NCBI RefSeq assembly: GCF_003336205.1 | Contig: NZ_QPIE01000001.1 | Coordinates: 124,001-188,000, forward strand | Direction: 5' to 3' | Source: Chryseobacterium lacus | GTDB lineage: Bacteria; Bacteroidota; Bacteroidia; Flavobacteriales; Weeksellaceae | Length of the DNA: 64,000 bases | Shown here: one piece after another, positions 1 through 64,000 of the stretch | Position numbering within the stretch: position 1 is the stretch's first letter | Layout of the letters: the number at the start of each line of letters is the position of its first letter | Made by a program: the position numbers and the translations under genes | The notes under the pieces: generated by a model | The model's input: only the letters and a program-made list of their open reading frames with translations | What the model was told of the DNA's origin: nothing | Databases searched by the model: none

Positions 1-141
1 TTTTGGAAAACTGAAAACCCCTTTTAAACTATCATTGAATATAAGATTAGTCATGAAACGGGCGCTCACAATTTCTGATGCTGCCAAAACATTTGGAAAT
101 GTAAGGACAATTTGAGCATAAGAGGTTTTAACGAGAATCAT
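1..141 (-). CDS. possible partial ORF at the left edge, unidentified
   Basis: A reading frame on the minus strand runs from an ATG at 141 off the left edge (47 codons visible, no stop). Its residues look protein-like, with a hydrophobic stretch near the start, but I do not recognise them. The plus strand is also open here: one frame ends at a stop near position 116 after about 39 residues. I cannot decide between the strands, so either or neither may be coding. The remainder up to the terminator at 224 shows nothing else. Confidence 0.2.
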   Translation of the reverse strand, partial: MILVKTSYAQIVLTFPNVLAASEIVSARFMTNLIFNDSLKGVFSFPK

Positions 142-223
142 GTTTATTTTCAGAAAGAGAATAACAGCGAGTACATTGAACAAATTTTGCTGACCTGACC
201 CTTAATTGTAACCACCCACAACC

Positions 224-254
224 AAAAAAACCGTCCATGCGGACGGCCTTTTCT
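224..254 (-). terminator. Rho-independent terminator of the 251-aa gene
   Basis: Stem CCGTCC/GGACGG (231-236 with 241-246) around the loop ATGC. Read on the minus strand it is followed by a run of seven T. It lies 17 bp past the stop codon of the gene at 272-1027. Confidence 0.8.
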
Positions 255-271
255 TTCTGCACGCAATATTC

Positions 272-1027
272 CTATTGCTGCAGATATCCAATGACACCTA
301 AACCGTTGTACTGCTTATTCTTTAGCGGATATCGACCTCCGTTCATCTGCTGATAAAACTCCACCAGCAACAGATAAAAAACAGGATGTGGCCCGCTGGG
401 AATAGACGGCACCGCCAGTTCCAGCTGCACAGATTCAATCTGCTTTTCAATGGTCTGCACGGCACTCTCCGTCAGTACATACCTCTCTTCCGCAAAGTCC
501 ACCTGCACTGCGATCAGCTGCAGGTTCGCATCGGTAGAACTATCAGGAAAGTTTAAATGGCGCTTCGGAATAAAATCCGCATACTCCAAACTTCCTGTCG
601 CAGGATCCAGCGCCTGCAGCTGCAAAAAAAGCGAGGCAACAGGTGCGCTGGCATTGAAATCAAAACCATTCAGTTGCTTGGGTCCGTCAGGTTTTGCAAT
701 ACCGATAGCCACATTCCGGTTTCCCCTTGGCGATTCTGTATCCAGCGCTTTTATCAGATGCATCACCCGGTTCAGCCGGCTGCTGGTGTGGTGATCTTTT
801 GCAAGATCTACCTTATCTGATACACTGCTCCGGAAAAGTTTCGCCATTTTCGCACAGTGCGAAAATTCTAAACCGTTCTCACGCGTTCGTTCAAATGCCG
901 GATCCTTTGCAATCCGCTCTTTGCTCAAACTTCCCTTGGTGCGGATCATGGATCCGTCTTTTGTTTTGTAAAAGGTCATCCCTTTTAATGTACCCTCAAT
1001 ATTGAAGATACCATCGAATTTGGCCAT
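272..1027 (-). CDS. conserved hypothetical protein, 251 aa
   Basis: I do not recognise a named family. The protein starts with an FDGIFNIEGTLKGMTFYKTKDG stretch in which a short Gly-containing segment is followed by T-F-Y-K. I associate this pattern with uncharacterised Bacteroidota proteins. It has no signal peptide and no membrane segment, so it is probably cytoplasmic. The first ~90 residues are rich in Lys/Arg and the C-terminal half looks like a beta-sandwich with alternating hydrophobics. It is a single-gene unit: a consensus promoter lies upstream (1123-1153) and a terminator directly downstream (224-254). The start at 1027 is the first ATG after that promoter. Confidence is high that it is a gene and nil for a function. 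Confidence 0.75.
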   Translation of the reverse strand: MAKFDGIFNIEGTLKGMTFYKTKDGSMIRTKGSLSKERIAKDPAFERTRENGLEFSHCAKMAKLFRSSVSDKVDLAKDHHTSSRLNRVMHLIKALDTESPRGNRNVAIGIAKPDGPKQLNGFDFNASAPVASLFLQLQALDPATGSLEYADFIPKRHLNFPDSSTDANLQLIAVQVDFAEERYVLTESAVQTIEKQIESVQLELAVPSIPSGPHPVFYLLLVEFYQQMNGGRYPLKNKQYNGLGVIGYLQQ

Positions 1028-1122
1028 AATATTTTGTTTTGTAAAGCGTCCTTCCGAACAGGCCTATTCGTCTGGAAACACTTTGGATTAATAAAAAAAT
1101 TGATCTGTTCCGGAAACATTTA

Positions 1123-1153
1123 CAAAGATAAAAGCCCGTAAGTGACTGTACAA
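1123..1153 (-). promoter_or_regulatory. Bacteroidota-type promoter of the 251-aa gene
   Basis: On the minus strand TTG (1153-1151) is followed after 20 nt by TATCTTTG (1130-1123), matching the TTG-N19/20-TAnnTTTG consensus. The predicted transcript start near 1117 leaves a leader of about 90 nt before the ATG at 1027. Confidence 0.65.
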
Positions 1154-1357
1154 CAGGAGGGTTCCGGAATGACTGGATATGACCAAATTTGTCCTGTTAT
1201 TACGTATTTCTGTCCTGTTTTGACACCCTGCAAAACAAATTTTTGGAAATGATGAAAACGAAGTTCATTTCGTTTTAAAAAAATTCCATAAAAAACAGAG
1301 GTATTTGCATATCTATAATTTATTCCCGACTTTTATATCGAATTCAAAAATAATTTT

Positions 1358-2338
1358 ATGAAATTCATTATTTCAAATGAAGAACTTCGGAAAGCACTGG
1401 AAACAGTCGGTAGTGTTTTCACAGCCTCACAACAGAAACCTATCTTATCTGCAGTTAATGGCTTTATTAAAGACAACAAAAACCAGTTTCGGGCGACTTC
1501 CGATGTAGAAAACTATGCTTCAGACCTTAAGGAACGCTGGGAAACTTATGAGGAAGTAATGGAAATCTTTATGGAGAAATATCCGTTGGGCGTCTTTGGA
1601 AATACGGTTTTCCCGGAGTGGGAATTGTATGAGAATAAAATACAGGAAGTGGTTAAAAAATTGCTGACAGAAGTTTTTGTACGAAACGAGAAACTGAATT
1701 TTAAAAAAATAATCGCAAAAATTCTAAAAGAGCAAAGATGGAAGCACTTTGCAGGCCTTCACTTCCTCTCCGTAATGAATCCGGATGCACATGAAAAAGC
1801 CGTTGAATTTTTGAATAAAATGATTCGTGCTTTTGAAGCACATTACATTGCCTTAGAAATTGAATCACACCTGAAACCTTATCTCACGGGAGTCTTACAG
1901 TTACTTTCATCCATGAAAACACAGGCGGGAGAAATATTGGAAACAATAAAAAACAAAAATATTCTGCGGCAGGAAAATCCAGAGCAGGAAGAAATTACAC
2001 GCCCGGAGGCTTTGGTATCATCCGAAAAACCGGAAACTCAGAAACCCGCATACCCTGCCTGGGTATTCAGATCACTGGAACATTTCAGTTATTTTAATCA
2101 TATTCACAATCATTTTTGCACCTCTGAAAGAGATGTGGCCTACCTCTACAGAAAATTGGCCGATGCCAAATGGATCGTCAGTAAAATGTGTACCTTCAGG
2201 GAGTGGTACAACGATTGGGAAGAGTGTCACACCCCAACATGGAATCAGTTTAAAACATTAGATAAGCTGGAAATTTCTTCCAGAAAAAGCCGCTTTAATT
2301 TGGCATGCGCTGCCATGGGAATAACACCTCCCTGCTAA
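1358..2338 (+). CDS. unknown protein with a DnaN-like N-terminal segment, 326 aa
   Basis: Residues 1-52 resemble the beginning of the DNA polymerase III beta clamp. The start MKFIISNEELRKALETVG, the PIL at 28-30 and the later ATSD (46-49) fall in the same order and spacing as in Bacteroidota DnaN, judged from memory. The similarity stops there: the remaining ~270 residues have no clamp domains. They contain helical, Lys/Glu-rich stretches, a Pro/Glu-rich linker around 205-225 and an aromatic C-terminal section with several Trp (YLYRKLADAKWIVSKM and the WYNDW segment). No signal peptide or membrane segment is present. The gene stands alone between the 251-aa gene and an 11-bp repeat array. It may be a clamp fragment fused to another gene, or the resemblance may be short and fortuitous. 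Function is unknown. Confidence 0.7.
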   Translation: MKFIISNEELRKALETVGSVFTASQQKPILSAVNGFIKDNKNQFRATSDVENYASDLKERWETYEEVMEIFMEKYPLGVFGNTVFPEWELYENKIQEVVKKLLTEVFVRNEKLNFKKIIAKILKEQRWKHFAGLHFLSVMNPDAHEKAVEFLNKMIRAFEAHYIALEIESHLKPYLTGVLQLLSSMKTQAGEILETIKNKNILRQENPEQEEITRPEALVSSEKPETQKPAYPAWVFRSLEHFSYFNHIHNHFCTSERDVAYLYRKLADAKWIVSKMCTFREWYNDWEECHTPTWNQFKTLDKLEISSRKSRFNLACAAMGITPPC

Positions 2339-2450
2339 GCAGTGTGGTACATTCTCTTCCGCTTTCCTTGGCAGATTTGAATAGCAATGTACAGCTGCAT
2401 AGATTGCACTAGTCAATAGATTTTGTTTGGATATCAGAGTAGAACCAAAG

Positions 2451-2505
2451 GAGTACATAAAGAGTACATAAAGGGTACATAAAGGGTACATAAGGAGTAA
2501 ATGAT
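2451..2505. repeat. tandem 11-bp direct repeats
   Basis: Four consecutive 11-mers (GAGTACATAAA twice, then GGGTACATAAA and GGGTACATAAG) occupy 2451-2494. A degenerate fifth copy follows to 2505. The period equals about one helical turn, as in iterons or clustered protein-binding sites. The array lies between the DnaN-like gene and the small HTH-like gene. A second, unrelated 11-bp array occurs at 33662-33699. Confidence 0.85.
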
Positions 2506-2633
2506 GTATATGAATGAAAGGCAATACAGAAACGAAACATTGGTCTTTACAATTTTACCGGCGACAAGTCAGATGCTTTCACCACATGACACCACTTGAA
2601 AAAAGTCTTTTTTTTTCCTGTAAAAAATTCCTT

Positions 2634-2655
2634 AATGTCCTCAAAAGAGGACATT
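2634..2655. other. perfect 9-bp inverted repeat (hairpin)
   Basis: AATGTCCTC and GAGGACATT are separated by AAAA. The hairpin lies 57 bp upstream of the small gene at 2713. T-rich tracts (2608-2616 upstream, TTTT from 2654) flank it, so it could be a weak terminator, an attenuator or an operator for the HTH-like protein. Confidence 0.6.
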
Positions 2656-2712
2656 TTCGTTATATGAAACCTCCAAGTCATTCAGGAAATTTGTATTACC
2701 AAATGATACAAA

Positions 2713-2910
2713 ATGAGAAAAATTGTAAAAGCAGCCGATATTATGCTGCTGGCGGGCAAGAGCAGGCGACAGGCTTCCCGGATACTGGCCGATATAAGAA
2801 AAGAAACCGGAAAAGAAAAACACCGGCATATTACCGTCCGGGATGTAGCCAAATATTACAATCTTGATGAAGACGAGGTACAGCGAGTTCTGGATTATAA
2901 TGATAACTGA
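2713..2910 (+). CDS. small helix-turn-helix-like protein, 65 aa
   Basis: A 65-residue basic protein. Residues 1-32 (KAADIMLLAGKSRRQASRIL) and 38-58 (HITVRDVAKYYNLDEDEV) each read as a pair of short helices separated by a turn. This is the pattern of small Bacteroidota proteins that resemble excisionases or MerR/phage-type HTH regulators. That family assignment is from memory. A longer overlapping frame (2514-2867) has shadow-like composition and was rejected. The hairpin at 2634-2655 and the 11-bp array at 2451 lie just upstream and may be its binding sites or part of the same small module. No partner gene is evident downstream; 2911-3146 holds nothing recognisable. Confidence 0.6.
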   Translation: MRKIVKAADIMLLAGKSRRQASRILADIRKETGKEKHRHITVRDVAKYYNLDEDEVQRVLDYNDN

Positions 2911-3146
2911 TCCTAAATAACCATTACCATCTCGAAAAACTGGGCTATCTTTATATAGAAAATTTCGCATTTCAGCATAACAACTCAGCTGATAACTATG
3001 GCTTAATGCCTATTCTAAACGTAAATATTTTCAGATATTGTTCTTCTTTTAAAGTTAAAAAAATCATCAGCTCTTTAATAGAAATCTACTAATACCCTTA
3101 TTTTAGTATCGCAATGAAGGTTAAAATATGTTTTGCATTATGTTTT

Positions 3147-3178
3147 TTTGCAGAATCGTCATATTTTTCATATCTTTG
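3147..3178 (+). promoter_or_regulatory. promoter of the CsgD-like regulator
   Basis: TTTG at 3147-3150, 20 nt, then TATCTTTG at 3171-3178. This matches the Bacteroidota consensus exactly. It places transcription start near 3184 and so excludes the upstream in-frame ATG at 3133. Confidence 0.75.
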
Positions 3179-3192
3179 TGAAAACACAACAC

Positions 3193-3846
3193 ATGAAAAA
3201 AAACTCATTAACCATTATTGAGACGTCCTCCCTATATGCGGAAACGATGTCGACACTCTTCCTACAGACAGACTTGTTCAAAACTGTAAACATCATTAAT
3301 TATACTGATTCGCTCCTCGATGATGTAAAGCAAAACACTCCCAATTTTCTTATGATAGGGAGTAGTGTTTTTGCACGAACGGAAATCTATGAAATCGTTG
3401 ATTCTATTCTGAAAATTGATCCGAAAATCAAAATCATCATTGTGGGTCAGAATTACGAAGTGCATGTCATCCGTAAACTTTTTTCCAAGGGAATCCGCAG
3501 TTATTTGGATCAGGACAGCAATTATGAAGAATTCCTGAAATGTGTGCAGACGCTGCATCAGGGGAACGTCTATATCTGTGAATCCGCTAAGGAACAGATG
3601 ATCAGTTTTCTCAGTAACGACAACAAAAAATACACCCGTTGCAACAAGGAACCCATTACCAAAAGAGAAATGGAAGTACTAAAACTGGTGTGCGACGGAC
3701 TGAGCAGTAAAGATATTGGGGACAAACTGTTCATCAGTGTGAATACCGTTGAAACCCACCGCAAGCGTATCCTAATGAAACTTAACGTAAAAAACACCGT
3801 GGGTGTGGTAAAATATGCTTTGGAAAATAATATTTTCGAAGACTGA
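3193..3846 (+). CDS. LuxR-family regulator with a degenerate receiver domain, candidate curli regulator
   Basis: 217 aa from the ATG at 3193; the ATG at 3133 lies upstream of the promoter. Residues ~5-125 have the response-regulator fold pattern but lack the catalytic residues. The acidic pair after strand 1 is E-T (residues 10-11), the phosphoacceptor Asp position after strand 3 is Gly56, and the conserved Lys near strand 5 is Gln107. Residues ~150-212 are a standard LuxR/GerE helix-turn-helix (TKREMEVLKLVCDGLSSKDI, then VNTVETHRKRILMKL). Phosphorylation control is therefore unlikely. The gene converges on the curli operon across one shared terminator. E. coli CsgD is likewise a LuxR-type regulator next to csgEFG, so a CsgD-like role is inferred from context and architecture, not shown. 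Confidence 0.85.
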   Translation: MKKNSLTIIETSSLYAETMSTLFLQTDLFKTVNIINYTDSLLDDVKQNTPNFLMIGSSVFARTEIYEIVDSILKIDPKIKIIIVGQNYEVHVIRKLFSKGIRSYLDQDSNYEEFLKCVQTLHQGNVYICESAKEQMISFLSNDNKKYTRCNKEPITKREMEVLKLVCDGLSSKDIGDKLFISVNTVETHRKRILMKLNVKNTVGVVKYALENNIFED

Positions 3847-3873
3847 AGCGGTTTCTCTCATTTCAAATAAAGT

Positions 3874-3905
3874 AAAAGTCCGTCGGTGATTCCGACGGAC
3901 TTTTT
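3874..3905. terminator. bidirectional terminator between the regulator and the curli operon
   Basis: AAAAGTCCGTCGG (3874-3886) pairs with CCGACGGACTTTT (3892-3904) around a 5-nt loop. It has a T-run on both strands, so it can serve the regulator (+) and the curli operon (-). Confidence 0.85.
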
Positions 3906-3997
3906 GTATAGTGCCATTCATTTAATAAAATGCAACCATCTCATAATAAAAAACCCACACAGTAAAACTGCATGGATCTTTCATGGTTATTTTAATT

Positions 3998-5500
3998 CTA
4001 TTCGAAGTCCGGCATCTCTCCGTTGTTAAAGGCAGGCACACGTAAAAAGTTGGTACCCGAACTGTTCATATTGATAAAAACAATATTTCGGGCAGAGATA
4101 TTATCATTGGAAGTATTCATCAAAATAATCTGTGAATTATCTGGAGAAAATCGGGGATCCAGATCATTAGTTCCCTGAGGTTTAGAACTCTCAACAGAGA
4201 TATCAACACTGGAATTGGTCTGAAAATTATACAAAAACAGCCTGCTGTCCAGCTGACGGTAGCTAGTATCAAGATGTCCGGAAACATCGTAGGTATAGAG
4301 AAGTTTTTGTCCGTCTATCGAAAAATTGAGACCGCCCGCTGCGCCTGTGGCAGCTGTGAAGACATTTTCCACGGTATTTCCAAGCAAATCTATCACAAAT
4401 ATTCTGATATTATACCCATTCACATCATTGGTCTTCAGCGCAATGTGAGCACTGTTGTAACTCCAGTCACATTCGGAAATAAAACTTCCGTCAGGGGTGG
4501 TATACAAAAGTTGTAAACCGGTTCCGTCTTTATTAATCTGGTAGAGTTTATCAAAATGAGTATAAATTAACTTGCTGCCATCGGTATTCCAGGAAAAATC
4601 CAGTTCGCTGTTATGAAATCCCGCCACCGGTGTGGTTGTTACTTTAAAAAGATCAGAACCGTCAGGCTTAACGGTGTAGATATGACTGCCCGAACCTTCA
4701 GTTCTCAAAAAAGCGATACGGTTGGCATTATTATTCTTCCGTGGCCTCCAGCTGTTATGAGTGGGTTGGGTAAGATTAAAACTGTTGCCCTGAAGATCGG
4801 AAGAAACAATATAAAAATTTCCGTTCTGCTTCTTTACATAGTGATACCTATTGGAAGGAGTAGCTGTGGTTGTAAACTTAAAGACAGAACTGAAAACTTC
4901 CGGATGAATACCATCCGACACGGCTACCTGCCAGAAATAACTTGTGCCATAACTCAGATTATCGAGTGTATAAAATTTATCAGAAATATCATTAATGGTG
5001 ATGATGTCGGTATTGACATTATTTTTCACAATCAGTTTATAAGTGAGACTGTCGCTCTTATCCGGGTCTGTAGAATTCCAGCTCAGCTGTACACTAAGCG
5101 GCTGGTCCAAGGCATTATCTATAGGACTGAGCAATTCAGGAGCCGATGGTGGTGAGTTTAGTGACTGATCATCACTGAGTTCAATAATAACGCTGACTTC
5201 CTGACCCGTCTGTATTGTAACCGCCTCATAACTGGTGAGAAATCCATTAAGTTCAGCTTTTACGGAATAATTCCCTGTAGGAATATCTTTAATAACAAAC
5301 ATCCCATCCTTATCTGTAAATAAAGTTTGGGTACTGGGTGCAGTTGAAATCTTTACATTGGCAACAGGTTCATTGCTTCCCTTTTTAACAACTTTTCCTT
5401 TCAATACTCCCTGCTCGGTATGTTCCACAAGATCTTCCGCACAGGAGGATACTGTAAAAAAGAGAAAAAGAAGAGAAAGTATACAAATAATATTTTTCAT
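3998..5500 (-). CDS. curli-operon lipoprotein with regulatory-like, FN3 and beta-propeller regions
   Basis: 500 aa from the ATG at 5500, which follows the csgG stop by 4 nt; an upstream in-frame ATG (5524) would overlap csgG. The signal peptide ends in a lipobox with Cys20 (FTVSSC), so it should be a lipoprotein. Residues ~30-105 look like a carboxypeptidase-regulatory (CarboxypepD_reg) sandwich (LKGKVVKKGSNEPVANVKI, then DGMFVIKDIPTGNYSVKA). Residues ~118-212 are FN3-like (PSAPELLSPIDN, YFWQVAVSDG). Residues ~220-500 contain repeated F-S-x-D-G/N-x-x-x-I/L motifs typical of TolB/PD40 propellers. It is the last gene of the curli operon and has no counterpart in the E. coli csg genes. A role in anchoring or guiding fibres at the cell surface is inference. 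Confidence 0.8.
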   Translation of the reverse strand: MKNIICILSLLFLFFTVSSCAEDLVEHTEQGVLKGKVVKKGSNEPVANVKISTAPSTQTLFTDKDGMFVIKDIPTGNYSVKAELNGFLTSYEAVTIQTGQEVSVIIELSDDQSLNSPPSAPELLSPIDNALDQPLSVQLSWNSTDPDKSDSLTYKLIVKNNVNTDIITINDISDKFYTLDNLSYGTSYFWQVAVSDGIHPEVFSSVFKFTTTATPSNRYHYVKKQNGNFYIVSSDLQGNSFNLTQPTHNSWRPRKNNNANRIAFLRTEGSGSHIYTVKPDGSDLFKVTTTPVAGFHNSELDFSWNTDGSKLIYTHFDKLYQINKDGTGLQLLYTTPDGSFISECDWSYNSAHIALKTNDVNGYNIRIFVIDLLGNTVENVFTAATGAAGGLNFSIDGQKLLYTYDVSGHLDTSYRQLDSRLFLYNFQTNSSVDISVESSKPQGTNDLDPRFSPDNSQIILMNTSNDNISARNIVFINMNSSGTNFLRVPAFNNGEMPDFE

Positions 5501-5504
5501 TTTA

Positions 5505-6872
5505 TTAGTTTTTAATTTTTCCAAAATAATAGTTTATACCAAGGCCAAACCGCAGTGCGTGATCATTGAGTTTACCCTGCACCAAACGATCCCAGTCATC
5601 TGAAAATCCAAGATCATACTGAGTAGATACCCTCATTCCAAAATTATCAGAAATGAGATATTCCAAACCGCCTCCAAACTGGCTCTTATATTTTACTTTC
5701 TGTTTAGAAAAAAGAGCACCTAACCCGGCATACATATAGGGAGAGAGGCGTCTTTGTGGAAGCACAAGATATTCCAGATTAACCTCCCCAACGAGATACC
5801 TCTGTTTCAGTAAATTGCCGTTTTGCATCTGGAAGAAACTGAGGTTGCTTTCTAAATTGAAACTCGAATTCAGAAAATATTTCGCCCCCAGTTTACCTCC
5901 AAATGTTGTGGTGGGATTCACATAGTCTCCTCGCCCCTGTTGAGCCTCCGCTTGTCCAAATACAGAGAAAGGCCGCCTTGTCACAGGATTATCATTACCG
6001 ATCAGACGCTGGGCGCTGTGTTTCTCTTCTGCATTATACGAAGCGATCAGCGATTCATACTTTTCGGGCTGATCCAGTGCTTTACCCCATATTTTACTTT
6101 TTATCCCTTCAATAATAAGAGATTTGACTGCTTTTTCTATCGCATCAGTTACTGCGAGTTGCACAGGTTCATTCTGGGTAACCCCCGCTTCAGCTTCCAG
6201 CAGCTTTTCTGTATCTACATATCGAAAGAAACTACCATTAACACTGGTGGATAAAATCGTTTTCGAGACATATACGGTTTTAAGAATTTCGCCGTTAAGG
6301 GTGGATACCGCTCTGAGGTAAATGGTAATTCTGTCCTGCCGGTATTGTGAGGAGGCTCCAATACCAAAATACCTCGCCCCAACTCCGCCGGTCATTATAT
6401 TACTGTCGTAAGAGATAACTCCTCCTTCCAGCAAAATACCAGCAAACAATAATGGAGGCAATGCAGGGGTATTGGCGTCAGCATCTTTTATATATTCCTG
6501 TTTCGTTGAGCGGATAATCTGTCTTTCATTGAGGAGATTGGAAATATTTTCCCTTTCAATAGGGGTAAACCATTTACTGTCTTCCAGTGCTTTTATCAGG
6601 ATGGTGGTGGTTCCCTGTGGTACTGCTGTACTCCAGTTATTACCATTTTCGGAAGGTTTATACTGACCGGTCTGATCACGGAAGCGATAAACGCCTACAA
6701 CAATTTTCTCCTTAGGAGAAGGCATATTCTTAAGGTCTGAGGTGTAAGGTGTAGATTCACCTATGATAGATTTTTCGGGATTGCCCGGGAGCCCGAATAC
6801 CGGCCCGCAGGCCTGGAAGGTCAGAAGGGCAACGGCACAAAATGCGAGCCGCAGGTGAGTATTGATTTTCAT
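5505..6872 (-). CDS. csgG: CsgG curli secretion channel with C-terminal beta-barrel-like extension
   Basis: 455 aa against about 277 in E. coli. The signal peptide ends at a lipobox with Cys22 (TFQAC). Residues ~40-275 follow E. coli CsgG closely: the GVYRFRDQTGQYKP stretch, STAVPQ, ALEDSKWFTPIER, LLNERQIIR, TGGVGARYFGIGA and the SKTIL segment. CsgG forms the outer-membrane nonameric pore that exports curlin subunits. In the constriction loop the E. coli Y-x3-N-F is replaced; Asn79 is kept and Trp80 stands where E. coli has Phe56. Residues ~300-455 have alternating aromatic/glycine strands and end in Y-Y-F-G, like a small outer-membrane beta-barrel; this domain is absent from E. coli CsgG. 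The start is 6 bp after the csgF stop. Confidence 0.93.
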   Translation of the reverse strand: MKINTHLRLAFCAVALLTFQACGPVFGLPGNPEKSIIGESTPYTSDLKNMPSPKEKIVVGVYRFRDQTGQYKPSENGNNWSTAVPQGTTTILIKALEDSKWFTPIERENISNLLNERQIIRSTKQEYIKDADANTPALPPLLFAGILLEGGVISYDSNIMTGGVGARYFGIGASSQYRQDRITIYLRAVSTLNGEILKTVYVSKTILSTSVNGSFFRYVDTEKLLEAEAGVTQNEPVQLAVTDAIEKAVKSLIIEGIKSKIWGKALDQPEKYESLIASYNAEEKHSAQRLIGNDNPVTRRPFSVFGQAEAQQGRGDYVNPTTTFGGKLGAKYFLNSSFNLESNLSFFQMQNGNLLKQRYLVGEVNLEYLVLPQRRLSPYMYAGLGALFSKQKVKYKSQFGGGLEYLISDNFGMRVSTQYDLGFSDDWDRLVQGKLNDHALRFGLGINYYFGKIKN

Positions 6873-6878
6873 GGTGTT

Positions 6879-7307
6879 TTATTTAGGAATAACGATTTCG
6901 GATTGATCTCCGGTAGAGGTGTCAAGGATACTGATCATCATACCCTGAGCCGTTTCAGTAACCTGCAAATAAATAGAGCCGAAAAGATAGTTTCCCGCCT
7001 CTACGCTTCCACTTCCAAACTGTTCCTGAAATAGCTTCCTGGAAAGCTCACTCAGCACCTGACGGTTAAGACTCTGCGCAAAACTGTCTAAAGAGTTGAT
7101 GCCAGCTCCCTGGGTTTTACTATCGGCGTTATCAAACTGGTTTTGAGCACTGGCTGAACTGAGAAGCCACTGATAATTAAAAGTATCTCCTCCGAAGGCA
7201 GGATTTACGGGTTTATAAACAAACTGCTGTGCACAGAATCCTGCAGTTCCAAACAGGATTAAAACCATCATGGTAATCCCGAGTTTAAGTTTAGTATTGA
7301 AATTCAT
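6879..7307 (-). CDS. csgF: CsgF curli assembly factor
   Basis: 142 aa with an N-terminal signal peptide (cleavage near Ala26). The mature N-terminus QQFVYKPVNPAFGG, followed by WLLSSASAQNQF, matches the E. coli CsgF start (TFQFRNPNFGG, FLLNSAQAQN). In E. coli this segment inserts into the CsgG pore and couples secretion to nucleation at the surface. The gene overlaps csgE by 17 bp and is followed 6 bp later by csgG, so translation is probably coupled. Length and motif order agree with the family. Confidence 0.93.
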   Translation of the reverse strand: MNFNTKLKLGITMMVLILFGTAGFCAQQFVYKPVNPAFGGDTFNYQWLLSSASAQNQFDNADSKTQGAGINSLDSFAQSLNRQVLSELSRKLFQEQFGSGSVEAGNYLFGSIYLQVTETAQGMMISILDTSTGDQSEIVIPK

Positions 7308-8013
7308 TTTTAATTAGTTTTTTTTTGGCATTGTAGTCGTTAATATATCTAAGAGCGATGCCCACCTGTTCCCTTAAGAATTCATCACTGGGATTGGTCA
7401 TAAAGCCATAGATTATTCTGTCGTCTATTTTGATGTTAACCTGCCCGCTGCTTCCTCTGGCCGGCTGCTCTTCGATAGTAACAGCAGAAGCATTGTCCGG
7501 CAATCGATTAAACTCCATGTAGAATATATCATAGAAGTCTTTTCCTACTTTGCTTTTCGTTTCATCTATCGCCAAACCGGAAAGCTCAGAAGATCTTCGG
7601 ATACGGGTTTCCTGCTGTACAGGATTAAACTGAGACTGGTTGATCTCGAGACTGTCTTTACTCAGGAGAGTCTGGTCCTGCTCGTCTCTGATATAGAGGT
7701 ACGCTTTCATAGCGTCTCCCTGCTCCAGATTAATATTGATCTGTGAAAGACCCTTCGTTTCACTTGGTCCAATTGCGAAGCGGCCTCCCTGTTTATTGTT
7801 GGAGAGGTTATTGGTTGCCCCTCCCTTTTTAATTACTATAAGCAAATAATTCAACTCATGGTGAGTGGATGATTGATTGACCGCTATTCCCGTAATCTGA
7901 ATCTGATTTTCCTGTATGGAGTGCTCAATCCTTGCCTTAATTTCATCAAATGACTGAGCCTGTACTGAAAAGCACAGGAATAAAAAGATCAGTATGAAAG
8001 AACGGAAAGTCAT
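7291..8013 (-). CDS. csgE: CsgE with an N-terminal CsgC/CsgH-like domain
   Basis: 240 aa, about twice E. coli CsgE. The signal peptide covers residues 1-20. Residues ~145-238 are the CsgE domain: GLAIDETKSKVGKDFYDIF, TIEEQPARGSSGQVNIKI, IIYGFMTNPSDEF. CsgE is the periplasmic cap that gives CsgG its specificity. Residues ~35-125 are a separate beta-rich domain with QGGRFAIGPSETKGLSQI, then LEQGDAMKAYLYIRD. The Q-x-G-x-F/L-x-L-x-P pattern, the L-S strand and the V/I-R-D strand recall CsgC and CsgH, the periplasmic inhibitors of premature curlin fibrillation. A two-domain fusion of inhibitor and cap is inferred from these patterns. It starts 2 bp after the preceding gene and overlaps csgF. Confidence 0.88.
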   Translation of the reverse strand: MTFRSFILIFLFLCFSVQAQSFDEIKARIEHSIQENQIQITGIAVNQSSTHHELNYLLIVIKKGGATNNLSNNKQGGRFAIGPSETKGLSQININLEQGDAMKAYLYIRDEQDQTLLSKDSLEINQSQFNPVQQETRIRRSSELSGLAIDETKSKVGKDFYDIFYMEFNRLPDNASAVTIEEQPARGSSGQVNIKIDDRIIYGFMTNPSDEFLREQVGIALRYINDYNAKKKLIKNEFQY

Positions 8014-8015
8014 GA

Positions 8016-8414
8016 TTAATAATTTCGGACAAACACCGTTACATTTTCACCTTTTACATTCATCTTAATACCATCAGATATACTGTTTGTACCGGTAAAA
8101 TCCACCGTGTTATTGTAGCCCATAGTGGCAATCGCTGTAGAGGATTTACCCGCCGAATGGGTGTTGTTAAAATATACATTATTTTGTCGGCCATCCTGAC
8201 GCACGGTAACTTCACTCTGTGAAGACATAAGAATAGTAGCATTGTTTTTGTCACCTTGCTGTACAACGACAGAACCGAGAGAGTCAAGACTCATCTGCTG
8301 AAGGTGAAACATGTCGATAGCCACAGTACTGTTGATCTGAGGCCATGCAATCTGCTGGCCTTTGCAGAGCGCAAATACACACAGCATGGGAAGGAATAAA
8401 AGAAATTTTTTCAT
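8016..8414 (-). CDS. small CsgB-like curlin-repeat protein
   Basis: 132 aa from the ATG at 8414, where a good signal peptide begins (KKFLLFLPMLCVFALCKGQ); the upstream in-frame ATG at 8492 adds a poor, charged leader. The mature part has several degenerate curlin-type units: VVVQQGDKNNATI, VRQDGRQNNVYF and ATMGYNNTV, ending in a beta-rich tail (VTVFVRNY). Its size and its position directly before csgE suggest a minor subunit or nucleator like CsgB, or a fibre cap. It is unlike the two large curlins in having few repeats. It is the first gene after the terminator that follows the curlin pair and is probably expressed with csgEFG. Confidence 0.7.
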   Translation of the reverse strand: MKKFLLFLPMLCVFALCKGQQIAWPQINSTVAIDMFHLQQMSLDSLGSVVVQQGDKNNATILMSSQSEVTVRQDGRQNNVYFNNTHSAGKSSTAIATMGYNNTVDFTGTNSISDGIKMNVKGENVTVFVRNY

Positions 8415-8752
8415 GATCATCATTTTTTTTATAAAGGTATCAGATTGATCTTCACTGAGAAACACAAAAATCAGGTATAAATAATTTGTCACTGTAATCA
8501 GTTACTGTTAGTCCCCATGACCTGATATCACGGCGATGCCGGGATACAGTTCTGTCAGTCCTTTCCTGAAGTTTCATTTTACGGCTCTTTAAAACTTTCT
8601 TTGATCAAAAGAAACGAACTGTGATTGCAATGGTTTAACGATAGAAAATCGGATTCTGTTTTTTACCGGTCACTTCAGGTCTGGATATAATAAATTGCGA
8701 CTTTGATGATGTTTTGATATAGATCCCACTTTGTTAAATATACCTTGCGGAA
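8415..8752. other. intergenic region between the curlin genes and csgEFG
   Basis: About 340 bp with no convincing gene; a poor in-frame leader to 8492 was rejected. It follows the terminator of the curlin pair and must hold the promoter or read-through path for the csgB-like/csgEFG unit. The best -7 match on the minus strand is GATTTTTG around 8464-8471, one base off TAnnTTTG, so the promoter is uncertain. Confidence 0.4.
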
Positions 8753-8782
8753 TAAAAAAGAGAAGCCAAAAAATGGCTTCCC
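8753..8782 (-). terminator. terminator after the curlin pair
   Basis: GAAGCCA/TGGCTTC stem (8762-8768 with 8774-8780). Read on the minus strand a T-rich run (CTCTTTTTT) follows. It lies 26 bp beyond the stop of the second curlin gene and separates subunit genes from secretion genes. E. coli achieves the same split with divergent operons. Confidence 0.8.
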
Positions 8783-8807
8783 CCTTCTAAAACACATAGG
8801 ATGAAAA

Positions 8808-9914
8808 TCAATTCCCCTGTTTCACTAATATGAAGTTACCATGACCAGTCTGGGTTCCCACATGAGAATGTCCTGTCTGACTTTGAGTAACTGTTGATAC
8901 ATTCCAATTTCCGGTTTGCGCACTTACGGAGCTATGACCACTTCCGGATTGTAGATTGGTTAAAATATTGTGGTCACCAGACTGAGCATAAATAGAACTG
9001 TGATGAGTTCCTGATTGATCTACTGAAGCCCAGTTAGAAATTCCAGATTGTACACCAATCAATTCATTCTCACTTCCCGCCTGAACACCATAAGCAATGT
9101 TACTGCTTCCTGTCTGGCTCTGAGTAGAAGAGTTTTTATCTCCAGTTTGAGCAAGGGAAGCATAGTTTCCGGATCCTTCCTGATACTGAATCGCTTCATT
9201 CTCATCCCCTGTCTGAGATGCTGCAGCCGTATTCCAATCACCACTTACTTGATATTGAGCGAGGCTGTTTTCGGCACCTAACTGAATACCTGATACAGTG
9301 TTTGAGTTTCCTTGCTGAACCTGATAAAGATCGCTTCCCCATCCAGTTTGCGAAGCTGTAGCAAGATTGAAATCACCAACTTGAATCTGATCAATATCAT
9401 TTCCATTATAATAATAAGGATCCGACACCCGGTCTTCTACCTGGGCAGCAGTAGCAATATTATTATTCCCTGCCTGTACTTGATCAATCCATGTTCTGGC
9501 CCCGTCATGCTGGCTTGCTGTCATTTGATTCCCGTCACCATACTGAGTTTGGGTAATCTGAACATCATAAGTACCATTGTTTTGAGTGGCATGAGCAGAA
9601 TTCCAGTCTCCAACCTGAGTTTGAACTACCCGGTTATCATAAGTTGGCCCCTGAATTGAAATGGCACTGTTATGATCTCCTTGCTGATAAGCAGTCGTTT
9701 GACCAAAATAATAAGTCTGTCTTACCAGTACGCTGTTGCTGTTTCCAATTTGTGTAGATTGGTTTTCATGTTTACCAACGGCAATCTGACTGATGTCTGC
9801 GGTATTGTTGTCACCACTTTGGCTTACTGCATTGGTGTTGGCGAAAGGCGCTGTTTGTGAATAGGCAGTAGCTGCCATTAATACAGCACATGTACCTGAG
9901 ATTAATTTTTTCAT
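8808..9914 (-). CDS. large curlin-repeat amyloid subunit (CsgA/B-like), 368 aa
   Basis: A signal peptide (residues 1-~20, ending AYSQTA) is followed by about twenty units built on Q-x-G-x-x-N/H-x-A/S, the curlin signature. Units near the C-terminus repeat every ~11 residues (SQTGDENEAIQYQEGSGNY and similar), i.e. 22 residues per two-strand turn. Units in the N-terminal half are spaced more widely and contain Tyr-rich inserts (VSDPYYYNGNDI). E. coli CsgA has five 22-residue repeats in 151 aa, so this subunit should form a much longer beta-solenoid per monomer. It is a tandem paralogue of the next gene upstream, from which it is separated by 27 bp, and both end in a Q-G-N tail. It is exported by CsgG. 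Confidence 0.93.
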   Translation of the reverse strand: MKKLISGTCAVLMAATAYSQTAPFANTNAVSQSGDNNTADISQIAVGKHENQSTQIGNSNSVLVRQTYYFGQTTAYQQGDHNSAISIQGPTYDNRVVQTQVGDWNSAHATQNNGTYDVQITQTQYGDGNQMTASQHDGARTWIDQVQAGNNNIATAAQVEDRVSDPYYYNGNDIDQIQVGDFNLATASQTGWGSDLYQVQQGNSNTVSGIQLGAENSLAQYQVSGDWNTAAASQTGDENEAIQYQEGSGNYASLAQTGDKNSSTQSQTGSSNIAYGVQAGSENELIGVQSGISNWASVDQSGTHHSSIYAQSGDHNILTNLQSGSGHSSVSAQTGNWNVSTVTQSQTGHSHVGTQTGHGNFILVKQGN

Positions 9915-9941
9915 AATAATTTAAGAATTTTAGTTATATAA

Positions 9942-11042
9942 TTAGTTTCCTTGTACTGCTAAGATGCTGTTTCCGTTTCCGGATTGAGTACCTGTGTGAG
10001 TATGTCCGGATTGCTTTTGTGTAACAGTAGAAACATTCCAGTCTCCTGTTTGAGAACTGATAGAAGAATGTCCAGTACCAGATTGTGTATTGGTCAAAAT
10101 ATTATGGTCTCCAGTCTGTGAGTAAACTGAACTGTGCATCGACCCTGTTTGGCTTACAGAAGCCCAGTTGGCATCTCCGTATTGACCTCCTGATATTATG
10201 TTTAAATCACCGGATTGTAGTGCGTAAGCTGTATTTCCACCGCCTGCTTGTGCCTGAACCGCTTTGTTTTCATCTCCGGTTTGTGACATGGAAGCATAGT
10301 TCCCATCCCCCACCTGAGACTGTGTTCCTTCATTATCGTCTCCGGATTGAGTTATAGCAGCGATATTCCAATCACCTTCCTGATACTGTAGAGACATATT
10401 TTGAATACCATCTTGGGCAGCACTCATCGTGTTGTAGTCTCCTACTTGAACTTGGTCCAGATCATTACCCCATCCTGATTGAGTTGCAGCTGCTGAATTG
10501 TGATCTCCCATTTGGATCTGATCCACATCATTATTAGTAGCCCAGGTTGGTACAGAAGGTCCTACTGCAGTCTGAGAGGAGCTAGCAGTATTGTTTGACC
10601 CAATCTGGATCTGGTCTGCATACATTCTAGCACCGGCTATCTGGTAAGCATGTGCGGTGTTACCATCACCATCCTGAACCTGAGTAATATATTCATCCCA
10701 GTTTTGATATTGTTCTGCAGTTGCCTTATTCCAGTCACCCACCTGAGATTGAATAACCTTGTTATTGCTTCCCCACGTGGTATGCCCCTGAAGAGATGTT
10801 GCCTGATTAAAATCTCCTTCCTGATAAGTTGTAGTTTTGTTCAAACCTGCACTCTGTCTTACCAACACTGAGTTCTGATCCCCTACCTGTGTAGACTGAT
10901 TGCTATGGTTGCCTACTCCGGTTTTCTGAAGAATATCAGCACTGTTATTGTCTCCTGTTTGAGCAACAGTGTTAACACTTCCTGCTTGAGCGAATGCGAA
11001 AGTCCCTAAAACGATCGCTGCTGCTGATGCGAGCTTTTTCAT
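9942..11042 (-). CDS. large curlin-repeat amyloid subunit (CsgA/B-like), 366 aa
   Basis: First gene of the curli transcript. The signal peptide is followed by SVNTVAQTGDNNSAD and about twenty Q-x-G-x-x-N units (YQEGDWNIAAITQSGDDNEG and similar). The order of units, the length and the C-terminal SGNGNSILAVQGN parallel the downstream paralogue, so the pair arose by tandem duplication. The protein is rich in Gln, Asn, Gly, Ser and Thr. It is almost free of Cys and has very few Lys, as expected of an amyloid subunit. It probably builds the extracellular fibre with its paralogue; which of the two is major cannot be told from sequence. Confidence 0.93.
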   Translation of the reverse strand: MKKLASAAAIVLGTFAFAQAGSVNTVAQTGDNNSADILQKTGVGNHSNQSTQVGDQNSVLVRQSAGLNKTTTYQEGDFNQATSLQGHTTWGSNNKVIQSQVGDWNKATAEQYQNWDEYITQVQDGDGNTAHAYQIAGARMYADQIQIGSNNTASSSQTAVGPSVPTWATNNDVDQIQMGDHNSAAATQSGWGNDLDQVQVGDYNTMSAAQDGIQNMSLQYQEGDWNIAAITQSGDDNEGTQSQVGDGNYASMSQTGDENKAVQAQAGGGNTAYALQSGDLNIISGGQYGDANWASVSQTGSMHSSVYSQTGDHNILTNTQSGTGHSSISSQTGDWNVSTVTQKQSGHTHTGTQSGNGNSILAVQGN

Positions 11043-11365
11043 AATTATTAATTTTAAATTGTTAGTCCTGCAAATCTATGAGCCTATCCAACATCTCGAA
11101 TCACTGAATATCAGCAAATTATAAATATCATCAAGAGCAGTTGCATTTATCACCAGATGCCGGACTTTAGTATATCATGGATATTTTGGAGAACATGTAA
11201 CAAGATATGGGTAGAAAAAAACTAACCGTAATTGGGTAGATTTTATTTCAAGTGCTGCTACTATTCGTATTTTTAAAAAGTGAATTTTATTTTCTAACAA
11301 AGTGAATAATCGTTGCAACACGATTTTGAAGAGGCTGTTCTTTTACACCATTTTTAAATTTAAAC
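11043..11365 (-). promoter_or_regulatory. upstream region of the curlin operon with a -7 element
   Basis: About 320 bp without a gene. On the minus strand TAGATTTG (11078-11071) fits TAnnTTTG, placing a transcript start near 11065 and a ~23-nt leader before the ATG at 11042. No TTG stands at the usual 19-20 nt distance (TTCG is there instead), as might be expected of an activator-dependent promoter. The AT-rich stretch beyond 11100 is a plausible site for the CsgD-like regulator. Confidence 0.5.
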
Positions 11366-11401
11366 ACAAAAAAAAACTGCTTTCCAAAATGAAAAGCAGC
11401 C
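11366..11401 (-). terminator. terminator of slyD
   Basis: CTGCTTT/AAAGCAG stem (11377-11383 with 11393-11399). On the minus strand a long T-run (complement of the A-run at 11368-11376) follows. It lies 37 bp past the slyD stop. Confidence 0.8.
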
Positions 11402-11437
11402 TGAGGTTTCAACTAACTATTATTTTTTTCGATAAAA

Positions 11438-11938
11438 TTAATGTCCCGCTGTGCCATCCACACCATGAGCATGGCCATGGGAAAGTTCTTCTTGAGTTGC
11501 AGGGCGCGTTACCACAATTTCTACATCGAAGTTCAAGGTTTTGCCCGCCATCGGGTGGTTCAGATCTACGGTTACTGCTTCCGGATTTACATCCATCACC
11601 ACTGCGGTCAGCTGATTTCCATCCTGATCCTGCAAAGGCAAAATGGCACCAACTGGCGGCATACCAGACTCCTCAAACATTTCAGCAGGAAGTTGGGTAG
11701 TAGCATCTTCGCGTTTCTCGCCATATCCTTCCGCTGCGGAAAGCGTAAATGATTTCTTGTCTCCTGCTGCCATGCCCTGGATTTCTGTTTCAAATCTCGG
11801 AAGCATCATCCCCACTCCATACAAAAATGTAAGCGGAGTTTCATCCTCGGTCCTTTCAATGAAAGTGTGGTCTCCGTTTTCTTCAATGGCATTCAGCGTA
11901 TAATGAAGTGCTACAACGTGGTTTTTTTGTATTGTCAT
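11438..11938 (-). CDS. slyD: SlyD-type FKBP peptidyl-prolyl cis-trans isomerase
   Basis: 166 aa. Residues ~1-70 and 120-150 form the FKBP domain (HYTLNAIEENG, TPLTFLYGVGMMLPRFETEI, LNHPMAGKTLNFDVEIV). The insert-in-flap region ~70-120 typical of SlyD chaperones lies between them (FTLSAAEGYGEKRED). The C-terminus is short with three His (SHGHAHG), a weak version of the metal-binding tail of E. coli SlyD. It catalyses prolyl isomerisation and assists folding in the cytoplasm. It is a single-gene unit: a -7 element at 12015-12022 lies upstream and a terminator downstream. Confidence 0.92.
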   Translation of the reverse strand: MTIQKNHVVALHYTLNAIEENGDHTFIERTEDETPLTFLYGVGMMLPRFETEIQGMAAGDKKSFTLSAAEGYGEKREDATTQLPAEMFEESGMPPVGAILPLQDQDGNQLTAVVMDVNPEAVTVDLNHPMAGKTLNFDVEIVVTRPATQEELSHGHAHGVDGTAGH

Positions 11939-12014
11939 ATAATAAATTTAGCAAGGGAAATGAACCCTTCAGATTAAAAAAAGATTAACCAATACCGTTT
12001 AGATATTAGTCGGA

Positions 12015-12022
12015 CAAAGGTA
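12015..12022 (-). promoter_or_regulatory. -7 element upstream of slyD
   Basis: On the minus strand TACCTTTG fits TAnnTTTG. The nearest upstream TTG is about 26 nt away, so only the -7 half is convincing. The predicted leader is about 70 nt. Confidence 0.4.
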
Positions 12023-12093
12023 ATGTTTTAAGAATAAATCAGGTAAAGCAAGCCATTTTTGATATTCAAAAATAATTTGGGGCAGTAACATTT

Positions 12094-12576
12094 TTATTTT
12101 AAGACCTTAATGATTTCATCCAAAATTTTTTCAATAAAAATATATTGATTCTCAACCAGCTTTTTTTTAGGATCGCCTTTTATTCGTTTTGAAAACATAA
12201 TTTCCGAACTGCGGATGAGTGAAACGAATGCAAAACAATCTTCAATTCCCTGTTCTGGAACGGGCTGCGCATATCCCGTAATGGCCAAACCAAGTTCAGA
12301 ATTAAACCGTTTCGAGACTTCCAAAGCCATTTTCTCAGCAATTTCTTTTGATACCGAATTGCAGTTTTCGGCATGAATAGGGTTGATATTGAGCTGTTTT
12401 GCTTTTTGTCCGGCATTATATGCAGTAATTCCGCCCTGAAAGAAGGCCATCGCATCCTCTGCCTGTGAAAATACATTCTGAATAAGACCGGAAGTACAAC
12501 TCTCTGCCACTGCTATCGTTAATTTCTTGCTTGTCATCAGTTCAGCAGATTGATTGAGTTTTTTTTGATCTATCAT
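12094..12576 (-). CDS. CinA C-terminal-domain protein (PncC-type nicotinamide-nucleotide amidase)
   Basis: 160 aa, the stand-alone amidase domain of the CinA family. Diagnostic stretches are LTIAVAESCTSGLIQ near residue 18-32, FFQGGITAYNAGQKAKQLN, and LGLAITGYAQP. Members deamidate nicotinamide mononucleotide to nicotinate mononucleotide in NAD recycling; some are linked to competence. The usual G-x-A-G-P of the second motif reads ITGYAQP here, so substrate activity should be taken as probable rather than certain. No signal peptide. A TAATTTTG -7 element on the minus strand lies at 12616-12609. Confidence 0.85.
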   Translation of the reverse strand: MIDQKKLNQSAELMTSKKLTIAVAESCTSGLIQNVFSQAEDAMAFFQGGITAYNAGQKAKQLNINPIHAENCNSVSKEIAEKMALEVSKRFNSELGLAITGYAQPVPEQGIEDCFAFVSLIRSSEIMFSKRIKGDPKKKLVENQYIFIEKILDEIIKVLK

Positions 12577-12664
12577 ATTTTTAAACCTAAATACTGCGTA
12601 AATTCAGCCAAAATTATTCCAAATAAATCCGCAACTTTAACGTTTCATCTAACAGCTTATCATC

Positions 12665-13513
12665 ATGAAAACTATTCAGCTTAATAACGGTGTCACCATT
12701 CCTGCGATCGGATACGGAACCTATAAAACCGCCGAAAATGATGTTTCGATAATCCTTTCTGCACTCGAATGCGGGTACAGACTTTTGGATACCGCATCCA
12801 TCTATAAAACGGAGCAACAGACCGGTGCTGCCATCCGGGAATCCGGCATTCCGAGAGAAGAAATTACAGTGATTTCTAAAGTCTGGCGAAATGATCTCGG
12901 ATATCACAAAACGAAAGAAGCATTTGCCAAATCGCTGAAACAAACGGGGTTGAATTATCTGGATCTTTATCTGATTCACTGGCCTGCGAATGCCCGGAAT
13001 TTCAATAACTGGCAGAAAACCAATGCCGAAACCTGGCGCGCAATGGAAGAACTTTTGGAAGAAGGAAAAATAAAATCCATCGGAGTCAGTAATTTCTGGC
13101 CGGAGCATCTGGAAGCACTTTTAGATTCTGCCAAAATAAAACCAGCTGTCAATCAGATCGAATTTCATCCCGGATATTGGCAACCGGAAACCACCCAATA
13201 TTGCAAAGAAAAAGGAATTTTCTTGCAGGCATGGTCTCCTTTGGCAAGAGGCAGAATTTTTGGAAATGAAATATTAATAGCAATAGCCAACCGTCATCAC
13301 AAAACTGTTTCTCAAATCGCACTGCGCTGGATTGTTCAGCAAGGCGTGATCCCGATTCCCAAAGCTGCAAGCAAAGAAAGAATGAATGAAAACTTCGATA
13401 TTTTTGATTTTGTACTTTCCGATGAAGAAATGGAACTCATCAACAATTTGCCGGAAACAGGTTTCAGTGGTGAACGGCCGGATTTATGGCCGGAAAGAAT
13501 GCCGCAATCATAG
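12665..13513 (+). CDS. aldo/keto reductase
   Basis: 282 aa, the usual length. The AKR signature starts with IGYGTYK, and the catalytic tetrad is present: Asp42 and Tyr47 (LLDTASIY), Lys72 (ISKVW) and His105 (LIHWP). The NADPH-binding C-terminal motif IPIPKAASKERMNEN is intact. It reduces aldehydes or ketones with NADPH in the cytoplasm; the substrate cannot be told. It is similar in layout to the 2,5-diketo-D-gluconate reductase group. It diverges from cinA, sharing an 88-bp intergenic region. Confidence 0.93.
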   Translation: MKTIQLNNGVTIPAIGYGTYKTAENDVSIILSALECGYRLLDTASIYKTEQQTGAAIRESGIPREEITVISKVWRNDLGYHKTKEAFAKSLKQTGLNYLDLYLIHWPANARNFNNWQKTNAETWRAMEELLEEGKIKSIGVSNFWPEHLEALLDSAKIKPAVNQIEFHPGYWQPETTQYCKEKGIFLQAWSPLARGRIFGNEILIAIANRHHKTVSQIALRWIVQQGVIPIPKAASKERMNENFDIFDFVLSDEEMELINNLPETGFSGERPDLWPERMPQS

Positions 13514-13937
13514 TTTCGCCTTCTTTTCAGTGCTTTCCGGATTTCTTGAATTCTTTCTTGTTTAAAAGTCTGGTAACGCAACTTGCCGTCTTTTAAAAAT
13601 CAATACAAAAGCCTTTTCTCTTAATAAAAGTTAACGGTTTTCCAATTTTAAATCCATTTTTATATAATCACATTTTAAACCTTATAAGATTATTATTTGT
13701 CGCATCATAATACCACAATTCTGTTAAAATTAATATGAAAATTTTAGCTTGTAAGTTTAGAAATCAGTTTATTATTCTCCTAATAACCATAACAGAAAAA
13801 ACAATAATTCGACGTTGAAATTGATAATTTTCAAACATAGCTATTAATAAATGAAATACTTTTAACATTTTACGACTATTTTTATTATTGACATAATTTA
13901 GTAATTTTGGATCACCAAATCATTAAAAATAAAAGTT
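13514..13937 (+). promoter_or_regulatory. AT-rich intergenic region with promoter of the low-complexity gene
   Basis: 424 bp without a convincing gene. A minus-strand frame at 13336-13581 is mostly antisense to the reductase. TAATTTTG at 13902-13909 fits the -7 consensus, giving a ~22-nt leader before the ATG at 13938. The usual -33 position has no TTG. The rest is very AT-rich with no clear repeat. Confidence 0.45.
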
Positions 13938-14831
13938 ATGTCACATCACAGAAACTGGGACGACAGAAATCAGTCTCAAAACAGAAATTCAGAAAGAGAA
14001 GAAAGTCAACATGGCAATCCAAACAGAGAAGGATACGGCCAGAATTACAATGACAGAAGATCTGACCAATCAGGTAGGAATTACGACGAACGATCGTCAG
14101 GAAATTATGGAAACAGCCAGAACAGGCATCGCGATCAGTACGAAAATGACTATGAAAACCGCCAGCACGGAGATTCGAGAGATCAGTACCACCGTCAGTC
14201 CGGAAATGATTATCAAAACAATAACAGAAGTGGTTATGATTCCCGTTCGTCCTGGCAGCATGACAACAGAGATTCCTATCAGGACAGAAACTACGGAAAT
14301 CGCGGCTATCACGAGCGACACAGCAATTATGGACGCGACAGACAATACAGCAATTACGGAAACGACAGCCATGAAGACAATTATGGCAACCAGAACCGCA
14401 ACCAGAATTGGGATTCCGATATGAGGGGAAATAACAGAGGTTTTGGAAGAAGCTATGAAGATTCCAGAAACCGAGGTTATGAATCACAATTCGGACAGGA
14501 TCAGTATTCCGGCAGTCATCGTCAGTCTGATAATTTTGGATCAGGACGTTATGACTCGAACAGCGAAAGTGTTTCAAGGCCTTACCCCGATCGGGATGAT
14601 CAACAAAGAAGATCTTCAGAACAGCATGACCGCTACTCCAATAACAGAAATTCAGAGTATTCTGAGGACCGTTATAACAACAGAAGTCAATCTTCCGGAT
14701 ACGAAGAATACAGCAACAGAGGTTCACAAAACCAAAACCGCCACGAGGACGATTACCAAGAAAACCGAGGCAGTTCCGACAGAAACCAAGGTTCTCGCCA
14801 CAGAGAGCAGAATCAGAATAATAATTACTAA
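13938..14831 (+). CDS. extremely hydrophilic low-complexity, prion-like protein, 297 aa
   Basis: Almost the whole chain consists of Asn, Arg, Ser, Tyr, Gln, Asp, Gly, His and Glu. Aliphatic residues are nearly absent and Lys does not occur. Tyr and Arg recur every few residues in short motifs such as RSGYD, GNYGN, RNQN and DRYSNN, with no fixed period. There is no signal peptide. This composition predicts full disorder and resembles Tyr/Arg 'sticker' proteins that phase-separate with nucleic acids, or hydrophilins linked to desiccation. Neither role is shown. The frame is open, ends in a strong terminator (14841-14867) and has a promoter-like element, so it is a real single-gene unit. The skewed codons also keep other frames open. 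Confidence 0.8.
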   Translation: MSHHRNWDDRNQSQNRNSEREESQHGNPNREGYGQNYNDRRSDQSGRNYDERSSGNYGNSQNRHRDQYENDYENRQHGDSRDQYHRQSGNDYQNNNRSGYDSRSSWQHDNRDSYQDRNYGNRGYHERHSNYGRDRQYSNYGNDSHEDNYGNQNRNQNWDSDMRGNNRGFGRSYEDSRNRGYESQFGQDQYSGSHRQSDNFGSGRYDSNSESVSRPYPDRDDQQRRSSEQHDRYSNNRNSEYSEDRYNNRSQSSGYEEYSNRGSQNQNRHEDDYQENRGSSDRNQGSRHREQNQNNNY

Positions 14832-14840
14832 ATCCTTTAT

Positions 14841-14867
14841 CCGGCTGCGTTTGCAGCCGGTTTTTTT
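14841..14867 (+). terminator. terminator of the low-complexity gene
   Basis: CCGGCTGC/GCAGCCGG stem (14841-14848 with 14853-14860) with loop GTTT and seven T. Confidence 0.9.
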
Positions 14868-14948
14868 ATACAATTTGATACAATTATTACATATAAAAAA
14901 AGTAATGACTTGAGGTTTATTTACATATCGTATTTTTAAATAAAAAAT

Positions 14949-16472
14949 ATGAAAAGAGACGGCGATCATATAAGTTTCTGGCAGAATCATCAGTATCAGA
15001 ACGAAAATAAAAAACCAATCGTTAACGACTTTGACACCATTATCGTAGGCGCAGGAATCACAGGATTAACCCTTGCTGTGGAATTACAAAAACGGGGACA
15101 AAAATGCCTGATTCTCGAGCAACAGGAACCCGGCTTTGGAACTACGGGAGGAACAACTGCGCATCTCAACAATTTTTTTGATGAATCTTATGACAATATC
15201 ATCAGCAAATTCGGAGAAGATAAAGCTCAAACGATTGCTGATCACGCAAAAAAAGCCAAAGATATCGTCCGAAGTAATGTTCAGCAATTCAACATCGACT
15301 GCGATTATGAGGAATGTAACTTTTATCTTTTTAGTGCTGAAAAGAAACAGGATAAAATGGTGGATAACATTCTGGATGCTCATCAAAAACTGGATGTGGA
15401 AACCCATTATGTAAGTCAGATTCCTTTCAGCATTAATTTTCGGAAAGCCATCGAAATTACAGGCCAGGCTCAGTTTCATCCCATGCGTTACATCGGTGGT
15501 CTTGCTGAGGTTTTTGAAAGAAGAGGCGGTTTACTTCTTACCAAAAGAAGAGTAAAAAAATACGAAAAGCTGAATGACACCATCAGTATTACCACGGCAA
15601 ACGGTGAAGTTTTCACAGCCGGATCATTGGTTTGGGCGACTCACATTCCGCCGGGAAACAACCGGTTTAATATTCTTTTGGCTCCTTACCGAAGTTATGC
15701 ATTATCAGCGAAGATTCGCTTCACGCCCGAAAAGATGGCTCAGGCTGCAGACCTTTATGATCCGTATCATTATTTTAGATATCACCGAAAAGATGAAAAT
15801 AACTATTTGATTATCGGAGGATTTGATCATAAAACCGGACAGGAAAAAGATACGACGAAACCTTTCAAAGATCTTGAAAACTATACACGGGAGAATTTTG
15901 ATATTGAAGAAATTACCCATCAATGGTCTTCTCAGTTTTATGTTCCGGTCGACGGGCTTCCTTACATCGGGAAAATGCCCGGCGAAGAAAATATGTATGT
16001 AGCCACAGGTTACAATGGGAACGGGATGACGTGGGGAACTCTCGCATCAGAAATCATTGCCGATTTGATTCAAAGAAAAGACAATGAACTGGCAGAAATT
16101 GTTTCTCCTTCACGGATAGAAATTCAGGCCAGTGCAACCACAGCGATTCAGGAAAATGTCAACGCAGTTTTTCATTTAGTGACCGACCGTTTTATGGCAG
16201 ACAGCAAAGCGGAATTGGATGAAATCCCGAAAGGTGAAGGAAAAGTCATTCAATATCAGGGAGATCAGGTGGCAGTTTATCGCGAAGATACCGGCGGATT
16301 TGTATTTGTTTCGGCGATCTGTCCGCACATGGGATGTACAGTTCAGTTCAATACTGCCGAAAAATCGTGGGATTGCCCGTGTCACGGATCCAGATTTGAT
16401 ACCGACGGAAATCTGATGAATATGCCGGCGACGGAAGGTTTACAGAAATGCACTCCTTTGAATAAAAGTTAA
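14949..16472 (+). CDS. FAD-dependent oxidoreductase with C-terminal Rieske domain
   Basis: 507 aa. Residues ~25-60 are a FAD-binding dinucleotide fold (DTIIVGAGITGLTLAVELQ then LILEQQ), and the DAO-type domain runs to ~385 with GYNGNGMTWGTLAS near its end. Residues ~415-505 are a Rieske [2Fe-2S] domain with ligands in CPHMGC and CPCHGS. The domain order is that of the glycine/D-amino-acid oxidase-like proteins with a Rieske tail that occur in many Bacteroidota and Firmicutes; the substrate is unknown. No signal peptide. A TTG-N18-TATTTTTA promoter-like pair lies at 14910-14938. It follows the low-complexity gene on the same strand but behind a strong terminator. Confidence 0.9.
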   Translation: MKRDGDHISFWQNHQYQNENKKPIVNDFDTIIVGAGITGLTLAVELQKRGQKCLILEQQEPGFGTTGGTTAHLNNFFDESYDNIISKFGEDKAQTIADHAKKAKDIVRSNVQQFNIDCDYEECNFYLFSAEKKQDKMVDNILDAHQKLDVETHYVSQIPFSINFRKAIEITGQAQFHPMRYIGGLAEVFERRGGLLLTKRRVKKYEKLNDTISITTANGEVFTAGSLVWATHIPPGNNRFNILLAPYRSYALSAKIRFTPEKMAQAADLYDPYHYFRYHRKDENNYLIIGGFDHKTGQEKDTTKPFKDLENYTRENFDIEEITHQWSSQFYVPVDGLPYIGKMPGEENMYVATGYNGNGMTWGTLASEIIADLIQRKDNELAEIVSPSRIEIQASATTAIQENVNAVFHLVTDRFMADSKAELDEIPKGEGKVIQYQGDQVAVYREDTGGFVFVSAICPHMGCTVQFNTAEKSWDCPCHGSRFDTDGNLMNMPATEGLQKCTPLNKS

Positions 16473-16493
16473 AAACATGATTATTTTAAAATG

Positions 16494-16526
16494 GAAAACC
16501 GGAAATGATTTCTCAGTCCGGTTTTT
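16494..16526. terminator. terminator between the Rieske oxidoreductase and glyA
   Basis: AACCGGA/TCCGGTT stem (16497-16503 with 16517-16523) with T5 on the plus strand and A4 upstream, so it may serve both convergent genes. Confidence 0.7.
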
Positions 16527-16546
16527 ATGTTAGCTTTAAAGTACTA

Positions 16547-17818
16547 TTAAAACTGAAAGAGCGGCAAACCGTCCATCATTGTATTTACTTCTCTCCTTAC
16601 TTCTTTCAGAAGCGATTCATTTTCCAGATTATCAACTACTCTCGAAATAAGTTCAGCAATTCCATCCATATCATTTTCCTTCATTCCACGCGTGGTGATA
16701 GCTGCGGTACCCAAACGGATTCCGGAAGTTGTGAAAGCCGATTTATCATCATAAGGAACCATATTTTTATTACAGGTAATGTCTGCTTTTACCAGAGCAT
16801 TCTCCGTTTCTTTTCCGTTTACATTTTTATTGCGCAAATCAACCAGGAAAAGGTGATTATCCGTTCCTCCACTTACAATGTCAAATCCGCGGTCCATCAT
16901 CGACTTCGCCAAAGCACGGGAATTTTTAATGACCTGCAGTGTATATTCCGTGAACTTATCATCCAAAGCTTCTCCGAATGCTACGGCTTTTGCAGCAATC
17001 ACATGTTCCAGCGGCCCGCCTTGTATTCCCGGGAAAACGGCACTATCCAATACTTGGCTCATCATTTTAATTTGTCCTTTTGGCGTTTTGTGTCCGTAAG
17101 GATTTTCGTAATCCTTACCCACCATAATGAGTCCGCCACGAGGCCCTCTTAGCGTTTTATGAGTTGTAGTTGTCACTACATGACAGTGAGGAAACGGGGA
17201 AGACAAATGTCCTTTCGCAATGAGACCTGCTGGATGCGCAATATCTGCCCACAATGTAGCACCTACTTCATCCGCAATTTCCCTGAATTTCGCAAAATCA
17301 ATATCCCGTGAGTAGGCTGAATATCCCGCAATCAACATTTTAGGCTTCACTTCCAAAGCTTTTGTCCGAACGTGATCGTAATCAATTCTTCCTGACTCCC
17401 GTTCTACTCCATAAAAATGGGCATTATACTGAATTCCGGAAAAATTAACCGCAGAACCATGAGTTAAATGTCCACCCATCGAAAGATCGAGGCCCAGAAT
17501 ATTATCGCCCGGCTTCAAAACGGAAAGATAAACAGCAGCATTCGCCTGCGAACCTGAGTGCGGCTGTACATTGGCATATTCTACACCGAAAAGCTGCTTG
17601 ACTCTTTCGATAGCGAGGGTTTCAATTTCGTCCACCACTTCACATCCGCCGTAATATCTTCGTCCGGGATAGCCTTCCGCATATTTATTAGTTAGCACAC
17701 TTCCCATCGCTTTCATCACCTCATCTGAAACAAAATTTTCAGAAGCAATCAGCTCTACGCCGTGGGTTTGTCTTTGTCTTTCTTTTTCGATCAGATCGAA
17801 AATAATTGCATTGCTCAT
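16547..17818 (-). CDS. glyA: serine hydroxymethyltransferase
   Basis: PLP enzyme that converts serine and tetrahydrofolate to glycine and 5,10-methylene-THF. From the ATG at 17818 it has 423 aa, starting [17 protein letters not shown]. Motifs: [42 protein letters not shown], and the PLP-lysine segment [15 protein letters not shown]. An in-frame ATG at 17860 would lie almost on the predicted transcript start (the -7 element TAATTTTG is at 17878-17871), so 17818 is preferred. Cytoplasmic, central to one-carbon metabolism. It converges with the Rieske oxidoreductase. Confidence 0.96.
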
Positions 17819-17870
17819 ATATTTGGTATTTACAAGTATCGGAACTTTATCGTTCTTCACATCTATGTTT

Positions 17871-17878
17871 CAAAATTA
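17871..17878 (-). promoter_or_regulatory. -7 element of glyA
   Basis: TAATTTTG on the minus strand fits TAnnTTTG. The predicted transcript start near 17865 supports the downstream ATG at 17818. No clear -33 TTG. Confidence 0.45.
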
Positions 17879-17935
17879 AACAAAAAAAACATCATTCATG
17901 AATTTTGAATATCTTTACATCACAAAAAAAGAAAT

Positions 17936-18232
17936 ATGGGACTGAGGAAAAAATATAAAAAAGAAGTGTTGAAATCTCTGAAACATCTAAATTCATCAGA
18001 ACACAAACTTTTGGAAACCATGACCCAACTGATGCTGCTGAAAGAAATGAAAGAAAGCGGTATTGTTCTGCAAAAAGGTGACACTTTTTCTTTCAATGAT
18101 GATATTTTCGATTACAGCCCTGATAAGACCGTCCGCAAAATTGCCAAACTGCGCAGGAGAATCCAGAAAACTATGCTGGATCTGGTGGAAAGCAATGAAC
18201 TGAAGGACGAAGAAATCAAATTTCTGGCATAA
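17936..18232 (+). CDS. hypothetical protein, 98 aa
   Basis: Unrecognised. The protein is highly charged and predicted mostly helical (KKYKKEVLKSLKHLNSSEHK, then DKTVRKIAKLRRRIQKTMLD). It has no signal peptide or Cys. It lies 32 bp upstream of recX on the same strand and is likely cotranscribed. A TATCTTTA element at 17910-17917, one base off the consensus, precedes it. Codon use resembles the neighbours, so I take it as a real gene. Confidence 0.65.
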   Translation: MGLRKKYKKEVLKSLKHLNSSEHKLLETMTQLMLLKEMKESGIVLQKGDTFSFNDDIFDYSPDKTVRKIAKLRRRIQKTMLDLVESNELKDEEIKFLA

Positions 18233-18264
18233 ATCCATTTCGTAAAACAACTTGCATTTTAGGG

Positions 18265-18732
18265 ATGGAAAAGAAATTTTTTCCTTTTCATGAAATCAAA
18301 CAGAAAATGGTAAACTACTGTGTTTATCAGGATCGATGCCACAAGGAAGTGGAGCAGAAAATGTGGGAATTTACCCTGATTCCCGAAGCTAAGGAAGAAA
18401 TTCTTCTTTATTTGATGAAAGAGAATTATCTGAATGAAGAACGCTTCACCCGAAGCTACATTCGCGGCAAGTTTTACATGAAATCCTGGGGACGCAACAA
18501 AATCCGGCAACATCTGAAACAAAAAGGAATTACAGAGAAACTGATTCAGAAATGCATGGACGAAATTGATGTTGATGATTACGCAACCACGCTGAAAAAA
18601 ATAGCCACAAATTACGCTGCACAACAGAAAGGGCTACAGAATTATCAAAAAAAAATAAAAACCACGCGCTACCTCTTGAGCCGTGGTTTTGAATATGACG
18701 AAATTCTGGAAGTGCTGAAAGAACAGGAATAA
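18265..18732 (+). CDS. recX: RecX regulatory protein
   Basis: 155 aa, the family's usual size. RecX binds RecA filaments and modulates recombination and the SOS response. It carries the three-helix repeats: LLYLMKENYLNEERFTRSYIRGK is the diagnostic second repeat (y-L-n-E-e-R-F), followed by WGRNKIRQHLKQKGI and a third repeat ending TRYLLSRGFEYDEILEVL. It is probably cotranscribed with the 98-aa gene 32 bp upstream; recA is not in the window. Confidence 0.9.
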   Translation: MEKKFFPFHEIKQKMVNYCVYQDRCHKEVEQKMWEFTLIPEAKEEILLYLMKENYLNEERFTRSYIRGKFYMKSWGRNKIRQHLKQKGITEKLIQKCMDEIDVDDYATTLKKIATNYAAQQKGLQNYQKKIKTTRYLLSRGFEYDEILEVLKEQE

Positions 18733-18747
18733 TATTTCCTTTCTCTT

Positions 18748-19632
18748 TTAAAATTTTGTTTTAATTTCTGCCATTTCAGGAACGTGAATCGCTGTCCCCC
18801 AACGGGTGTTCATTTCGGCAACAAAATGTGCGGAAAGCAATGGCGAAGCTTTTTCAACATTCTGATGTACAAAGAAATACAAGTGCTCCAATCCTTGCTC
18901 TTTCCAAATAGAAAGACGTTCCAGCCAGTCTTCCAGACGCTGATAATCACTCTCATGATTAGCTCCTACATAACGTACAAAAGCTACAGGAGTTGTGAGC
19001 CGCATGTGAAGCATATCGCGCCTTCCGGCCGTATCCACAATGATATTGGTGATGTTGTGCTTTTCAAAAAGCTGCATGGTATTTTCAAAAATTTCTTCGT
19101 CAGAAAACCATTCGTTGTTACGAAGTTCGATAGCTAAAGGAATCTCACGCGGCCATTCTTTAACAAATTTTTCCAGCCTGTCTGAATCTTTCGGTTTGAA
19201 ATTATCGTGCAACTGCAAGAAAACCATTCCCAGTTTTTCTTCAAAATTCATCACGGCTGAGGCAAACTGCGTCACAGGATCTGTCACATTCTGTAATCTT
19301 CGGAAATGCGATACTGTATTGGTAATTTTCGGGAAAAATTTAAAATCAGAAGGCGTTTTTTCTTTCCAGATCAACACTTGTTCCGGACTCGGCATTCCAT
19401 AAAATGTCGCGTTCAGCTCAATGGAATTAAACTGTGTAGCGTAATACGTCAGTTCATCTTTGGTTCCTCTTGGATAGAACCCTTTGAGGTCGGTCTTATT
19501 CCATTTGGCACAACCAACCGATATTTCCAGATTTTTCCCTTTGGAATTTTTTAAAATTTCCGCTGTTCCGGGATGATCTGGAGGAAGTGTAAAATCGATT
19601 TGTGAAGGATCTTCTACCTGTCCGAATTTCAT
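18748..19632 (-). CDS. DUF72 (YecE-like) protein
   Basis: 294 aa. The DUF72 TIM-barrel family is recognised by VGCAKWNKTDLKGFYPRGTKD, FNSIELNATFYGMP, FKFFPKITNTVSH, IPLAIELRNNEW and the late VRYVGANHESDY stretch. The function is unknown; the fold resembles xylose isomerase-like barrels. No signal peptide. It converges with recX, 15 bp apart. The start at 19632 is the first ATG. Confidence 0.9.
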   Translation of the reverse strand: MKFGQVEDPSQIDFTLPPDHPGTAEILKNSKGKNLEISVGCAKWNKTDLKGFYPRGTKDELTYYATQFNSIELNATFYGMPSPEQVLIWKEKTPSDFKFFPKITNTVSHFRRLQNVTDPVTQFASAVMNFEEKLGMVFLQLHDNFKPKDSDRLEKFVKEWPREIPLAIELRNNEWFSDEEIFENTMQLFEKHNITNIIVDTAGRRDMLHMRLTTPVAFVRYVGANHESDYQRLEDWLERLSIWKEQGLEHLYFFVHQNVEKASPLLSAHFVAEMNTRWGTAIHVPEMAEIKTKF

Positions 19633-19694
19633 AGTATTGAATATTAAAAAAAATAAGAATCTAAAGTTAAGAATTTCTTCAAACTGATCATTAA

Positions 19695-19725
19695 AAATAA
19701 ACCGCAGAACGACTGCGGTTTATTA
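19695..19725 (-). terminator. terminator of the nrdBA operon
   Basis: ATAAACCGCAG/CTGCGGTTTAT stem (19697-19707 with 19713-19723). The minus strand continues with T5. It lies about 20 bp past the nrdA stop. Confidence 0.85.
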
Positions 19726-19745
19726 ACATATTTACATTGGCATCT

Positions 19746-21404
19746 TTAAGCCTCACATGATGAGCAACTTACAAAGTTTACCATCATTTCTTTGGAAACT
19801 GATGAACTTCTCTGATAATACAAAGTTTTCACCCCTTTTTTCCAGGCTTCGATGATGACATAATTCACATCTTTCACCGGCATTGTGGAGGGAATCTGCA
19901 GGTTGAGCGACTGTGCCTGATCGATATATTGCTGGCGTTGTGCGGCCTGAGTAACAATTTCCATCGGAGAAATTTCCCTGAAGGTTTTGAACACCGCTTT
20001 TTCGTCGTCTGTCAGTTCCTCCAAATGCTGTACAGAACCATGATTCAGCATGATGGTTCGCCACGTTTCTTCATTATCAAGGCCTTTTTTCTGAAGGAGA
20101 TCTGCCAGATATTTATTCTTTCTCATGAAATTTCCTTTGGCCAAACCGGCTTTATAATAATTGGAAGCAAAAGGTTCAATTCCCGGCGATGTTTGTCCCA
20201 AAATAGCGGAAGAAGAAGTCGTTGGCGCTATCGCCATCAGCGTTGTATTACGCATTCCGTAGCCTTTCAGCAGTTCCGGTTCGCCATAAATATTGGCCAG
20301 TTCTTTAGAGGCAATTTCTGCCTGATCCCGAATATGCCTGAACGCACGCGCATTGAATTGTGTAGCTTCAAAACTTTCAAACGGAATCATATTTTTCTGA
20401 AGATAAGAGTGATACCCTAAAACTCCCAACCCAAGCGCACGGTGACGAATGGCAAAATTTCTGGCTCCGGTGAGGTAATAATTTCCTTCTGTTTTTTCAA
20501 TAAACTCCGATAACACGGCGTCTAAGAAATAGATAGCGAGTTTCACAGCATTGGTATCTTTCCATTCGTCATAAAGTTCGAGATTCATGGAAGAAAGACA
20601 GCAAATGAAGGATTCATCCTTGCTGGAAGGCAACATAATTTCGGAACACAGATTGCTCGCATTCACTGTCATGCCGAGATCTTTGTAGACCTGAGGTTTA
20701 TTTCTATTCACATTATCAGTAAAGAAAATATAAGGCAATCCCTTCTGTTGGCGGCTTTCCAGCACTCTGGCCCAGATTTTCCGCTTGTCCATATCTCCGT
20801 CTATCATGTCCTGCATCCAGTAATCGGGAACGCAAACGCCCGTGAAAAGGTTCTGAATGGGACTTCCAATATCTTTAATAGAAAGAAATTCCTCAATATC
20901 TCCGTGGTCGATATCCAGATAAGCGGCAAAAGCTCCCCTTCTGACGCCTCCCTGAGACACGACATCCATTGCAGTATCGAATAATTTCATGAAAGAAACC
21001 GCTCCCGATGATTTTCCGTTATCCGTAACCGCCGTTCCGCGATGGCGCAATTCCCCGAAATATCCGGAAGTTCCGCCACCAATTTTGGTTTGCATGATGA
21101 CTTCTCCCAGTTTGTGGGTAATTCCTTCGATATGATCCGGAACATGAACGTTAAAACAGGAAATGGGCAAGCCGCGCTGCGTTCCCATATTGGCCCAAAC
21201 CGGCGAGGAAAAACTGATCCAGCCTTTGGTAATCATTTCTTCAAAAGCAGGCTGAAGTTCAGGCTTATAAAGCCTTTTGGCCGCCGCCGTGGTGATTCTT
21301 TCGATGGCGCCTTTCACGGTTTCTCCTTTTAAAAGATAACCGCGGTTCAGCATTTGTTCCGACTCTTCATTGAGCCACCAGATATCGTTGTTTAGTTCTT
21401 CCAT
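19746..21404 (-). CDS. nrdA: ribonucleoside-diphosphate reductase, alpha subunit
   Basis: 552 aa. It reduces ribonucleotides to deoxyribonucleotides with NrdB. Catalytic residues are visible: Cys83 (PISCFN), the N-L-C-x-E motif (NLCSEI), the second cysteine region FICCLSSMNLE, the Tyr pair 529-530 for radical transfer (LYYQRSSS), and the C-terminal redox pair Cys547/Cys550. It is much shorter than E. coli NrdA (761 aa): the N-terminal ATP-cone that senses dATP is missing, so overall activity is not controlled there. It lies 65 bp downstream of nrdB in the same operon and ends at a terminator. Confidence 0.95.
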   Translation of the reverse strand: MEELNNDIWWLNEESEQMLNRGYLLKGETVKGAIERITTAAAKRLYKPELQPAFEEMITKGWISFSSPVWANMGTQRGLPISCFNVHVPDHIEGITHKLGEVIMQTKIGGGTSGYFGELRHRGTAVTDNGKSSGAVSFMKLFDTAMDVVSQGGVRRGAFAAYLDIDHGDIEEFLSIKDIGSPIQNLFTGVCVPDYWMQDMIDGDMDKRKIWARVLESRQQKGLPYIFFTDNVNRNKPQVYKDLGMTVNASNLCSEIMLPSSKDESFICCLSSMNLELYDEWKDTNAVKLAIYFLDAVLSEFIEKTEGNYYLTGARNFAIRHRALGLGVLGYHSYLQKNMIPFESFEATQFNARAFRHIRDQAEIASKELANIYGEPELLKGYGMRNTTLMAIAPTTSSSAILGQTSPGIEPFASNYYKAGLAKGNFMRKNKYLADLLQKKGLDNEETWRTIMLNHGSVQHLEELTDDEKAVFKTFREISPMEIVTQAAQRQQYIDQAQSLNLQIPSTMPVKDVNYVIIEAWKKGVKTLYYQRSSSVSKEMMVNFVSCSSCEA

Positions 21405-21469
21405 TGTTGTTTAATAGTTAAAATGACGGATTGATTTACAGAGCGCATATTTTGAAGTAGAAGTTTCAG

Positions 21470-22444
21470 TTAAAACAAATCGTTCTCCGTAATACTTTTA
21501 TCGTGTTTGGTATAATCTACGGGTCTTTTCGCAAAGAAATCGTCCATAGAATTGGCAAAAACTTCTTCTTCGAACCAAACCATCGGGCGATATTGCTCCG
21601 GCGTAATCTGGTATCGTGTTTTCATGCCAATTTTTCGCAAACTGTCGTCCACACGATATTTCATGAAATTCAGTAAATTTTCTTTGGAAAGATGGTCTAT
21701 TTCTCCCATTTCAAAAATCCAGTCCAGAATTTCGGATTCTAATTCAATCGACTGATCCACCAAGGTGTAAATATCTTCAATATCACTGTCGGTCAACAGA
21801 TCAGGCTGTTCTTCTCTTATTTTATTAATCAAATAAATTCCGGCATTAGCATGAATCTGCTCATCAACAGAAGTCCAGGCAATGATATTGGACACATTTT
21901 TCATGTAGCCTTTGAACCTTGTAAAAGACAAAATAATCGCAAACTGTGAGAAAAGCGACACATTTTCGATTAAAATACTGAAAAGCAAAAGAGCAGATAC
22001 ATACTCTTTCGGCGTAGCAGAGTTGGCGTGTTTCAACACATTCGACAGAAAATCAATTCTTTTTTTGATTGCCGGAATTTCCACAACATGTTTAAATTCA
22101 TCATTGTATCCCAATACTTCCAGCAGACGGGAATAGGCTTCAGAATGACGAAACTCGCATTCTGCAAAAGTAGCGCCCAACCCGTTGAGTTCAGGTTTTG
22201 GCAGGTGATGATAAAGATTTCCCCAAAAAGTTTTCACTGAAACCTCAATCTGCGCAATGGCTAAAAGTGCATGTTTCACAGCATTTTTTTCGTGCGGTTC
22301 CAACTGTGAATGAAAATCCTGAATGTCCGCTGTAAAATCAACTTCAGAATGCACCCAAAACGACTTGTTAATCGCTTCTATGAATTGTAAAACTTCCGGA
22401 TACTCAAACGGTTTGTAACTAATTCTCTTGTCAAAAATTCCCAT
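21470..22444 (-). CDS. nrdB: ribonucleoside-diphosphate reductase, beta subunit
   Basis: 324 aa from the ATG at 22444 (MGIFDKRISYKPFEYPEV); an in-frame ATG at 22468 adds eight residues and is possible. Di-iron ligands can be read: Glu67 at the position of E. coli Asp84, Glu97-x-x-His100, Glu160, and Glu195-x-x-His198 (DEQIH). The tyrosyl-radical residue is kept as Tyr104, four residues after His100. There is no N-terminal ATP-cone on this subunit either. It is the first gene of nrdBA, with a consensus promoter and a leader that can fold (22477-22505). Confidence 0.95.
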   Translation of the reverse strand: MGIFDKRISYKPFEYPEVLQFIEAINKSFWVHSEVDFTADIQDFHSQLEPHEKNAVKHALLAIAQIEVSVKTFWGNLYHHLPKPELNGLGATFAECEFRHSEAYSRLLEVLGYNDEFKHVVEIPAIKKRIDFLSNVLKHANSATPKEYVSALLLFSILIENVSLFSQFAIILSFTRFKGYMKNVSNIIAWTSVDEQIHANAGIYLINKIREEQPDLLTDSDIEDIYTLVDQSIELESEILDWIFEMGEIDHLSKENLLNFMKYRVDDSLRKIGMKTRYQITPEQYRPMVWFEEEVFANSMDDFFAKRPVDYTKHDKSITENDLF

Positions 22445-22476
22445 TGTAAAGGTTTTCAGATTAAACATACTTTGCT

Positions 22477-22505
22477 CACAAGGGTGGTTCCGACCCGATC
22501 CTGTG
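22477..22505 (-). other. hairpin in the nrdBA leader
   Basis: In the minus-strand transcript CACA pairs with TGTG and GGGT with ACCC. They enclose the loop CGGAACC and a purine-rich 5' bulge GGATC. It sits 32 nt upstream of the preferred start codon and within the predicted ~97-nt leader. It is not a terminator, as no T-run follows. No known riboswitch class was recognised. Confidence 0.5.
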
Positions 22506-22546
22506 TCCGCAAAAAATTAATGATTGATAGGCCGAAGCTGTGAAAA

Positions 22547-22577
22547 CAAAAATAGAGAATCCATTTCAGATGCCCAA
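22547..22577 (-). promoter_or_regulatory. promoter of nrdBA
   Basis: TTG (22577-22575), 20 nt, TATTTTTG (22554-22547) on the minus strand. Predicted start near 22541. No clear NrdR-box pair was seen. The rest of the 22578-22831 stretch holds no gene. Confidence 0.65.
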
Positions 22578-22831
22578 GGTGGATAATGTAAAAACCTGAA
22601 CAATAAGCCTAAAAGTTTTCCACAAAGACCCAGAGGCATCATTATCATTGAATTACCGGATGTAATGCGGCGCAAACGCCCTGTTTCATTTTTAAAAGTT
22701 AAACAAAGTTTATATAATCACCTGTATCAAGGGCTTTACGAATAAACGGAGAGACTCAGGATTTTAATTTTCAATTGTAACAAATCAAAAAAAATAAAGA
22801 CTTATCTTTCAACTATCAAATTTTCCGCTCC

Positions 22832-23524
22832 ATGTTAACAATTAAAGACCTGCATAAATCCTACGATACCGGTAAAAGCAAGCTGCATGTTTTGAAAGGC
22901 ATAAATCTGGAAATCGGGGAAGGGGAATTTGTTTCCATCATGGGAAGTTCCGGTTCCGGAAAATCTACGCTTTTAAATATCATCGGTATTCTGGACGAAA
23001 AAGACAGCGGAACGTATGAGTTAGACGGCATTCCCATAGAACATCTTTCAGAAACCAAAGCCGCAGAATACCGAAGCCGGTTTTTGGGATTTGTATTTCA
23101 GTCGTTCAATCTTATCAGTTATAAAACCGCACTGGAAAATGTTGCGCTTCCGCTCTATTATCAAAATGTAGCTAGAAAAGAGCGAAACCAAAAAGCCATG
23201 GAATATCTGGAAAAAGTAGGCCTGGCACAATGGGCAGGACATTTGCCCAATGAACTTTCCGGAGGACAGAAACAGAGGGTTGCCATCGCAAGAGCACTCG
23301 TCACAAACCCGAAAGTTATTCTTGCTGATGAACCCACCGGAGCATTAGACAGCAAAACCACCCATGATATTATGAAACTTCTTCAGGAAATTAACCGTGA
23401 AGGAAAAACGATTATTGTCGTCACCCATGAACCTGATGTAGCTGCAGAAACCAAACGGAATGTTCTTTTGAAAGACGGCATTATTGAAAGTGACCAATAT
23501 ATTGAGCAGCGTGTACTCAGCTAA
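22832..23524 (+). CDS. MacB-type ABC transporter, ATP-binding protein
   Basis: 230 aa, a single ABC ATPase domain. Walker [10 protein letters not shown] (residues ~38-46), Q-loop FVFQSFNL, signature [15 protein letters not shown], Walker B VILADEP, H-loop VTHE. The close similarity to LolD/MacB ATPases ([16 protein letters not shown]) fits the two FtsX-type permeases and the adaptor that follow. It is the first gene of a four- or five-gene operon (24 bp to the next). It energises an exporter of unknown substrate at the inner membrane. Confidence 0.95.
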
Positions 23525-23547
23525 ATATTAAGAAAAGATCATACACC

Positions 23548-24780
23548 ATGTTTGACATCGACCGCTGGCAGGAAATATTCGCATCCATACGAAGTAATGT
23601 ACTGAGAACTGTACTTTCCGGTTTTACAGTGGCTTTGGGATTGTATATTTTCATTGTACTTTTCGGGATCGGAACAGGTCTTCAAAATGCTTTTACCCAG
23701 GGATTTGCACGCGATGCCCAGAATCTTGTTTCTATTTTCACAGGAAAAACTTCTATTGCGTATGCCGGGCTTCAGGAAAACCGAAGTGTAACACTCCGCA
23801 ATGAAGATTATGAAGAAATATTAGCCTCAGATCCTGAAAAAATAGAATATTCAGCACCGAGAAATAACGCAAGCTATCTTGTAAAATACGGCAAAGAAAG
23901 CGGCTTCTACCAAATCAGCGGTACTACGGGTGAAGAAATTTACATCGAAAATCGAAAAATGACCAATGGGAGATATATCAGTCCCGGAGACTTGGATCGA
24001 AGACTGAACGTGGCCGTGATTGGCAGGATGGTACAGCGAGACCTTATAAAAGACGGAAGCCCGATAGGAAAAGACCTCAACATTAACGGAACCATGTTCA
24101 AAGTAATTGGAGTGTTTTCCGATGAAGGCGGCGGCGATTGGGAAGAACGTATGATTTCAATTCCTATTACCACCCTTCAGCAAATGAAAAAAGGATCCGA
24201 TTCGCTGGACAGAATTTATATCACTTATAATCAAATCCTTTCACCCGCAGAAGCTTTGAAATATAGTGATGAACTCCAGAAACAACTGAAAGCCAAACAC
24301 AAAGTTTCTCCCGATGACGAAAATGCCATCATCGTTCGTAATAATGCGAAGAACCTTGGGGACACCTTCCAGTTTATGTTTATCTTAACGCTTATTGTAG
24401 GATTCATCGGGATGGGAACGTTATTGGCGGGAATTATTGGAATCAGCAATATCATGGTGTATATTGTGAAAGAAAGAACTCAGGAAATCGGAGTAAGGAA
24501 AGCCATCGGCGCAAAACCGTCGAGTATTGTAGGCCTTATCATTCAGGAAAGTATTATTATCACCCTGATTTCCGGTCTTATCGGAGTAGGATTAGGCGTA
24601 CTCACTCTTTCCTTAATCGGCGATAGTCTGGAAAAATATTTTATCTTGGATCCGAGTGTGGGCTGGGGAATTATATTGGCTGCATTTTTCTGCCTCATTA
24701 TGTCCGGACTTATTGCAGGTTTTGTTCCCGCATACCGGGCAAGTAAAATAAAACCAATAGAAGCGCTGCGCTCAGAATGA
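23548..24780 (+). CDS. MacB-type ABC transporter permease
   Basis: 410 aa. One N-terminal membrane segment (residues ~20-45, LRTVLSGFTVALGLYIFIV) precedes a periplasmic MacB_PCD domain (~50-270). Three C-terminal membrane segments form the FtsX domain (ISNIMVYIVKERTQEIGVRKAIGAKPSSI motif at ~305-335). The topology is that of MacB without the fused ATPase. It pairs with the next gene, a diverged paralogue, so the exporter is probably a heterodimer. Confidence 0.93.
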   Translation: MFDIDRWQEIFASIRSNVLRTVLSGFTVALGLYIFIVLFGIGTGLQNAFTQGFARDAQNLVSIFTGKTSIAYAGLQENRSVTLRNEDYEEILASDPEKIEYSAPRNNASYLVKYGKESGFYQISGTTGEEIYIENRKMTNGRYISPGDLDRRLNVAVIGRMVQRDLIKDGSPIGKDLNINGTMFKVIGVFSDEGGGDWEERMISIPITTLQQMKKGSDSLDRIYITYNQILSPAEALKYSDELQKQLKAKHKVSPDDENAIIVRNNAKNLGDTFQFMFILTLIVGFIGMGTLLAGIIGISNIMVYIVKERTQEIGVRKAIGAKPSSIVGLIIQESIIITLISGLIGVGLGVLTLSLIGDSLEKYFILDPSVGWGIILAAFFCLIMSGLIAGFVPAYRASKIKPIEALRSE

Positions 24781-24811
24781 TGGAGAAAGTGAATTTATAA
24801 AGAATGACATC

Positions 24812-26083
24812 ATGAACATCATTTTCAAAAAAGATACCTGGCAGGAAATCTACCATTCGTTGCAGAAAAACAAACTCCGCACCTTTCTAACTATGATTGG
24901 TGTTGCCTGGGGAATGTTTCTCTATGTCTCATTACTGGGTGCTGCCAAAGGAATGGAAAACGGCTTCAACAAACTGTTCTCGGGTTTTGCAACCAACTCT
25001 ATTTTTATGTGGGCACAGAATACGAATATTCCATACGCCGGTTTTCCCAAAGGAAGACAGATGAATATGCACCTGAGCGATATGGAACTTCTGGAAAAGA
25101 AAATTCCTGAAATCGATTATATTTCACCGCAAAACTCAAGAGGAAATTTCGGAAGCGCCGGCGAACAGATGTCCAGAAACGGAAAAACTGCCACTTATAC
25201 TCTAAATGGCGATTATCCTATCGGCAATAAAATTTCAGAGAAAAAACTGATTTACGGAAGGTACATTAACGATGCGGATGTTTCGGGCAATAAAAATGTC
25301 ATCGTCATCGGAGAAGAGATTTATAAAAACTTTTTCGATCATAAAAAAAATGAAAATCCACTGGGGAAATCCGTGAATGTAAAAGGTACTTTTTTCAATG
25401 TCATTGGTGTTTTCCGGGTAAAAAGAGAAGGCGGCGGAATGGAAAACGACCAATCGGCTTATATTCCGCTTTCCACTTTTACCAAAATGTATAATGACGG
25501 TGATAAAGTGGGATATTTTGCCATCGTTAGCAAACCCGATGCTGATGTAAATTTGGTAGAAGAAAAAGCAAAAGCCGAACTCCGAAAAAAATACAATGTT
25601 TCCCCGGATGATTCCAACGCTTACGGAAGTTTTAATCTGGGTAAAGAATTCGCAAAACTTACAGGATTTCTCAGCGGAATGCAACTATTGACCATTGTTG
25701 TAGGAACGCTCACCATTCTTGCAGGGGTTATTGCCATTTCAAATATTTTGCTGATTACCGTAAAAGAACGAACCAAGGAAATCGGTATCAGAAGAGCTAT
25801 CGGCGCCAAACCCGCAGAAGTCCGAAATCAAATTCTGCTGGAAAGTGTAGTCATCACTCTTACTTCGGGAATGTTAGGATTTATTTTCGGCATTACTCTG
25901 TTAATGATCCTGGATGCCGCTACTAAAAATCAAGACGAATTCCCGTTTTATAATCCAACGGTGGATTACAGCAATGTTTTTTCCGCCATGGCAGTGATGG
26001 TAACTCTTGGATTGATTGTGGGAATGATTCCGGCCCAGCGTGCGGTTAAAATCCGGCCAATAGAAGCATTGAGATCTGAATAA
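24812..26083 (+). CDS. MacB-type ABC transporter permease, second subunit
   Basis: 423 aa with the same layout as the preceding permease: TM1 at ~20-42 (LRTFLTMIGVAWGMFLYVSL), a periplasmic domain, and three TMs around ISNILLITVKERTKEIGIRRAIGAKP. The C-terminus RPIEALRSE is shared with its paralogue (KPIEALRSE). The gap to its neighbours is about 31 bp on each side. Together with the ATPase and the adaptor it forms a tripartite exporter. An outer-membrane channel is not encoded here and must come from elsewhere. Confidence 0.93.
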   Translation: MNIIFKKDTWQEIYHSLQKNKLRTFLTMIGVAWGMFLYVSLLGAAKGMENGFNKLFSGFATNSIFMWAQNTNIPYAGFPKGRQMNMHLSDMELLEKKIPEIDYISPQNSRGNFGSAGEQMSRNGKTATYTLNGDYPIGNKISEKKLIYGRYINDADVSGNKNVIVIGEEIYKNFFDHKKNENPLGKSVNVKGTFFNVIGVFRVKREGGGMENDQSAYIPLSTFTKMYNDGDKVGYFAIVSKPDADVNLVEEKAKAELRKKYNVSPDDSNAYGSFNLGKEFAKLTGFLSGMQLLTIVVGTLTILAGVIAISNILLITVKERTKEIGIRRAIGAKPAEVRNQILLESVVITLTSGMLGFIFGITLLMILDAATKNQDEFPFYNPTVDYSNVFSAMAVMVTLGLIVGMIPAQRAVKIRPIEALRSE

Positions 26084-26115
26084 ATAGTAAATTTAAAATA
26101 AAACTAAAAAATTAT

Positions 26116-27309
26116 ATGAAAAAGAAGTTCACTTTTAAGAAAGCAATTTACATCTTTCTCGCACTGTTGCTGGCATTTGGGCTTTTCTCGGGAATTGGCT
26201 ATCTGATACAGTCCAATTCTGCAAAAAGCGAAATTTTCCTCACCAAAAAACCTGTGGTAGAAAACATGGAAGACAAAGTAATGGCGACAGGGAAAATTGT
26301 TCCTAGGGAAGAAATTGAGATCAAACCGAACATGTCTGGAATTATCGATAAAATATTGGTAGATGAAGGCGATCAGGTAACCGCTGGACAGTTGGTGGCC
26401 ACCATCAGAATTGTACCGAATGTTCAGAATGTGAATGCTGCACAACAAGAAATCAATAACGCACAATTGCAAATCAGCAACGCCAGTATGAACCTCGAAA
26501 CGCAGCAAAAGCAATTTGCAATGCAGCAAAATCTTTACAATCAAGGCGTTATTTCCAGACAGGAATTTCTCACTGCTCAGCAACAACTTCAATCGGCGCA
26601 AATCCAACTGAAAAATGCGAGACAGCAATTGAGCACCGCTCAAAAAAGTTTGCAAATTGCGAGAACCGGCGTCACTCCTGAACTTCAGGGATTGGCCACC
26701 ACACAAATTCGTTCCAAAGCGAACGGAACTGTTCTGGAAGTTCCCGTAAAAGTGGGAAGCCAGGTGATAGAAGCCAATTCGTTCAATTCCGGAACTACCA
26801 TTGCTTCTATTGCAAATCTGAATTCTTTAATTTTTGAAGGAGAAATTGATGAAGCGCAGGCAGGAAAACTGAAAGAAGGGATGAACATGAATATCGTGAT
26901 CGGAGCGTTGCAAAACAAGAAATTTCCGGGAAGGCTCACCATGATTGCACCCAAAGGAAAAGACGTGAGTGGAACCATCAAATTCCCTGTGGAAGGCGAA
27001 GTTTTCAATCCGGATAATGAATACATCCGCGCCGGATTTTCTGCCAACGGAGAAATTGTCCTCAGTTCACAAAAAAACGCATTACTCCTGGAAGAATCTC
27101 TGATTCAGTATGAAAAGAAAAACGGAAAAGACACGCCTTTTGTAGAAGTAAAACAACCGGACGGAAGTTTCAAAATAGCATTTGTAAAATTAGGAGCCAG
27201 CGATGGCATTCATGTTCAGATCCTTTCGGGAATCGACAAAGACGCAGAAGTAAAAGTCTGGAACCCAAGCGATAAAGACAAAGAAGCACTGAAGGAACAG
27301 AAAAAGTAA
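26116..27309 (+). CDS. periplasmic adaptor (HlyD/MacA family)
   Basis: 397 aa. An N-terminal membrane anchor (residues ~8-30) is followed by a lipoyl half-motif (KIVPREEIEIKPNMSGII, then VDEGDQVTAGQLVA). A long Gln/Asn-rich coiled-coil hairpin spans ~105-185 (QQEINNAQLQISNAS, QQQLQSAQIQLKNARQQL), followed by the second lipoyl half, a beta-barrel and a membrane-proximal domain. It bridges the MacB-like permeases to a TolC-type channel. It is in the same operon as the ATPase and permeases. Confidence 0.95.
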   Translation: MKKKFTFKKAIYIFLALLLAFGLFSGIGYLIQSNSAKSEIFLTKKPVVENMEDKVMATGKIVPREEIEIKPNMSGIIDKILVDEGDQVTAGQLVATIRIVPNVQNVNAAQQEINNAQLQISNASMNLETQQKQFAMQQNLYNQGVISRQEFLTAQQQLQSAQIQLKNARQQLSTAQKSLQIARTGVTPELQGLATTQIRSKANGTVLEVPVKVGSQVIEANSFNSGTTIASIANLNSLIFEGEIDEAQAGKLKEGMNMNIVIGALQNKKFPGRLTMIAPKGKDVSGTIKFPVEGEVFNPDNEYIRAGFSANGEIVLSSQKNALLLEESLIQYEKKNGKDTPFVEVKQPDGSFKIAFVKLGASDGIHVQILSGIDKDAEVKVWNPSDKDKEALKEQKK

Positions 27310-27328
27310 TACAAGAAAAAATAATTTC

Positions 27329-27733
27329 ATGAAGGCCTTTTCACTTTCCTTACTGTTTATGCTGCTGTTTTGCCAGACAAAAAGTCAGGATTCGGTGATT
27401 GGCGAATATTCCTCGCCCGAACGTTCCACGTTAAATTCATTGCGACATGGAGCTTATGCGCTGGATCTCAATTTACAACTTCAGGAAAACGGCGAGTATG
27501 TTTATTCCACCTGCGCGCAGATTGCAAAAGGAACATGGACTGTAAGAAATAACGAATTAATACTGAAATGCCGGGAGAAAAGAATGGCTATTGATAGTTT
27601 GAATCAGGTGGAGAAATATGCCAAAGGTAAAATTTGTGGCGAAGATGAGGTTTTTGAAATTAAAGGCAAGAAACTGTATCGGGAAGAAATGTTAAAGAAC
27701 AAAAAATTCAAAATTATCCTTTTTAAGAAATAA
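27329..27733 (+). CDS. exported hypothetical protein, lipocalin-like size, 134 aa
   Basis: A signal peptide is visible (residues 1-~19, FSLSLLFMLLFCQTKSQ). The mature part has the pattern of a small beta-barrel: IGEYSSPERST, LNLQLQENGEYVYSTCAQIAKGTWTVRNNELIL. This is the G-x-W-x-x-x-x-x-x-L motif common in uncharacterised lipocalin-like proteins of Bacteroidota. It is 19 bp downstream of the adaptor and probably the last gene of the exporter operon. Function unknown. Confidence 0.75.
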   Translation: MKAFSLSLLFMLLFCQTKSQDSVIGEYSSPERSTLNSLRHGAYALDLNLQLQENGEYVYSTCAQIAKGTWTVRNNELILKCREKRMAIDSLNQVEKYAKGKICGEDEVFEIKGKKLYREEMLKNKKFKIILFKK

Positions 27734-27749
27734 ATATTTGACCGATACA

Positions 27750-28400
27750 TTATATTTCTCCATTCCATTCTTTCAGGAACTGTTCCAGAAAATGAAGCAT
27801 AAAAGCATGGCGCACTTCGGCCATGTTTTTTGCTTTTTGGGTGTGCAGCAAATCTTTCAGCAACAATAATTTTTCATGAAAATGATTGATGGTAGTTCCG
27901 GCTGATTTTTTATATTCTTCCTTCGTCATGTTCATCTTGGGAAGAATTTCCGGATCGTACAACGGGTTGTTTTTAAAACCTCCGAAATGAAAAGCCCGCG
28001 CAATTCCGATCGCTCCCATTGCATCCAATCTATCTGCATCTTGTACAATTTTCATTTCAATGGGAATTTCAGACGGAATTTCTTTCCTATTTTTAAAGGA
28101 CTGATGCTGAATGATAAACAAAATCTGATCAATAATCTCCGAGGAAACTTCTCTTCCCGACAAGAATTCATTTGCGATTTTCAAAGCTGCGGTTTCATCT
28201 CCATGATGAAATTTAGGATCGGCAATGTCGTGCAACAAAGCAGCGAGTTCCACAACATCTTGATTACAAATTTCTGTGGAAGCGATTTGTTTTGCCAGTT
28301 TCCAGACCCTTTCCGTGTGAGACCAATCGTGGCCGGCTTCTGCATTCTGAAGTTTTTCTTTTACAAAAAATGCGGTTTGTTGTAGTATTTCATTCATCAT
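27750..28400 (-). CDS. HD-domain phosphohydrolase
   Basis: About 216 aa from the ATG at 28400 (28397 is equally possible); an upstream ATG at 28421 would overlap the hydrolase gene. The HD signature is complete: HDWSHTERVWKLA, LAALLHDIAD (the HD pair), HHGDETAAL, and VQDADRLDAMGAIGIARAF with the final Asp. This matches the YedJ/uncharacterised HD family acting on phosphoesters or nucleotides in the cytoplasm. It probably follows the alpha/beta hydrolase in one transcript. Confidence 0.9.
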   Translation of the reverse strand: MMNEILQQTAFFVKEKLQNAEAGHDWSHTERVWKLAKQIASTEICNQDVVELAALLHDIADPKFHHGDETAALKIANEFLSGREVSSEIIDQILFIIQHQSFKNRKEIPSEIPIEMKIVQDADRLDAMGAIGIARAFHFGGFKNNPLYDPEILPKMNMTKEEYKKSAGTTINHFHEKLLLLKDLLHTQKAKNMAEVRHAFMLHFLEQFLKEWNGEI

Positions 28401-28401
28401 T

Positions 28402-29259
28402 TCAGGAAATAAAATCAGCAATTACTTTCCATAAATCCCGGTTGTAGCTTCGGAAAAAATTGACATGACCGATGGTTCTTTTTTTGCTTTCAACAGTGCG
28501 CATCAATCTATACTCAGGTTTCATCGCAGGATACGTTTCGGACATCAGTTTTTTCACGCCCTTATCGGTGAGCCAGGTATCATCCTCTGCCCGAATAACG
28601 AGAACTTCCTGATTTAAAATTCTGGAATACTCTTCATTGATTTTTTCAAGAAGTTTATTGGTCGATTTTTTATTTAAAATTAAAGTGCGCCAGTCTTTCG
28701 CCGAACCTGAAGGCAAACTTTCGCCCAAACCAAAATATTGAGCAGGAAAATAACCGAAAATCCGGGTAATAACAGGTTGTAACACACCAAAACCTAGGTA
28801 AGCCAAAGCTTTTGTCTGAACATTCAGATGGCCAACAAAAGCTTTTTGAGTTCCCACAAAAATGAATTTTTCAAACTTCTGGGAATCCTTGTTCATTCCT
28901 AAAATGAGCGCGCCAACCGAATGTCCTACTGCATATTTTTTGTAATGTGGAAAATGGTACTGAATATAATCCGTCACCGCTTTGAAATCCTGCGTTCCCC
29001 AAATTCGCATGGATGCCTGGAAACCTTTCAACTTCTCGGGTTTCGACTTACCAATTCCACGGTAATCGTAAGTGATAACGGTATATCCAAATTGCGCCAG
29101 ATATTCAGAAAATGCAAAATAAATCTGCTGTTTCACGCCCGTCGCTGAGTTTACGACAACTATTTTTCCGTTCGGATTTTCAGGTTCAAACAAATGACCT
29201 GAGAGTTCAAAACCATCCGAAGTCTGTAACGAAACTGCTTTCATTGAGGATTCATTCAA
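28402..29259 (-). CDS. alpha/beta hydrolase
   Basis: 285 aa. The nucleophile elbow G-H-S-V-G (YAVGHSVGAL, residues ~110-119) and the oxyanion-side YDYRGIGKS fit the family. The acid and His are probably in RAEDDTWL (~223) and IGHVNFF (~266). It resembles cytoplasmic serine aminopeptidase-S33-like hydrolases annotated as 'predicted alpha/beta hydrolase'. The substrate is unknown. It lies 5 bp after the DUF4241 gene and just before the HD gene, so the three form an operon with valS upstream. Confidence 0.9.
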   Translation of the reverse strand: MNESSMKAVSLQTSDGFELSGHLFEPENPNGKIVVVNSATGVKQQIYFAFSEYLAQFGYTVITYDYRGIGKSKPEKLKGFQASMRIWGTQDFKAVTDYIQYHFPHYKKYAVGHSVGALILGMNKDSQKFEKFIFVGTQKAFVGHLNVQTKALAYLGFGVLQPVITRIFGYFPAQYFGLGESLPSGSAKDWRTLILNKKSTNKLLEKINEEYSRILNQEVLVIRAEDDTWLTDKGVKKLMSETYPAMKPEYRLMRTVESKKRTIGHVNFFRSYNRDLWKVIADFIS

Positions 29260-29264
29260 ACAGA

Positions 29265-29903
29265 TCAGTTCAGGATTTCTATAAATTCCGTAACGATTTT
29301 AACAGGATTTTGATGTTGATCAAAACCAATATAGCTGGCATAAAAACCTTCGCCATATCCAGTTTCAAAAGCAAAGAGTCCGGCTTCATCATCTTCTGCA
29401 GGTTTCAAATAGGCAAACTGATCGATAGCGCCGTTTTCATCAAAGAAATGATGATGAAAGAACTCTTCATAAATTCCTTTGAAATCTGCTCCTTTGCGCT
29501 GATACAATCGGTCTTCCAAACGATTCAGGCTTTCCTGAACTTTTACATCCATCAAACATCCCATTCCACTTTCCACAGGATAACCGAAGATTTCCCCAGC
29601 TTTCAGTTGTCGGATTTCCTGACCTTCGGTGAGAGCCATTTCCCAATAATCAACAAATTCATTCCGGAAAACCACTTCCACATACGCCACACAATGGCTT
29701 TGTCGTTCTTTGTGAATCAGCACCGGAAATTCACCAATGGGAAACTGAACCAAAAAGGAATTCATATCCCGCGTAATCAGCGGATCGCAGGCGACGAGTT
29801 TTCCGGTCGGCAGGTGAATTTTTCCGGCTTCAAAACTTTCCACCAACGGATTTTCAACAAAACTTTTGCTGAACATTTTTTGGATGTTTTCGATATGTTT
29901 CAT
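29265..29903 (-). CDS. DUF4241 protein
   Basis: 212 aa. I assign DUF4241 from the order HLPTGKLVACDPLI, FPVLIHKERQSHCVAYVEVVF, and the closing FETGYGEGFYASYIGFDQHQNPVKIVTEF. The family has no known function and sometimes accompanies immunity or polymorphic-toxin loci; nothing of that kind is nearby. No signal peptide. It follows valS by 52 bp on the same strand. Confidence 0.85.
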   Translation of the reverse strand: MKHIENIQKMFSKSFVENPLVESFEAGKIHLPTGKLVACDPLITRDMNSFLVQFPIGEFPVLIHKERQSHCVAYVEVVFRNEFVDYWEMALTEGQEIRQLKAGEIFGYPVESGMGCLMDVKVQESLNRLEDRLYQRKGADFKGIYEEFFHHHFFDENGAIDQFAYLKPAEDDEAGLFAFETGYGEGFYASYIGFDQHQNPVKIVTEFIEILN

Positions 29904-29955
29904 TTCTGGATGAAATTTCGGATTTCCACCGATTTTAGATTTATTGAATTTTAAA

Positions 29956-32574
29956 TTAAAAAGAATTCATTTTCGCTTCCAGCAGAGCTATTTTTTCTAA
30001 TGCATCTTTTTGTTTCTTTCTTTCATTTTCCACGACCTGAACGGGCGCTCCGCTGACAAATTTTTCATTCGACAGCTTTTTCTCTACACTGATTAAAAAT
30101 CCTTTCAGATATTTTATTTCTTCTTCAGTTTTCGCTTTTTCTTCTTCTAAATCAAGATGTTCACTGAATGGAACTGAAATTTCTGTTGCGCCAACCAAGA
30201 AGGTAAAACTTGGTTTCTCCGTTTTCTGAGTATAATGAATTGCAGAAACATTAGCCAGTTTTTTAATCACGGAATCGTTAGGAAACTGAGCCGCATTGGT
30301 GAAAATCTCTACTCTATCCTTTGGCGAAATTCCTTTGCTCTGTCGATAATTTCTGATTCCCGAAATAATTTCTTTGGAAATCTCAAAATTTTTGATGGTT
30401 TCCGAACTGAAATCGCTTCTCTGTTTTTGCTGAGCAATGATGAGAGCTTCCTGCGGTGTTCTTACTGCGATATTCTGCCACAATTCTTCTGTAAGAAAAG
30501 GCATGAAAGGATGCAGAAGTTTCATTAATTCTTCAAAAAACGCAATCGTCTTTCCGTACACTTCTTCAGAGACTGGCATTCCATACGCTGGTTTTACCGC
30601 TTCCAGATACCAAGAACAGAAATCGTCCCAAATGAGTTTATAAATTAAATGCAACGCATCCGAAATACGGAATTTCGCGAACTGATCTTCGATTTCTTCT
30701 ATGGTTTTGTTCATCTGGTTTTCAAACCAAACGATGGTTTGCAGATCCGCCTGTTGAGCCGGAACATTTTTATCCCGTTCCCAACCCTGAACCAAACGAT
30801 AAGCGTTCCATATTTTTGTGGCAAAATTTCTTCCTTGCAACATCAGATCTTCATCGAAAAGAAGATCGTTTCCGGCTGCGGAGCTCAATAAAATTCCGAC
30901 CCGAACGCCATCTGCACCATATTTGTCAATCAATTCCAGCGGATCCGGAGAATTCCCAAGCGATTTCGACATTTTTCTTCGCTGCTTATCTCTTACAATT
31001 CCTGTGAAATAAACATTTTTAAAAGGAATTTCGTTTCGGAATTCTAGTCCGGCCATCACCATTCTGGCTACCCAAAAGAAAATAATATCGGGTCCTGTCA
31101 CCAAATCAGAAGTTGGATAATAGTACTGAATATCTTTATTTTCCGGATCCAATATTCCATCAAAAACCGACATCGGCCATAGCCAGGAAGAAAACCATGT
31201 ATCCAGCGCATCTTCATCCTGACGAAGCATATCCATGGAAAGTTCAACATTTCCCGATTTTTCTTTTGCCAAAATCAGGGCTTCTTCCCTGTTTTCTGCT
31301 ACTACAAAGTCATCCTCTCCATTGCCAAAATAATACGCCGGAATCTGCTGTCCCCACCAAAGCTGTCGGGAAATATTCCAGTCGCGGATGTTTTCCATCC
31401 AGTATTTGTAGGTATTTTTAAATTTTTCGGGATAAAACCTTACCTCATCTTTCATCACGATATCCAGAGCTGGTTTCGCCAGATCATTCATTTTCAAAAA
31501 CCACTGAACAGAAAGTTTCGGTTCGATAACGGCGCCCGTTCTCTCGGAAGTTCCTACTTTATTGATATAATCTTCGGCTTTTAACAAAAGATTTTTTTCC
31601 TCTAATTCTTTGGCTATCAGTTTTCTAACTTGGAAACGGTTTTTGCCTGCGTAATGCATTCCGTGCTCGTTCAAGTTACCGGCATCATCCAGAGAATCAA
31701 TAACTTGCAAATTATGTTTCTGTCCGATTTCGTAGTCGGCAATGTCGTGCGCAGGCGTAATTTTCAGCGCACCGGTTCCGAATTCCAAATCAACATAATT
31801 GTCTTCAATAATTGGAATAACCCTTCCCACAACAGGAACGATGACTTTTTTGTTTTTTAAATGCAGGTATCTTTCATCCTGAGGGTTCACACAAATGGCG
31901 GTATCTCCAAAAATAGTTTCCGGACGTGTGGTAGCAACAGAAATAAACTCTTCGCTGTCTTCAATTTTATATTTTAAATAATAAAGCTTTCCGTTCTGTT
32001 CTTTAAAAATAACTTCTTCATCAGAAATATTGGTTTTTGCTTCAGGATCCCAATTAATCATCCGGTGTCCGCGGTAGATGAGTCCTTTCCGATACAAATC
32101 CACAAATGATTTAATGACCTGAGCAGACATTTTTGGTTCCATGGTAAAACGCGTTCTGTCCCAATCGCAGGATGCGCCAAGTTTTTTCAGCTGTTCCAAT
32201 ATAGTTCCGCCGTACTGATCTGTCCATTCCCAAGCATGTTTCAGGAATTCTTCTCTGGAAAGATCGGCTTTGTTAATTCCTTCAGATTTCAGTTTAGCTA
32301 CTACTTTGGCTTCGGTCGCAATAGAAGCGTGGTCGGTTCCGGGGACCCAACAAGCGTTGAAACCCTGCATTCTTGCTCTTCTTACCAACACATCCTGAAT
32401 TGTATTGTTTAGCATGTGGCCCATGTGCAGAATTCCGGTTACGTTGGGCGGAGGAATCACAATGGTGTAAGGCGGCCTTTCGTCGGGAACGGAATGAAAA
32501 TAATTATTTTCCATCCAATAGCTATACCAGCGGGATTCTGTATCTTTGGGATTATATTTATCTGAAATCTGCAT
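29956..32574 (-). CDS. valS: valine--tRNA ligase
   Basis: 872 aa, typical length. Class I synthetase motifs: HMGH within PPNVTGILHMGHMLN (residues ~45) and KMSKS within RRKMSKSLGNSPDP (~535). The editing domain contains TTRPETIFGDTAI, and a C-terminal coiled coil (EEEKAKTEEEIKYLKGFL) is the ValRS tRNA-binding arm. It attaches valine to tRNA-Val in the cytoplasm. A TATTTTTG element on the minus strand (32609-32602) precedes it in the divergent region shared with the DUF1573 gene. Confidence 0.97.
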   Translation of the reverse strand: MQISDKYNPKDTESRWYSYWMENNYFHSVPDERPPYTIVIPPPNVTGILHMGHMLNNTIQDVLVRRARMQGFNACWVPGTDHASIATEAKVVAKLKSEGINKADLSREEFLKHAWEWTDQYGGTILEQLKKLGASCDWDRTRFTMEPKMSAQVIKSFVDLYRKGLIYRGHRMINWDPEAKTNISDEEVIFKEQNGKLYYLKYKIEDSEEFISVATTRPETIFGDTAICVNPQDERYLHLKNKKVIVPVVGRVIPIIEDNYVDLEFGTGALKITPAHDIADYEIGQKHNLQVIDSLDDAGNLNEHGMHYAGKNRFQVRKLIAKELEEKNLLLKAEDYINKVGTSERTGAVIEPKLSVQWFLKMNDLAKPALDIVMKDEVRFYPEKFKNTYKYWMENIRDWNISRQLWWGQQIPAYYFGNGEDDFVVAENREEALILAKEKSGNVELSMDMLRQDEDALDTWFSSWLWPMSVFDGILDPENKDIQYYYPTSDLVTGPDIIFFWVARMVMAGLEFRNEIPFKNVYFTGIVRDKQRRKMSKSLGNSPDPLELIDKYGADGVRVGILLSSAAGNDLLFDEDLMLQGRNFATKIWNAYRLVQGWERDKNVPAQQADLQTIVWFENQMNKTIEEIEDQFAKFRISDALHLIYKLIWDDFCSWYLEAVKPAYGMPVSEEVYGKTIAFFEELMKLLHPFMPFLTEELWQNIAVRTPQEALIIAQQKQRSDFSSETIKNFEISKEIISGIRNYRQSKGISPKDRVEIFTNAAQFPNDSVIKKLANVSAIHYTQKTEKPSFTFLVGATEISVPFSEHLDLEEEKAKTEEEIKYLKGFLISVEKKLSNEKFVSGAPVQVVENERKKQKDALEKIALLEAKMNSF

Positions 32575-32647
32575 ACGACTTTCTTTTTGGCTTTATTTTT
32601 GCAAAAATAGGCAAAAGAAAATTTCGGTCTGTATTTAAAAATATTTT

Positions 32648-32655
32648 TAACTTTG
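32648..32655 (+). promoter_or_regulatory. -7 element of the DUF1573 gene
   Basis: TAACTTTG fits TAnnTTTG. It puts transcription start near 32661 and favours the ATG at 32698 over the in-frame ATG at 32653, which lies inside the element. Confidence 0.55.
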
Positions 32656-32697
32656 CTTTTTCAATACAATCCAACATTTTATAAAACATCGAACAAT

Positions 32698-33111
32698 ATG
32701 AAAAAATTACTTGCAGGTTTTGCAATTTTAGGAACAGTAGCCTTGGCTTCAGCTCAAACGATCTCCTTTGACAATACGGTATTAGATTATGGTACTATTA
32801 AACCAGGTTCTGATGGCAACAGAGTTTTTGTTGTGAAGAATACTGGTGATAAACCTTTAATTATTTCCAACGTAAAGCCAAGCTGCGGATGTACTACACC
32901 TGACTGGTCCAAAGAACCCATTTTGCCAGGAAAAACCGGACAGATCAAAGTTCATTATAATACCACACCGGGTCCTTTCCAGAAAATGATTGAAGTTTTC
33001 ACTAATGATCCTGTAAACAGCAGATCTGTAATCCACATCAAAGGAAATGTAGATGCGAATGCTGCAGATGCCGTAGCTGTGAAAGCATCAGCACCAAAAA
33101 AAGGAAAATAA
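32698..33111 (+). CDS. DUF1573 exported protein
   Basis: 137 aa from the ATG at 32698. Signal peptide residues 1-~19 (LLAGFAILGTVALASAQ). The mature domain is an immunoglobulin-like DUF1573 sandwich: FDYGTI-type start (LDYGTIKPGSDGNRVFVVKN), NVKPSCGCTTPDWSKEPILPG with the family's CGCT motif, and IEVFTNDPVNSRSVIHIKGNV. The short Ala/Lys-rich tail is disordered. The family is abundant in Bacteroidota envelopes; its role is unknown. A terminator follows. Confidence 0.92.
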   Translation: MKKLLAGFAILGTVALASAQTISFDNTVLDYGTIKPGSDGNRVFVVKNTGDKPLIISNVKPSCGCTTPDWSKEPILPGKTGQIKVHYNTTPGPFQKMIEVFTNDPVNSRSVIHIKGNVDANAADAVAVKASAPKKGK

Positions 33112-33140
33112 TCAAGCAGTTTTATCGGACTGAGAAACAC

Positions 33141-33168
33141 AACCGTTCCTTCCTTAGGAGCGGTTTTT
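33141..33168 (+). terminator. terminator of the DUF1573 gene
   Basis: AACCGTTCCT/AGGAGCGGTT stem (33141-33150 with 33156-33165, one G-T pair) followed by T5. Confidence 0.85.
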
Positions 33169-33188
33169 CCATTTTCATATAGTAGTAT

Positions 33189-33401
33189 TTATTGTAGTAT
33201 ATCATTGTCATCCGGAAAATATTTCCTGAAAATTTCTTCAGAAGTCTGATTAAAAAACTTAACTCTTGCAAGTGGACTTATATTGTTAATTCCTCTGATG
33301 GTTTCGCCAAGCACTGTTCTGCTGCTGGTAGTCTCTTCCATATTTACAATTCCTCGGTTTTCTAAACTCGTAAAATCCAAAAAGGAATCTTTGTATCCCA
33401 T
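33189..33401 (-). CDS. possible small protein, 70 aa
   Basis: A free-standing 70-codon frame with protein-like composition (GYKDSFLDFTSLENRG, then IFRKYFPDDNDIL). I recognise no family, and no promoter element was found upstream. It may be a remnant or a false frame. No convincing terminator of its own follows. Confidence 0.3.
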   Translation of the reverse strand: MGYKDSFLDFTSLENRGIVNMEETTSSRTVLGETIRGINNISPLARVKFFNQTSEEIFRKYFPDDNDILQ

Positions 33402-33483
33402 AAGAGTTTCCCGGCTTCGCTCATCGAACTCTTCAAAATAAATTGGTATTATTCATTATATTCATTATTAAAAAATTAGAAAA

Positions 33484-33506
33484 GGCAGAGCAGGAATTGC
33501 TCTGCC
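33484..33506 (-). terminator. strong hairpin, terminator-like on the minus strand
   Basis: GGCAGAGCA/TGCTCTGCC, a perfect 9-bp stem with loop GGAAT. On the minus strand it is followed by TTTTCTAATTTTTT. The only minus-strand gene upstream is rnpB, about 330 bp away, so either rnpB transcripts run on this far or a small RNA ends here. Confidence 0.6.
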
Positions 33507-33661
33507 GGTTGTAAATAATACAAGGCCTAAACCCCCATTGCGGATTTTATTTCCTCTAAAGGAATCCATCAGGTATAGCATTAGGCATTCTTACAAATTA
33601 CATACAGATACTTAGCGTATACTTCTAGGCAGGGTCAAGGTAGGTAACCTGCTCCTAAGTC

Positions 33662-33699
33662 CAATACAATTGTAATACAACTGCAATACAAGTATAATA
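33662..33699. repeat. tandem 11-bp repeats, second array
   Basis: CAATACAATTG, TAATACAACTG, CAATACAAGTA and a partial TAATA follow one another without gaps. The period is the same as in the array at 2451-2505, but only the core TACA is shared. Two flanking sequences look unrelated. Confidence 0.7.
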
Positions 33700-33840
33700 A
33701 AAAGGATTAAAGATTACTGTTGGTAATGGTTACAAAAATGCACGGAACGTAAACAGCACAGAAGGAAGGCTGACAGCAATAGAAAAAGAATGCTGTTTTA
33801 CAAGGGTTGGCACTCCTGTAGCACAATAATCGCGAAAAAA

Positions 33841-34160
33841 CATAAGAAACCCTGTAAGCCGGATTCTGTTCTCCCGTTGCCGGGATGCCTGTTATTTATC
33901 TGTGTTTTACATTGCTGCAAAACTTGAGCTGATTACCCCTCGGCATTGGACGGGCCGCCCTTAATTGCCGATATACTTATCATTGCACCACATAGAGTTT
34001 ACCTGGTTTCACTACAGCCGAACTGTACATTCTTTCTGTTGCACTGGTCCTCGTATCACTACGGGCGGACGTTATCCGCTATGCAGCCCTGCGGTGTCCG
34101 GACTTTCCTACCCTTTTTCTGCGGTTGCAAAAAAAGCATCAACAGGCCGGATTTCTTATG
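33841..34160 (-). ncRNA. rnpB: RNase P RNA
   Basis: Catalytic RNA of RNase P (tRNA 5' maturation), bacterial type A-like. On the minus strand the conserved blocks appear in order: GGGTAGGAAAGTCCGGACACC (P4-side CR-I), GCGGATAACG-type J regions, CAGTTCGGCTGTAGTGAAA, and the 3' block AGAATCCGGCTTAC. The ends form helix P1: CATAAGAAA at the 5' end (34160) pairs with TTTCTTATG at the 3' end (33841). A TATCTTTG promoter element lies 5 nt upstream of the predicted 5' end. Plus-strand reading frames over this RNA are spurious. Confidence 0.96.
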
Positions 34161-34164
34161 ACTG

Positions 34165-34172
34165 CAAAGATA
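34165..34172 (-). promoter_or_regulatory. -7 element of rnpB
   Basis: TATCTTTG on the minus strand. It places transcription start at about 34160, which agrees with the P1 pairing of the RNA ends. Confidence 0.7.
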
Positions 34173-34280
34173 CATATTCTTCCAATTAATACTATTTCGC
34201 ATTGGAATTTTAGAAAAACTTATTCAATCATTGTTTTCATATCTGTTATTTTTTATCTTCGTTTTCTGAAAAATAAATAA

Positions 34281-34775
34281 TTGGTTTCCAAAGAAAAAGA
34301 ATTTTCCCAACTCATTAAAGAACATCAAGGGTTGATTATCAAGGTTTCCCGTCTCTACACCAACACGCTGGAGGACGAAGAAGATCTTTTTCAGGAAATC
34401 GTGTTACAATTGTGGCGCAGCTACGACACATTCAAAGGAGGAAGTAAAATATCTACATGGATGTACAGAGTAGCACTCAATACCGCTATTACCCTGTTCC
34501 GAAAAAAAACCAGATCTCCCCAAACTGATGAACTGAAAGATTTTCATCATAAAGATTTCATAGAAGATGATGATGAGAAACAGCAAAAAGTTTCCCTGCT
34601 GTATAAAGTCATTAAAATGCTGCCAAGAGTAGAACGGGCTATTGTGATGATGTATCTGGACGATCTTCCGTACCGTGATATTGCTGAAAACCTGGGAATC
34701 AGCGAAGTAAATGCACGGGTGAAGATGAACCGGCTAAAAAAAACACTAAAAGAACTGATGGAAAAACATGCCTGA
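34281..34775 (+). CDS. ECF RNA polymerase sigma factor
   Basis: 164 aa. Sigma-70 region 2 spans residues ~8-75 (EDEEDLFQEIVLQLWRSYDTFKG, then STWMYRVALNTAI) and region 4 ~108-160 (LPRVERAIVMMYLDDLPYRDIAENLGISEVNARVKMNRLKKTL). The only start that keeps region 2 whole is TTG at 34281; a stop codon lies just upstream and the next ATG is inside region 2. It overlaps the following membrane protein gene by 8 bp, an arrangement typical of a sigma factor with its regulator. Target genes are unknown. Confidence 0.93.
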   Translation: MVSKEKEFSQLIKEHQGLIIKVSRLYTNTLEDEEDLFQEIVLQLWRSYDTFKGGSKISTWMYRVALNTAITLFRKKTRSPQTDELKDFHHKDFIEDDDEKQQKVSLLYKVIKMLPRVERAIVMMYLDDLPYRDIAENLGISEVNARVKMNRLKKTLKELMEKHA

Positions 34776-35463
34776 ATTCGATTTAGATACCATTAAAAAA
34801 ACATGGCAGGAACAGGAAGTTCTGCCAAAATACCGTGACAGCGAAATTTCGGAAATGCTGAACAAAAAATCACGCAATTATGTGAAATATATTTTTTGGA
34901 TCAGTGCTGCCGAGTTCCTGTTGTTTCTGGGAATCAGCGTTTCTTACATATTGAAAAATGAAGATACCAACAGCTTTCTAAACATCATGACGAGGTTGGG
35001 AATCCGAAAAACTGAAGAATTGGAAAGCGATTTCTCTCTGTTGTATTTTACGTTGAAAATACTGAGTCTCGTGGTAACCCTGTTTTTTGTGATCAGGTTT
35101 TACCTGAGCTACAGAAAGATACACGTAGAAGCAAGTATGAAAAAGTTCATTCTTCAGATTATCAGTTTCCGGAAAACGGTGAATCTCTTTATTTTCACTA
35201 ATATTTTTCTGCTGGTTGTTTTCACAGCTGCATTAACTTTCTTCATTCTGAAAACCATGTCTGACCAGAAGGTACAGATGGATCATCCGACTTTTATCGG
35301 TTTTATCACCGGCTTGATGATCACCACATTGCTTACGGGAGTTCTCATCTGGATTTATTACAGAGTGGTGTATGGCATTATCAACAAAAGACTGGGCAGA
35401 AATTTGAAACAGCTGAAGGATATTGAACAAAACAACGAAACCAATGGAGAACTTTACCTTTGA
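34768..35463 (+). CDS. membrane protein, probable partner of the ECF sigma factor
   Basis: 231 aa. A cytoplasmic N-terminus (FDLDTIKKTWQEQ, residues 1-38) is followed by four membrane segments at about 40-62, 90-113, 133-157 and 170-195. The start overlaps the end of the sigma gene. Its first ~35 residues, with D-x-x-x-I-K-K-x-W-Q, recall a frequent start of Bacteroidota proteins next to ECF factors. A role in binding the sigma factor is inferred from position; it has no zinc-binding anti-sigma motif. Confidence 0.8.
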   Translation: MPEFDLDTIKKTWQEQEVLPKYRDSEISEMLNKKSRNYVKYIFWISAAEFLLFLGISVSYILKNEDTNSFLNIMTRLGIRKTEELESDFSLLYFTLKILSLVVTLFFVIRFYLSYRKIHVEASMKKFILQIISFRKTVNLFIFTNIFLLVVFTAALTFFILKTMSDQKVQMDHPTFIGFITGLMITTLLTGVLIWIYYRVVYGIINKRLGRNLKQLKDIEQNNETNGELYL

Positions 35464-35621
35464 TAATTCCATCTTTTTTCTCTCTAAAGACAACGCGGAG
35501 TTCTGATTCAATTGACTCAAGCGATACGAAAAAAGGAAATAAAAATGGTGATGTAGTTAACGGAACTTTTACAAACAGTTGCTGGCTTCAGGTTGTATTT
35601 TCAGGAGAAAGAACTTTATGA
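35460..35621 (+). CDS. possible small ORF after the sigma-factor operon, 53 aa
   Basis: A frame opening with TTG at 35460, which overlaps the preceding stop, continues to TGA at 35621. Its second half reads like protein (KKGNKNGDVVNGTFTNSC). No family is recognised and the start is weak; it may be chance. The rest up to the terminator holds nothing else. Confidence 0.2.
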   Translation: MIIPSFFSLKTTRSSDSIDSSDTKKGNKNGDVVNGTFTNSCWLQVVFSGERTL

Positions 35622-35629
35622 TGAATAAA

Positions 35630-35665
35630 GTAAATCCTTCGCTGTAATAACGAAGGATTTTTTTA
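35630..35665. terminator. terminator between the sigma-factor operon and rpoN
   Basis: AAATCCTTCG/CGAAGGATTT (35632-35641 with 35651-35660) followed by T5; A/T-runs on both sides allow use from both strands. Confidence 0.85.
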
Positions 35666-35673
35666 TTTAGGAT

Positions 35674-37149
35674 TTACAATTCTTTCCTCAGCCGCGCCAC
35701 AGGAATACTGAGTTGTTCCCGGTATTTGGCAATCGTTCTTCGGGCAATATTATAGCCTTTTTCTTTCAGAATTCCGACCAATGCATCATCTGTATACGGT
35801 TTCCGTTTGTTCTCTTTCTCAATAGCTTCCTGAAGATGCATTTTTATTTCTTTGGTGGAAACTTCTTCTCCGTCATCGTTGGTTAAGCTGTCCGAAAAGA
35901 GGTTTTTCAGATAAACAATTCCGTTTGGTGTATCAGCATATTTACTTTTTACTACTCTTGAAATTGTTGAAATGTCGAATCCAGTAATATCAGCGACATC
36001 TTTCAGAATCATCGGTTTCAGTGATTTATCATCGCCAGTGATGAAGTAGTCTTTCTGAAGTTTCACAATGGCTGTAATGGTTTGCAACAGGGTATTTTGC
36101 CTTTGATTAATCGCATCAATATACCATTTTGCTGCATCTAATTTCTGTTTAATGAACAATGCCGCCTGCTTATGTTCAGCTGAATTTTTGTCGTGAGAAT
36201 AGGTGGTAAGAATCTCTTTGTACTCATCCGAAACGCGAAGTGTAGGTGCATTCTTACTGTTCAACAGAGGAATCACCTCTGGTTTCCCTGTCTTGCCTTC
36301 TTTCACCTGAATAATAAAATCGGGGATAATTTCCTGATTGATGGTGATGGTTTGAGTATCGAAATTACCGCCAACTCTGGGCGAAAGTTTTGAAATTTCT
36401 TCCAAAGCATCTTTCAGATCTTCCTCATCCACATCATATTTCTGCATGATTTTGTTGTAATGCTTATTGGTAAGCGCATCAAACTGATTTCGTAGAATTT
36501 GTGCTGCCAAAGTAACTGCTTTGTCTGCGCTTACTTTTTTCTCGATCTGGAGCAACAGACATTCCTGAAGATTTCTGGCACCAACACCGGGAGGATCGAG
36601 TTTCTGAACATAATTTTCAAGGATTTCCTCCAATTTTTCAGTGGTTGTATAAAGTCCTACGGAAAAAGCAAGATCGTCTACAATGGATTTTAATTCTCTT
36701 CTGAGATAGCCGTCTGTATCCAGATTTCCGATGAGATATTCTGCAATTTTCCGGTCTTCTTCTTCAATATTGATGAGTCGGATCTGTTCCAGAAGATAAT
36801 CGTACAATGATTGTCCTTCAGTGAGCAGGCTTTCATTATCAAACTCTTCATCATCTGCGGAATAATTATTGGAAGCCGTTTTATAGCTCGGTTCATCATC
36901 AAAAATATATTCTTCTACATTAAAATCTGTATCGATATTTTCGGTTCCTTCATCTTCAAAATCACCCACGGGTTCTTCGTAATCATCTTCTTTTTCTTCT
37001 GCAGCACGTTCCAATGCGGGATTTTCCTCCAACTCACGTTCCAGTTCCTCTTCAAACTCCAGTGTATGCAACTGTATTAGCTTCATCAGCTGTATTTGCT
37101 GAGGAGCCAGTTTTTGTCCGAGTTTCAGTTGCAAGTTTTGTTTCAGCAT
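35674..37149 (-). CDS. rpoN: RNA polymerase sigma-54 factor
   Basis: 491 aa. The N-terminal activator-interacting region (QLKLGQKLAPQQIQLMKLIQL) is followed by an acidic linker (~50-110). The core-binding domain comes next (LDPPGVGARNLQECLLLQI), then the DNA-binding domain. The C-terminal RpoN box ARRTIAKYREQLSIP is intact, directly before the end RLRKEL. Sigma-54 needs an AAA+ activator; none is encoded in this window. A TAATTTTG element lies upstream (37179-37172). It is separated from asnS by 83 bp on the same strand. Confidence 0.97.
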   Translation of the reverse strand: MLKQNLQLKLGQKLAPQQIQLMKLIQLHTLEFEEELERELEENPALERAAEEKEDDYEEPVGDFEDEGTENIDTDFNVEEYIFDDEPSYKTASNNYSADDEEFDNESLLTEGQSLYDYLLEQIRLINIEEEDRKIAEYLIGNLDTDGYLRRELKSIVDDLAFSVGLYTTTEKLEEILENYVQKLDPPGVGARNLQECLLLQIEKKVSADKAVTLAAQILRNQFDALTNKHYNKIMQKYDVDEEDLKDALEEISKLSPRVGGNFDTQTITINQEIIPDFIIQVKEGKTGKPEVIPLLNSKNAPTLRVSDEYKEILTTYSHDKNSAEHKQAALFIKQKLDAAKWYIDAINQRQNTLLQTITAIVKLQKDYFITGDDKSLKPMILKDVADITGFDISTISRVVKSKYADTPNGIVYLKNLFSDSLTNDDGEEVSTKEIKMHLQEAIEKENKRKPYTDDALVGILKEKGYNIARRTIAKYREQLSIPVARLRKEL

Positions 37150-37232
37150 AGTCTTTCAAATGGTTACGGCGCAAAATTAGCCGTTAATTATATCCCTAAA
37201 TTACAAATTATCTTTTTAATATTACAAGATTC

Positions 37233-38690
37233 TTAAAATTCGGCACTATTAGGTGTTCTTGGGAAGGGGATTACGTCGCGGATATTGGTCATTCCTGTTA
37301 CAAAAAGCACCAGTCTTTCCAATCCCAACCCGAATCCCGCATGCGGAACTGAACCGAATTTCCGGGTGTCAAGATACCACCAGAGCTCGTGTTCATCTAC
37401 ATTCATTTCCTTCATTTTATCTTGAAGAACACTCAGTCGTTCCTCCCGTTGCGAACCTCCGATAATTTCGCCGATTCCCGGGAAAAGAACATCCATTGCA
37501 GCAACGGTTTTTTGATCGTCATTCAGACGCATATAGAAAGCCTTGATTTCTTTAGGATAATCGAAAAGTACTACAGGTGCGTCGAAATGTTTTTCCACCA
37601 GATATCTTTCGTGTTCGCTTTGCAAATCTGCACCCCAGGCTTCCACCGGAAACTTGAATTTTCCTTTTTTATTCTCTTTAGAATTCATCAAGATTTCAAT
37701 GGCTTCAGTATAAGAAACTCTTTTGAAACGCTTGCGAATCACATTTTCAAGTTTTTCTATCAGGCCTTCTTTTGCTCTGTCCTTTTCTGGTTTTGATTTC
37801 TGTTCTTCCGCAAATCGCTTGTCTAAAAATTCAAGATCGTCTTTGCAGTTTTTCAAAACGTAAGCGATAATGTATTTCAGGAAATCTTCCGCCAGGTCAA
37901 TGTTATTTTCCAGATTATTGAAAGCCACTTCCGGCTCTACCATCCAGAACTCGGCGAGATGTCGGGTTGTATTGGAGTTCTCGGCACGGAAAGTAGGCCC
38001 GAAAGTATAAACCCTTCCCAATCCCATGGCTGCAGCTTCTGCTTCCAGTTGCCCGGAAACGGTAAGATTTGTTTTTTTACCGAAAAAATCTTCGGAATAA
38101 TCCACCTCTCCGTTTTCGTCTCTCGGAATTTGGTTCAAATCAAAGGCGGTAACGCCAAACATTTCGCCAGCACCTTCTGCATCTGCTCCGGTGATAATAG
38201 GCGTATTGATATAGAAAAAATGATTTTTATGGAAAAACTCATGAATAGCAAAACTTACTGCACTTCTCACTCGAAAAACGGAACCGAAAAGATTGGTACG
38301 GAACCGAAGATGTGCCTGTTCGCGAAGCACTTCTAATGAATGTTTCTTGGGCTGCAGGACGGTTTTTTCCATGTCCTCGGTAAAATGATCGCCGAGAATC
38401 TGAATTTTTTTAGCCAATATTTCAATGCTTTGTCCAGCACCCTGACTTTCCACAACTTCTCCGGTAATCTTGAGAGACGAAGCTGTTTTGATGTTTTTGA
38501 TTACCGATTCATCCAATTTATCAAAATCTACTACGATCTGCAGATTGTGAATCGTGGAACCATCATTCAAAGCTATAAATCTGTTAGAACGGAATGCGCG
38601 AACCCAACCCTGAATGGTAATATCGTGGTGTAGAATCTTTTTGTAATCACCTAAAAGCTCCTTAATAATCATCTTTTTCATGTCTTTCAA
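37233..38690 (-). CDS. asnS: asparagine--tRNA ligase
   Basis: 485 aa. The N-terminal OB-fold tRNA-binding domain ([21 protein letters not shown]) is followed by the class II catalytic core: motif 2 [26 protein letters not shown] and motif 3 [16 protein letters not shown], ending in [15 protein letters not shown]. The Asn-specific residues cannot be checked here, but the length and the [10 protein letters not shown] stretch favour AsnRS over AspRS. The -7 element TACTTTTG (38706-38699) is so close to the first ATG (38690) that the ATG at 38681 or 38672 may be the true start. Confidence 0.96.
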
Positions 38691-38773
38691 TCAAAACGCA
38701 AAAGTACGAAATTCCCTATGAATTTGGAGTGAAAACACTGACTATTTGCTTCAGAGCATCATGCACGCAAAGG

Positions 38774-39316
38774 CTATTCGTCTTTTATCACAGGCTGAGT
38801 AAATACTTCCAGTAAGCCTTCAGGAAGCTGCATTTTGATTTCTTTTTGTTCCCTGTTTACCTCCAAAATCCAATCTTTGATGATGGGAACGATGATTTGT
38901 TTTCCATGGAGAAAGTTCACAAAATAATGTTGTGCAGTTTGATCATTTACTGATTGTATTTCTCCAAAATCGACATCATTCTCATCCAGCAGACGAAATC
39001 CGATGATTTCATGATAGTAAAAACTGTTCCCAGAGAGCACAGGAAGAGTGGAAAGCGGAAGAAAAACATTACGCCCTATCGCCTGATCAACCATGGCTTC
39101 AGTAGAATTTTTAAAGAAAATCAGCTTAGTATCCTCCTTCGACCATTGTTGTTTTTCAATAAAGAAAGGCACCAGCAATCCATTGATTTCGACGAGAATA
39201 TTGTCAAGTTTATTGTACAATTCAGGCTGATCCGTATCCAATTTCAATACAACATTTCCCGCGAGGCCGTGTCGGCGAGTAATTTTCCCCAATAAATAGC
39301 AATCTTCTTTTTTCAC
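38774..39316 (-). CDS. rimM: 16S rRNA processing protein RimM
   Basis: 180 aa. The N-terminal RimM domain (LLGKITRRHGLAGNVVLKLDTDQPELY, residues 7-33) is followed by a PRC-barrel domain (FYYHEIIGFRLLDENDVDFGEI, IIVPIIKDWI). It binds ribosomal protein S19 and helps mature the 3' domain of 16S rRNA. It lies downstream of rpsP, the usual pairing, but an intercistronic terminator-like hairpin separates them. Confidence 0.95.
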   Translation of the reverse strand: MKKEDCYLLGKITRRHGLAGNVVLKLDTDQPELYNKLDNILVEINGLLVPFFIEKQQWSKEDTKLIFFKNSTEAMVDQAIGRNVFLPLSTLPVLSGNSFYYHEIIGFRLLDENDVDFGEIQSVNDQTAQHYFVNFLHGKQIIVPIIKDWILEVNREQKEIKMQLPEGLLEVFTQPVIKDE

Positions 39317-39341
39317 AATTCTTTTTTTACGAAAATAATAT

Positions 39342-39374
39342 AAAAAAATAGAGACACCAAAAGTATCTCTATTC
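39342..39374 (-). terminator. terminator-like hairpin between rpsP and rimM
   Basis: AATAGAGA/TCTCTATT stem (39347-39354 with 39366-39373). The minus strand continues with T7. It probably lets part of the rpsP transcript end before rimM. Confidence 0.7.
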
Positions 39375-39396
39375 TTATTTCATGTATGTGAACAGC

Positions 39397-39960
39397 TTAT
39401 GCTTGCTCTTCAGTTCCTTCTTCTGCAACAGGAACTTCTGTATTTTCTTCTGCTGCGGCTTCTTCTGCAGGAGCGTTTGCGGCTTCCTCAGCGGCTTTTT
39501 CTTCTGCAAGTAGTGCTTCTTTAGCAGCAATACGGTCAGCATTTACTTTCGCTTCAGCTTCCAAAGCTGCTTTTTTAGCATCTTCTTTAGATTTTAGTAA
39601 ACCATCCTTCTTGCCTAATACTGCATTTTCTTTAGATTCCTTCCAAGCGTTGAATCTTTTTTCTGCTTCAGCTTCATCGAAAGCGCCTTTCGCTACTCCA
39701 CCCTGAAGGTGTTTTTTCAAAAGAGCACCTTTGTAAGAAAGGATTGCACGGGCAGTATCGGTAGGCTGTGCACCATTGTTCAGCCACTTTACAGCTGCAT
39801 CTACATCCAGTTCGATAATCGCAGGATTGGTGATCGGGTTGTATGTTCCAATTTTTTCGATGAATCTACCATCTCTTCTCGTTCTGGAATCGGCAACCAC
39901 AATGTGGAAAAAAGGTTTTCCTTTTTTACCGTGTCTTTGTAATCTGATTTTTACTGACAT
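39397..39960 (-). CDS. rpsP: 30S ribosomal protein S16
   Basis: 187 aa. Residues 1-~85 are the S16 fold (VKIRLQRHGKKGKPFFHIVVADSR, FIEKIGTYNPITNP, WLNNGAQPTDTARAIL). The remaining ~100 residues are an Ala/Glu-rich tail (EAEAKVNADRIAAKEALLAEEKAAEEAANAPAEEAAAEE in outline). It is predicted to be helical and then disordered. S16 is about 80-90 aa in most bacteria; long tails occur in Bacteroidota. A consensus promoter precedes it (40010-40039). Confidence 0.96.
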   Translation of the reverse strand: MSVKIRLQRHGKKGKPFFHIVVADSRTRRDGRFIEKIGTYNPITNPAIIELDVDAAVKWLNNGAQPTDTARAILSYKGALLKKHLQGGVAKGAFDEAEAEKRFNAWKESKENAVLGKKDGLLKSKEDAKKAALEAEAKVNADRIAAKEALLAEEKAAEEAANAPAEEAAAEENTEVPVAEEGTEEQA

Positions 39961-40009
39961 ATTGTTTGAAATTATGAGGAACTCGTCCCCGGTTAATATT
40001 TTAAGTCTG

Positions 40010-40039
40010 CAAATGTAAGGATTTTTTGGAAGCCAACAA
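40010..40039 (-). promoter_or_regulatory. promoter of rpsP
   Basis: TTG (40039-40037), 19 nt, TACATTTG (40017-40010) on the minus strand. Leader of about 45 nt. Confidence 0.6.
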
Positions 40040-40047
40040 TACTGTTG

Positions 40048-40566
40048 TTATTTTTTTACAGCTGACCCCATATAAAATAAGCCGAGACATTGTTGATTTT
40101 CCTGAATTTGAACTGCTTTTTCCAGATAATTTACCAGTTTCGGAGAACTCCAGTAGCAACCAATTTGGTGAGCAGTACAGGTGAGATACATATTCTGAAC
40201 CGCCATCGCTGTGGCTGCAATTTCTTCCCATTCCGGAACCAGTTCGCTGAATTCTACTACAATCGTGATAATGGCTCCAGCCTTCTCAGCCTTAAAAAGA
40301 ATGTCATCATATTTCTTTTGCAGAAACTGAAATTCGGGTGTTATTTTTTTATAAATCTGCTGCAATTCTTTTCCCAGTTCGAGTTTCTCATTGTTTTCAA
40401 AAATTTTAAAACGCCAGGGTTTTGTCCTTTTATGATTGGGCGCCAGCACTGCGGAATTTAAAATTTCATCCAGAATTTCTTTTGGAATAGGTGTTTCGGA
40501 ATATTCTTTTGGAAAAATACTTCTTCGGGAAGTAATGATTTGCTTTAAAATTTCTGAATTCTTCAT
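40048..40566 (-). CDS. nitroreductase family protein
   Basis: 172 aa, short for the family. The FMN-binding start is clear: IITSRRSIFPKEYSETPIPKEILDEIL, then SAVLAPNHKRTKPWRFKIFEN. A second FMN region VQNMYLTCTAHQIGCYWSSP is also present. The closest general type is the YdjA/TM1586-like NAD(P)H nitroreductases of Bacteroidota. It reduces nitro compounds or quinones in the cytoplasm; the physiological substrate is unknown. Its end is close to the rpsP promoter. Confidence 0.9.
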   Translation of the reverse strand: MKNSEILKQIITSRRSIFPKEYSETPIPKEILDEILNSAVLAPNHKRTKPWRFKIFENNEKLELGKELQQIYKKITPEFQFLQKKYDDILFKAEKAGAIITIVVEFSELVPEWEEIAATAMAVQNMYLTCTAHQIGCYWSSPKLVNYLEKAVQIQENQQCLGLFYMGSAVKK

Positions 40567-40634
40567 AACGGATTTGAGATTGATTCGCCTTTCAGCAAAG
40601 GAACGAAATATTAAAAATACCGAATCTTACCTGA

Positions 40635-41084
40635 TCAAAGAATTTTATCTATTTTCTGATGAATATTATTCAGAATAAATTCCTCGCCTGTTTTCCTCCC
40701 TTTCATTATCTGTGCCATCGGGCTTTCCTCGGAAATAGCGTAAAACCTGACATCGTCGTAGAAAAATTCTCCCAGAGAAACCGAAATATAAAACCGCGCC
40801 TTATTCGTGATCACCAAAGAACCCAACTGAACATAACCCGTTTCAGATGTAGAAACTTTTTTCATTTTCTGTTGCATCGCTTTCAGGGTGGCCATTCTTC
40901 TATCCAAATGATAAATTTCCTCCTGCATTTCCTCGCGAAAACTGTCGTATTTAGCGGTTTTTTTAAGGTCTTTGCTGGCATCCAATGTGAAATTGAGATA
41001 AAACTCCAGTGTTTTTATTTTTCCTGAGATCAGATCATTGATGTGATTCTTAAGCTTAATTTTGTCATAGTTACCCGTCAGCAT
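40635..41084 (-). CDS. GreA/GreB C-terminal-like protein
   Basis: 149 aa. The N-terminal ~75 residues are helical and charged (FREEMQEEIYHLDRRMATLKAMQQ). Residues ~85-149 look like the FKBP-like C-terminal domain of GreA/GreB: YVQLGSLVITNKARFYISVSLGEF, FYAISEESPMAQIMKGRKTGEEF. The S-P-x-x-x-x-x-x-G-x-x-x-G-x-x-x pattern is the Gre hallmark. A full Gre coiled coil with acidic tip is not obvious, so it may bind RNA polymerase without cleavage activity. The homology is judged from memory. Confidence 0.7.
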   Translation of the reverse strand: MLTGNYDKIKLKNHINDLISGKIKTLEFYLNFTLDASKDLKKTAKYDSFREEMQEEIYHLDRRMATLKAMQQKMKKVSTSETGYVQLGSLVITNKARFYISVSLGEFFYDDVRFYAISEESPMAQIMKGRKTGEEFILNNIHQKIDKIL

Positions 41085-41216
41085 AATTTTAATTCATTAT
41101 CATGTTCCTGAACTTCATCAAAAAGCAAACCTTTTTAAATTCTTTCCACTTGTGACAATATGGATATTTATTTTGAAAAGGAACAGCATTTGAAATAAAT
41201 TCGGATTAATATTAAA

Positions 41217-43241
41217 ATGACGATTATGCCTAATATTCTTACTCAGAGGTTTTCTACACCTTATAATTCCGTGCCTTTTCCACAGATTCGCGAAGAACAT
41301 TATTTGCCAGCTTTTGAAGAACTCATCGCTCAGGCAGAGCAGGAAATAAATGAAATCACAGAAAATCCTGAATCTCCCACTTTTGAAAATACCATAGAAG
41401 CACTGGCCTATTCCGGAGAAAAACTGGAGGTAGTTTCCAGCACTTTTTTCAATATTAATTCCGCAGAAACCAATGATGAAATCCAAAATATCGCACAGAA
41501 AGTTTCGCCGATGCTCACTGAATTTTCATCAAAAATTTCTCAGAACGAAGCGCTTTTTGAACGCATCAAAACCGTTTTTGACCAAAGAAATCAATATGCA
41601 CTAAACCCGGAGCAGCAAATGCTTCTGAATGAAACCTACAAAGGTTTTGTACGCAGCGGCGCATTATTAAATGAAAGCGACAAGAAAAAACTGGAGAAAC
41701 TGAACATGGAACTTGCTGTAAAATCGCTACAGTTCGGGCAAAATGTTTTGGCTGCAACCAATGATTATTTCCTTCACATTACTGACAAACAAAAACTGAA
41801 AGGAATTCCCGACGCTGTTTTGGAACAATACACTCAGGAAGCCGCGGAAAGAAATCTGGATGGATACGTGATTACGCTTCAGTACCCGAGTTATTTACCC
41901 GCCGTCACCTATGCTGAAAACCGTGAACTAAGAAAAGAACTCACCATAGCCAATGGAAAAAAATCTTTTGATGGGAAATCATGGGACAATCAGGAACTCA
42001 TCAAAGAAATCGTGTCATTACGGCAGGAAAAATCACAACTGTTGGGTTATGAAAATTATGCAGCATTTGTTCTGGAAGAAAGAATGGCAAAATCGCCGCT
42101 CGCTGTACAAAAATTCCTGAATGAATTGTTGGAAAAAGCCACTCCTTTTGCTCAAAGAGAAATTGAGGAGCTGAAAACATTGGCCAAAGAAGATCATATT
42201 GAAGAACTGCAAATCTGGGATCATGCGTATTATGCAGAAAAATTAAGAAAACAAAAATTCGATTTGAATGATGAAGAACTGAAACCGTATTTCCAGCTGA
42301 ACAAAGTAGAAGAAGCAGTTTTCGGATTGGCCGAAAAACTTTTCGGGCTCACTTTTCTGGAGAGAAATGACATTCCGAAATACCATCCTGAGGTAAAAAC
42401 CTATGAAGTGTTAGAAAATGGCCATCACAAGGCTCTTTTATACACCGATTATCACCCGAGAAAAGGAAAACGCGCAGGAGCATGGATGACGAGTTATACC
42501 CAACAATACAAGAAAAACAACGGGAATCATCGTCCTCACATTTCCATTGTTTGCAACTTTACTCCGGCCACAAAAGAAACACCTAGCTTGCTCACTTTTC
42601 AGGAAGTGACCACGCTTTTTCATGAATTCGGCCACGCCCTGCACGGTATTTTAGCAAACACTCAATATCCGACGCTTTCAGGAACTTCTGTAAAATGGGA
42701 TTTCGTGGAATTGCCTTCCCAGTTTCTGGAAAATTATTGTTATGAACCCGAATTCCTGAAAACCTTTGCAAAACATTATGAAACGGGCGAAGTTCTCCCA
42801 GATGAAAAAATCCGGAAATTAGCAGAAAGCAAAAACTTTATGGAAGGTTATCAGACTTTGCGGCAAATCGGGTTCGGGCTTTTGGATATGGCCTATCATA
42901 CAAAACCGGGCAATATCAGCAATATTAAAGAATTTGAAACCGAGAAAACCAAAGCAACCAATCTCTATCCTATTCATCCGGAAACGGCTGCCAGCACGAG
43001 TTTTTCACATATTTTTCAAGGAGGTTATTCCGCGGGATATTATTCTTACAAATGGGCTGAAGTTTTGGATGCAGATGCTTTTCAGTATTTTAAGGAAAAC
43101 GGAATTTTCAATGAAAATCTGGCTGCGAAGTTTAAAAATCTTCTTGCTTCAGGCGGAACACAGGATCCTATGGAATTATATAAAAATTTCCGCGGAAGCG
43201 AACCGAAAATCCAAAACCTTTTGAAAAGAGCTTTTGGATAA
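41217..43241 (+). CDS. M3-family metallopeptidase (oligopeptidase/Dcp type)
   Basis: 674 aa. Zinc-binding HEFGH within TLFHEFGHALHGIL (residues ~470) plus the downstream Glu in FVELPSQFLENYCYE place it in thimet-oligopeptidase family M3. The length and the PFPQIREEHYLPAFEELI start fit peptidyl-dipeptidase Dcp. No signal peptide is visible, so it should act on short peptides in the cytoplasm. ATG at 41217 is used; the ATG three codons later is also possible. It ends at a terminator shared with rpsO. Confidence 0.95.
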   Translation: MTIMPNILTQRFSTPYNSVPFPQIREEHYLPAFEELIAQAEQEINEITENPESPTFENTIEALAYSGEKLEVVSSTFFNINSAETNDEIQNIAQKVSPMLTEFSSKISQNEALFERIKTVFDQRNQYALNPEQQMLLNETYKGFVRSGALLNESDKKKLEKLNMELAVKSLQFGQNVLAATNDYFLHITDKQKLKGIPDAVLEQYTQEAAERNLDGYVITLQYPSYLPAVTYAENRELRKELTIANGKKSFDGKSWDNQELIKEIVSLRQEKSQLLGYENYAAFVLEERMAKSPLAVQKFLNELLEKATPFAQREIEELKTLAKEDHIEELQIWDHAYYAEKLRKQKFDLNDEELKPYFQLNKVEEAVFGLAEKLFGLTFLERNDIPKYHPEVKTYEVLENGHHKALLYTDYHPRKGKRAGAWMTSYTQQYKKNNGNHRPHISIVCNFTPATKETPSLLTFQEVTTLFHEFGHALHGILANTQYPTLSGTSVKWDFVELPSQFLENYCYEPEFLKTFAKHYETGEVLPDEKIRKLAESKNFMEGYQTLRQIGFGLLDMAYHTKPGNISNIKEFETEKTKATNLYPIHPETAASTSFSHIFQGGYSAGYYSYKWAEVLDADAFQYFKENGIFNENLAAKFKNLLASGGTQDPMELYKNFRGSEPKIQNLLKRAFG

Positions 43242-43263
43242 GAACTTTTTAGAAAAAAGTCCA

Positions 43264-43305
43264 AAAAAAAGAGGCTATCTTTACGGACAGCCTCTTTATT
43301 TTTTC
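43264..43305. terminator. bidirectional terminator between the M3 peptidase and rpsO
   Basis: AAAGAGGCT/AGCCTCTTT stem (43268-43276 with 43289-43297). A8 lies on one side and TATTTTTT on the other, so it works on both strands. Confidence 0.85.
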
Positions 43306-43314
43306 ACAGAAAGA

Positions 43315-43584
43315 TTATTTTCTTAATCCTAATTCCGCAATGATTGCTCTGTAACGGGTGATATCTTTCTTTTTAAGATAATCCAGAAGGCTTTTTCTTT
43401 TTCCTACCAGTTTCACCAGCGATCTTTCGGTAGCATAATCTTTATGATTTGCTTTCAAATGACCTGTAAGATGATTGATTCTGAAAGTGAATAATGCAAT
43501 CTGACCTTCAGCAGAACCTGTGTTTTCTGCTTTTCCTCCGTGTTTTGCGAAAATTTCCGCTTTTTTCTCTGATGTTAAGTACAT
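43315..43584 (-). CDS. rpsO: 30S ribosomal protein S15
   Basis: 89 aa, exact family length. Signature regions: NTGSAEGQIALFTFRINHLTGHLKANHKDYATERSL and LVGKRKSLLDYLKKKDITRY. It binds 16S rRNA early in 30S assembly. It is a single-gene unit with a consensus promoter (43621-43650) and a shared terminator. Confidence 0.97.
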   Translation of the reverse strand: MYLTSEKKAEIFAKHGGKAENTGSAEGQIALFTFRINHLTGHLKANHKDYATERSLVKLVGKRKSLLDYLKKKDITRYRAIIAELGLRK

Positions 43585-43620
43585 GCCAATATTATTTAAT
43601 GATTATTATGTAACGAGGTG

Positions 43621-43650
43621 CAAAAGTACAATAATAATATGAACCCGCAA
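43621..43650 (-). promoter_or_regulatory. promoter of rpsO
   Basis: TTTTG ending at 43648, 19 nt, TACTTTTG (43628-43621) on the minus strand. Predicted leader about 30 nt. Confidence 0.65.
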
Positions 43651-43758
43651 AAGCATTTTTATTCTTACAAATACAGCCTTTTAAAAAATGTTAAATATTT
43701 CTTAAATTTTATATAATAAATTTCCGAATTGGCTGTAAATTTGCACATTATCATAACC

Positions 43759-44322
43759 ATGAAAAAAACCGTTAGTATTTTTCTAAGCATGTTGATCCTT
43801 GTAACAGCATGCAAAAATCTGGATGCCCAAGTTCCACAAAAGAATTCGTTTCGTGAAAAAATGGAGGAAAGGACGATTCTTTATTTTGCTCCGGAGATTT
43901 CACCTTATGTCGAAGAAATAAAGGATGCAACTTATGATTCTTTTTTTTCGGCTGTCACCGATAGATTCGCCAAATTAAGAAATCACACGCTTCTCACGGT
44001 GAACACGCCTATTTCCTACGAAAATACAGATGCCGAACTGATTCGCGATATGTGCAAAAACAATAATGCACACTTCGCTGTAGTCCCGAAAGTTAAGTTT
44101 TTTAAAGTCGGAATCGGGCAATTTGTATTTTCCAGCCAAGTAGTAGTGAGCATGAAATTGTATGATGCCGACGGAAATATGCTTTCTGAAAATACTTATG
44201 ATACATTCCGCAGAAAAGCCAGAGTTTTAGGATCTGCAGAAAATTCCATTAAAATAGGAACAAATGGAGTACTAAAAAACCTTGTAAAAGATCTGAAAAA
44301 ACAGAAAACAATTCCGAATTGA
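43759..44322 (+). CDS. hypothetical lipoprotein, 187 aa
   Basis: From the ATG at 43759 a lipoprotein signal peptide ends at LVTAC (Cys18). A start 10 codons upstream would lie inside the -7 element TAAATTTG (43736-43743). The mature part has a mixed alpha/beta pattern (SPYVEEIKDATYDSFFSAVTDRFAKL, then KNNNAHFAVVPKVKFFKVGIG, VVVSMKLYDADGNMLSE). This resembles the nucleotide-sized fold of FlgT/CsgG-like accessory lipoproteins only loosely. No family is recognised. It stands alone upstream of mgtE. Confidence 0.75.
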   Translation: MKKTVSIFLSMLILVTACKNLDAQVPQKNSFREKMEERTILYFAPEISPYVEEIKDATYDSFFSAVTDRFAKLRNHTLLTVNTPISYENTDAELIRDMCKNNNAHFAVVPKVKFFKVGIGQFVFSSQVVVSMKLYDADGNMLSENTYDTFRRKARVLGSAENSIKIGTNGVLKNLVKDLKKQKTIPN

Positions 44323-44405
44323 ATTTCAGTTGAGGAAAAACCTCAGCTCACCTCTTCTCCAGTTTAGATATTTTCAGCTATTTTTGCAACACCTAAAGAA
44401 AAACA

Positions 44406-45725
44406 GTGGAAGCAAAAGAAATGGTATTCAATGCGGCTGATATTGCTGAACGGCTCAGTGAACTGCGCGCCGATGAAAGACTGTTGGCTTTTCTGAAAGT
44501 TCCAAAAGAATATAAAGCAGATGTATTCACGCATTTAGATGCGAATTTTCAGGAAGAAACTATACGGAGTATCGGCAGCGAAGAAGTTTCTGAACTTTTG
44601 AATGCCATGCCGCCGGATGACAGAACCATTCTTTTTGAAGATTTTCCCGATGAACTGATTAAATATTCCATCAACCTGCTCAATCCTCAGGAACGCCGAA
44701 TTGCGCTGAAACTATTGGGTTATCACGAGGACAGTATTGCGAGGATGATGACTCCTTATTACATACAGATTCGTAAAGAATGGACTGTAAAACGCTGTTT
44801 TGAACAAATCAAAAAAGTAGGCCGGAAAGTGGAAACACTCAACTATTTGTATGTTGTAGACGAACGCAACCGGCTCACTGATGATCTTGATATCCGAAAT
44901 CTCTTATTGGCCGATGAAGATCAGCTTGTATCAGATCTTACCGACAGCCATTATGTTGCCATCACCACGACTACTTCAAAAGAAGATGCCGTTCAGTATT
45001 TCGAAAAATACGACCGAAACGCTCTTCCTATTGTTACGGAATCCGGCGTATTGGTAGGAATCGTAACGATAGATGATATTCTGGATCAGATTGAACTTCA
45101 GAATACCGAGGATATTCAGAAATTCGGAGGTATGGAAGCGCTGGACGAACCTTATCTTCAGACTCATTGGTTTGAGATGATAAAGAAAAGAGGGTTTTGG
45201 CTTATTGTCCTTTTTTTTCTGCAACTTATTACAGCTTCGGTGATGGGACATTATGAAGTGGAAATTGAAAAAGCCGTGGTTCTGACTCTTTTTATACCAT
45301 TAATTATTTCGAGTGGCGGAAACTCCGGATCTCAGGCTGCGACCCTTATTATCCGTGCGATGGCGCTTCAGGAAGTAACGCTGAAAGACTGGTGGACGGT
45401 GATGAGGAAAGAAGTCATTACAGGTCTTTTTCTGGGAAGTTTATTAGGAATTTTCGGTTTTATGAGAATTATGGTCTGGCAGAAACTCGGCTGGTTCGAC
45501 TATGGTGAATATTGGTTTTACATTGGTTTGAGTGCTGCGGTTTCCTTAGCGATGATCGTTCTCTGGGGAACGCTTTCAGGCTCTATGGTTCCTTTTATTC
45601 TGAAAAAATTCAATCTGGATCCTGCTACTTCGTCTGCACCTTTTGTTGCTACTTTGGTGGACGTTACCGGACTTATCATTTATTTTACCATTGCTGCCAT
45701 GCTGCTTACCGGAAAACTTCTTTAA
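44406..45725 (+). CDS. mgtE: MgtE-type magnesium transporter
   Basis: 439 aa. The cytosolic N-domain superhelix (residues ~10-125, [19 protein letters not shown]) is followed by tandem CBS domains (~130-250, [29 protein letters not shown]). Five membrane helices follow, with the pore motif [14 protein letters not shown] (~300). It imports Mg2+ and is gated by Mg2+ binding to the N and CBS domains. The start is GTG at 44406; an ATG 5 codons later is an alternative. A TATTTTTG element (44379-44386) precedes it. Confidence 0.95.
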
Positions 45726-45734
45726 CAAAGCTAC

Positions 45735-46457
45735 ATGAGGATTATTTCTTTAGTTCCTTCCATCACAGAAACTTTGTTTGATTTCGGCCTGAACCCCGAT
45801 CAGATAGTAGGAAGAACAAAATTCTGCATTCATCCTGAAGAGAAAATAAAATCGGTGGAAATGATCGGCGGAACCAAAAATCTGAACATAGAGAAAATAA
45901 AAGCACTGAAACCCGACCTCATCATCGGCAATAAGGAAGAAAACACCAAAGAACAGGTGGAAATTTTGATGAAGGAATTCAAAGTCTGGATTACGGATAT
46001 ACAAAATTTAGAGGATAACAGAAACTTTATATCAGAATTAGGATATATTCTTCAGCAGCAACCCGTTGCCGAAAAAATAAATTCTGAAACGGAAGAAATA
46101 TTCAGTGAATTTGAGATCGAAAATCGCAGAAAAGCAGCGTATCTTATTTGGAAAAATCCTTATATGACGGTGGGTTCAGATACCTTTATTCACGATATTA
46201 TGAAGAAACTCGGATTTGAAAATATCTTTAGAAATCAATTGCGATATCCTGCTATTACTTCTGATGAACTACAAAATGCAGATTACATTTTACTTTCATC
46301 AGAACCTTTTCCTTTCAGGGAAAAACATGCTGAGGAACTCAAAAAAATACTTCCTGAAACTAAGATTATTCTGGTAGATGGCGAAGCTTTTTCCTGGTTC
46401 GGATCGCGGCCTTCAAAAAGCGGTGCTTATTACCGATCGATTCTTGAAAGTTTATAA
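45735..46457 (+). CDS. BtuF-like helical-backbone metal/corrinoid-binding protein
   Basis: 240 aa. The ABC-type periplasmic binding fold of cluster A-II is evident: RIISLVPSITETLFDFGL, IEKIKALKPDLIIGNKEENT, and the long helix between lobes. Unusually, the domain begins at residue 2 with no signal peptide, so the protein should be cytoplasmic or exported by another route. Similar leaderless BtuF-like proteins are common in Bacteroidota, as far as I recall. It follows mgtE by 9 bp and overlaps the end of the convergent GAF gene by 6 bp. Confidence 0.85.
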   Translation: MRIISLVPSITETLFDFGLNPDQIVGRTKFCIHPEEKIKSVEMIGGTKNLNIEKIKALKPDLIIGNKEENTKEQVEILMKEFKVWITDIQNLEDNRNFISELGYILQQQPVAEKINSETEEIFSEFEIENRRKAAYLIWKNPYMTVGSDTFIHDIMKKLGFENIFRNQLRYPAITSDELQNADYILLSSEPFPFREKHAEELKKILPETKIILVDGEAFSWFGSRPSKSGAYYRSILESL

Positions 46458-46901
46458 AATTTCTGAAAGTTTATCACACAGCCATTCCATCAGATGACGG
46501 TCTTCTTCGGTAAAAGGATTGATGCTGTGAGAATCAATATCAATCTGCCCGATATTTTTCCCATTTCTAAAAATCGGAACCACCAATTCAGCTTTGGTTT
46601 CTATGGAACAGGCAAGGTAATTATCTTCCGCTCGCACATCCGGAACCAAAAGTGTTTGCCCAGAAACTGCAACCTGACCGCAAATCCCTCTTCCATAAGG
46701 AATTACGGTATGATCGGTAGGAGCGCCAACATAAGGACCCAGAACCAACTCGTCTTTCTCTCCGTTTTTAAAATAAAATCCCACCCAATTGAAATACGGA
46801 ATTTCCTGATTCAGAAGATGGCAAATTTTCTCCAGCTTCTCCTCAGTATTCATTTTCGGGCTTTCGATGAGTGTGGAAAGTCTTTTTTTAAGATGTGACA
46901 T
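46452..46901 (-). CDS. GAF-domain free methionine-R-sulfoxide reductase
   Basis: 149 aa, one GAF domain. The fRMsr hallmarks are NWVGFYF, LGPYVGAPTDHTVIPYGRGICGQVA and ACSIETKAELVVPIF, with the two cysteines that form the catalytic disulfide. The domain ends in IDIDSHSINPFTEED. It reduces free methionine (R)-sulfoxide, an oxidative-stress repair step in the cytoplasm. It lies 10 bp downstream of the 478-aa gene and is probably cotranscribed. Confidence 0.93.
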   Translation of the reverse strand: MSHLKKRLSTLIESPKMNTEEKLEKICHLLNQEIPYFNWVGFYFKNGEKDELVLGPYVGAPTDHTVIPYGRGICGQVAVSGQTLLVPDVRAEDNYLACSIETKAELVVPIFRNGKNIGQIDIDSHSINPFTEEDRHLMEWLCDKLSEIL

Positions 46902-46911
46902 TTTTTTAAAT

Positions 46912-48348
46912 TTAGGTGAATTCGCGCAACGATACCTCTTCTTTATATCCGAACATTCCTTTGTCTTTTATCATTTCAGCAACACCTTCAGGAACCTGAT
47001 TTTCCCAGCCGGTTTCAGCGTGTACGATTTTTTTGAGGATTTCTCTGGAATATATTTCAGAATAATTCGGATTATAGAACTTAATATCTTTTATTCGTTT
47101 GTTGTGTTTGAAATATTTATAAAGTTCTTTCAGGTTGTCGTTCACTTTCAGGTTGTTGGAATCCAGCAATTCCCCCGTTTCAGGATCTTTATAAGGGTAC
47201 AGATAAACGGTCATATCATTTCTGAAAAACTTACCGAAAGCCTCTAAAATTCCTCCCGATAAGTTTTTATAATAATTCTCATCGAACACCATTAGCAGGT
47301 TGTTCACTCCCATTGCAATTCCGATTTTATGCCCAGTAAAAGTGGAGAAATAATCGATAAGACGATAGTATTCTGAAAAATTTGAGATAATAACGGTGTA
47401 GCCCAACTGCGCCAGAACATCTACCCTGTCGAGAAAATCACGCTCATCAATATCGCCATCTCCTTTCAGATTAGAAATAGTAATTTCGAATAATACTTCC
47501 GTATTTTCCGGCGTACAACCGGTATCTTCCCGAAAAACTTTCAATCCGCTTTCGAACATATCGATATTCACTTTCGTAACAGGCCTAAAACTCCCTCTCA
47601 CCGCAAAAATATTTTTTCGGTACAGCATATCTGCGGGCAACATATTTTTACCATCGGGATTAAAAATAACGGCATCCGTCATTCCGTTTTTCACCAGCTG
47701 CAGGCTCATCAATCTGTTATCAACATATTCAAACGCAGGACCTGTGAAATCAATCATATCAATTTCCAGATCATCCAGAGCAATATCATCGTACAGAGAT
47801 TCTATCAACCTCCGTGGATTATCATTATAGAAAAAAGCTCCATAAATAAGGTTTACACCCAGATTTCCGAGCGTTTCCTGCTGTAGTGTCGTATTATTCT
47901 CTTTGAATTTGACATGAATTACCACTTCGCTGTACCCTTCATGTTCATCACGCTGGAAACGGACTCCAGCCCAGCCATGGCCTTTGAATGTTTTTTCAAA
48001 ATTAATCGTAGTAACCGTATTGGCATACGAAAAAAAACGTCTTCCAGGATGATCTTCTCTCGAAAGGCGTTCTTCAATAAGTGCTACTTCATACCGAAGC
48101 ATCTTTCGAAGTCGGTTCTGCGTGACATAACGGTTTTGGGTTTCCTTTCCATAAATTGCATCTGAAAATTCCTTATCATAGGCAGACATTGCTTTGGCAA
48201 TTGTTTTAGAAGCGCCACCAGCACGGAAAAAATGGCGAACCGTTTCCTGTCCGGCTCCTATTTCTGCAAAAGTTCCGTAGATATTAGAATCGAGATTTAT
48301 AGCTAAAGCTTTTTGCTTTGGAGTAAGTTTTTGCTTAATCAAAGACAT
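46912..48348 (-). CDS. conserved protein of unknown function, 478 aa
   Basis: A large soluble protein that I recognise only as a widely conserved Bacteroidota protein, which databases often label 'TonB-dependent receptor' or nucleotide adenylyltransferase-like. The sequence supports neither: there is no signal peptide and no outer-membrane strand pattern. It begins LTPKQKALAINLDSNIYGTFAEIGAGQETVRHF. It contains FFSYANTVTTINFEKTFKGHGWAGVRFQ and LGNLGVNLIYGAFF, and ends with a nucleotide-fold-like half (VDVLAQLGYTVIISNFSEYY, KIGIAMGVNNLL). The motif AEIGAGQETVRHF looks like a catalytic or cofactor region. Cytoplasmic enzyme of unknown reaction. Confidence 0.8.
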   Translation of the reverse strand: MSLIKQKLTPKQKALAINLDSNIYGTFAEIGAGQETVRHFFRAGGASKTIAKAMSAYDKEFSDAIYGKETQNRYVTQNRLRKMLRYEVALIEERLSREDHPGRRFFSYANTVTTINFEKTFKGHGWAGVRFQRDEHEGYSEVVIHVKFKENNTTLQQETLGNLGVNLIYGAFFYNDNPRRLIESLYDDIALDDLEIDMIDFTGPAFEYVDNRLMSLQLVKNGMTDAVIFNPDGKNMLPADMLYRKNIFAVRGSFRPVTKVNIDMFESGLKVFREDTGCTPENTEVLFEITISNLKGDGDIDERDFLDRVDVLAQLGYTVIISNFSEYYRLIDYFSTFTGHKIGIAMGVNNLLMVFDENYYKNLSGGILEAFGKFFRNDMTVYLYPYKDPETGELLDSNNLKVNDNLKELYKYFKHNKRIKDIKFYNPNYSEIYSREILKKIVHAETGWENQVPEGVAEMIKDKGMFGYKEEVSLREFT

Positions 48349-48394
48349 TTTTGAAATTTTTGTAAATTTACGAAATTAACACAACATTAAAAGA

Positions 48395-49159
48395 ATGCAG
48401 CTGAAATTTTTAGGAACCGGAACTTCCCAGGGAATCCCAGTAATAGGCTGCAACTGCAAGGTGTGCCTTTCTCAGGATCCCAAAGACACCCGTTTTCGCG
48501 CGTCGGTTCTTATTACCACAGAACAGGACAGGAAAATTCTGATCGATTGCGGCCCGGATTTCCGGCAACAAATGCTGATGAATAAGGAACAGAATGTAGA
48601 TGCAATCCTGCTTACTCACGAGCATAACGATCACCTTATCGGGCTGGACGATGTGCGGCCTTTGATTTTCAAAAATAAAAAAGACATGCCGGTACATTGC
48701 AGCAAGCGCGTTGCGGATGAAATAAAACTGAGGTTTCCCTATGCTTTTGCCGAAGTGAAATATCCTGGTGCGCCTTCATTTGAACTGCATGAGATCAGCG
48801 AACGGTTTCAGATTTTAGATGCTGAAATAGAGTCGGTGGAAGTGATGCATGACCAACTGCGAATTCATGGATTTAAATTTAAAAATCTCGTGTATATAAC
48901 AGACGCCAGTTTTATTTCTGAAAAAGAAAAACAGAAACTAATGAATCTAGATCACTTGATCCTGAACTGCATCAGGAAGGAAAATCCGCATCCGGCACAT
49001 TTCATTTTGTCTGATATTTTGCGGCTGGACGAAGAATTGAAACCGAAGAATCTTTATTTGACGCACATCAGTCATCATTTCGGAAAGTACACTGAAGAAC
49101 ATAAACTGCTTCCCGATCACATTCATATTGCTTTCGACGGACAGGAAATTAATTTTTAA
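48395..49159 (+). CDS. PhnP-like metallo-beta-lactamase-fold hydrolase
   Basis: 254 aa. The MBL metal site is LTHEHNDHLIGLDD (H-x-H-x-D-H, residues ~75), with a His near 245 in THISHHFG completing it. The N-terminal G-T-G-T-S-Q-G-I-P-V-I-G-C-x-C start, with more Cys following (KVCLSQDP), is typical of the PhnP phosphodiesterase branch. It probably cleaves cyclic or linear phosphodiesters; no phosphonate genes are nearby. It is divergent from the 478-aa gene. Confidence 0.92.
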   Translation: MQLKFLGTGTSQGIPVIGCNCKVCLSQDPKDTRFRASVLITTEQDRKILIDCGPDFRQQMLMNKEQNVDAILLTHEHNDHLIGLDDVRPLIFKNKKDMPVHCSKRVADEIKLRFPYAFAEVKYPGAPSFELHEISERFQILDAEIESVEVMHDQLRIHGFKFKNLVYITDASFISEKEKQKLMNLDHLILNCIRKENPHPAHFILSDILRLDEELKPKNLYLTHISHHFGKYTEEHKLLPDHIHIAFDGQEINF

Positions 49160-49207
49160 ACCATAAAAAATTCCGATAAAAAATTAAATTTTTCTATAAA
49201 ATTATTA

Positions 49208-49215
49208 TATATTTG
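49208..49215 (+). promoter_or_regulatory. -7 element of the tRNA gene
   Basis: TATATTTG fits TAnnTTTG; transcription would start about 8-10 nt upstream of the mature tRNA. Confidence 0.5.
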
Positions 49216-49229
49216 CACACCATTTTCAA

Positions 49230-49311
49230 GCCCAGATGGCGGAATTGGTAGACGCGTTGGTCTCAAACACCAATGCCGCGAGGCGTGCCGGTTCGATTCC
49301 GGCTCTGGGTA
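49230..49311 (+). tRNA. tRNA-Leu (anticodon CAA)
   Basis: A class II tRNA with a long variable arm. Acceptor GCCCAGA/TCTGGGT, D-arm GCGGAATTGGTAGACGC, and anticodon stem TTGGT/ACCAA around CTCAAAC, which gives anticodon CAA and reads UUG. The variable arm TGCCGCGAGGCGTG is followed by T-arm CCGGTTCGATTCCGG. Discriminator base A at 49311; the CCA end is not encoded (CTA follows). A reading frame across it is spurious. Confidence 0.97.
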
Positions 49312-49315
49312 CTAC

Positions 49316-49349
49316 ACCGAAAAGTAATTTATGCTTTTCGGTTTTTTTA
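49316..49349 (+). terminator. terminator of tRNA-Leu
   Basis: CCGAAAAG/CTTTTCGG stem (49317-49324 with 49334-49341) followed by T7. Confidence 0.9.
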
Positions 49350-49668
49350 TTTTCTAAAACCAATAATTTAATCATTTTCTTTTTAATAATATACTATTTA
49401 TTACTGATAGTTGTCATGTAATTATAATACTCCTCTCCAATACACTGATAAATTGATAATTAATGGGATATTTATTTTTGAAATCCTCATACAATACGAT
49501 TAATCATATGAATAATTCAATATTATTCTGCTTTATTAATGCCATACTGTAACAATATACAGAAATTCAAGATATATATCATAAAAAAAAGCATCATCTA
49601 ATTATTATATCTCAATGAATCAGCATACCTTTGAATAAGAAAATTAGAAACAATTAAAACCTTTTATT
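49350..49668. other. AT-rich intergenic region with -7 element of the YceI gene
   Basis: About 320 bp with no gene. TACCTTTG at 49626-49633 fits the -7 consensus and gives a leader of about 30 nt before the ATG at 49669; no TTG stands at the -33 position. Confidence 0.45.
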
Positions 49669-50199
49669 ATGAAACCGAAAGTAAATTTAAAAAGACTGAT
49701 GTTGGTATTCGTTTTCTTCGCAGGATTATTTTCCGCACAAAATATAACAGGAAAATCTGTTAAGATCACGGTATCCGGAACCTCTCCGATGCATGACTGG
49801 AGCATGACTTCTTCTTCGGGCGATTTCAGTGCTTCTGTGAACGGTAACATTATTAATAATGTTAAATTCAGTACTCCGGCAGCACAACTGAAAAGCACAA
49901 AAGGAAAAATGATGGATAATAAAGCCCACAAAGCTTTGAAATCTGATAAAAATCCCAATATCACTTTTACTGCTTCTTCCTTGAACTTCGGTAAAAGTAC
50001 GTTGGCAGGAAAACTGACCATCGCCGGAGCAACCAAAGATGTAAATTTCCCGGTAACTGTAGTAAAAAATGGTAATTCTTACACGATCTCCGGTACAGAA
50101 AGCATTTTACTCTCATCTTTTAATATGGAAAGACCCGGATTTATGGGAGTGAAAACAGGAGACGGAGTTACAATCGCTGTAACCATCAACGCTAATTAA
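49669..50199 (+). CDS. YceI-family periplasmic protein
   Basis: 176 aa. The signal peptide ends near GLFSAQ (residue ~24). The YceI lipocalin-like barrel is shown by SGTSPMHDWSMTSSSGDFSA and MMDNKAHKALKSDKNPNITFTASSL. It continues with LAGKLTIAGATKDVNFPVTV and ILLSSFNMERPGFMGVKTGD. YceI proteins bind isoprenoid-type lipids such as polyprenyl chains in the periplasm. It is the first of a cluster with a porin and a second YceI-like gene, 25 bp before the porin. Confidence 0.93.
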   Translation: MKPKVNLKRLMLVFVFFAGLFSAQNITGKSVKITVSGTSPMHDWSMTSSSGDFSASVNGNIINNVKFSTPAAQLKSTKGKMMDNKAHKALKSDKNPNITFTASSLNFGKSTLAGKLTIAGATKDVNFPVTVVKNGNSYTISGTESILLSSFNMERPGFMGVKTGDGVTIAVTINAN

Positions 50200-50224
50200 T
50201 GTTTAATAAAATAAATTTAAAAAT

Positions 50225-51580
50225 ATGAAAACCTCAATGATTAAAATCTCCGCCGCAGCTTTTATTTTTGCCGCAGGATTAATGAACGCGCAGGAAGACA
50301 CTCCCTCGATGAGATCATATCTTGCACCGGAAAAATACAGCAAAAACGTATTTGAAGATCCCAAAATTGAAGCTCCCGATTATAGTGGAGTGAAAGTAAC
50401 CGTAGGTGGCGATTTCGCCCTTCAGTTCCAGTCTTTGAAACACAGTACAGAAGCAGCTTCTCTGGGAACCCTCAACACAACCGGAGGGACAACAGGACTT
50501 CCCCCAGTACCCAACACACTGAGAGTAATGGGATCAGATTTTAACCTTCCTACAGCGAATCTGGATGTGAATGCTTATCTTTCTAAAGGGGTAAAACTTC
50601 ACCTAAGAACGTATCTTTCTGCAAGACACCATAACGAAGCCTGGGTGAAAGGTGGTTATCTGCAAATAGACAATCTGGATTTTATTCAGGAAGGATTTGC
50701 ATCTGAAATCATGAAACATGCCCGTGTTAAGGTAGGTATGGATGAACTGAACTACGGTGATGCCCATTTCAGAAGAACTGACAACGGAAAAGCACTTACC
50801 AATCCTTTCGTAGGAAATTATATTATGGACAGTTTTACTACTGAAGCATTCGGTGAAGTATATGGTTTTTATAACAACTTCGTAGGGATGATTGGGGTTT
50901 CCAATGGTAAACTGAACCAAACTGCTGTGAAAGGTGTTAGTGATAACGCTCCTTCCATTTATGCAAAATTGGCGTATGACAAGCAAATTCAAAGTGATCT
51001 GAGAGTAAGACTTTCCGGATCTGTAATAAAAACAGACGGACTTTCCACAGGACAGTATCTTTATAGTGGCGACAGAGCAGGATCCAGATATTATTATGTT
51101 TTATTAACTGAAAATGACCTGATGGGAACCAATAATTACGCAACCGGAAGATTCAACCCTAATTTCAGAAAAATGCTGGCGTTCCAGATAAATCCTTTTA
51201 TTAAATATCAGGGATTGGAATTCTTCGGACTTTTTGAACACGTATCCGGTAACAGGCTCGTCAACGCGACTACCGAAAGAGATACTGACGGTTCTTACAC
51301 CCAACTGGGAGCAGAATTGCTGTACAGATTAGGAAATAAAGAGCAGTTTTACTTAGGCGGAAGATACAACAGCGTTACCGGTAAAGACTGGAAAGACGCT
51401 CCGGAAAGAAAAATAAACCGTTTCAATATCGGCGGCGGCTGGTATATGACTCCCAATGTCCTGGCAAAAATAGAATATGTAAACCAAGAATATAATAACA
51501 GTGATGTATGGGGACCAACCAACGCACTGAAGGGAGGAAAGTTTAACGGTGTAATGCTGGAAGCAACTATCGGTTTCTAA
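50225..51580 (+). CDS. outer-membrane beta-barrel porin-like protein, 451 aa
   Basis: Signal peptide residues 1-~23 (AAFIFAAGLMNAQ). The rest shows the alternating strands of a 16- to 18-strand barrel, with aromatic girdles and a C-terminal Phe (GGKFNGVMLEATIGF). A probable periplasmic N-terminal extension comes first (~24-60), then GGDFALQFQSLKH and VNAYLSKGVKLHLRTYLSARHHNEAW. It resembles phosphate-selective or alginate-export porins in outline, but no specific family can be named. It lies between two YceI-like genes, in one operon with the upstream one, and ends at a terminator. Confidence 0.85.
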   Translation: MKTSMIKISAAAFIFAAGLMNAQEDTPSMRSYLAPEKYSKNVFEDPKIEAPDYSGVKVTVGGDFALQFQSLKHSTEAASLGTLNTTGGTTGLPPVPNTLRVMGSDFNLPTANLDVNAYLSKGVKLHLRTYLSARHHNEAWVKGGYLQIDNLDFIQEGFASEIMKHARVKVGMDELNYGDAHFRRTDNGKALTNPFVGNYIMDSFTTEAFGEVYGFYNNFVGMIGVSNGKLNQTAVKGVSDNAPSIYAKLAYDKQIQSDLRVRLSGSVIKTDGLSTGQYLYSGDRAGSRYYYVLLTENDLMGTNNYATGRFNPNFRKMLAFQINPFIKYQGLEFFGLFEHVSGNRLVNATTERDTDGSYTQLGAELLYRLGNKEQFYLGGRYNSVTGKDWKDAPERKINRFNIGGGWYMTPNVLAKIEYVNQEYNNSDVWGPTNALKGGKFNGVMLEATIGF

Positions 51581-51600
51581 TAAGTAGTTTTTTCATGATG

Positions 51601-51633
51601 AAGGGGGCATATTTCTTGTGCTCCCTTTTTTTA
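51601..51633 (+). terminator. terminator after the porin gene
   Basis: AAGGGGGCA/TGCTCCCTT stem (51601-51609 with 51619-51627, one G-T pair) followed by a T-run. It overlaps the upstream part of the next reading frame and so supports that gene's later start. Confidence 0.85.
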
Positions 51634-51645
51634 AAAATTATGGTG

Positions 51646-52149
51646 ATGAAAAATTTAGCATTTCTATTGTCACTCCTTATTTCAGGGTTACTTTTTTCTC
51701 AGGGGAACAGTGTGGTTGTGAATGGAAAAACAAATGTTAACACATTCAAATGTACCCACGACAAATTCAATCAGGCCAGCAATAATTATTCTTTTAAAAA
51801 AGATCAATTACCATATTTACAGTTGGAGGTCAATCATTTCGACTGCAAAAACCGAATCATGACACAGGATCTGAGAAAAACCTTAAAAGCAGACCATTTC
51901 CCGACAATGTATGTTCGGTTTCTAAGTTTTCAGAAAGTAAGTGAAAAGCAATATACCGCGACCATAGAAGTGAAACTTACCGGAAAAATCCGGAATTATA
52001 CCACCAGTTTTTATCCTGTCAATAATACTTTAGTTGGAAGAGAGTATGTTCGTTTTAGTGATTTCGGCCTGAAAGCTCCCACCAAAATGGGAGGAATGAT
52101 CGTTGTGGAAGATCAGCTCAATCTCATTCTCACCCTCAATCATTTATAA
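51646..52149 (+). CDS. YceI-like exported protein
   Basis: 167 aa from the ATG at 51646 (51640 is also possible). The longer frame from 51595 crosses the terminator and gives a poor leader. The signal peptide ends near GLLFSQ. The mature part keeps the YceI pattern in a diverged form: VVNGKTNVNTFKCTHD, LRKTLKADHFPTMYVRFLSF, and ATIEVKLTGKIRNYTTSFYPV. It is separated from the porin by a terminator, so it may be transcribed partly by read-through. It is a likely partner of the YceI protein and porin. Confidence 0.85.
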   Translation: MKNLAFLLSLLISGLLFSQGNSVVVNGKTNVNTFKCTHDKFNQASNNYSFKKDQLPYLQLEVNHFDCKNRIMTQDLRKTLKADHFPTMYVRFLSFQKVSEKQYTATIEVKLTGKIRNYTTSFYPVNNTLVGREYVRFSDFGLKAPTKMGGMIVVEDQLNLILTLNHL

Positions 52150-52155
52150 AACATT

Positions 52156-52833
52156 TCAGGGATAATGCCTGAAGATTCCAAAATCGGAAGGCGTCCACAA
52201 AGCCGCTTTTTGTCCCGAAACTTTCAGCGCATTATTGGTCCATGTGTTACAGGTAAATAAGAAACTGTAAGATCCATTCGCTTCATAAAACGCATCATTA
52301 TCGTCATATTGCGCATCGGTAGGAATAAAAATATAATTTCCGGCTGCATCTTTTTCCATAGTTTCATCTACGAAACGAATCAATTTCAGGTACTGTCTTT
52401 CCGTCATTACAAAAGATTTCACCGAATCATTTACTTCTATTTTATCGTAATACGTTGCATGCACCGCTGCATCACCAAGCCAGAAAGCCGCTTTGAACGC
52501 AGTTGAAAATTTCAAATCAGCCCACGTTGGCGTATTCAGATAAAAACCTTTGTCTCCCCAGCCGATAGAAAGGTAACGATAATGTTCGCTTTTAGACAAC
52601 GTATTTTCAAAGGGAAATTTTTCACTCCAGTCGATATAGGTAGATTTCACCGGAACCACAACATCCGTGTGCATTCCATTGGTTTTTATAAATCCGCGAA
52701 TTACTTTGGGTTCTGGTGTTGCTTCTGCCTGAACCGGAATAAAGGGAAGAAAATATCCCAAAAACAGATATAGTAATATAGCTGCTATGAAAACGGCAAG
52801 GCTTTTAATTATAAAAATGAATGTTTTTCTCAA
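52156..52833 (-). CDS. DUF2459 (TIGR02117) membrane-anchored protein
   Basis: 225 aa. One N-terminal membrane segment (residues ~8-28, SLAVFIAAILLYLFLGYFLPFIP). The DUF2459 domain is recognised by FIKTNGMHTDVVVPV, YLSIGWGDKGFYLNTPTWADL and the late FLFTCNTWTNNALKVSG. In the family the H-T-D, G-W-G-D and C-N-x-W residues are conserved, and a Cys-His hydrolase site (NlpC-like) has been suggested. The role is unknown. It faces the periplasm. It converges with the YceI-like gene. Confidence 0.9.
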   Translation of the reverse strand: MRKTFIFIIKSLAVFIAAILLYLFLGYFLPFIPVQAEATPEPKVIRGFIKTNGMHTDVVVPVKSTYIDWSEKFPFENTLSKSEHYRYLSIGWGDKGFYLNTPTWADLKFSTAFKAAFWLGDAAVHATYYDKIEVNDSVKSFVMTERQYLKLIRFVDETMEKDAAGNYIFIPTDAQYDDNDAFYEANGSYSFLFTCNTWTNNALKVSGQKAALWTPSDFGIFRHYP

Positions 52834-52943
52834 CTGCCTGGTTTATAAAGATTAATTTCTAAAATTACGGAATTATTAATTCTGACAAAACATTTGGACA
52901 TTCTGAAATACTTTGTATATTTAATAACCAAAACATCATATTA

Positions 52944-53216
52944 ATGCGTAAAAAATCTACAACGAAGAAGAAAATCAAAATCCGAATAAAACAGCACCTA
53001 AAAGAGTTCAAAAAAAATACTGATGAATCAGAACAACTGAATTCGAAAAAGCTAAACTATTCCAAAAATCCGATATTCCTCTTCAACCCTGAAAACTTCG
53101 TTCTTTTTACAGGAGATTTCCGGAAAATTTCTGAAAATAAATCCTGGGAAAGTTCTTTCCATTCTTTTTTTCGGTGGGTTTTCAGAAAACCATTGGGAGC
53201 AAATCTGGGTTGCTGA
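52944..53216 (+). CDS. doubtful Lys-rich ORF, 90 aa
   Basis: The first ~35 residues lie outside queG and are very basic (RKKSTTKKKIKIRIKQHLKE). The remaining 160 bp run antisense to the end of queG. It may be a small basic protein whose frame happens to run on, or no gene at all. Confidence 0.2.
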   Translation: MRKKSTTKKKIKIRIKQHLKEFKKNTDESEQLNSKKLNYSKNPIFLFNPENFVLFTGDFRKISENKSWESSFHSFFRWVFRKPLGANLGC

Positions 53217-53980
53217 TGAGGTAGCGAAAAACGGTTCCACGGGCAAACATCCTGACAAATATCGCAGCCGAACATCCAGTCTTCCATCTTTTCAGAGAAA
53301 CTTTCAGGAATTTCATTTTTCAATTCAATGGTAGCATACGAAATACACTGGCTTCCGTTGATGATTTTCGCATCTACAATCGCATTCGTAGGACAGGCAT
53401 CAATACATCTTGTACACGTTCCGCAATGATCTGTTGCCGGAGCATCTTGCTCCAACTCGAGATCGCAGATAATTTCTGCCAGAAAAAAAAACGAACCTTT
53501 ATTTTTGGTAATCAGATTGGCATTCTTCCCAATCCATCCGATTCCGGAGCGGCTTCCCCAACTTCTTTCCATTATGGGAGCGGAATCCGTAAAAACCCTG
53601 CACTGAAAATCCCCGATTTCTTCTTTCAGTTCCGAAACCATTTCTCTTAATAATTCCTTAATAACATCGTGATAATCTTCACCATAAGCATATTTGGAAA
53701 TTTTAAAATTATCCAGAGTTTCAATCTTTTCTTCAGGGAAATAATTATAAGACAATGAAATCACAGATTTAGAACCTTCTACCAGCTGTCGTGGATCCAG
53801 TCTTTTATCAAAATGATTTTCCATATACTGCATTTCGCCATGATAGCCTTTTTCCAGATATTCTTCTAAAAATCGGGCATCATCTTCCAAAAAATCAGCT
53901 TTTGAAATACCACAATCCTGAAATCCAAACTTTTTTGCTTTGGATTTAATAAGGTCTGAATATTTCTGAGAGTTCATCAT
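53057..53980 (-). CDS. queG: epoxyqueuosine reductase
   Basis: 307 aa. It carries out the last step of queuosine synthesis: cobalamin-dependent reduction of epoxyqueuosine in tRNA. The start KAKKFGFQDCGISKADFLEDDA and YHGEMQYMENHFDKRLDP are typical. The motif MERSWGSRSGIGWIGKN is also present. Two [4Fe-4S] clusters are evident in CGTCTRCIDACPTNAI and CDICQDVCPWN. The C-terminus lacks the HEAT-repeat extension of some homologues, as is usual for this length. A TAGTTTTG element on the minus strand (53999-53992) lies just upstream. A rhodanese gene is divergent. Confidence 0.95.
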   Translation of the reverse strand: MMNSQKYSDLIKSKAKKFGFQDCGISKADFLEDDARFLEEYLEKGYHGEMQYMENHFDKRLDPRQLVEGSKSVISLSYNYFPEEKIETLDNFKISKYAYGEDYHDVIKELLREMVSELKEEIGDFQCRVFTDSAPIMERSWGSRSGIGWIGKNANLITKNKGSFFFLAEIICDLELEQDAPATDHCGTCTRCIDACPTNAIVDAKIINGSQCISYATIELKNEIPESFSEKMEDWMFGCDICQDVCPWNRFSLPHQQPRFAPNGFLKTHRKKEWKELSQDLFSEIFRKSPVKRTKFSGLKRNIGFLE

Positions 53981-54057
53981 AAACGAGATGCAAAACTAAT
54001 AATTTTTATACTTTTGTCAGGTGCAATACAGAAGAGTTTTAACATAACGATTTACAA

Positions 54058-54345
54058 ATGAACTTAGAAGAAATATTACAATCAGGAAATTATGAATTAA
54101 TTGACGTTCGGGAACCGATGGAACTGATGATGGACGGCGAAATAGAAGGTGCCAAAAATATTCCTTTGGGAGAAATAGAAAACCGTGAAAGTGAAATTTT
54201 AGATCTGGAAAAACCCGTGATTCTTTTCTGCAGAAGCGGAAACAGAAGCGGAAAAGCTTTGGAATACCTGAAATCTAAGGGTTTGCAAAACGGCTATAAC
54301 GGCGGTGGCTGGTTCGAATTGAAAAACACGATAAGCTCTATTTAA
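54058..54345 (+). CDS. rhodanese-like sulfurtransferase domain protein
   Basis: 95 aa, a single rhodanese domain without signal peptide. DVREPMELMMDGEIEGAKNIPLGEIE and the active-site loop FCRSGNRSGKAL with catalytic Cys are intact; the six-residue loop favours sulfur rather than phosphate chemistry. It carries persulfide sulfur in the cytoplasm. A TACTTTTG element (54009-54016) precedes it and a terminator follows, so it is a single-gene unit. Confidence 0.93.
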   Translation: MNLEEILQSGNYELIDVREPMELMMDGEIEGAKNIPLGEIENRESEILDLEKPVILFCRSGNRSGKALEYLKSKGLQNGYNGGGWFELKNTISSI

Positions 54346-54369
54346 CAGAATTTATTGAAATCATATTAT

Positions 54370-54401
54370 AGGCAGACAAACCTTTGTTCCTGCCTTTTTT
54401 T
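54370..54401 (+). terminator. terminator of the rhodanese gene
   Basis: AGGCAG/CTGCCT stem (54370-54375 with 54390-54395), extended inside by ACAAA/TTTGT, followed by T7. Confidence 0.85.
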
Positions 54402-54484
54402 GATTCCTTACATCAAGATATTTATTATTTCTGCTTAATTTTCCGTCCGTTCATTTGCCCAAACGAAGAATTTTTTCAAGATAA

Positions 54485-54515
54485 TTTGCGCAATAGAAAA
54501 CAATTATTAATTTTG
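54485..54515 (+). promoter_or_regulatory. promoter of mntH
   Basis: TTTG (54485-54488), 19 nt, TAATTTTG (54508-54515). This is an exact match to the Bacteroidota consensus; its last two bases lie inside the operator-like palindrome. Confidence 0.8.
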
Positions 54516-54531
54516 TTAGATAAATCTAACA
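54514..54531. promoter_or_regulatory. palindromic operator at the mntH transcription start, probable MntR/DtxR-type site
   Basis: TGTTAGATAAATCTAACA has perfect 8-bp arms around AA. It overlaps the end of the -7 element and the predicted transcription start, so a bound protein would block transcription. Position and form fit a manganese-responsive DtxR/MntR or Fur-type repressor; the repressor gene is not in the window. Confidence 0.7.
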
Positions 54532-54540
54532 TTATTTATA

Positions 54541-55869
54541 ATGCATCAACATTCTCGTAAAGCCTGGCGTTCGGAAAGGAGTTCAGACTCTCTTTCGGAA
54601 GTTTTTTCTTCCATCCATGTTCCCAAAAACGCAGGCTTTTGGAGGAAATTATTGGCATTCACAGGGCCGGGCCTCATGATTGCCGTTGGATATATGGATC
54701 CCGGAAACTGGGCTACCGATATTGCCGGAGGCGCGCAGTTTGGCTACACACTTCTTTCCGTTATTCTGATTTCAAATCTTTTCGCAATGGTGCTCCAACA
54801 CCTTTCGCTGAAGCTGGGAATTGTGGCCGAAAGAGATTTGGCACAAGCGTGTAAAGATCATTTTAATCCAGTTGTCAATTTTATTTTGTGGATTTTCTGT
54901 GAAATTGCCATTGCAGCAATGGATTTGGCGGAAGTGTTGGGAACCGCCATTGCGCTTAATTTACTTTTCGGAATTCCTCTTACGTGGGGCGTCGTCATTA
55001 CGATTGTAGATGTATTTCTTATCCTGATGCTTCAAGCCAAAGGATTCCGGTGGATTGAAAGTATTGTCGCCGGACTTATTTTCATTATTATTTTGTGTTT
55101 TGGATATGAACTTATTATTTCTAAACCGGAAATTTTCCCCATTCTTAACGGCTTGGTTCCTCAGAAAGAAATTGTTACCAATCCTTCTATGCTTTATATT
55201 GCGATCGGGATTTTGGGAGCAACAGTCATGCCTCACAACCTGTATCTTCACAGCAGTATTGTACAAACCAGAAACTACGACAGAACTCCGGAAGGAAAAA
55301 AAGAAGCCATCCGTTTTGCCACTATTGACAGTACTGCGGCGCTTTTTATTGCGTTTTTTATTAACGCTGCCATACTTATTGTCGCCGCTGCTACATTTCA
55401 TACTTCAGGAAATCACGATATTGCAGATATTCATGATGCGCATAAAATGCTGGAACCACTTTTGGGAACCAGTTTAGCGAGTATTGCTTTTGCCGTCGCA
55501 TTATTAGCTTCCGGTCAAAATTCTACACTAACCGGAACGCTTTCTGGCCAGATTGTAATGGAAGGCTTCCTGAACATCCGGTTGAAACCCTGGCTCAGAA
55601 GATTAATAACCCGTCTTATCGCTGTAATACCTGCGCTCATTGTAACTATTCTCTACGGAGAAGAGGGCACCGCCGATTTGCTGATTCTCAGCCAGGTGAT
55701 CCTCTCAATGCAACTAAGTTTCGCAGTAATTCCTTTAGTAATGTTCACCAATGATAAACTGAAAATGGGTGTATTGGTCAACCGCAAATGGATGAAAATC
55801 ACCGCGTGGATTATCACTTTCATTATTGTAGTATTAAATTTATATCTTCTATTTATTACTTTTTTCTGA
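54541..55869 (+). CDS. mntH: Nramp-family Mn2+/Fe2+ transporter
   Basis: 442 aa with eleven or so membrane segments. Metal-binding motifs of the LeuT-like fold are present: DPGN in helix 1 ([15 protein letters not shown], residues ~57-60) and MPHN in helix 6 ([19 protein letters not shown]). It imports divalent metal with protons across the inner membrane. The N-terminal ~35 residues are a charged cytosolic tail ([18 protein letters not shown]). A strong promoter and a palindromic operator lie directly upstream, so the gene is probably repressed when metal is sufficient. Confidence 0.95.
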
Positions 55870-55978
55870 ATATAAATTCTACATTTCAAATAATTCCTGA
55901 TTACGTTTCCTGCCGAATTGTCCCGAAATTCCGTTTGGCAAATGTTTTGAAAAACATCAGATATTAAAAGTAAAAAGT

Positions 55979-56518
55979 ATGTCAGACAATCACGATAATA
56001 CAGAAAAACTCAATACTGAACAGGAAGAGATCATTCAGGACACGCAACAGGAAGCGGAGGAAATAATGACAGACAAGCCTTCTGTAGAGGAAGTTTTGGC
56101 AGAAGAAAAAAACCGTTATCTCCGTTTGTATGCTGAGTTTGAAAATTATAAAAAGAGAACCACAAAAGAGAAAATGGATTTCTTTCAGTTTGCCAATCAG
56201 GAAATGATGATTTCCATGCTGGGAATTCTGGACGATTTTGAAAGAGCGTTGAAAGAAATTGCCAAAAACGGAAATGAAAAGGACTTGCAGGGTGTAGAAT
56301 TAATTTATCAGAAATTCAAATCTACCCTTACCGAAAAAGGACTGAAAGCGATGGAAGTAAGATCTGGAGATGATTTCAATGTTGATTTTCATGAAGCCAT
56401 CACTCAGATTCCTGCACCTGCTCCGGAACTGAAGGGGAAAATTGTAGATGTTATCGAGACAGGATATACGCTTCACGATAAAGTTATTCGTTTCGCTAAA
56501 GTAGTAACCGGAAATTAA
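55979..56518 (+). CDS. grpE: GrpE nucleotide exchange factor
   Basis: 179 aa. An acidic N-terminus and long coiled coil (residues ~15-85; EEVLAEEKNRYLRLYAEFENYKKRTTKEK is the family signature) precede the beta-domain. The signature late stretch is NVDFHEAITQIPAP ... GKIVDVIETGYTLHDKVIRFAKVVV-like. It releases ADP from DnaK. It lies 69 bp upstream of dnaJ, probably one heat-shock operon; no CIRCE element was seen in the 109-bp upstream gap. Confidence 0.96.
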   Translation: MSDNHDNTEKLNTEQEEIIQDTQQEAEEIMTDKPSVEEVLAEEKNRYLRLYAEFENYKKRTTKEKMDFFQFANQEMMISMLGILDDFERALKEIAKNGNEKDLQGVELIYQKFKSTLTEKGLKAMEVRSGDDFNVDFHEAITQIPAPAPELKGKIVDVIETGYTLHDKVIRFAKVVTGN

Positions 56519-56587
56519 ATAAAGACCGATTCTTGCAGAAATCAATCAGATTTGCGTGCAAAAATGAGTCTAAAGAAATCATAAACT

Positions 56588-57721
56588 ATGTCGAAAAAAG
56601 ACTACTATGAGGTATTGGGCGTAAACAAAGACGCTACTGCCGACGAAATAAAAAAAGCCTACAGAAAAATGGCTTTGAAATACCATCCGGATAAAAATCC
56701 GGGTGACAAGCAAGCTGAAGAAAATTTCAAAGAAGCAGCTGAAGCCTACGAAGTGCTGAGCGACAGCGACAAAAAAGCACGTTACGACCAGTTCGGGCAT
56801 GCCGGAATGAGCGGCGGCGGAGGATTTGGCGGTGGCGGCGGTTTCGGTGGCGGAATGAGTATGGAAGATATTTTCTCTCAATTCGGAGATATCTTTGGTG
56901 GTCATTTCGGTGGCGGCGGTTTTGGCGGCTTCAGCAATGCCGGAGGAAGACAACAGGCTCGAGGATCCAACCTGAGAGTAAGAATCAAGTTGAATCTGGC
57001 AGAAATGGTAAACGGAACTCAAAAAACAATTAAAGTTAAAAAACTGAAAGCTGCTCCCGGCGCAACTTCCAAAACCTGCACGACCTGTAACGGAACCGGC
57101 GCTCAGGTAAAAGTGATGAATACCATGTTCGGGCAAATGCAAACCCAAACAACCTGTAGCACCTGTCAAGGATTAGGAAAAATAGCAGACAAAGTCCCAG
57201 CCGGAGCCAACGAGCACGGACTAATAAAAGAAGATGAAGAAGTCACCATCAATATTCCTGCAGGAGCGCGCGAAGGAATACAACTGAATGTTCGCGGCAA
57301 AGGGAACGATGCTCCTTTTGGCGGAACTCCAGGAGATTTGCTCGTCGTAGTAGAAGAAGAGGAAGACAAAACAATAAAGAGAGAAGGCGATAATCTTCAT
57401 CAGGAACTGTACATTTCATTTCCAGAAGCAGCTTTAGGAACCTCAAAAGAAATTCCTACTGTAACAGGAAAAGTGAAAATAAAAATAGACCCCGGAACCC
57501 AATCCGGAAAAATTCTTCGTTTGGCCGGAAAAGGGCTTCCAAGTATCGACAGTTACGGAAAAGGCGATATGTTTGTCCACATCAATGTATGGACTCCGCA
57601 AAAATTGAATCCGGAACAAAAAGAATTTTTCGAGAAACAATTGAGAAGTGGTGAAATGGCACCCGAACCGTCTGGCAGAGAGAAAACTTTCTTTGATAAA
57701 GTAAAAGATATGTTCAGTTAA
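56588..57721 (+). CDS. dnaJ: DnaJ co-chaperone with a reduced zinc finger
   Basis: 377 aa. J-domain residues 1-70 with HPD (33-35, KYHPDKNP), then a Gly/Phe-rich linker (75-120). The central region has only two C-x-x-C-x-G-x-G motifs, Cys164/167 and Cys190/193 (CTTCNGTG and CSTCQGLG), instead of four. The second is followed by [12 protein letters not shown] where motif four would be. The C-terminal peptide-binding domains are complete ([21 protein letters not shown]). It stimulates DnaK ATPase and delivers substrates. A terminator follows. From memory, the two-motif form is common in Flavobacteriia. Confidence 0.96.
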
Positions 57722-57726
57722 AATTT

Positions 57727-57753
57727 ATGAGGCTTTTATTGAGCCTCTTTTTT
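57727..57753 (+). terminator. terminator of grpE-dnaJ
   Basis: GAGGCT/AGCCTC stem (57729-57734 with 57742-57747), followed by T6. Confidence 0.85.
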
Positions 57754-57806
57754 CTATATTAATCAGATTCACCAATTGTTGACGTATGTTTTTCAGAACA
57801 AACAAC

Positions 57807-57837
57807 TTGGAACATCACCCGAAATCCGTTAACTTTG
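57807..57837 (+). promoter_or_regulatory. promoter of pruA
   Basis: TTG (57807-57809), 20 nt, TAACTTTG (57830-57837). Leader of about 60 nt before the ATG at 57904. Confidence 0.7.
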
Positions 57838-57903
57838 TGCGGCGGATATTTCTGAAGTTCAGGATAATGTCCTTTCATTTATTTATACTTAAAAATTAAA
57901 AAT

Positions 57904-59529
57904 ATGTCAAAAGCTATTTCTCAGGTTCCGTTTGCTGTAAACGAAACAGTAAGAAGCTACGAGCCCGGATCTCCGGAAGTAAAATCTTTGATCTCCACCT
58001 ATCGCGAAATGTGGAAACAAAACACAGAAATCCCAATGGTAATTGGAGGTAAAGAAGTAAGAACAGAGCAAAAGACATCTTTGTTTTCGCCACAGGATCA
58101 CAGCCATGAAATAGGTTTTTACCACAAAGGAAATATGGATCATGTGGATCAGGCCATCAATGCAGCACTGGAAGCCAAGGAAAAGTGGAACGCATTGGGA
58201 TGGGAACACCGCGCTGCTATTTTTCTGAAAGCGGCCGACCTTATTGCCGGACCTTATCGGGACAAACTGAATGCTGCGACGATGATTGGGCAAAGTAAAA
58301 ACGTACATCAGGCGGAGATAGATGCAGCCTGCGAACTTATCGATTTCCTGAGGTTCAATGTAGAATTCATGACCGAAATGTATGCGGAACAGCCTGTTTC
58401 GGACACCGGAATCTGGAACCGCGCGGAATATCGTCCTTTGGAAGGTTTCTGTTTTGCTGTAACGCCGTTCAACTTTACGGCAATTGCCGGTAACTTGCCA
58501 AGCTGTATGGCCATGATGGGAAATGTGGTGGTTTGGAAACCTTCCCATTCACAGATTTATTCTGCTAAAGTGATCATGGATATCTTTACAGAAGCCGGAC
58601 TTCCTGCAGGAGTGATTAACATGATTTTTACGGACGGAGCGCAAACTGCTGAAAAAATATTATCACATCCTGATTTTGCGGGACTTCATTTTACGGGTTC
58701 TACAGGTGTATTCCAGGGAATGTGGAAAATGATCGGGAACAATATTCATACATATAAAACGTATCCGAGAATCGTGGGTGAAACGGGCGGAAAAGACTTT
58801 GTGATGGTACATCCGTCAGCAAATGCGGCAGCCGTAGCTACTGCCTTGGTACGCGGAGCGTTTGAATATCAGGGACAGAAATGTTCTGCGGCTTCACGAG
58901 CTTATATTCCAAAATCTCTTTGGGAAGAAGTAAAAGAGATTATGGGAGCTCAACTGAAAACTGTGAAAGTAGGAACACCTGAAGATCCTTCCAATTTTGT
59001 GAATGCTGTGATTGATAAAAAATCATTTGAAAAATGTAAAAATTATATCGAAAGAGCTAAAAATTCAGGCGACAGCAAGGTGATTTTTGGGGGAACCTGC
59101 GATGATACCAAAGGCTGGTTCGTACATCCAACCGTTATTGAAACCACCAATCCCCAGTACGAAAGTATGTGTGAGGAAATTTTCGGGCCTATTCTTTCTG
59201 TCTATATTTACGAAGATGCTGATTGGCAGAAAACCCTGAAACTTGTGGATGAAACCTCTCCTTATTCTCTTACAGGCTCTATTTTCTCTCAGGATCGTTA
59301 TGCGATTGCAGAAGCATATAAAGCGCTGGAAAATGCAGCGGGTAATTTCTATATTAATGACAAACCGACCGGTGCGGTAGTTGGCCAGCAACCTTTCGGC
59401 GGAGCGAGAGCTTCGGGAACCAATGATAAAGCAGGTTCTAAAATGAATCTTCTGAGATGGGTTTCAGTTCGTTCTATCAAAGAAACATTCGTGTCACCTA
59501 AAGACTATAAATATCCTTATCTGGGATAA
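57904..59529 (+). CDS. pruA: L-glutamate gamma-semialdehyde dehydrogenase
   Basis: 541 aa. NAD-dependent oxidation of glutamate semialdehyde (pyrroline-5-carboxylate) to glutamate in proline breakdown. Aldehyde-dehydrogenase motifs: FNFTAIAGNLP, FTGSTGVF, catalytic Glu in IVGETGGKDF, and catalytic Cys in YQGQKCSAASRAY. The C-terminal PFGGARASGTNDKAG is a PruA hallmark. The proline dehydrogenase domain is not fused, and no separate putA gene is adjacent. It is a single-gene unit with its own promoter and terminator. Confidence 0.96.
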   Translation: MSKAISQVPFAVNETVRSYEPGSPEVKSLISTYREMWKQNTEIPMVIGGKEVRTEQKTSLFSPQDHSHEIGFYHKGNMDHVDQAINAALEAKEKWNALGWEHRAAIFLKAADLIAGPYRDKLNAATMIGQSKNVHQAEIDAACELIDFLRFNVEFMTEMYAEQPVSDTGIWNRAEYRPLEGFCFAVTPFNFTAIAGNLPSCMAMMGNVVVWKPSHSQIYSAKVIMDIFTEAGLPAGVINMIFTDGAQTAEKILSHPDFAGLHFTGSTGVFQGMWKMIGNNIHTYKTYPRIVGETGGKDFVMVHPSANAAAVATALVRGAFEYQGQKCSAASRAYIPKSLWEEVKEIMGAQLKTVKVGTPEDPSNFVNAVIDKKSFEKCKNYIERAKNSGDSKVIFGGTCDDTKGWFVHPTVIETTNPQYESMCEEIFGPILSVYIYEDADWQKTLKLVDETSPYSLTGSIFSQDRYAIAEAYKALENAAGNFYINDKPTGAVVGQQPFGGARASGTNDKAGSKMNLLRWVSVRSIKETFVSPKDYKYPYLG

Positions 59530-59546
59530 TTTTCCTAAAAGAAGAA

Positions 59547-59580
59547 GCCGTCTCAAAATAAATTTGAGGCGGTTTTTTTA
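59547..59580 (+). terminator. terminator of pruA
   Basis: CCGTCTCAAA/TTTGAGGCGG stem (59548-59557 with 59563-59572, one G-T pair) and T7. Confidence 0.9.
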
Positions 59581-59649
59581 TTTTCCTTTTTGACTGATTT
59601 AATTTGCACCATTTTTGCACAATCATTTCCCATTAAAAAATCTTACATT

Positions 59650-59832
59650 ATGAAAAGTCTGTATTTAGCTGCTGTACTATTATTTTTCGCTGCCTGTGCT
59701 GATAAAAAAGAAGATCGTGAATCTTATAAAGAAGATCACAATGCGCGACATATGAACACTGAACTAGGCGAAACCGCAGCCACAGTTTCGGATAGCGCAG
59801 GAATTAAAAATGACAGTATTTCTACGGATTAG
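59650..59832 (+). CDS. small lipoprotein, 60 aa
   Basis: The lipoprotein signal ends at FFAAC (Cys17), followed by a short charged, disordered stretch rich in Asp, Glu, Lys and Ser (KKEDRESYKEDHNARH). The in-frame ATG at 59590 lies in a promoter-like stretch and gives a poor leader, so 59650 is preferred. It has no domain; similar tiny lipoproteins are frequent and unexplained in this group. A hairpin follows the stop. Confidence 0.7.
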   Translation: MKSLYLAAVLLFFAACADKKEDRESYKEDHNARHMNTELGETAATVSDSAGIKNDSISTD

Positions 59833-59870
59833 AAAGCCGATTCTGAGGAAAGCGGCTTTGATTTTTATTA
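59833..59870 (+). terminator. probable terminator of the small lipoprotein gene
   Basis: AAAGCCG/CGGCTTT stem (59833-59839 with 59853-59859) and GATTTTT; a long loop makes it weaker than the others. On the minus strand it could also serve fabH. Confidence 0.55.
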
Positions 59871-59883
59871 TTTTGCGCGAGAC

Positions 59884-60906
59884 TTAATATTCGAAAAGAA
59901 CACTCCCCCACGTAAAGCCGCTTCCGAAGGCAGAAAGCAAAATTAAATCGCCGCGTTTTATTTTACCACTTCCAATGGCTTCGCTTAGAGCAAGCGGAAT
60001 AGAGGCCGCCGTGGTATTTCCGTATTTTTGAATATTATTAAAAACCTTCTCATCCGGAAGTCCCATTTTTTGTTGTACAAATTGAGCAATTCTGAGATTG
60101 GCCTGATGCGGAATAAAAAGATCTAAATCCTCGATCGTTTTTCCGGCACCAGAAAGCGCTTCCATCATGGTTTCAGGAAAACGGGTGACAGCGTGTTTGA
60201 AAACAAAATTTCCATTCATTACAGGATACACTTCAGCATCGGTAACGTTTTCCGGTTCCAGTCTCATCCGATCGCTCCAGCCGTATTTGGATCCCGGGAA
60301 TTTCGTACAAAGTTCTTCGGCAAATTTTCCTTCGGAGTGCATATTTATAGAAAGAATATCGCCATGCTCATCACCTTCCGTTGCGGAAAGCACTACTGCG
60401 CCTGCTCCGTCTCCGAAAATGACCGAAACACCTCTTCCTTCATCAGAGAAATCAAGGCCGAAAGAATGAATTTCAGCTCCTACCACCAGAATATTTTTAT
60501 AAATCCCTGACTTTATAAATGCGTGCGCAACACTCATCGCATAAACAAATCCGGAACACTGATTACGCACATCCAACGCACCAATGGTTCGGCAGCCCAA
60601 CATTTCCTGAAGAAGCACACCACATCCGGGAAAATAATAATCCGGAGAAAGCGTGGCAAAAATGATATAATCTAATTCTTCCGCTTTGATACCGGCATTT
60701 TGAAGAGCCATTTCCGACGCTTTAAATCCCAAATACGCTGTGGTTTCTTTCTCGTCGTTACGATTGGCACGATGATGACGTTCTTTTATTCCGGTACGTT
60801 CTGTGATCCATTCATCGTTGGTATTCATCCGTTTAGACAAGTCGTGATTGGTCACTATATTTTCCGGAACATAATGCCCGGTTCCTTTTATGGTAGTTTT
60901 AAACAT
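59884..60906 (-). CDS. fabH: 3-oxoacyl-ACP synthase III
   Basis: 340 aa. It starts fatty-acid synthesis by condensing acyl-CoA with malonyl-ACP. The catalytic triad is readable: Cys117 (VRNQCSGFVYAM), His in LFIPHQANLRIAQ (~270) and Asn in YGNTTAASIPLAL (~300). It begins TTIKGTGHYVPENIVTNHDL. There are no other fab genes nearby, so it may be one of several KAS III paralogues. It follows holB on the minus strand with a 34-bp gap. Confidence 0.93.
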   Translation of the reverse strand: MFKTTIKGTGHYVPENIVTNHDLSKRMNTNDEWITERTGIKERHHRANRNDEKETTAYLGFKASEMALQNAGIKAEELDYIIFATLSPDYYFPGCGVLLQEMLGCRTIGALDVRNQCSGFVYAMSVAHAFIKSGIYKNILVVGAEIHSFGLDFSDEGRGVSVIFGDGAGAVVLSATEGDEHGDILSINMHSEGKFAEELCTKFPGSKYGWSDRMRLEPENVTDAEVYPVMNGNFVFKHAVTRFPETMMEALSGAGKTIEDLDLFIPHQANLRIAQFVQQKMGLPDEKVFNNIQKYGNTTAASIPLALSEAIGSGKIKRGDLILLSAFGSGFTWGSVLFEY

Positions 60907-60940
60907 GTGGTTTATTTTTTAGAATCTTGTTTTTCTCTGA

Positions 60941-62056
60941 TTATACAGATTTATGTATGTATCTCGACAGTTTAATTCCAAGGTCTGTCCAGATAATTTT
61001 GGCATTTCCGTTGCGCTGCAAATGATAATCGGCTTCGCTGATTTCATCGAGAATACTTTCAATATTTGCTCCATGGATGAATTTTGAGAATCCTTCCCAG
61101 TTGAAACCTCCGGAATCAATTTTACGGTAAACAAGGTTGGGAAGACCATAATTCTGAAGCAAAGCCTGCCGGAACATTTCAGAACAAAACTGAAGAAAAT
61201 TCTTTTGTTTTTCGCGGTTCCAGCTCGAAATATTTCTCGCCCAAAGAATAATATTTTTAAGATATTCCGGTTTTTTCTTTACCTGAAAAGCATCTCTCAC
61301 CCATTGTACAAAAAGGGTTTCATATTCCGATTGGCCTTCCGGATGCAGTGATTTTATGGCATCATTCAGATTTCCCTGCACCTGATGAACGATTTCCTTA
61401 CTCCTTTCTTCCGATAGGTTCGTTTTTGTCTTCAAATATTGAGCAATATCTTCATCTTTCAGCCTTGGGATTTCTGTAATCTGAGTTCGGGAAAGAATCG
61501 TTGGGAGAAAACTGTCCGTATTTTCAGCTGTCAATATAATAAGGGTTTTGGCAGGCGGTTCCTCTAAAAACTTCAACAGTTTATTGGAAGCTGAAATATT
61601 CATTTTATCTGCTCTCCAGACGATGAGGATTTTAGTGCCTCCTTCGAAGCTTTTGAGCGCAAACTTCGCATTTTGTTCATCAATTTCATCTGCAGAAATA
61701 AAAAGCTGTTTGTTTTCAGATTCCAAATAAGTACTCCAGTCATCGAAATCGGCATACGGATTGTCAAGGATCATTTCTCGGAAATTCGGAAAAAATCTCT
61801 TGCTCAGCGAATTACTTTTTTCAGTAAAAACAGGAAAACTAAAATGAAGATCAAGATGATTCAAATGCTCGGCTTTCGCACCGGAAGCTGGATTTTCTCT
61901 GCTCAAAATTTCTTTCGCATAAGCCAAAGCCAGCGGCAGCGTTCCATATCCTTCTTTTCCTGCAAACAACTGCGCATGTCCTACCCTGTTTTCATCAATA
62001 CTGTTTTTCAGCCTTTCCTTTATAGTCCTTTGGCCTGCAATATGATCCCAATTCAT
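60941..62056 (-). CDS. holB: DNA polymerase III delta' subunit
   Basis: 371 aa. The AAA+ clamp-loader start WDHIAGQRTIKERLKNSI is followed by HAQLFAGKEGYGTLPLALAYAKEIL, a degenerate Walker A as usual for delta'. ILIVWRADKMNISASNKLLKFLEEPP is the family's most diagnostic stretch (sensor and SRC-like region), then LPTILSRTQI. It is part of the clamp loader. A TATCTTTG element on the minus strand (62068-62061) ends 5 bp before the ATG at 62056, so the mRNA is predicted to be almost leaderless. Confidence 0.92.
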   Translation of the reverse strand: MNWDHIAGQRTIKERLKNSIDENRVGHAQLFAGKEGYGTLPLALAYAKEILSRENPASGAKAEHLNHLDLHFSFPVFTEKSNSLSKRFFPNFREMILDNPYADFDDWSTYLESENKQLFISADEIDEQNAKFALKSFEGGTKILIVWRADKMNISASNKLLKFLEEPPAKTLIILTAENTDSFLPTILSRTQITEIPRLKDEDIAQYLKTKTNLSEERSKEIVHQVQGNLNDAIKSLHPEGQSEYETLFVQWVRDAFQVKKKPEYLKNIILWARNISSWNREKQKNFLQFCSEMFRQALLQNYGLPNLVYRKIDSGGFNWEGFSKFIHGANIESILDEISEADYHLQRNGNAKIIWTDLGIKLSRYIHKSV

Positions 62057-62219
62057 CTTTCAAAGATACTTTTTTAGAATTATTTTAAGATACATTATTT
62101 GCAAATGTACCTTATTTTCTGATCCTTCGCATCACTCCTGCTTAACAAAACTTTACGAAACTAAATTTTCTCAATTCAGTAATAATTAAGATATTTGCCC
62201 ATTATTTTAAAAAACGGGA

Positions 62220-63494
62220 ATGAGAAAAATTTTCATCTTATCGTTCATCACAGCAGGCTTTTTTCTGCATGCGCAGAACATTGGCAATTCACCTTATGCT
62301 GCATACGGAATAGGAGATGTGAAATATGACAATACTGTAGAAAACTCTGCCATGGCGGGAATTTCTACAGCTTATATTACAGATTTCACCAGCAGTTTCA
62401 ATTTTAAAAACCCTGCTGCCAATGAAAATCTGCAACTGACTTCCATTAAAATAGAAGCTACCAACGAAAATAATTATTTCAGTTCCAATTTTAATAATTA
62501 CAAGGACAACAAGCATTCAACTTACTTATCCAACATTTCTATAGCATTTCCTTTATCCAACAAGGTGAAGTTCGGATTAGGATACCAACCATACAGTTCT
62601 AAAAGATATGACGTTTTAGTTTCTGAAACCTTGGCTGACGGAACCGTGAAAGCCAACCGCTACCGTGGCGAAGGAACTGTGAGCACTGTGCAAGCCGCAG
62701 TTTCATATCAAATAAGTCCGGAGTTTGCGTTAGGATTACGAACCAATTATTATTTCGGAAACCTGCATGATATTGATGAATTGGCTTACTCGAATGCTGA
62801 ATTGATCAATGGATATGAAACCCGAAATGAAATCGCAAATTTCAATTTCACAGCGGGAACTACGTATCAAAAAAAATACAGTAACGACCGCAAAATGACG
62901 CTGGGGGCTACGGCAACTTTTGGAAATACTTCAAATCCTCAATCTTATTATACCAACAGTACTTACTTTTACAACGGTAATGGTGTCAAAGTAAACGAAA
63001 GTATTGTAGATCAGGTAGAAACCAAACAGGACAACCTGTTGCCGGTCGAGTTTTCTTTAGGTGCCGGATTCGGGCATACTGCAAGATGGTTTGTAGGGAC
63101 TCAGGTAGATTATCGCAAAGGAGAAGACCTTCAATTCCTTGGCCATAAAGCACAATACAAAGACTCTTACCGCGTTTCCGCAGGAGGATGGATTTTGCCG
63201 GATGCCAATAATTTCAGAAACTATTTCCAGCGTGTGGTGTACAGATACGGAGCTTATTATGAAAAAGGAAACCTCAGTATCAACAATACCGATATCAATG
63301 AATTCGGAATAACTTTAGGAGCTAAATTCCCTTTCAAGAATGCGTCACTGAACAGGATGACCGGTTTGGATGTTGCCATTGAACTCGGAAAAAGAGGAAC
63401 CAAAGACAACAACTTAGTCAATCAGAATTTTATCAACCTGAAAATCGGTTTCAATTTTGCTGATAAATGGTTTATGAAGAGATTGTACAACTAA
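62220..63494 (+). CDS. outer-membrane beta-barrel protein, 424 aa
   Basis: Signal peptide residues 1-~19 (ILSFITAGFFLHAQ). N-terminal NSPYAAYGIGDVKYDNTVENSAMAGISTAY, followed by FNFKNPAA, is the FadL/P44-like opening common in Bacteroidota. There follow ~14 alternating strands (KVKFGLGYQPYSS, TLGATATFGNT, FSLGAGFGH). It sits directly in front of lptC (4-bp gap), a conserved arrangement in Flavobacteriia as far as I recall. It may take part in envelope or lipid transport, but the substrate is unknown. Confidence 0.85.
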   Translation: MRKIFILSFITAGFFLHAQNIGNSPYAAYGIGDVKYDNTVENSAMAGISTAYITDFTSSFNFKNPAANENLQLTSIKIEATNENNYFSSNFNNYKDNKHSTYLSNISIAFPLSNKVKFGLGYQPYSSKRYDVLVSETLADGTVKANRYRGEGTVSTVQAAVSYQISPEFALGLRTNYYFGNLHDIDELAYSNAELINGYETRNEIANFNFTAGTTYQKKYSNDRKMTLGATATFGNTSNPQSYYTNSTYFYNGNGVKVNESIVDQVETKQDNLLPVEFSLGAGFGHTARWFVGTQVDYRKGEDLQFLGHKAQYKDSYRVSAGGWILPDANNFRNYFQRVVYRYGAYYEKGNLSINNTDINEFGITLGAKFPFKNASLNRMTGLDVAIELGKRGTKDNNLVNQNFINLKIGFNFADKWFMKRLYN

Positions 63495-63497
63495 AAC

Positions 63498-64000
63498 ATG
63501 AACAAAACTTCACAGATACCTTCAAAAATTATAGCATTACTTCTTAGTTGTGCTATATTTTTTATATCCTGTGATGATGATCTTACGGCGATGAATGCTG
63601 CTGATAAGAAATTAAACTTCCCGTCACAGATCATTTATGATGCCAATATTATTCAGCGGGATTCCGGCCTGATAAAAATGCGCGCTACAGCTCCTCTTAT
63701 CGAGAAATTTGAGCTGATAGATACTCCGTATGTTGTGGCGAGAAAAGGTATTAATATTCAGTATTTCGATAAAAAGAACCCCAAACAACCCGGAACCATT
63801 ACGGCGAAATACGCCAAGATGACGGAACTCAAAAACTTTTATGAAGCCAAAGGAAATGTGAAAGTAGTCACTTCTGAAGGACAAACTTTTCTGATGGAAA
63901 CCATTTTCTGGGACCGGAAAAAGAAAGAAATTTACACTTCAGATACGGTATATGTTACCGATAAAGACGGTTCTACTTTGGTGGCAACACAGGGAATGCG
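63498..64000 (+). CDS. lptC: LptC-type LPS export lipoprotein (partial)
   Basis: The first 167 residues are in the window; the gene runs off the right edge. The ATG at 63498 is 3 bp past the preceding stop. The signal ends with a lipobox (FFISC, Cys25), whereas E. coli LptC keeps an uncleaved anchor. The mature part reads as LptC/OstA beta-jellyroll: YDANIIQRDSGLIKMRATAPLIEKF, GNVKVVTSEGQTFLMETIFWDRKKKEIYTSD and the VYVTDKDGSTLVATQGM strand. It would transfer LPS from LptBFG to LptA. Confidence 0.88.
   Translation, partial: MNKTSQIPSKIIALLLSCAIFFISCDDDLTAMNAADKKLNFPSQIIYDANIIQRDSGLIKMRATAPLIEKFELIDTPYVVARKGINIQYFDKKNPKQPGTITAKYAKMTELKNFYEAKGNVKVVTSEGQTFLMETIFWDRKKKEIYTSDTVYVTDKDGSTLVATQGM

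Follow-up and report, generated by a model that had tools for sequence, protein, structure and literature searches.

Can a curli locus that seems to lack both CsgC and CsgH carry such a chaperone inside another of its genes? Dueholm 2012 (PMC3521004), in the part of the paper available to us, counts Bacteroidetes loci as lacking csgC. In the accessible portion of a 2023 survey, genomes with CsgC or CsgH are fewer than those with CsgE, and that of a 2025 survey (PMC12822426) places CsgA/B plus CsgEFG, with neither CsgC nor CsgH, among the most frequent curli gene combinations. Since such surveys score loci without CsgC/CsgH, how these bacteria keep curlin soluble is left open. We analyzed a stretch of 64,000 nucleotides from Chryseobacterium lacus (hereafter, the window), in which a single open frame, read on the reverse strand from an ATG at position 8013 to position 7291, encodes a protein of 240 amino acids. 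The analysis confirmed that a CsgH-like domain and CsgE are encoded together in this one gene, csgH::csgE.

The gene belongs to a curli operon in which curlin genes, csgF and csgG all adjoin it (Table 1). A preliminary description of the locus had placed a complete CsgE in the C-terminal half only, and PF10627 is indeed confined to residues 144-233 (E 1.5e-13, 51.3 bits against a cut-off of 25). This half also matches the CsgE NMR structure 2na4 (E 0.0086 as a single sequence, 3.5e-7 as a profile). The absence of a separate csgC or csgH, noted in the same description, holds for the genome at large: scans of the C. lacus assembly (99.96% complete, 31 contigs) with the CsgH and CsgC models at E ≤ 10 returned the fusion gene only, at 15.3 bits for CsgC. 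Compared with known CsgE (PF10627, 2NA4), the protein is alike in its C-terminal domain, which scores above the Pfam cut-off, and in adjoining csgF and csgG; however, the E. coli CsgE model NF007701 has 129 positions, whereas the C. lacus chain has 240 residues and an added domain. The start of the small curlin-like gene in Table 1 was set by eye, at an ATG inside ORF 8016-8492.

Table 1. Coordinates of csgH::csgE, its parts and the neighboring curli genes in the window
Feature	Positions	Strand	Basis and remarks
csgH::csgE fusion gene	7291-8013	-	NF041112 CsgH and PF10627 CsgE in one chain
Probable Sec signal peptide, residues 1-20	7954-8013	-	Hydrophobic N-terminus ending AQ; cleavage placed by eye
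CsgC/CsgH-like domain, residues 24-124, limits approximate	7642-7944	-	NF041112; profile matches 2xsk/2y2t and 2n59
Interdomain linker	7585-7641	-	Longest A run 3 (row L051)
CsgE domain, residues 144-233	7315-7584	-	PF10627, 51.3 bits
csgF	6879-7307	-	PF10614, 125.8 bits; first 17 bases shared with the end of csgH::csgE
csgG, 455 aa	5505-6872	-	PF03783, 225.8 bits
CarboxypepD_reg-type probable lipoprotein, operon end	3998-5524	-	PF13715/PF13620; lipid anchor guessed by eye
Small curlin-like subunit, CsgB-like position	8016-8411	-	PF07012, 18 bits, and NF007470 CsgA, 24.6 bits, both below cut-off
Curlin subunit, 368 aa	8808-9914	-	PF07012, 7 stretches, 78.4 bits
Curlin subunit, 366 aa	9942-11042	-	PF07012, 9 stretches, 98 bits

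Several neighboring features may be recorded here. CsgG greatly exceeds the 277-position E. coli model in length, and its match to a C-terminal outer-membrane beta-barrel is weak (PF13505, residues 319-445, 22.1 bits, below the cut-off of 28.7). The CarboxypepD_reg lipoprotein has relatives in all 15 curli loci tested, with only 132-141 residues matched in L091 and L092, and is likely an uncharacterized curli component of Bacteroidota. A LuxR-type regulator with a weak receiver domain and a CsgD-like layout (3133-3846, forward strand) adjoins the operon, and 8 of the 15 loci have a match to it. The match spans most of the regulator in L049, L096 and L101, 124-130 residues of its C-terminal part in L095, L097, L098 and L100, and 50 residues in L090. 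Finally, an in-frame A9 run lies near the CsgE C-terminus of the window gene (7318-7326, reverse strand), with an A10 at about the same place in L050, from the same genus.

The identity of the N-terminal half rests on profile comparison. The CsgH model NF041112 matched residues 27-114 (E 1.1e-9, 38.2 bits against a cut-off of 35) over model positions 2-85 of 91, and scored 39.9 bits when the N-terminal segment of 131 residues was searched alone; the CsgC model NF007507 gave a weak match to the same segment (15.7 bits, far under its cut-off of 75). When 12 fusions were scanned singly at E ≤ 0.01, NF041112 matched 11 and the CsgC model 8. The CsgC/CsgH resemblance that the preliminary description had inferred is therefore borne out by clear profile similarity to both families, and the motifs that it named are present (QGGRFAIGP at residues 75-83, LSQINI at 89-94 and YLYIRD at 105-110).

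We then compared profiles with known structures. A profile built from 11 fused N-terminal domains of the order (A2) retrieved CsgC structures from the PDB (E 3.3e-6 and 4e-6), followed by noise from 0.17 upward; the CsgH structure 2n59 was absent among the best 60 of 95 matches at E ≤ 10. A mixed profile of nine domains, six of these fused ones (that of the window included) and three stand-alone CsgH, searched against 177,635 PDB sequences, matched 2xsk (1.1e-7), 2y2t (1.4e-7) and 2n59 (1.6e-6), and nothing but CsgC/CsgH structures at E ≤ 0.2. Thus 2n59 was matched only after stand-alone CsgH had joined the profile. Direct profile-profile alignment of the fused N-terminal domains with the three stand-alone CsgH of distant Bacteroidota by hhalign gave a probability of 98.2 and an E of 4e-14. 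Sequence comparison thus shows both halves to be homologous to their namesakes, CsgC/CsgH-type and CsgE, respectively.

The domain is nevertheless neither CsgC nor CsgH in the usual sense. According to the accessible part of Taylor 2016 (PMC4838910), a CxC motif denotes CsgC and a distant cysteine pair CsgH. The mature N-terminal domain of the window protein has no cysteine in its sequence and does not meet this pattern, and in the family only 4 of 103 genes have any cysteine in the N-terminal domain. In the same source, as far as available, the C37S substitution had little effect on CsgC potency (PMC4838910). Because the diagnostic cysteines are missing, we speak of a CsgC/CsgH-superfamily domain. 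It resembles alphaproteobacterial CsgH (PDB 2N59, NF041112) in its above-cut-off profile match and its place in a curli operon, but that CsgH stands alone and has cysteines, whereas the C. lacus domain lacks them and is joined to CsgE. It resembles enterobacterial CsgC (2XSK, 2Y2T, 2Y2Y), which is the best PDB match of the N-domain profiles, with collinear alignment; unlike this stand-alone protein, it falls short of the CsgC model and lacks CxC.

CsgC and CsgH act through charge-driven transient contacts, and R40, K57, K60 and K74 are important basic residues of CsgC, according to the available text of the same paper (PMC4838910). Among these positions, only K57 aligns with a basic residue in the window protein (K74), in a column that varies among relatives. 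The CsgC numbering in this alignment is presumptive. The window domain has a net charge of -2 to -3 and a pI of 5.5-5.9, against 4.2-4.4 for the two large curlins. The criterion for CsgC/CsgH chaperones being a pI about 2 units above that of the curlin subunit, the domain lies 1.1 to 1.7 units over the two large curlins and under the small curlin-like protein (6.05). N-terminal domains across the family have a median pI of 8.78 (103 genes; the relatives' curlins were not included). As calculated from sequence, charge supports a charge-driven contact with curlin for the family, and less so for the window protein.

What might a protein of this composition do? In E. coli, as far as the accessible parts of the sources go, CsgE caps CsgG in a 9:9 complex (PMC5135000), CsgC and CsgE both inhibit CsgA fibrillation in vitro (PMC5135000), and inhibition requires CsgE at about 1:1 while CsgC acts down to 1:1000 (PMC5135000, PMC4838910). 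By analogy, csgH::csgE would encode a two-domain periplasmic curli protein, with an anti-nucleation chaperone domain in its N-terminal half and a nonameric CsgG cap and substrate adaptor in its C-terminal half, the latter role being inferred for C. lacus. Since CsgE oligomerizes on CsgG, about nine CsgH domains would be displayed in a ring at the channel mouth, where, we infer, unfolded curlin may be prevented from nucleating and also passed on to the pore. That the N-terminal domain keeps curlin soluble is itself an inference, with no fibrillation or expression data behind it.

The fusion is not special to the C. lacus genome. We found CsgE in 29 of 296 genomes of the phylum. In the order of C. 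lacus, all 11 CsgE-bearing genomes, from families f1 and f2, have a CsgH-like domain in the CsgE frame. Ten of these were recognized by NF041112 and G130 by alignment only, at 27% identity to the window domain; the match of G130 to A2 is not independent, because its N-terminal domain was part of that profile. A family sample gave full-length profile matches in 106 of 246 genomes (101 in one frame, 4 in two frames and 1 cut by a contig end). A sample of the order gave 55 matches in 395 genomes, of which 49 have both halves in one frame and 5 have them in two; the remaining one, G559 (L238), from a third family, has CsgE in a frame of 232 codons with no detectable CsgH domain. The CsgH-CsgE fusion is thus usual in the two families sampled and, because of G559, not universal in the order. 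Searching genome contigs with the single protein returned one locus, 96% identical, in a Chryseobacterium metagenome-assembled genome. We found no relatives in viral contigs, and a stand-alone CsgH query against plasmids gave three weak Sphingobium matches.

Other N-terminal parts are found on CsgE elsewhere in the phylum. In distant Bacteroidota (L003, L004, L006 and L008-L012), a LysM-like segment occupies the place of CsgH; of the three tested, Pfam LysM scored above cut-off in L003 and L010 and below it in L008, the others being recognized by eye only. This segment may anchor CsgE to peptidoglycan. L014 (G037) and L028 (G158) have long N-terminal extensions; CsgE was the only Pfam match above cut-off in either, and the G158 extension had nothing above cut-off in NCBIfam. 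They are possibly highly diverged CsgH or another domain.

Separate csgH genes suggest how the fusion may have arisen. In G166, G195 and G231, csgH lies 4.6-6.6 kb from csgE, in the order csgE-F-G, curlins, csgH, lipoprotein. In all three loci, it follows curlin-like genes and precedes the same lipoprotein gene as in the window (gene names and order were assigned by eye, the lipoprotein by tblastn). In the window, the curlin genes come before csgH::csgE-F-G-lipoprotein. We infer a rearrangement from an order with csgH after the curlins and away from csgE to one with curlins directly upstream of csgEFG, although the direction of change is itself an inference. Joining the curlin-csgH end to csgEFG would bring csgH beside csgE, so that in-frame fusion would be a small step. 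Rearrangement followed by fusion is thus the probable, if inferred, origin of csgH::csgE.

In 46 relatives from three genera and two families, the two halves of the gene, CsgH and CsgE, do not share a frame (loci L095-L098, L226-L228 and L242-L280). Two genera of the C. lacus family have the gene in 4 of 9 genomes, split in all four; the other 42 belong to genus g4 of the second family, 41 of them among 93 genomes with the gene in a 398-genome sample, plus G689 from the order sample. Every split gene has an A run at the domain junction (A10 in 44, A9 in one, A12 in one), followed by G in 44 and by C in two. CsgE is in the -1 frame in 45 of the 46, the A12 case (L280) needing the opposite shift, and the CsgH frame stops within 0-4 codons of the run in 45 genes and after 10 in one. 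Most runs end in an in-phase A AAA AAG, a site of the type found in E. coli dnaX. Away from the junction, the sequences coding for the domains have only 6 runs of A9 or longer in 61,395 bases (102 genes), 2 of them in split genes. Among in-frame g4 genes, 6 of the 32 read, which are not all of those met, keep A10 or A11 at the junction. The 12 in-frame rows out of 57 with runs of at least 9 are not a frequency, because 21 family genes in this comparison were hand-picked and include six with A9-A10. One gene, that of G697, was entered twice (L211 and L229) in the tree and the counts, so that 33, 57 and 103 rows correspond to 32, 56 and 102 genes. The window gene itself has no junction run and is in one frame throughout.

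Substitution patterns indicate that the CsgE part of split genes is under purifying selection. In g4, its median pN/pS is 0.082 in split genes (175 pairs) and 0.091 in unbroken ones (34 pairs), and that of the N-terminal part is 0.13 and 0.16, respectively; medians were taken over pairs with pS of 0.1-0.6 only, out of 861 split and 496 in-frame pairs. In the C. lacus family, G305 and G347 differ in their CsgE parts by a pS of 0.746 and a pN of 0.176. Judged from the run in all 46 and the g4 ratios, the relatives thus have a slippery run that is conserved, with protein-like evolution in both of the frames that it separates. A midpoint-rooted tree built on both domains, each of them short, places split genes at four or more distinct points: L095; the group L096-L098 (support 1.00); L262, sister to the unbroken L298 (0.99); and a large g4 clade whose basal support is weak (0.69). 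Parsimony requires 7 changes between the split and in-frame states, against a mean of 33.9 for shuffled labels.

Halves in different frames at A9-A12, together with purifying selection on CsgE, suggest slippage. Long A runs yield two length variants by transcriptional slippage in Thermus thermophilus dnaX (A9; PMC1088944) and Citrobacter rodentium tssM1 (A11; PMC4256274), and some AT-rich genomes seem to suppress slippage (PMC1088944), according to the accessible portions of these papers. As far as those portions show, the csg relatives are alike in having a long A run after which one frame soon stops and another leads to a longer product (PMC1088944, PMC4256274); unlike dnaX and tssM1, they carry the run where the two domains of a curli chaperone gene meet, in 46 genomes and without expression data. 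The likeness applies to the relatives, not to the window gene. By transcriptional or ribosomal slippage, the split relatives probably make CsgH alone in addition to CsgH-CsgE, a reading for which no RNA or protein data exist. The A run would then set the ratio of free to cap-bound chaperone. For the order as a whole, we find it quite plausible, and favor the view, that a single gene repeatedly gained about A10 at the junction, giving free CsgH and tethered CsgH-CsgE in a ratio fixed by the run, while the genus of C. lacus and many others are locked in the fused state.

Three additional candidates were rejected or not supported. Downstream RNA folding as a stimulus to slippage was dismissed for the junctions examined, since in all three tested, out of 46, folding was no better than in shuffled sequences (z -0.29, 1.33 and 1.06). 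Selected A runs in in-frame linkers were rejected on lysine codon usage, AAA accounting for 200 of 268 at the junction and 1749 of 2142 elsewhere (85 of 100 in-frame family genes, where the junction was located). A separate CsgE frame with its own start and signal was likewise rejected, as 31 of the 46 genes, or 32 with a slightly different core boundary, lack an ATG, GTG or TTG start codon ahead of the CsgE core; the leader of such a frame would have at most 30 codons. Some linkers, however, reach a peak hydropathy (2.3) within the range of true leaders (minimum 1.84, median 2.62), so that hydropathy by itself does not rule a signal of their own in or out.

A split csgE might of course be a frameshifted pseudogene, or its A10 an error of sequencing or assembly, with no dual product. 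Long A runs are hot spots for mutation and sequencing alike, no RNA or protein evidence of two products exists, and this reading can also draw on the three junctions without stimulatory structure, the lack of AAA enrichment in the linkers of in-frame family genes and the opposite shift required by L280. However, decay or error would not be expected to leave all 46 breaks at A9 or longer at the domain junction, 44 of them at A10, nor a g4 CsgE as constrained past the break as in unbroken genes. Other runs of at least A9 inside long frames are unbroken in 6 of 6 placeable cases (24 of 30 were not placeable; three genomes), and in-frame A10 and A11 junction runs also occur. We consider this reading improbable and retain slippage for the split relatives.

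The N-terminal domain invites two further doubts, one about its ancestry and one about its activity. Its match could reflect chance or a generic beta-sandwich resemblance without homology to CsgC/CsgH. Indeed, a single-sequence phmmer search of the PDB retrieved only CsgE, for the CsgE half, and one unrelated chain, leaving the N-terminal half without a CsgC/CsgH match. AlphaFold2 models, made to look for the seven-strand immunoglobulin-like sandwich of CsgC and CsgH, were of low confidence (mean pLDDT 45.0 for the full chain, from the input and one 96% identical relative, and 50.9 for the N-terminal domain alone, from at most two near-identical sequences), and Foldseek with the full-chain model gave no match at E ≤ 0.001 and no CsgC/CsgH in the best 50 of 981 matches at E ≤ 10. 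Yet NF041112 exceeds its curated cut-off, the mixed profile is restricted to CsgC/CsgH structures, and in a six-frame scan of the 296 genomes with the CsgH model all 13 matches of at least 27 bits sit in curli loci (10 in the CsgE frame and 3 less than 7 kb from csgE), the other five among the matches listed scoring at most 23 bits. Chance resemblance, already disfavored, is scarcely credible. A descendant of CsgH could also have lost its anti-amyloid activity and serve as a mere structural or docking extension of CsgE, reaching curlin or CsgG, for example. Most of the basic residues that matter in CsgC are not conserved, the window domain is net negative, and the unrelated parts (LysM) on some other Bacteroidota CsgE suggest that CsgE may benefit from an N-terminal extension as such. 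On the other hand, CsgC/CsgH similarity persists over two families, the N-terminal part is under purifying selection in g4, and 46 relatives have a frame layout that would release CsgH alone, which makes most sense if the domain works alone. The fused domain may have lost its inhibitor activity, but we think it unlikely. The explanation that we prefer, and hold with good confidence as a whole, remains that of a CsgC/CsgH-type chaperone domain joined by rearrangement and fusion to a CsgE cap ring, with slippage in relatives.

We found no published description of a CsgH-CsgE fusion or of slippage in csg genes in a literature search that covered mainly titles and abstract openings, most subscription papers being outside its scope. 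Taylor 2016 mentions a Bacteroidetes CsgH subfamily and, in its accessible part, no fusion (PMC4838910); the words 'fusion' and 'fused' are absent from the main texts of PMC4838910 and PMC3521004. We infer a risk that annotation mistakes split genes for a broken csgE.

How curlin is kept soluble may thus have an answer in the two families sampled, where the fused CsgH domain suggests that the chaperone is present but hidden inside CsgE. A natural fusion of this kind also suggests a shared place of action on the same curlin for CsgC/H and CsgE, and it offers a ready-made single protein for structural work. If the recurrent A10 seam of the relatives works, slippage would acquire a new role there, that of apportioning an amyloid chaperone to a free and a channel-bound form.
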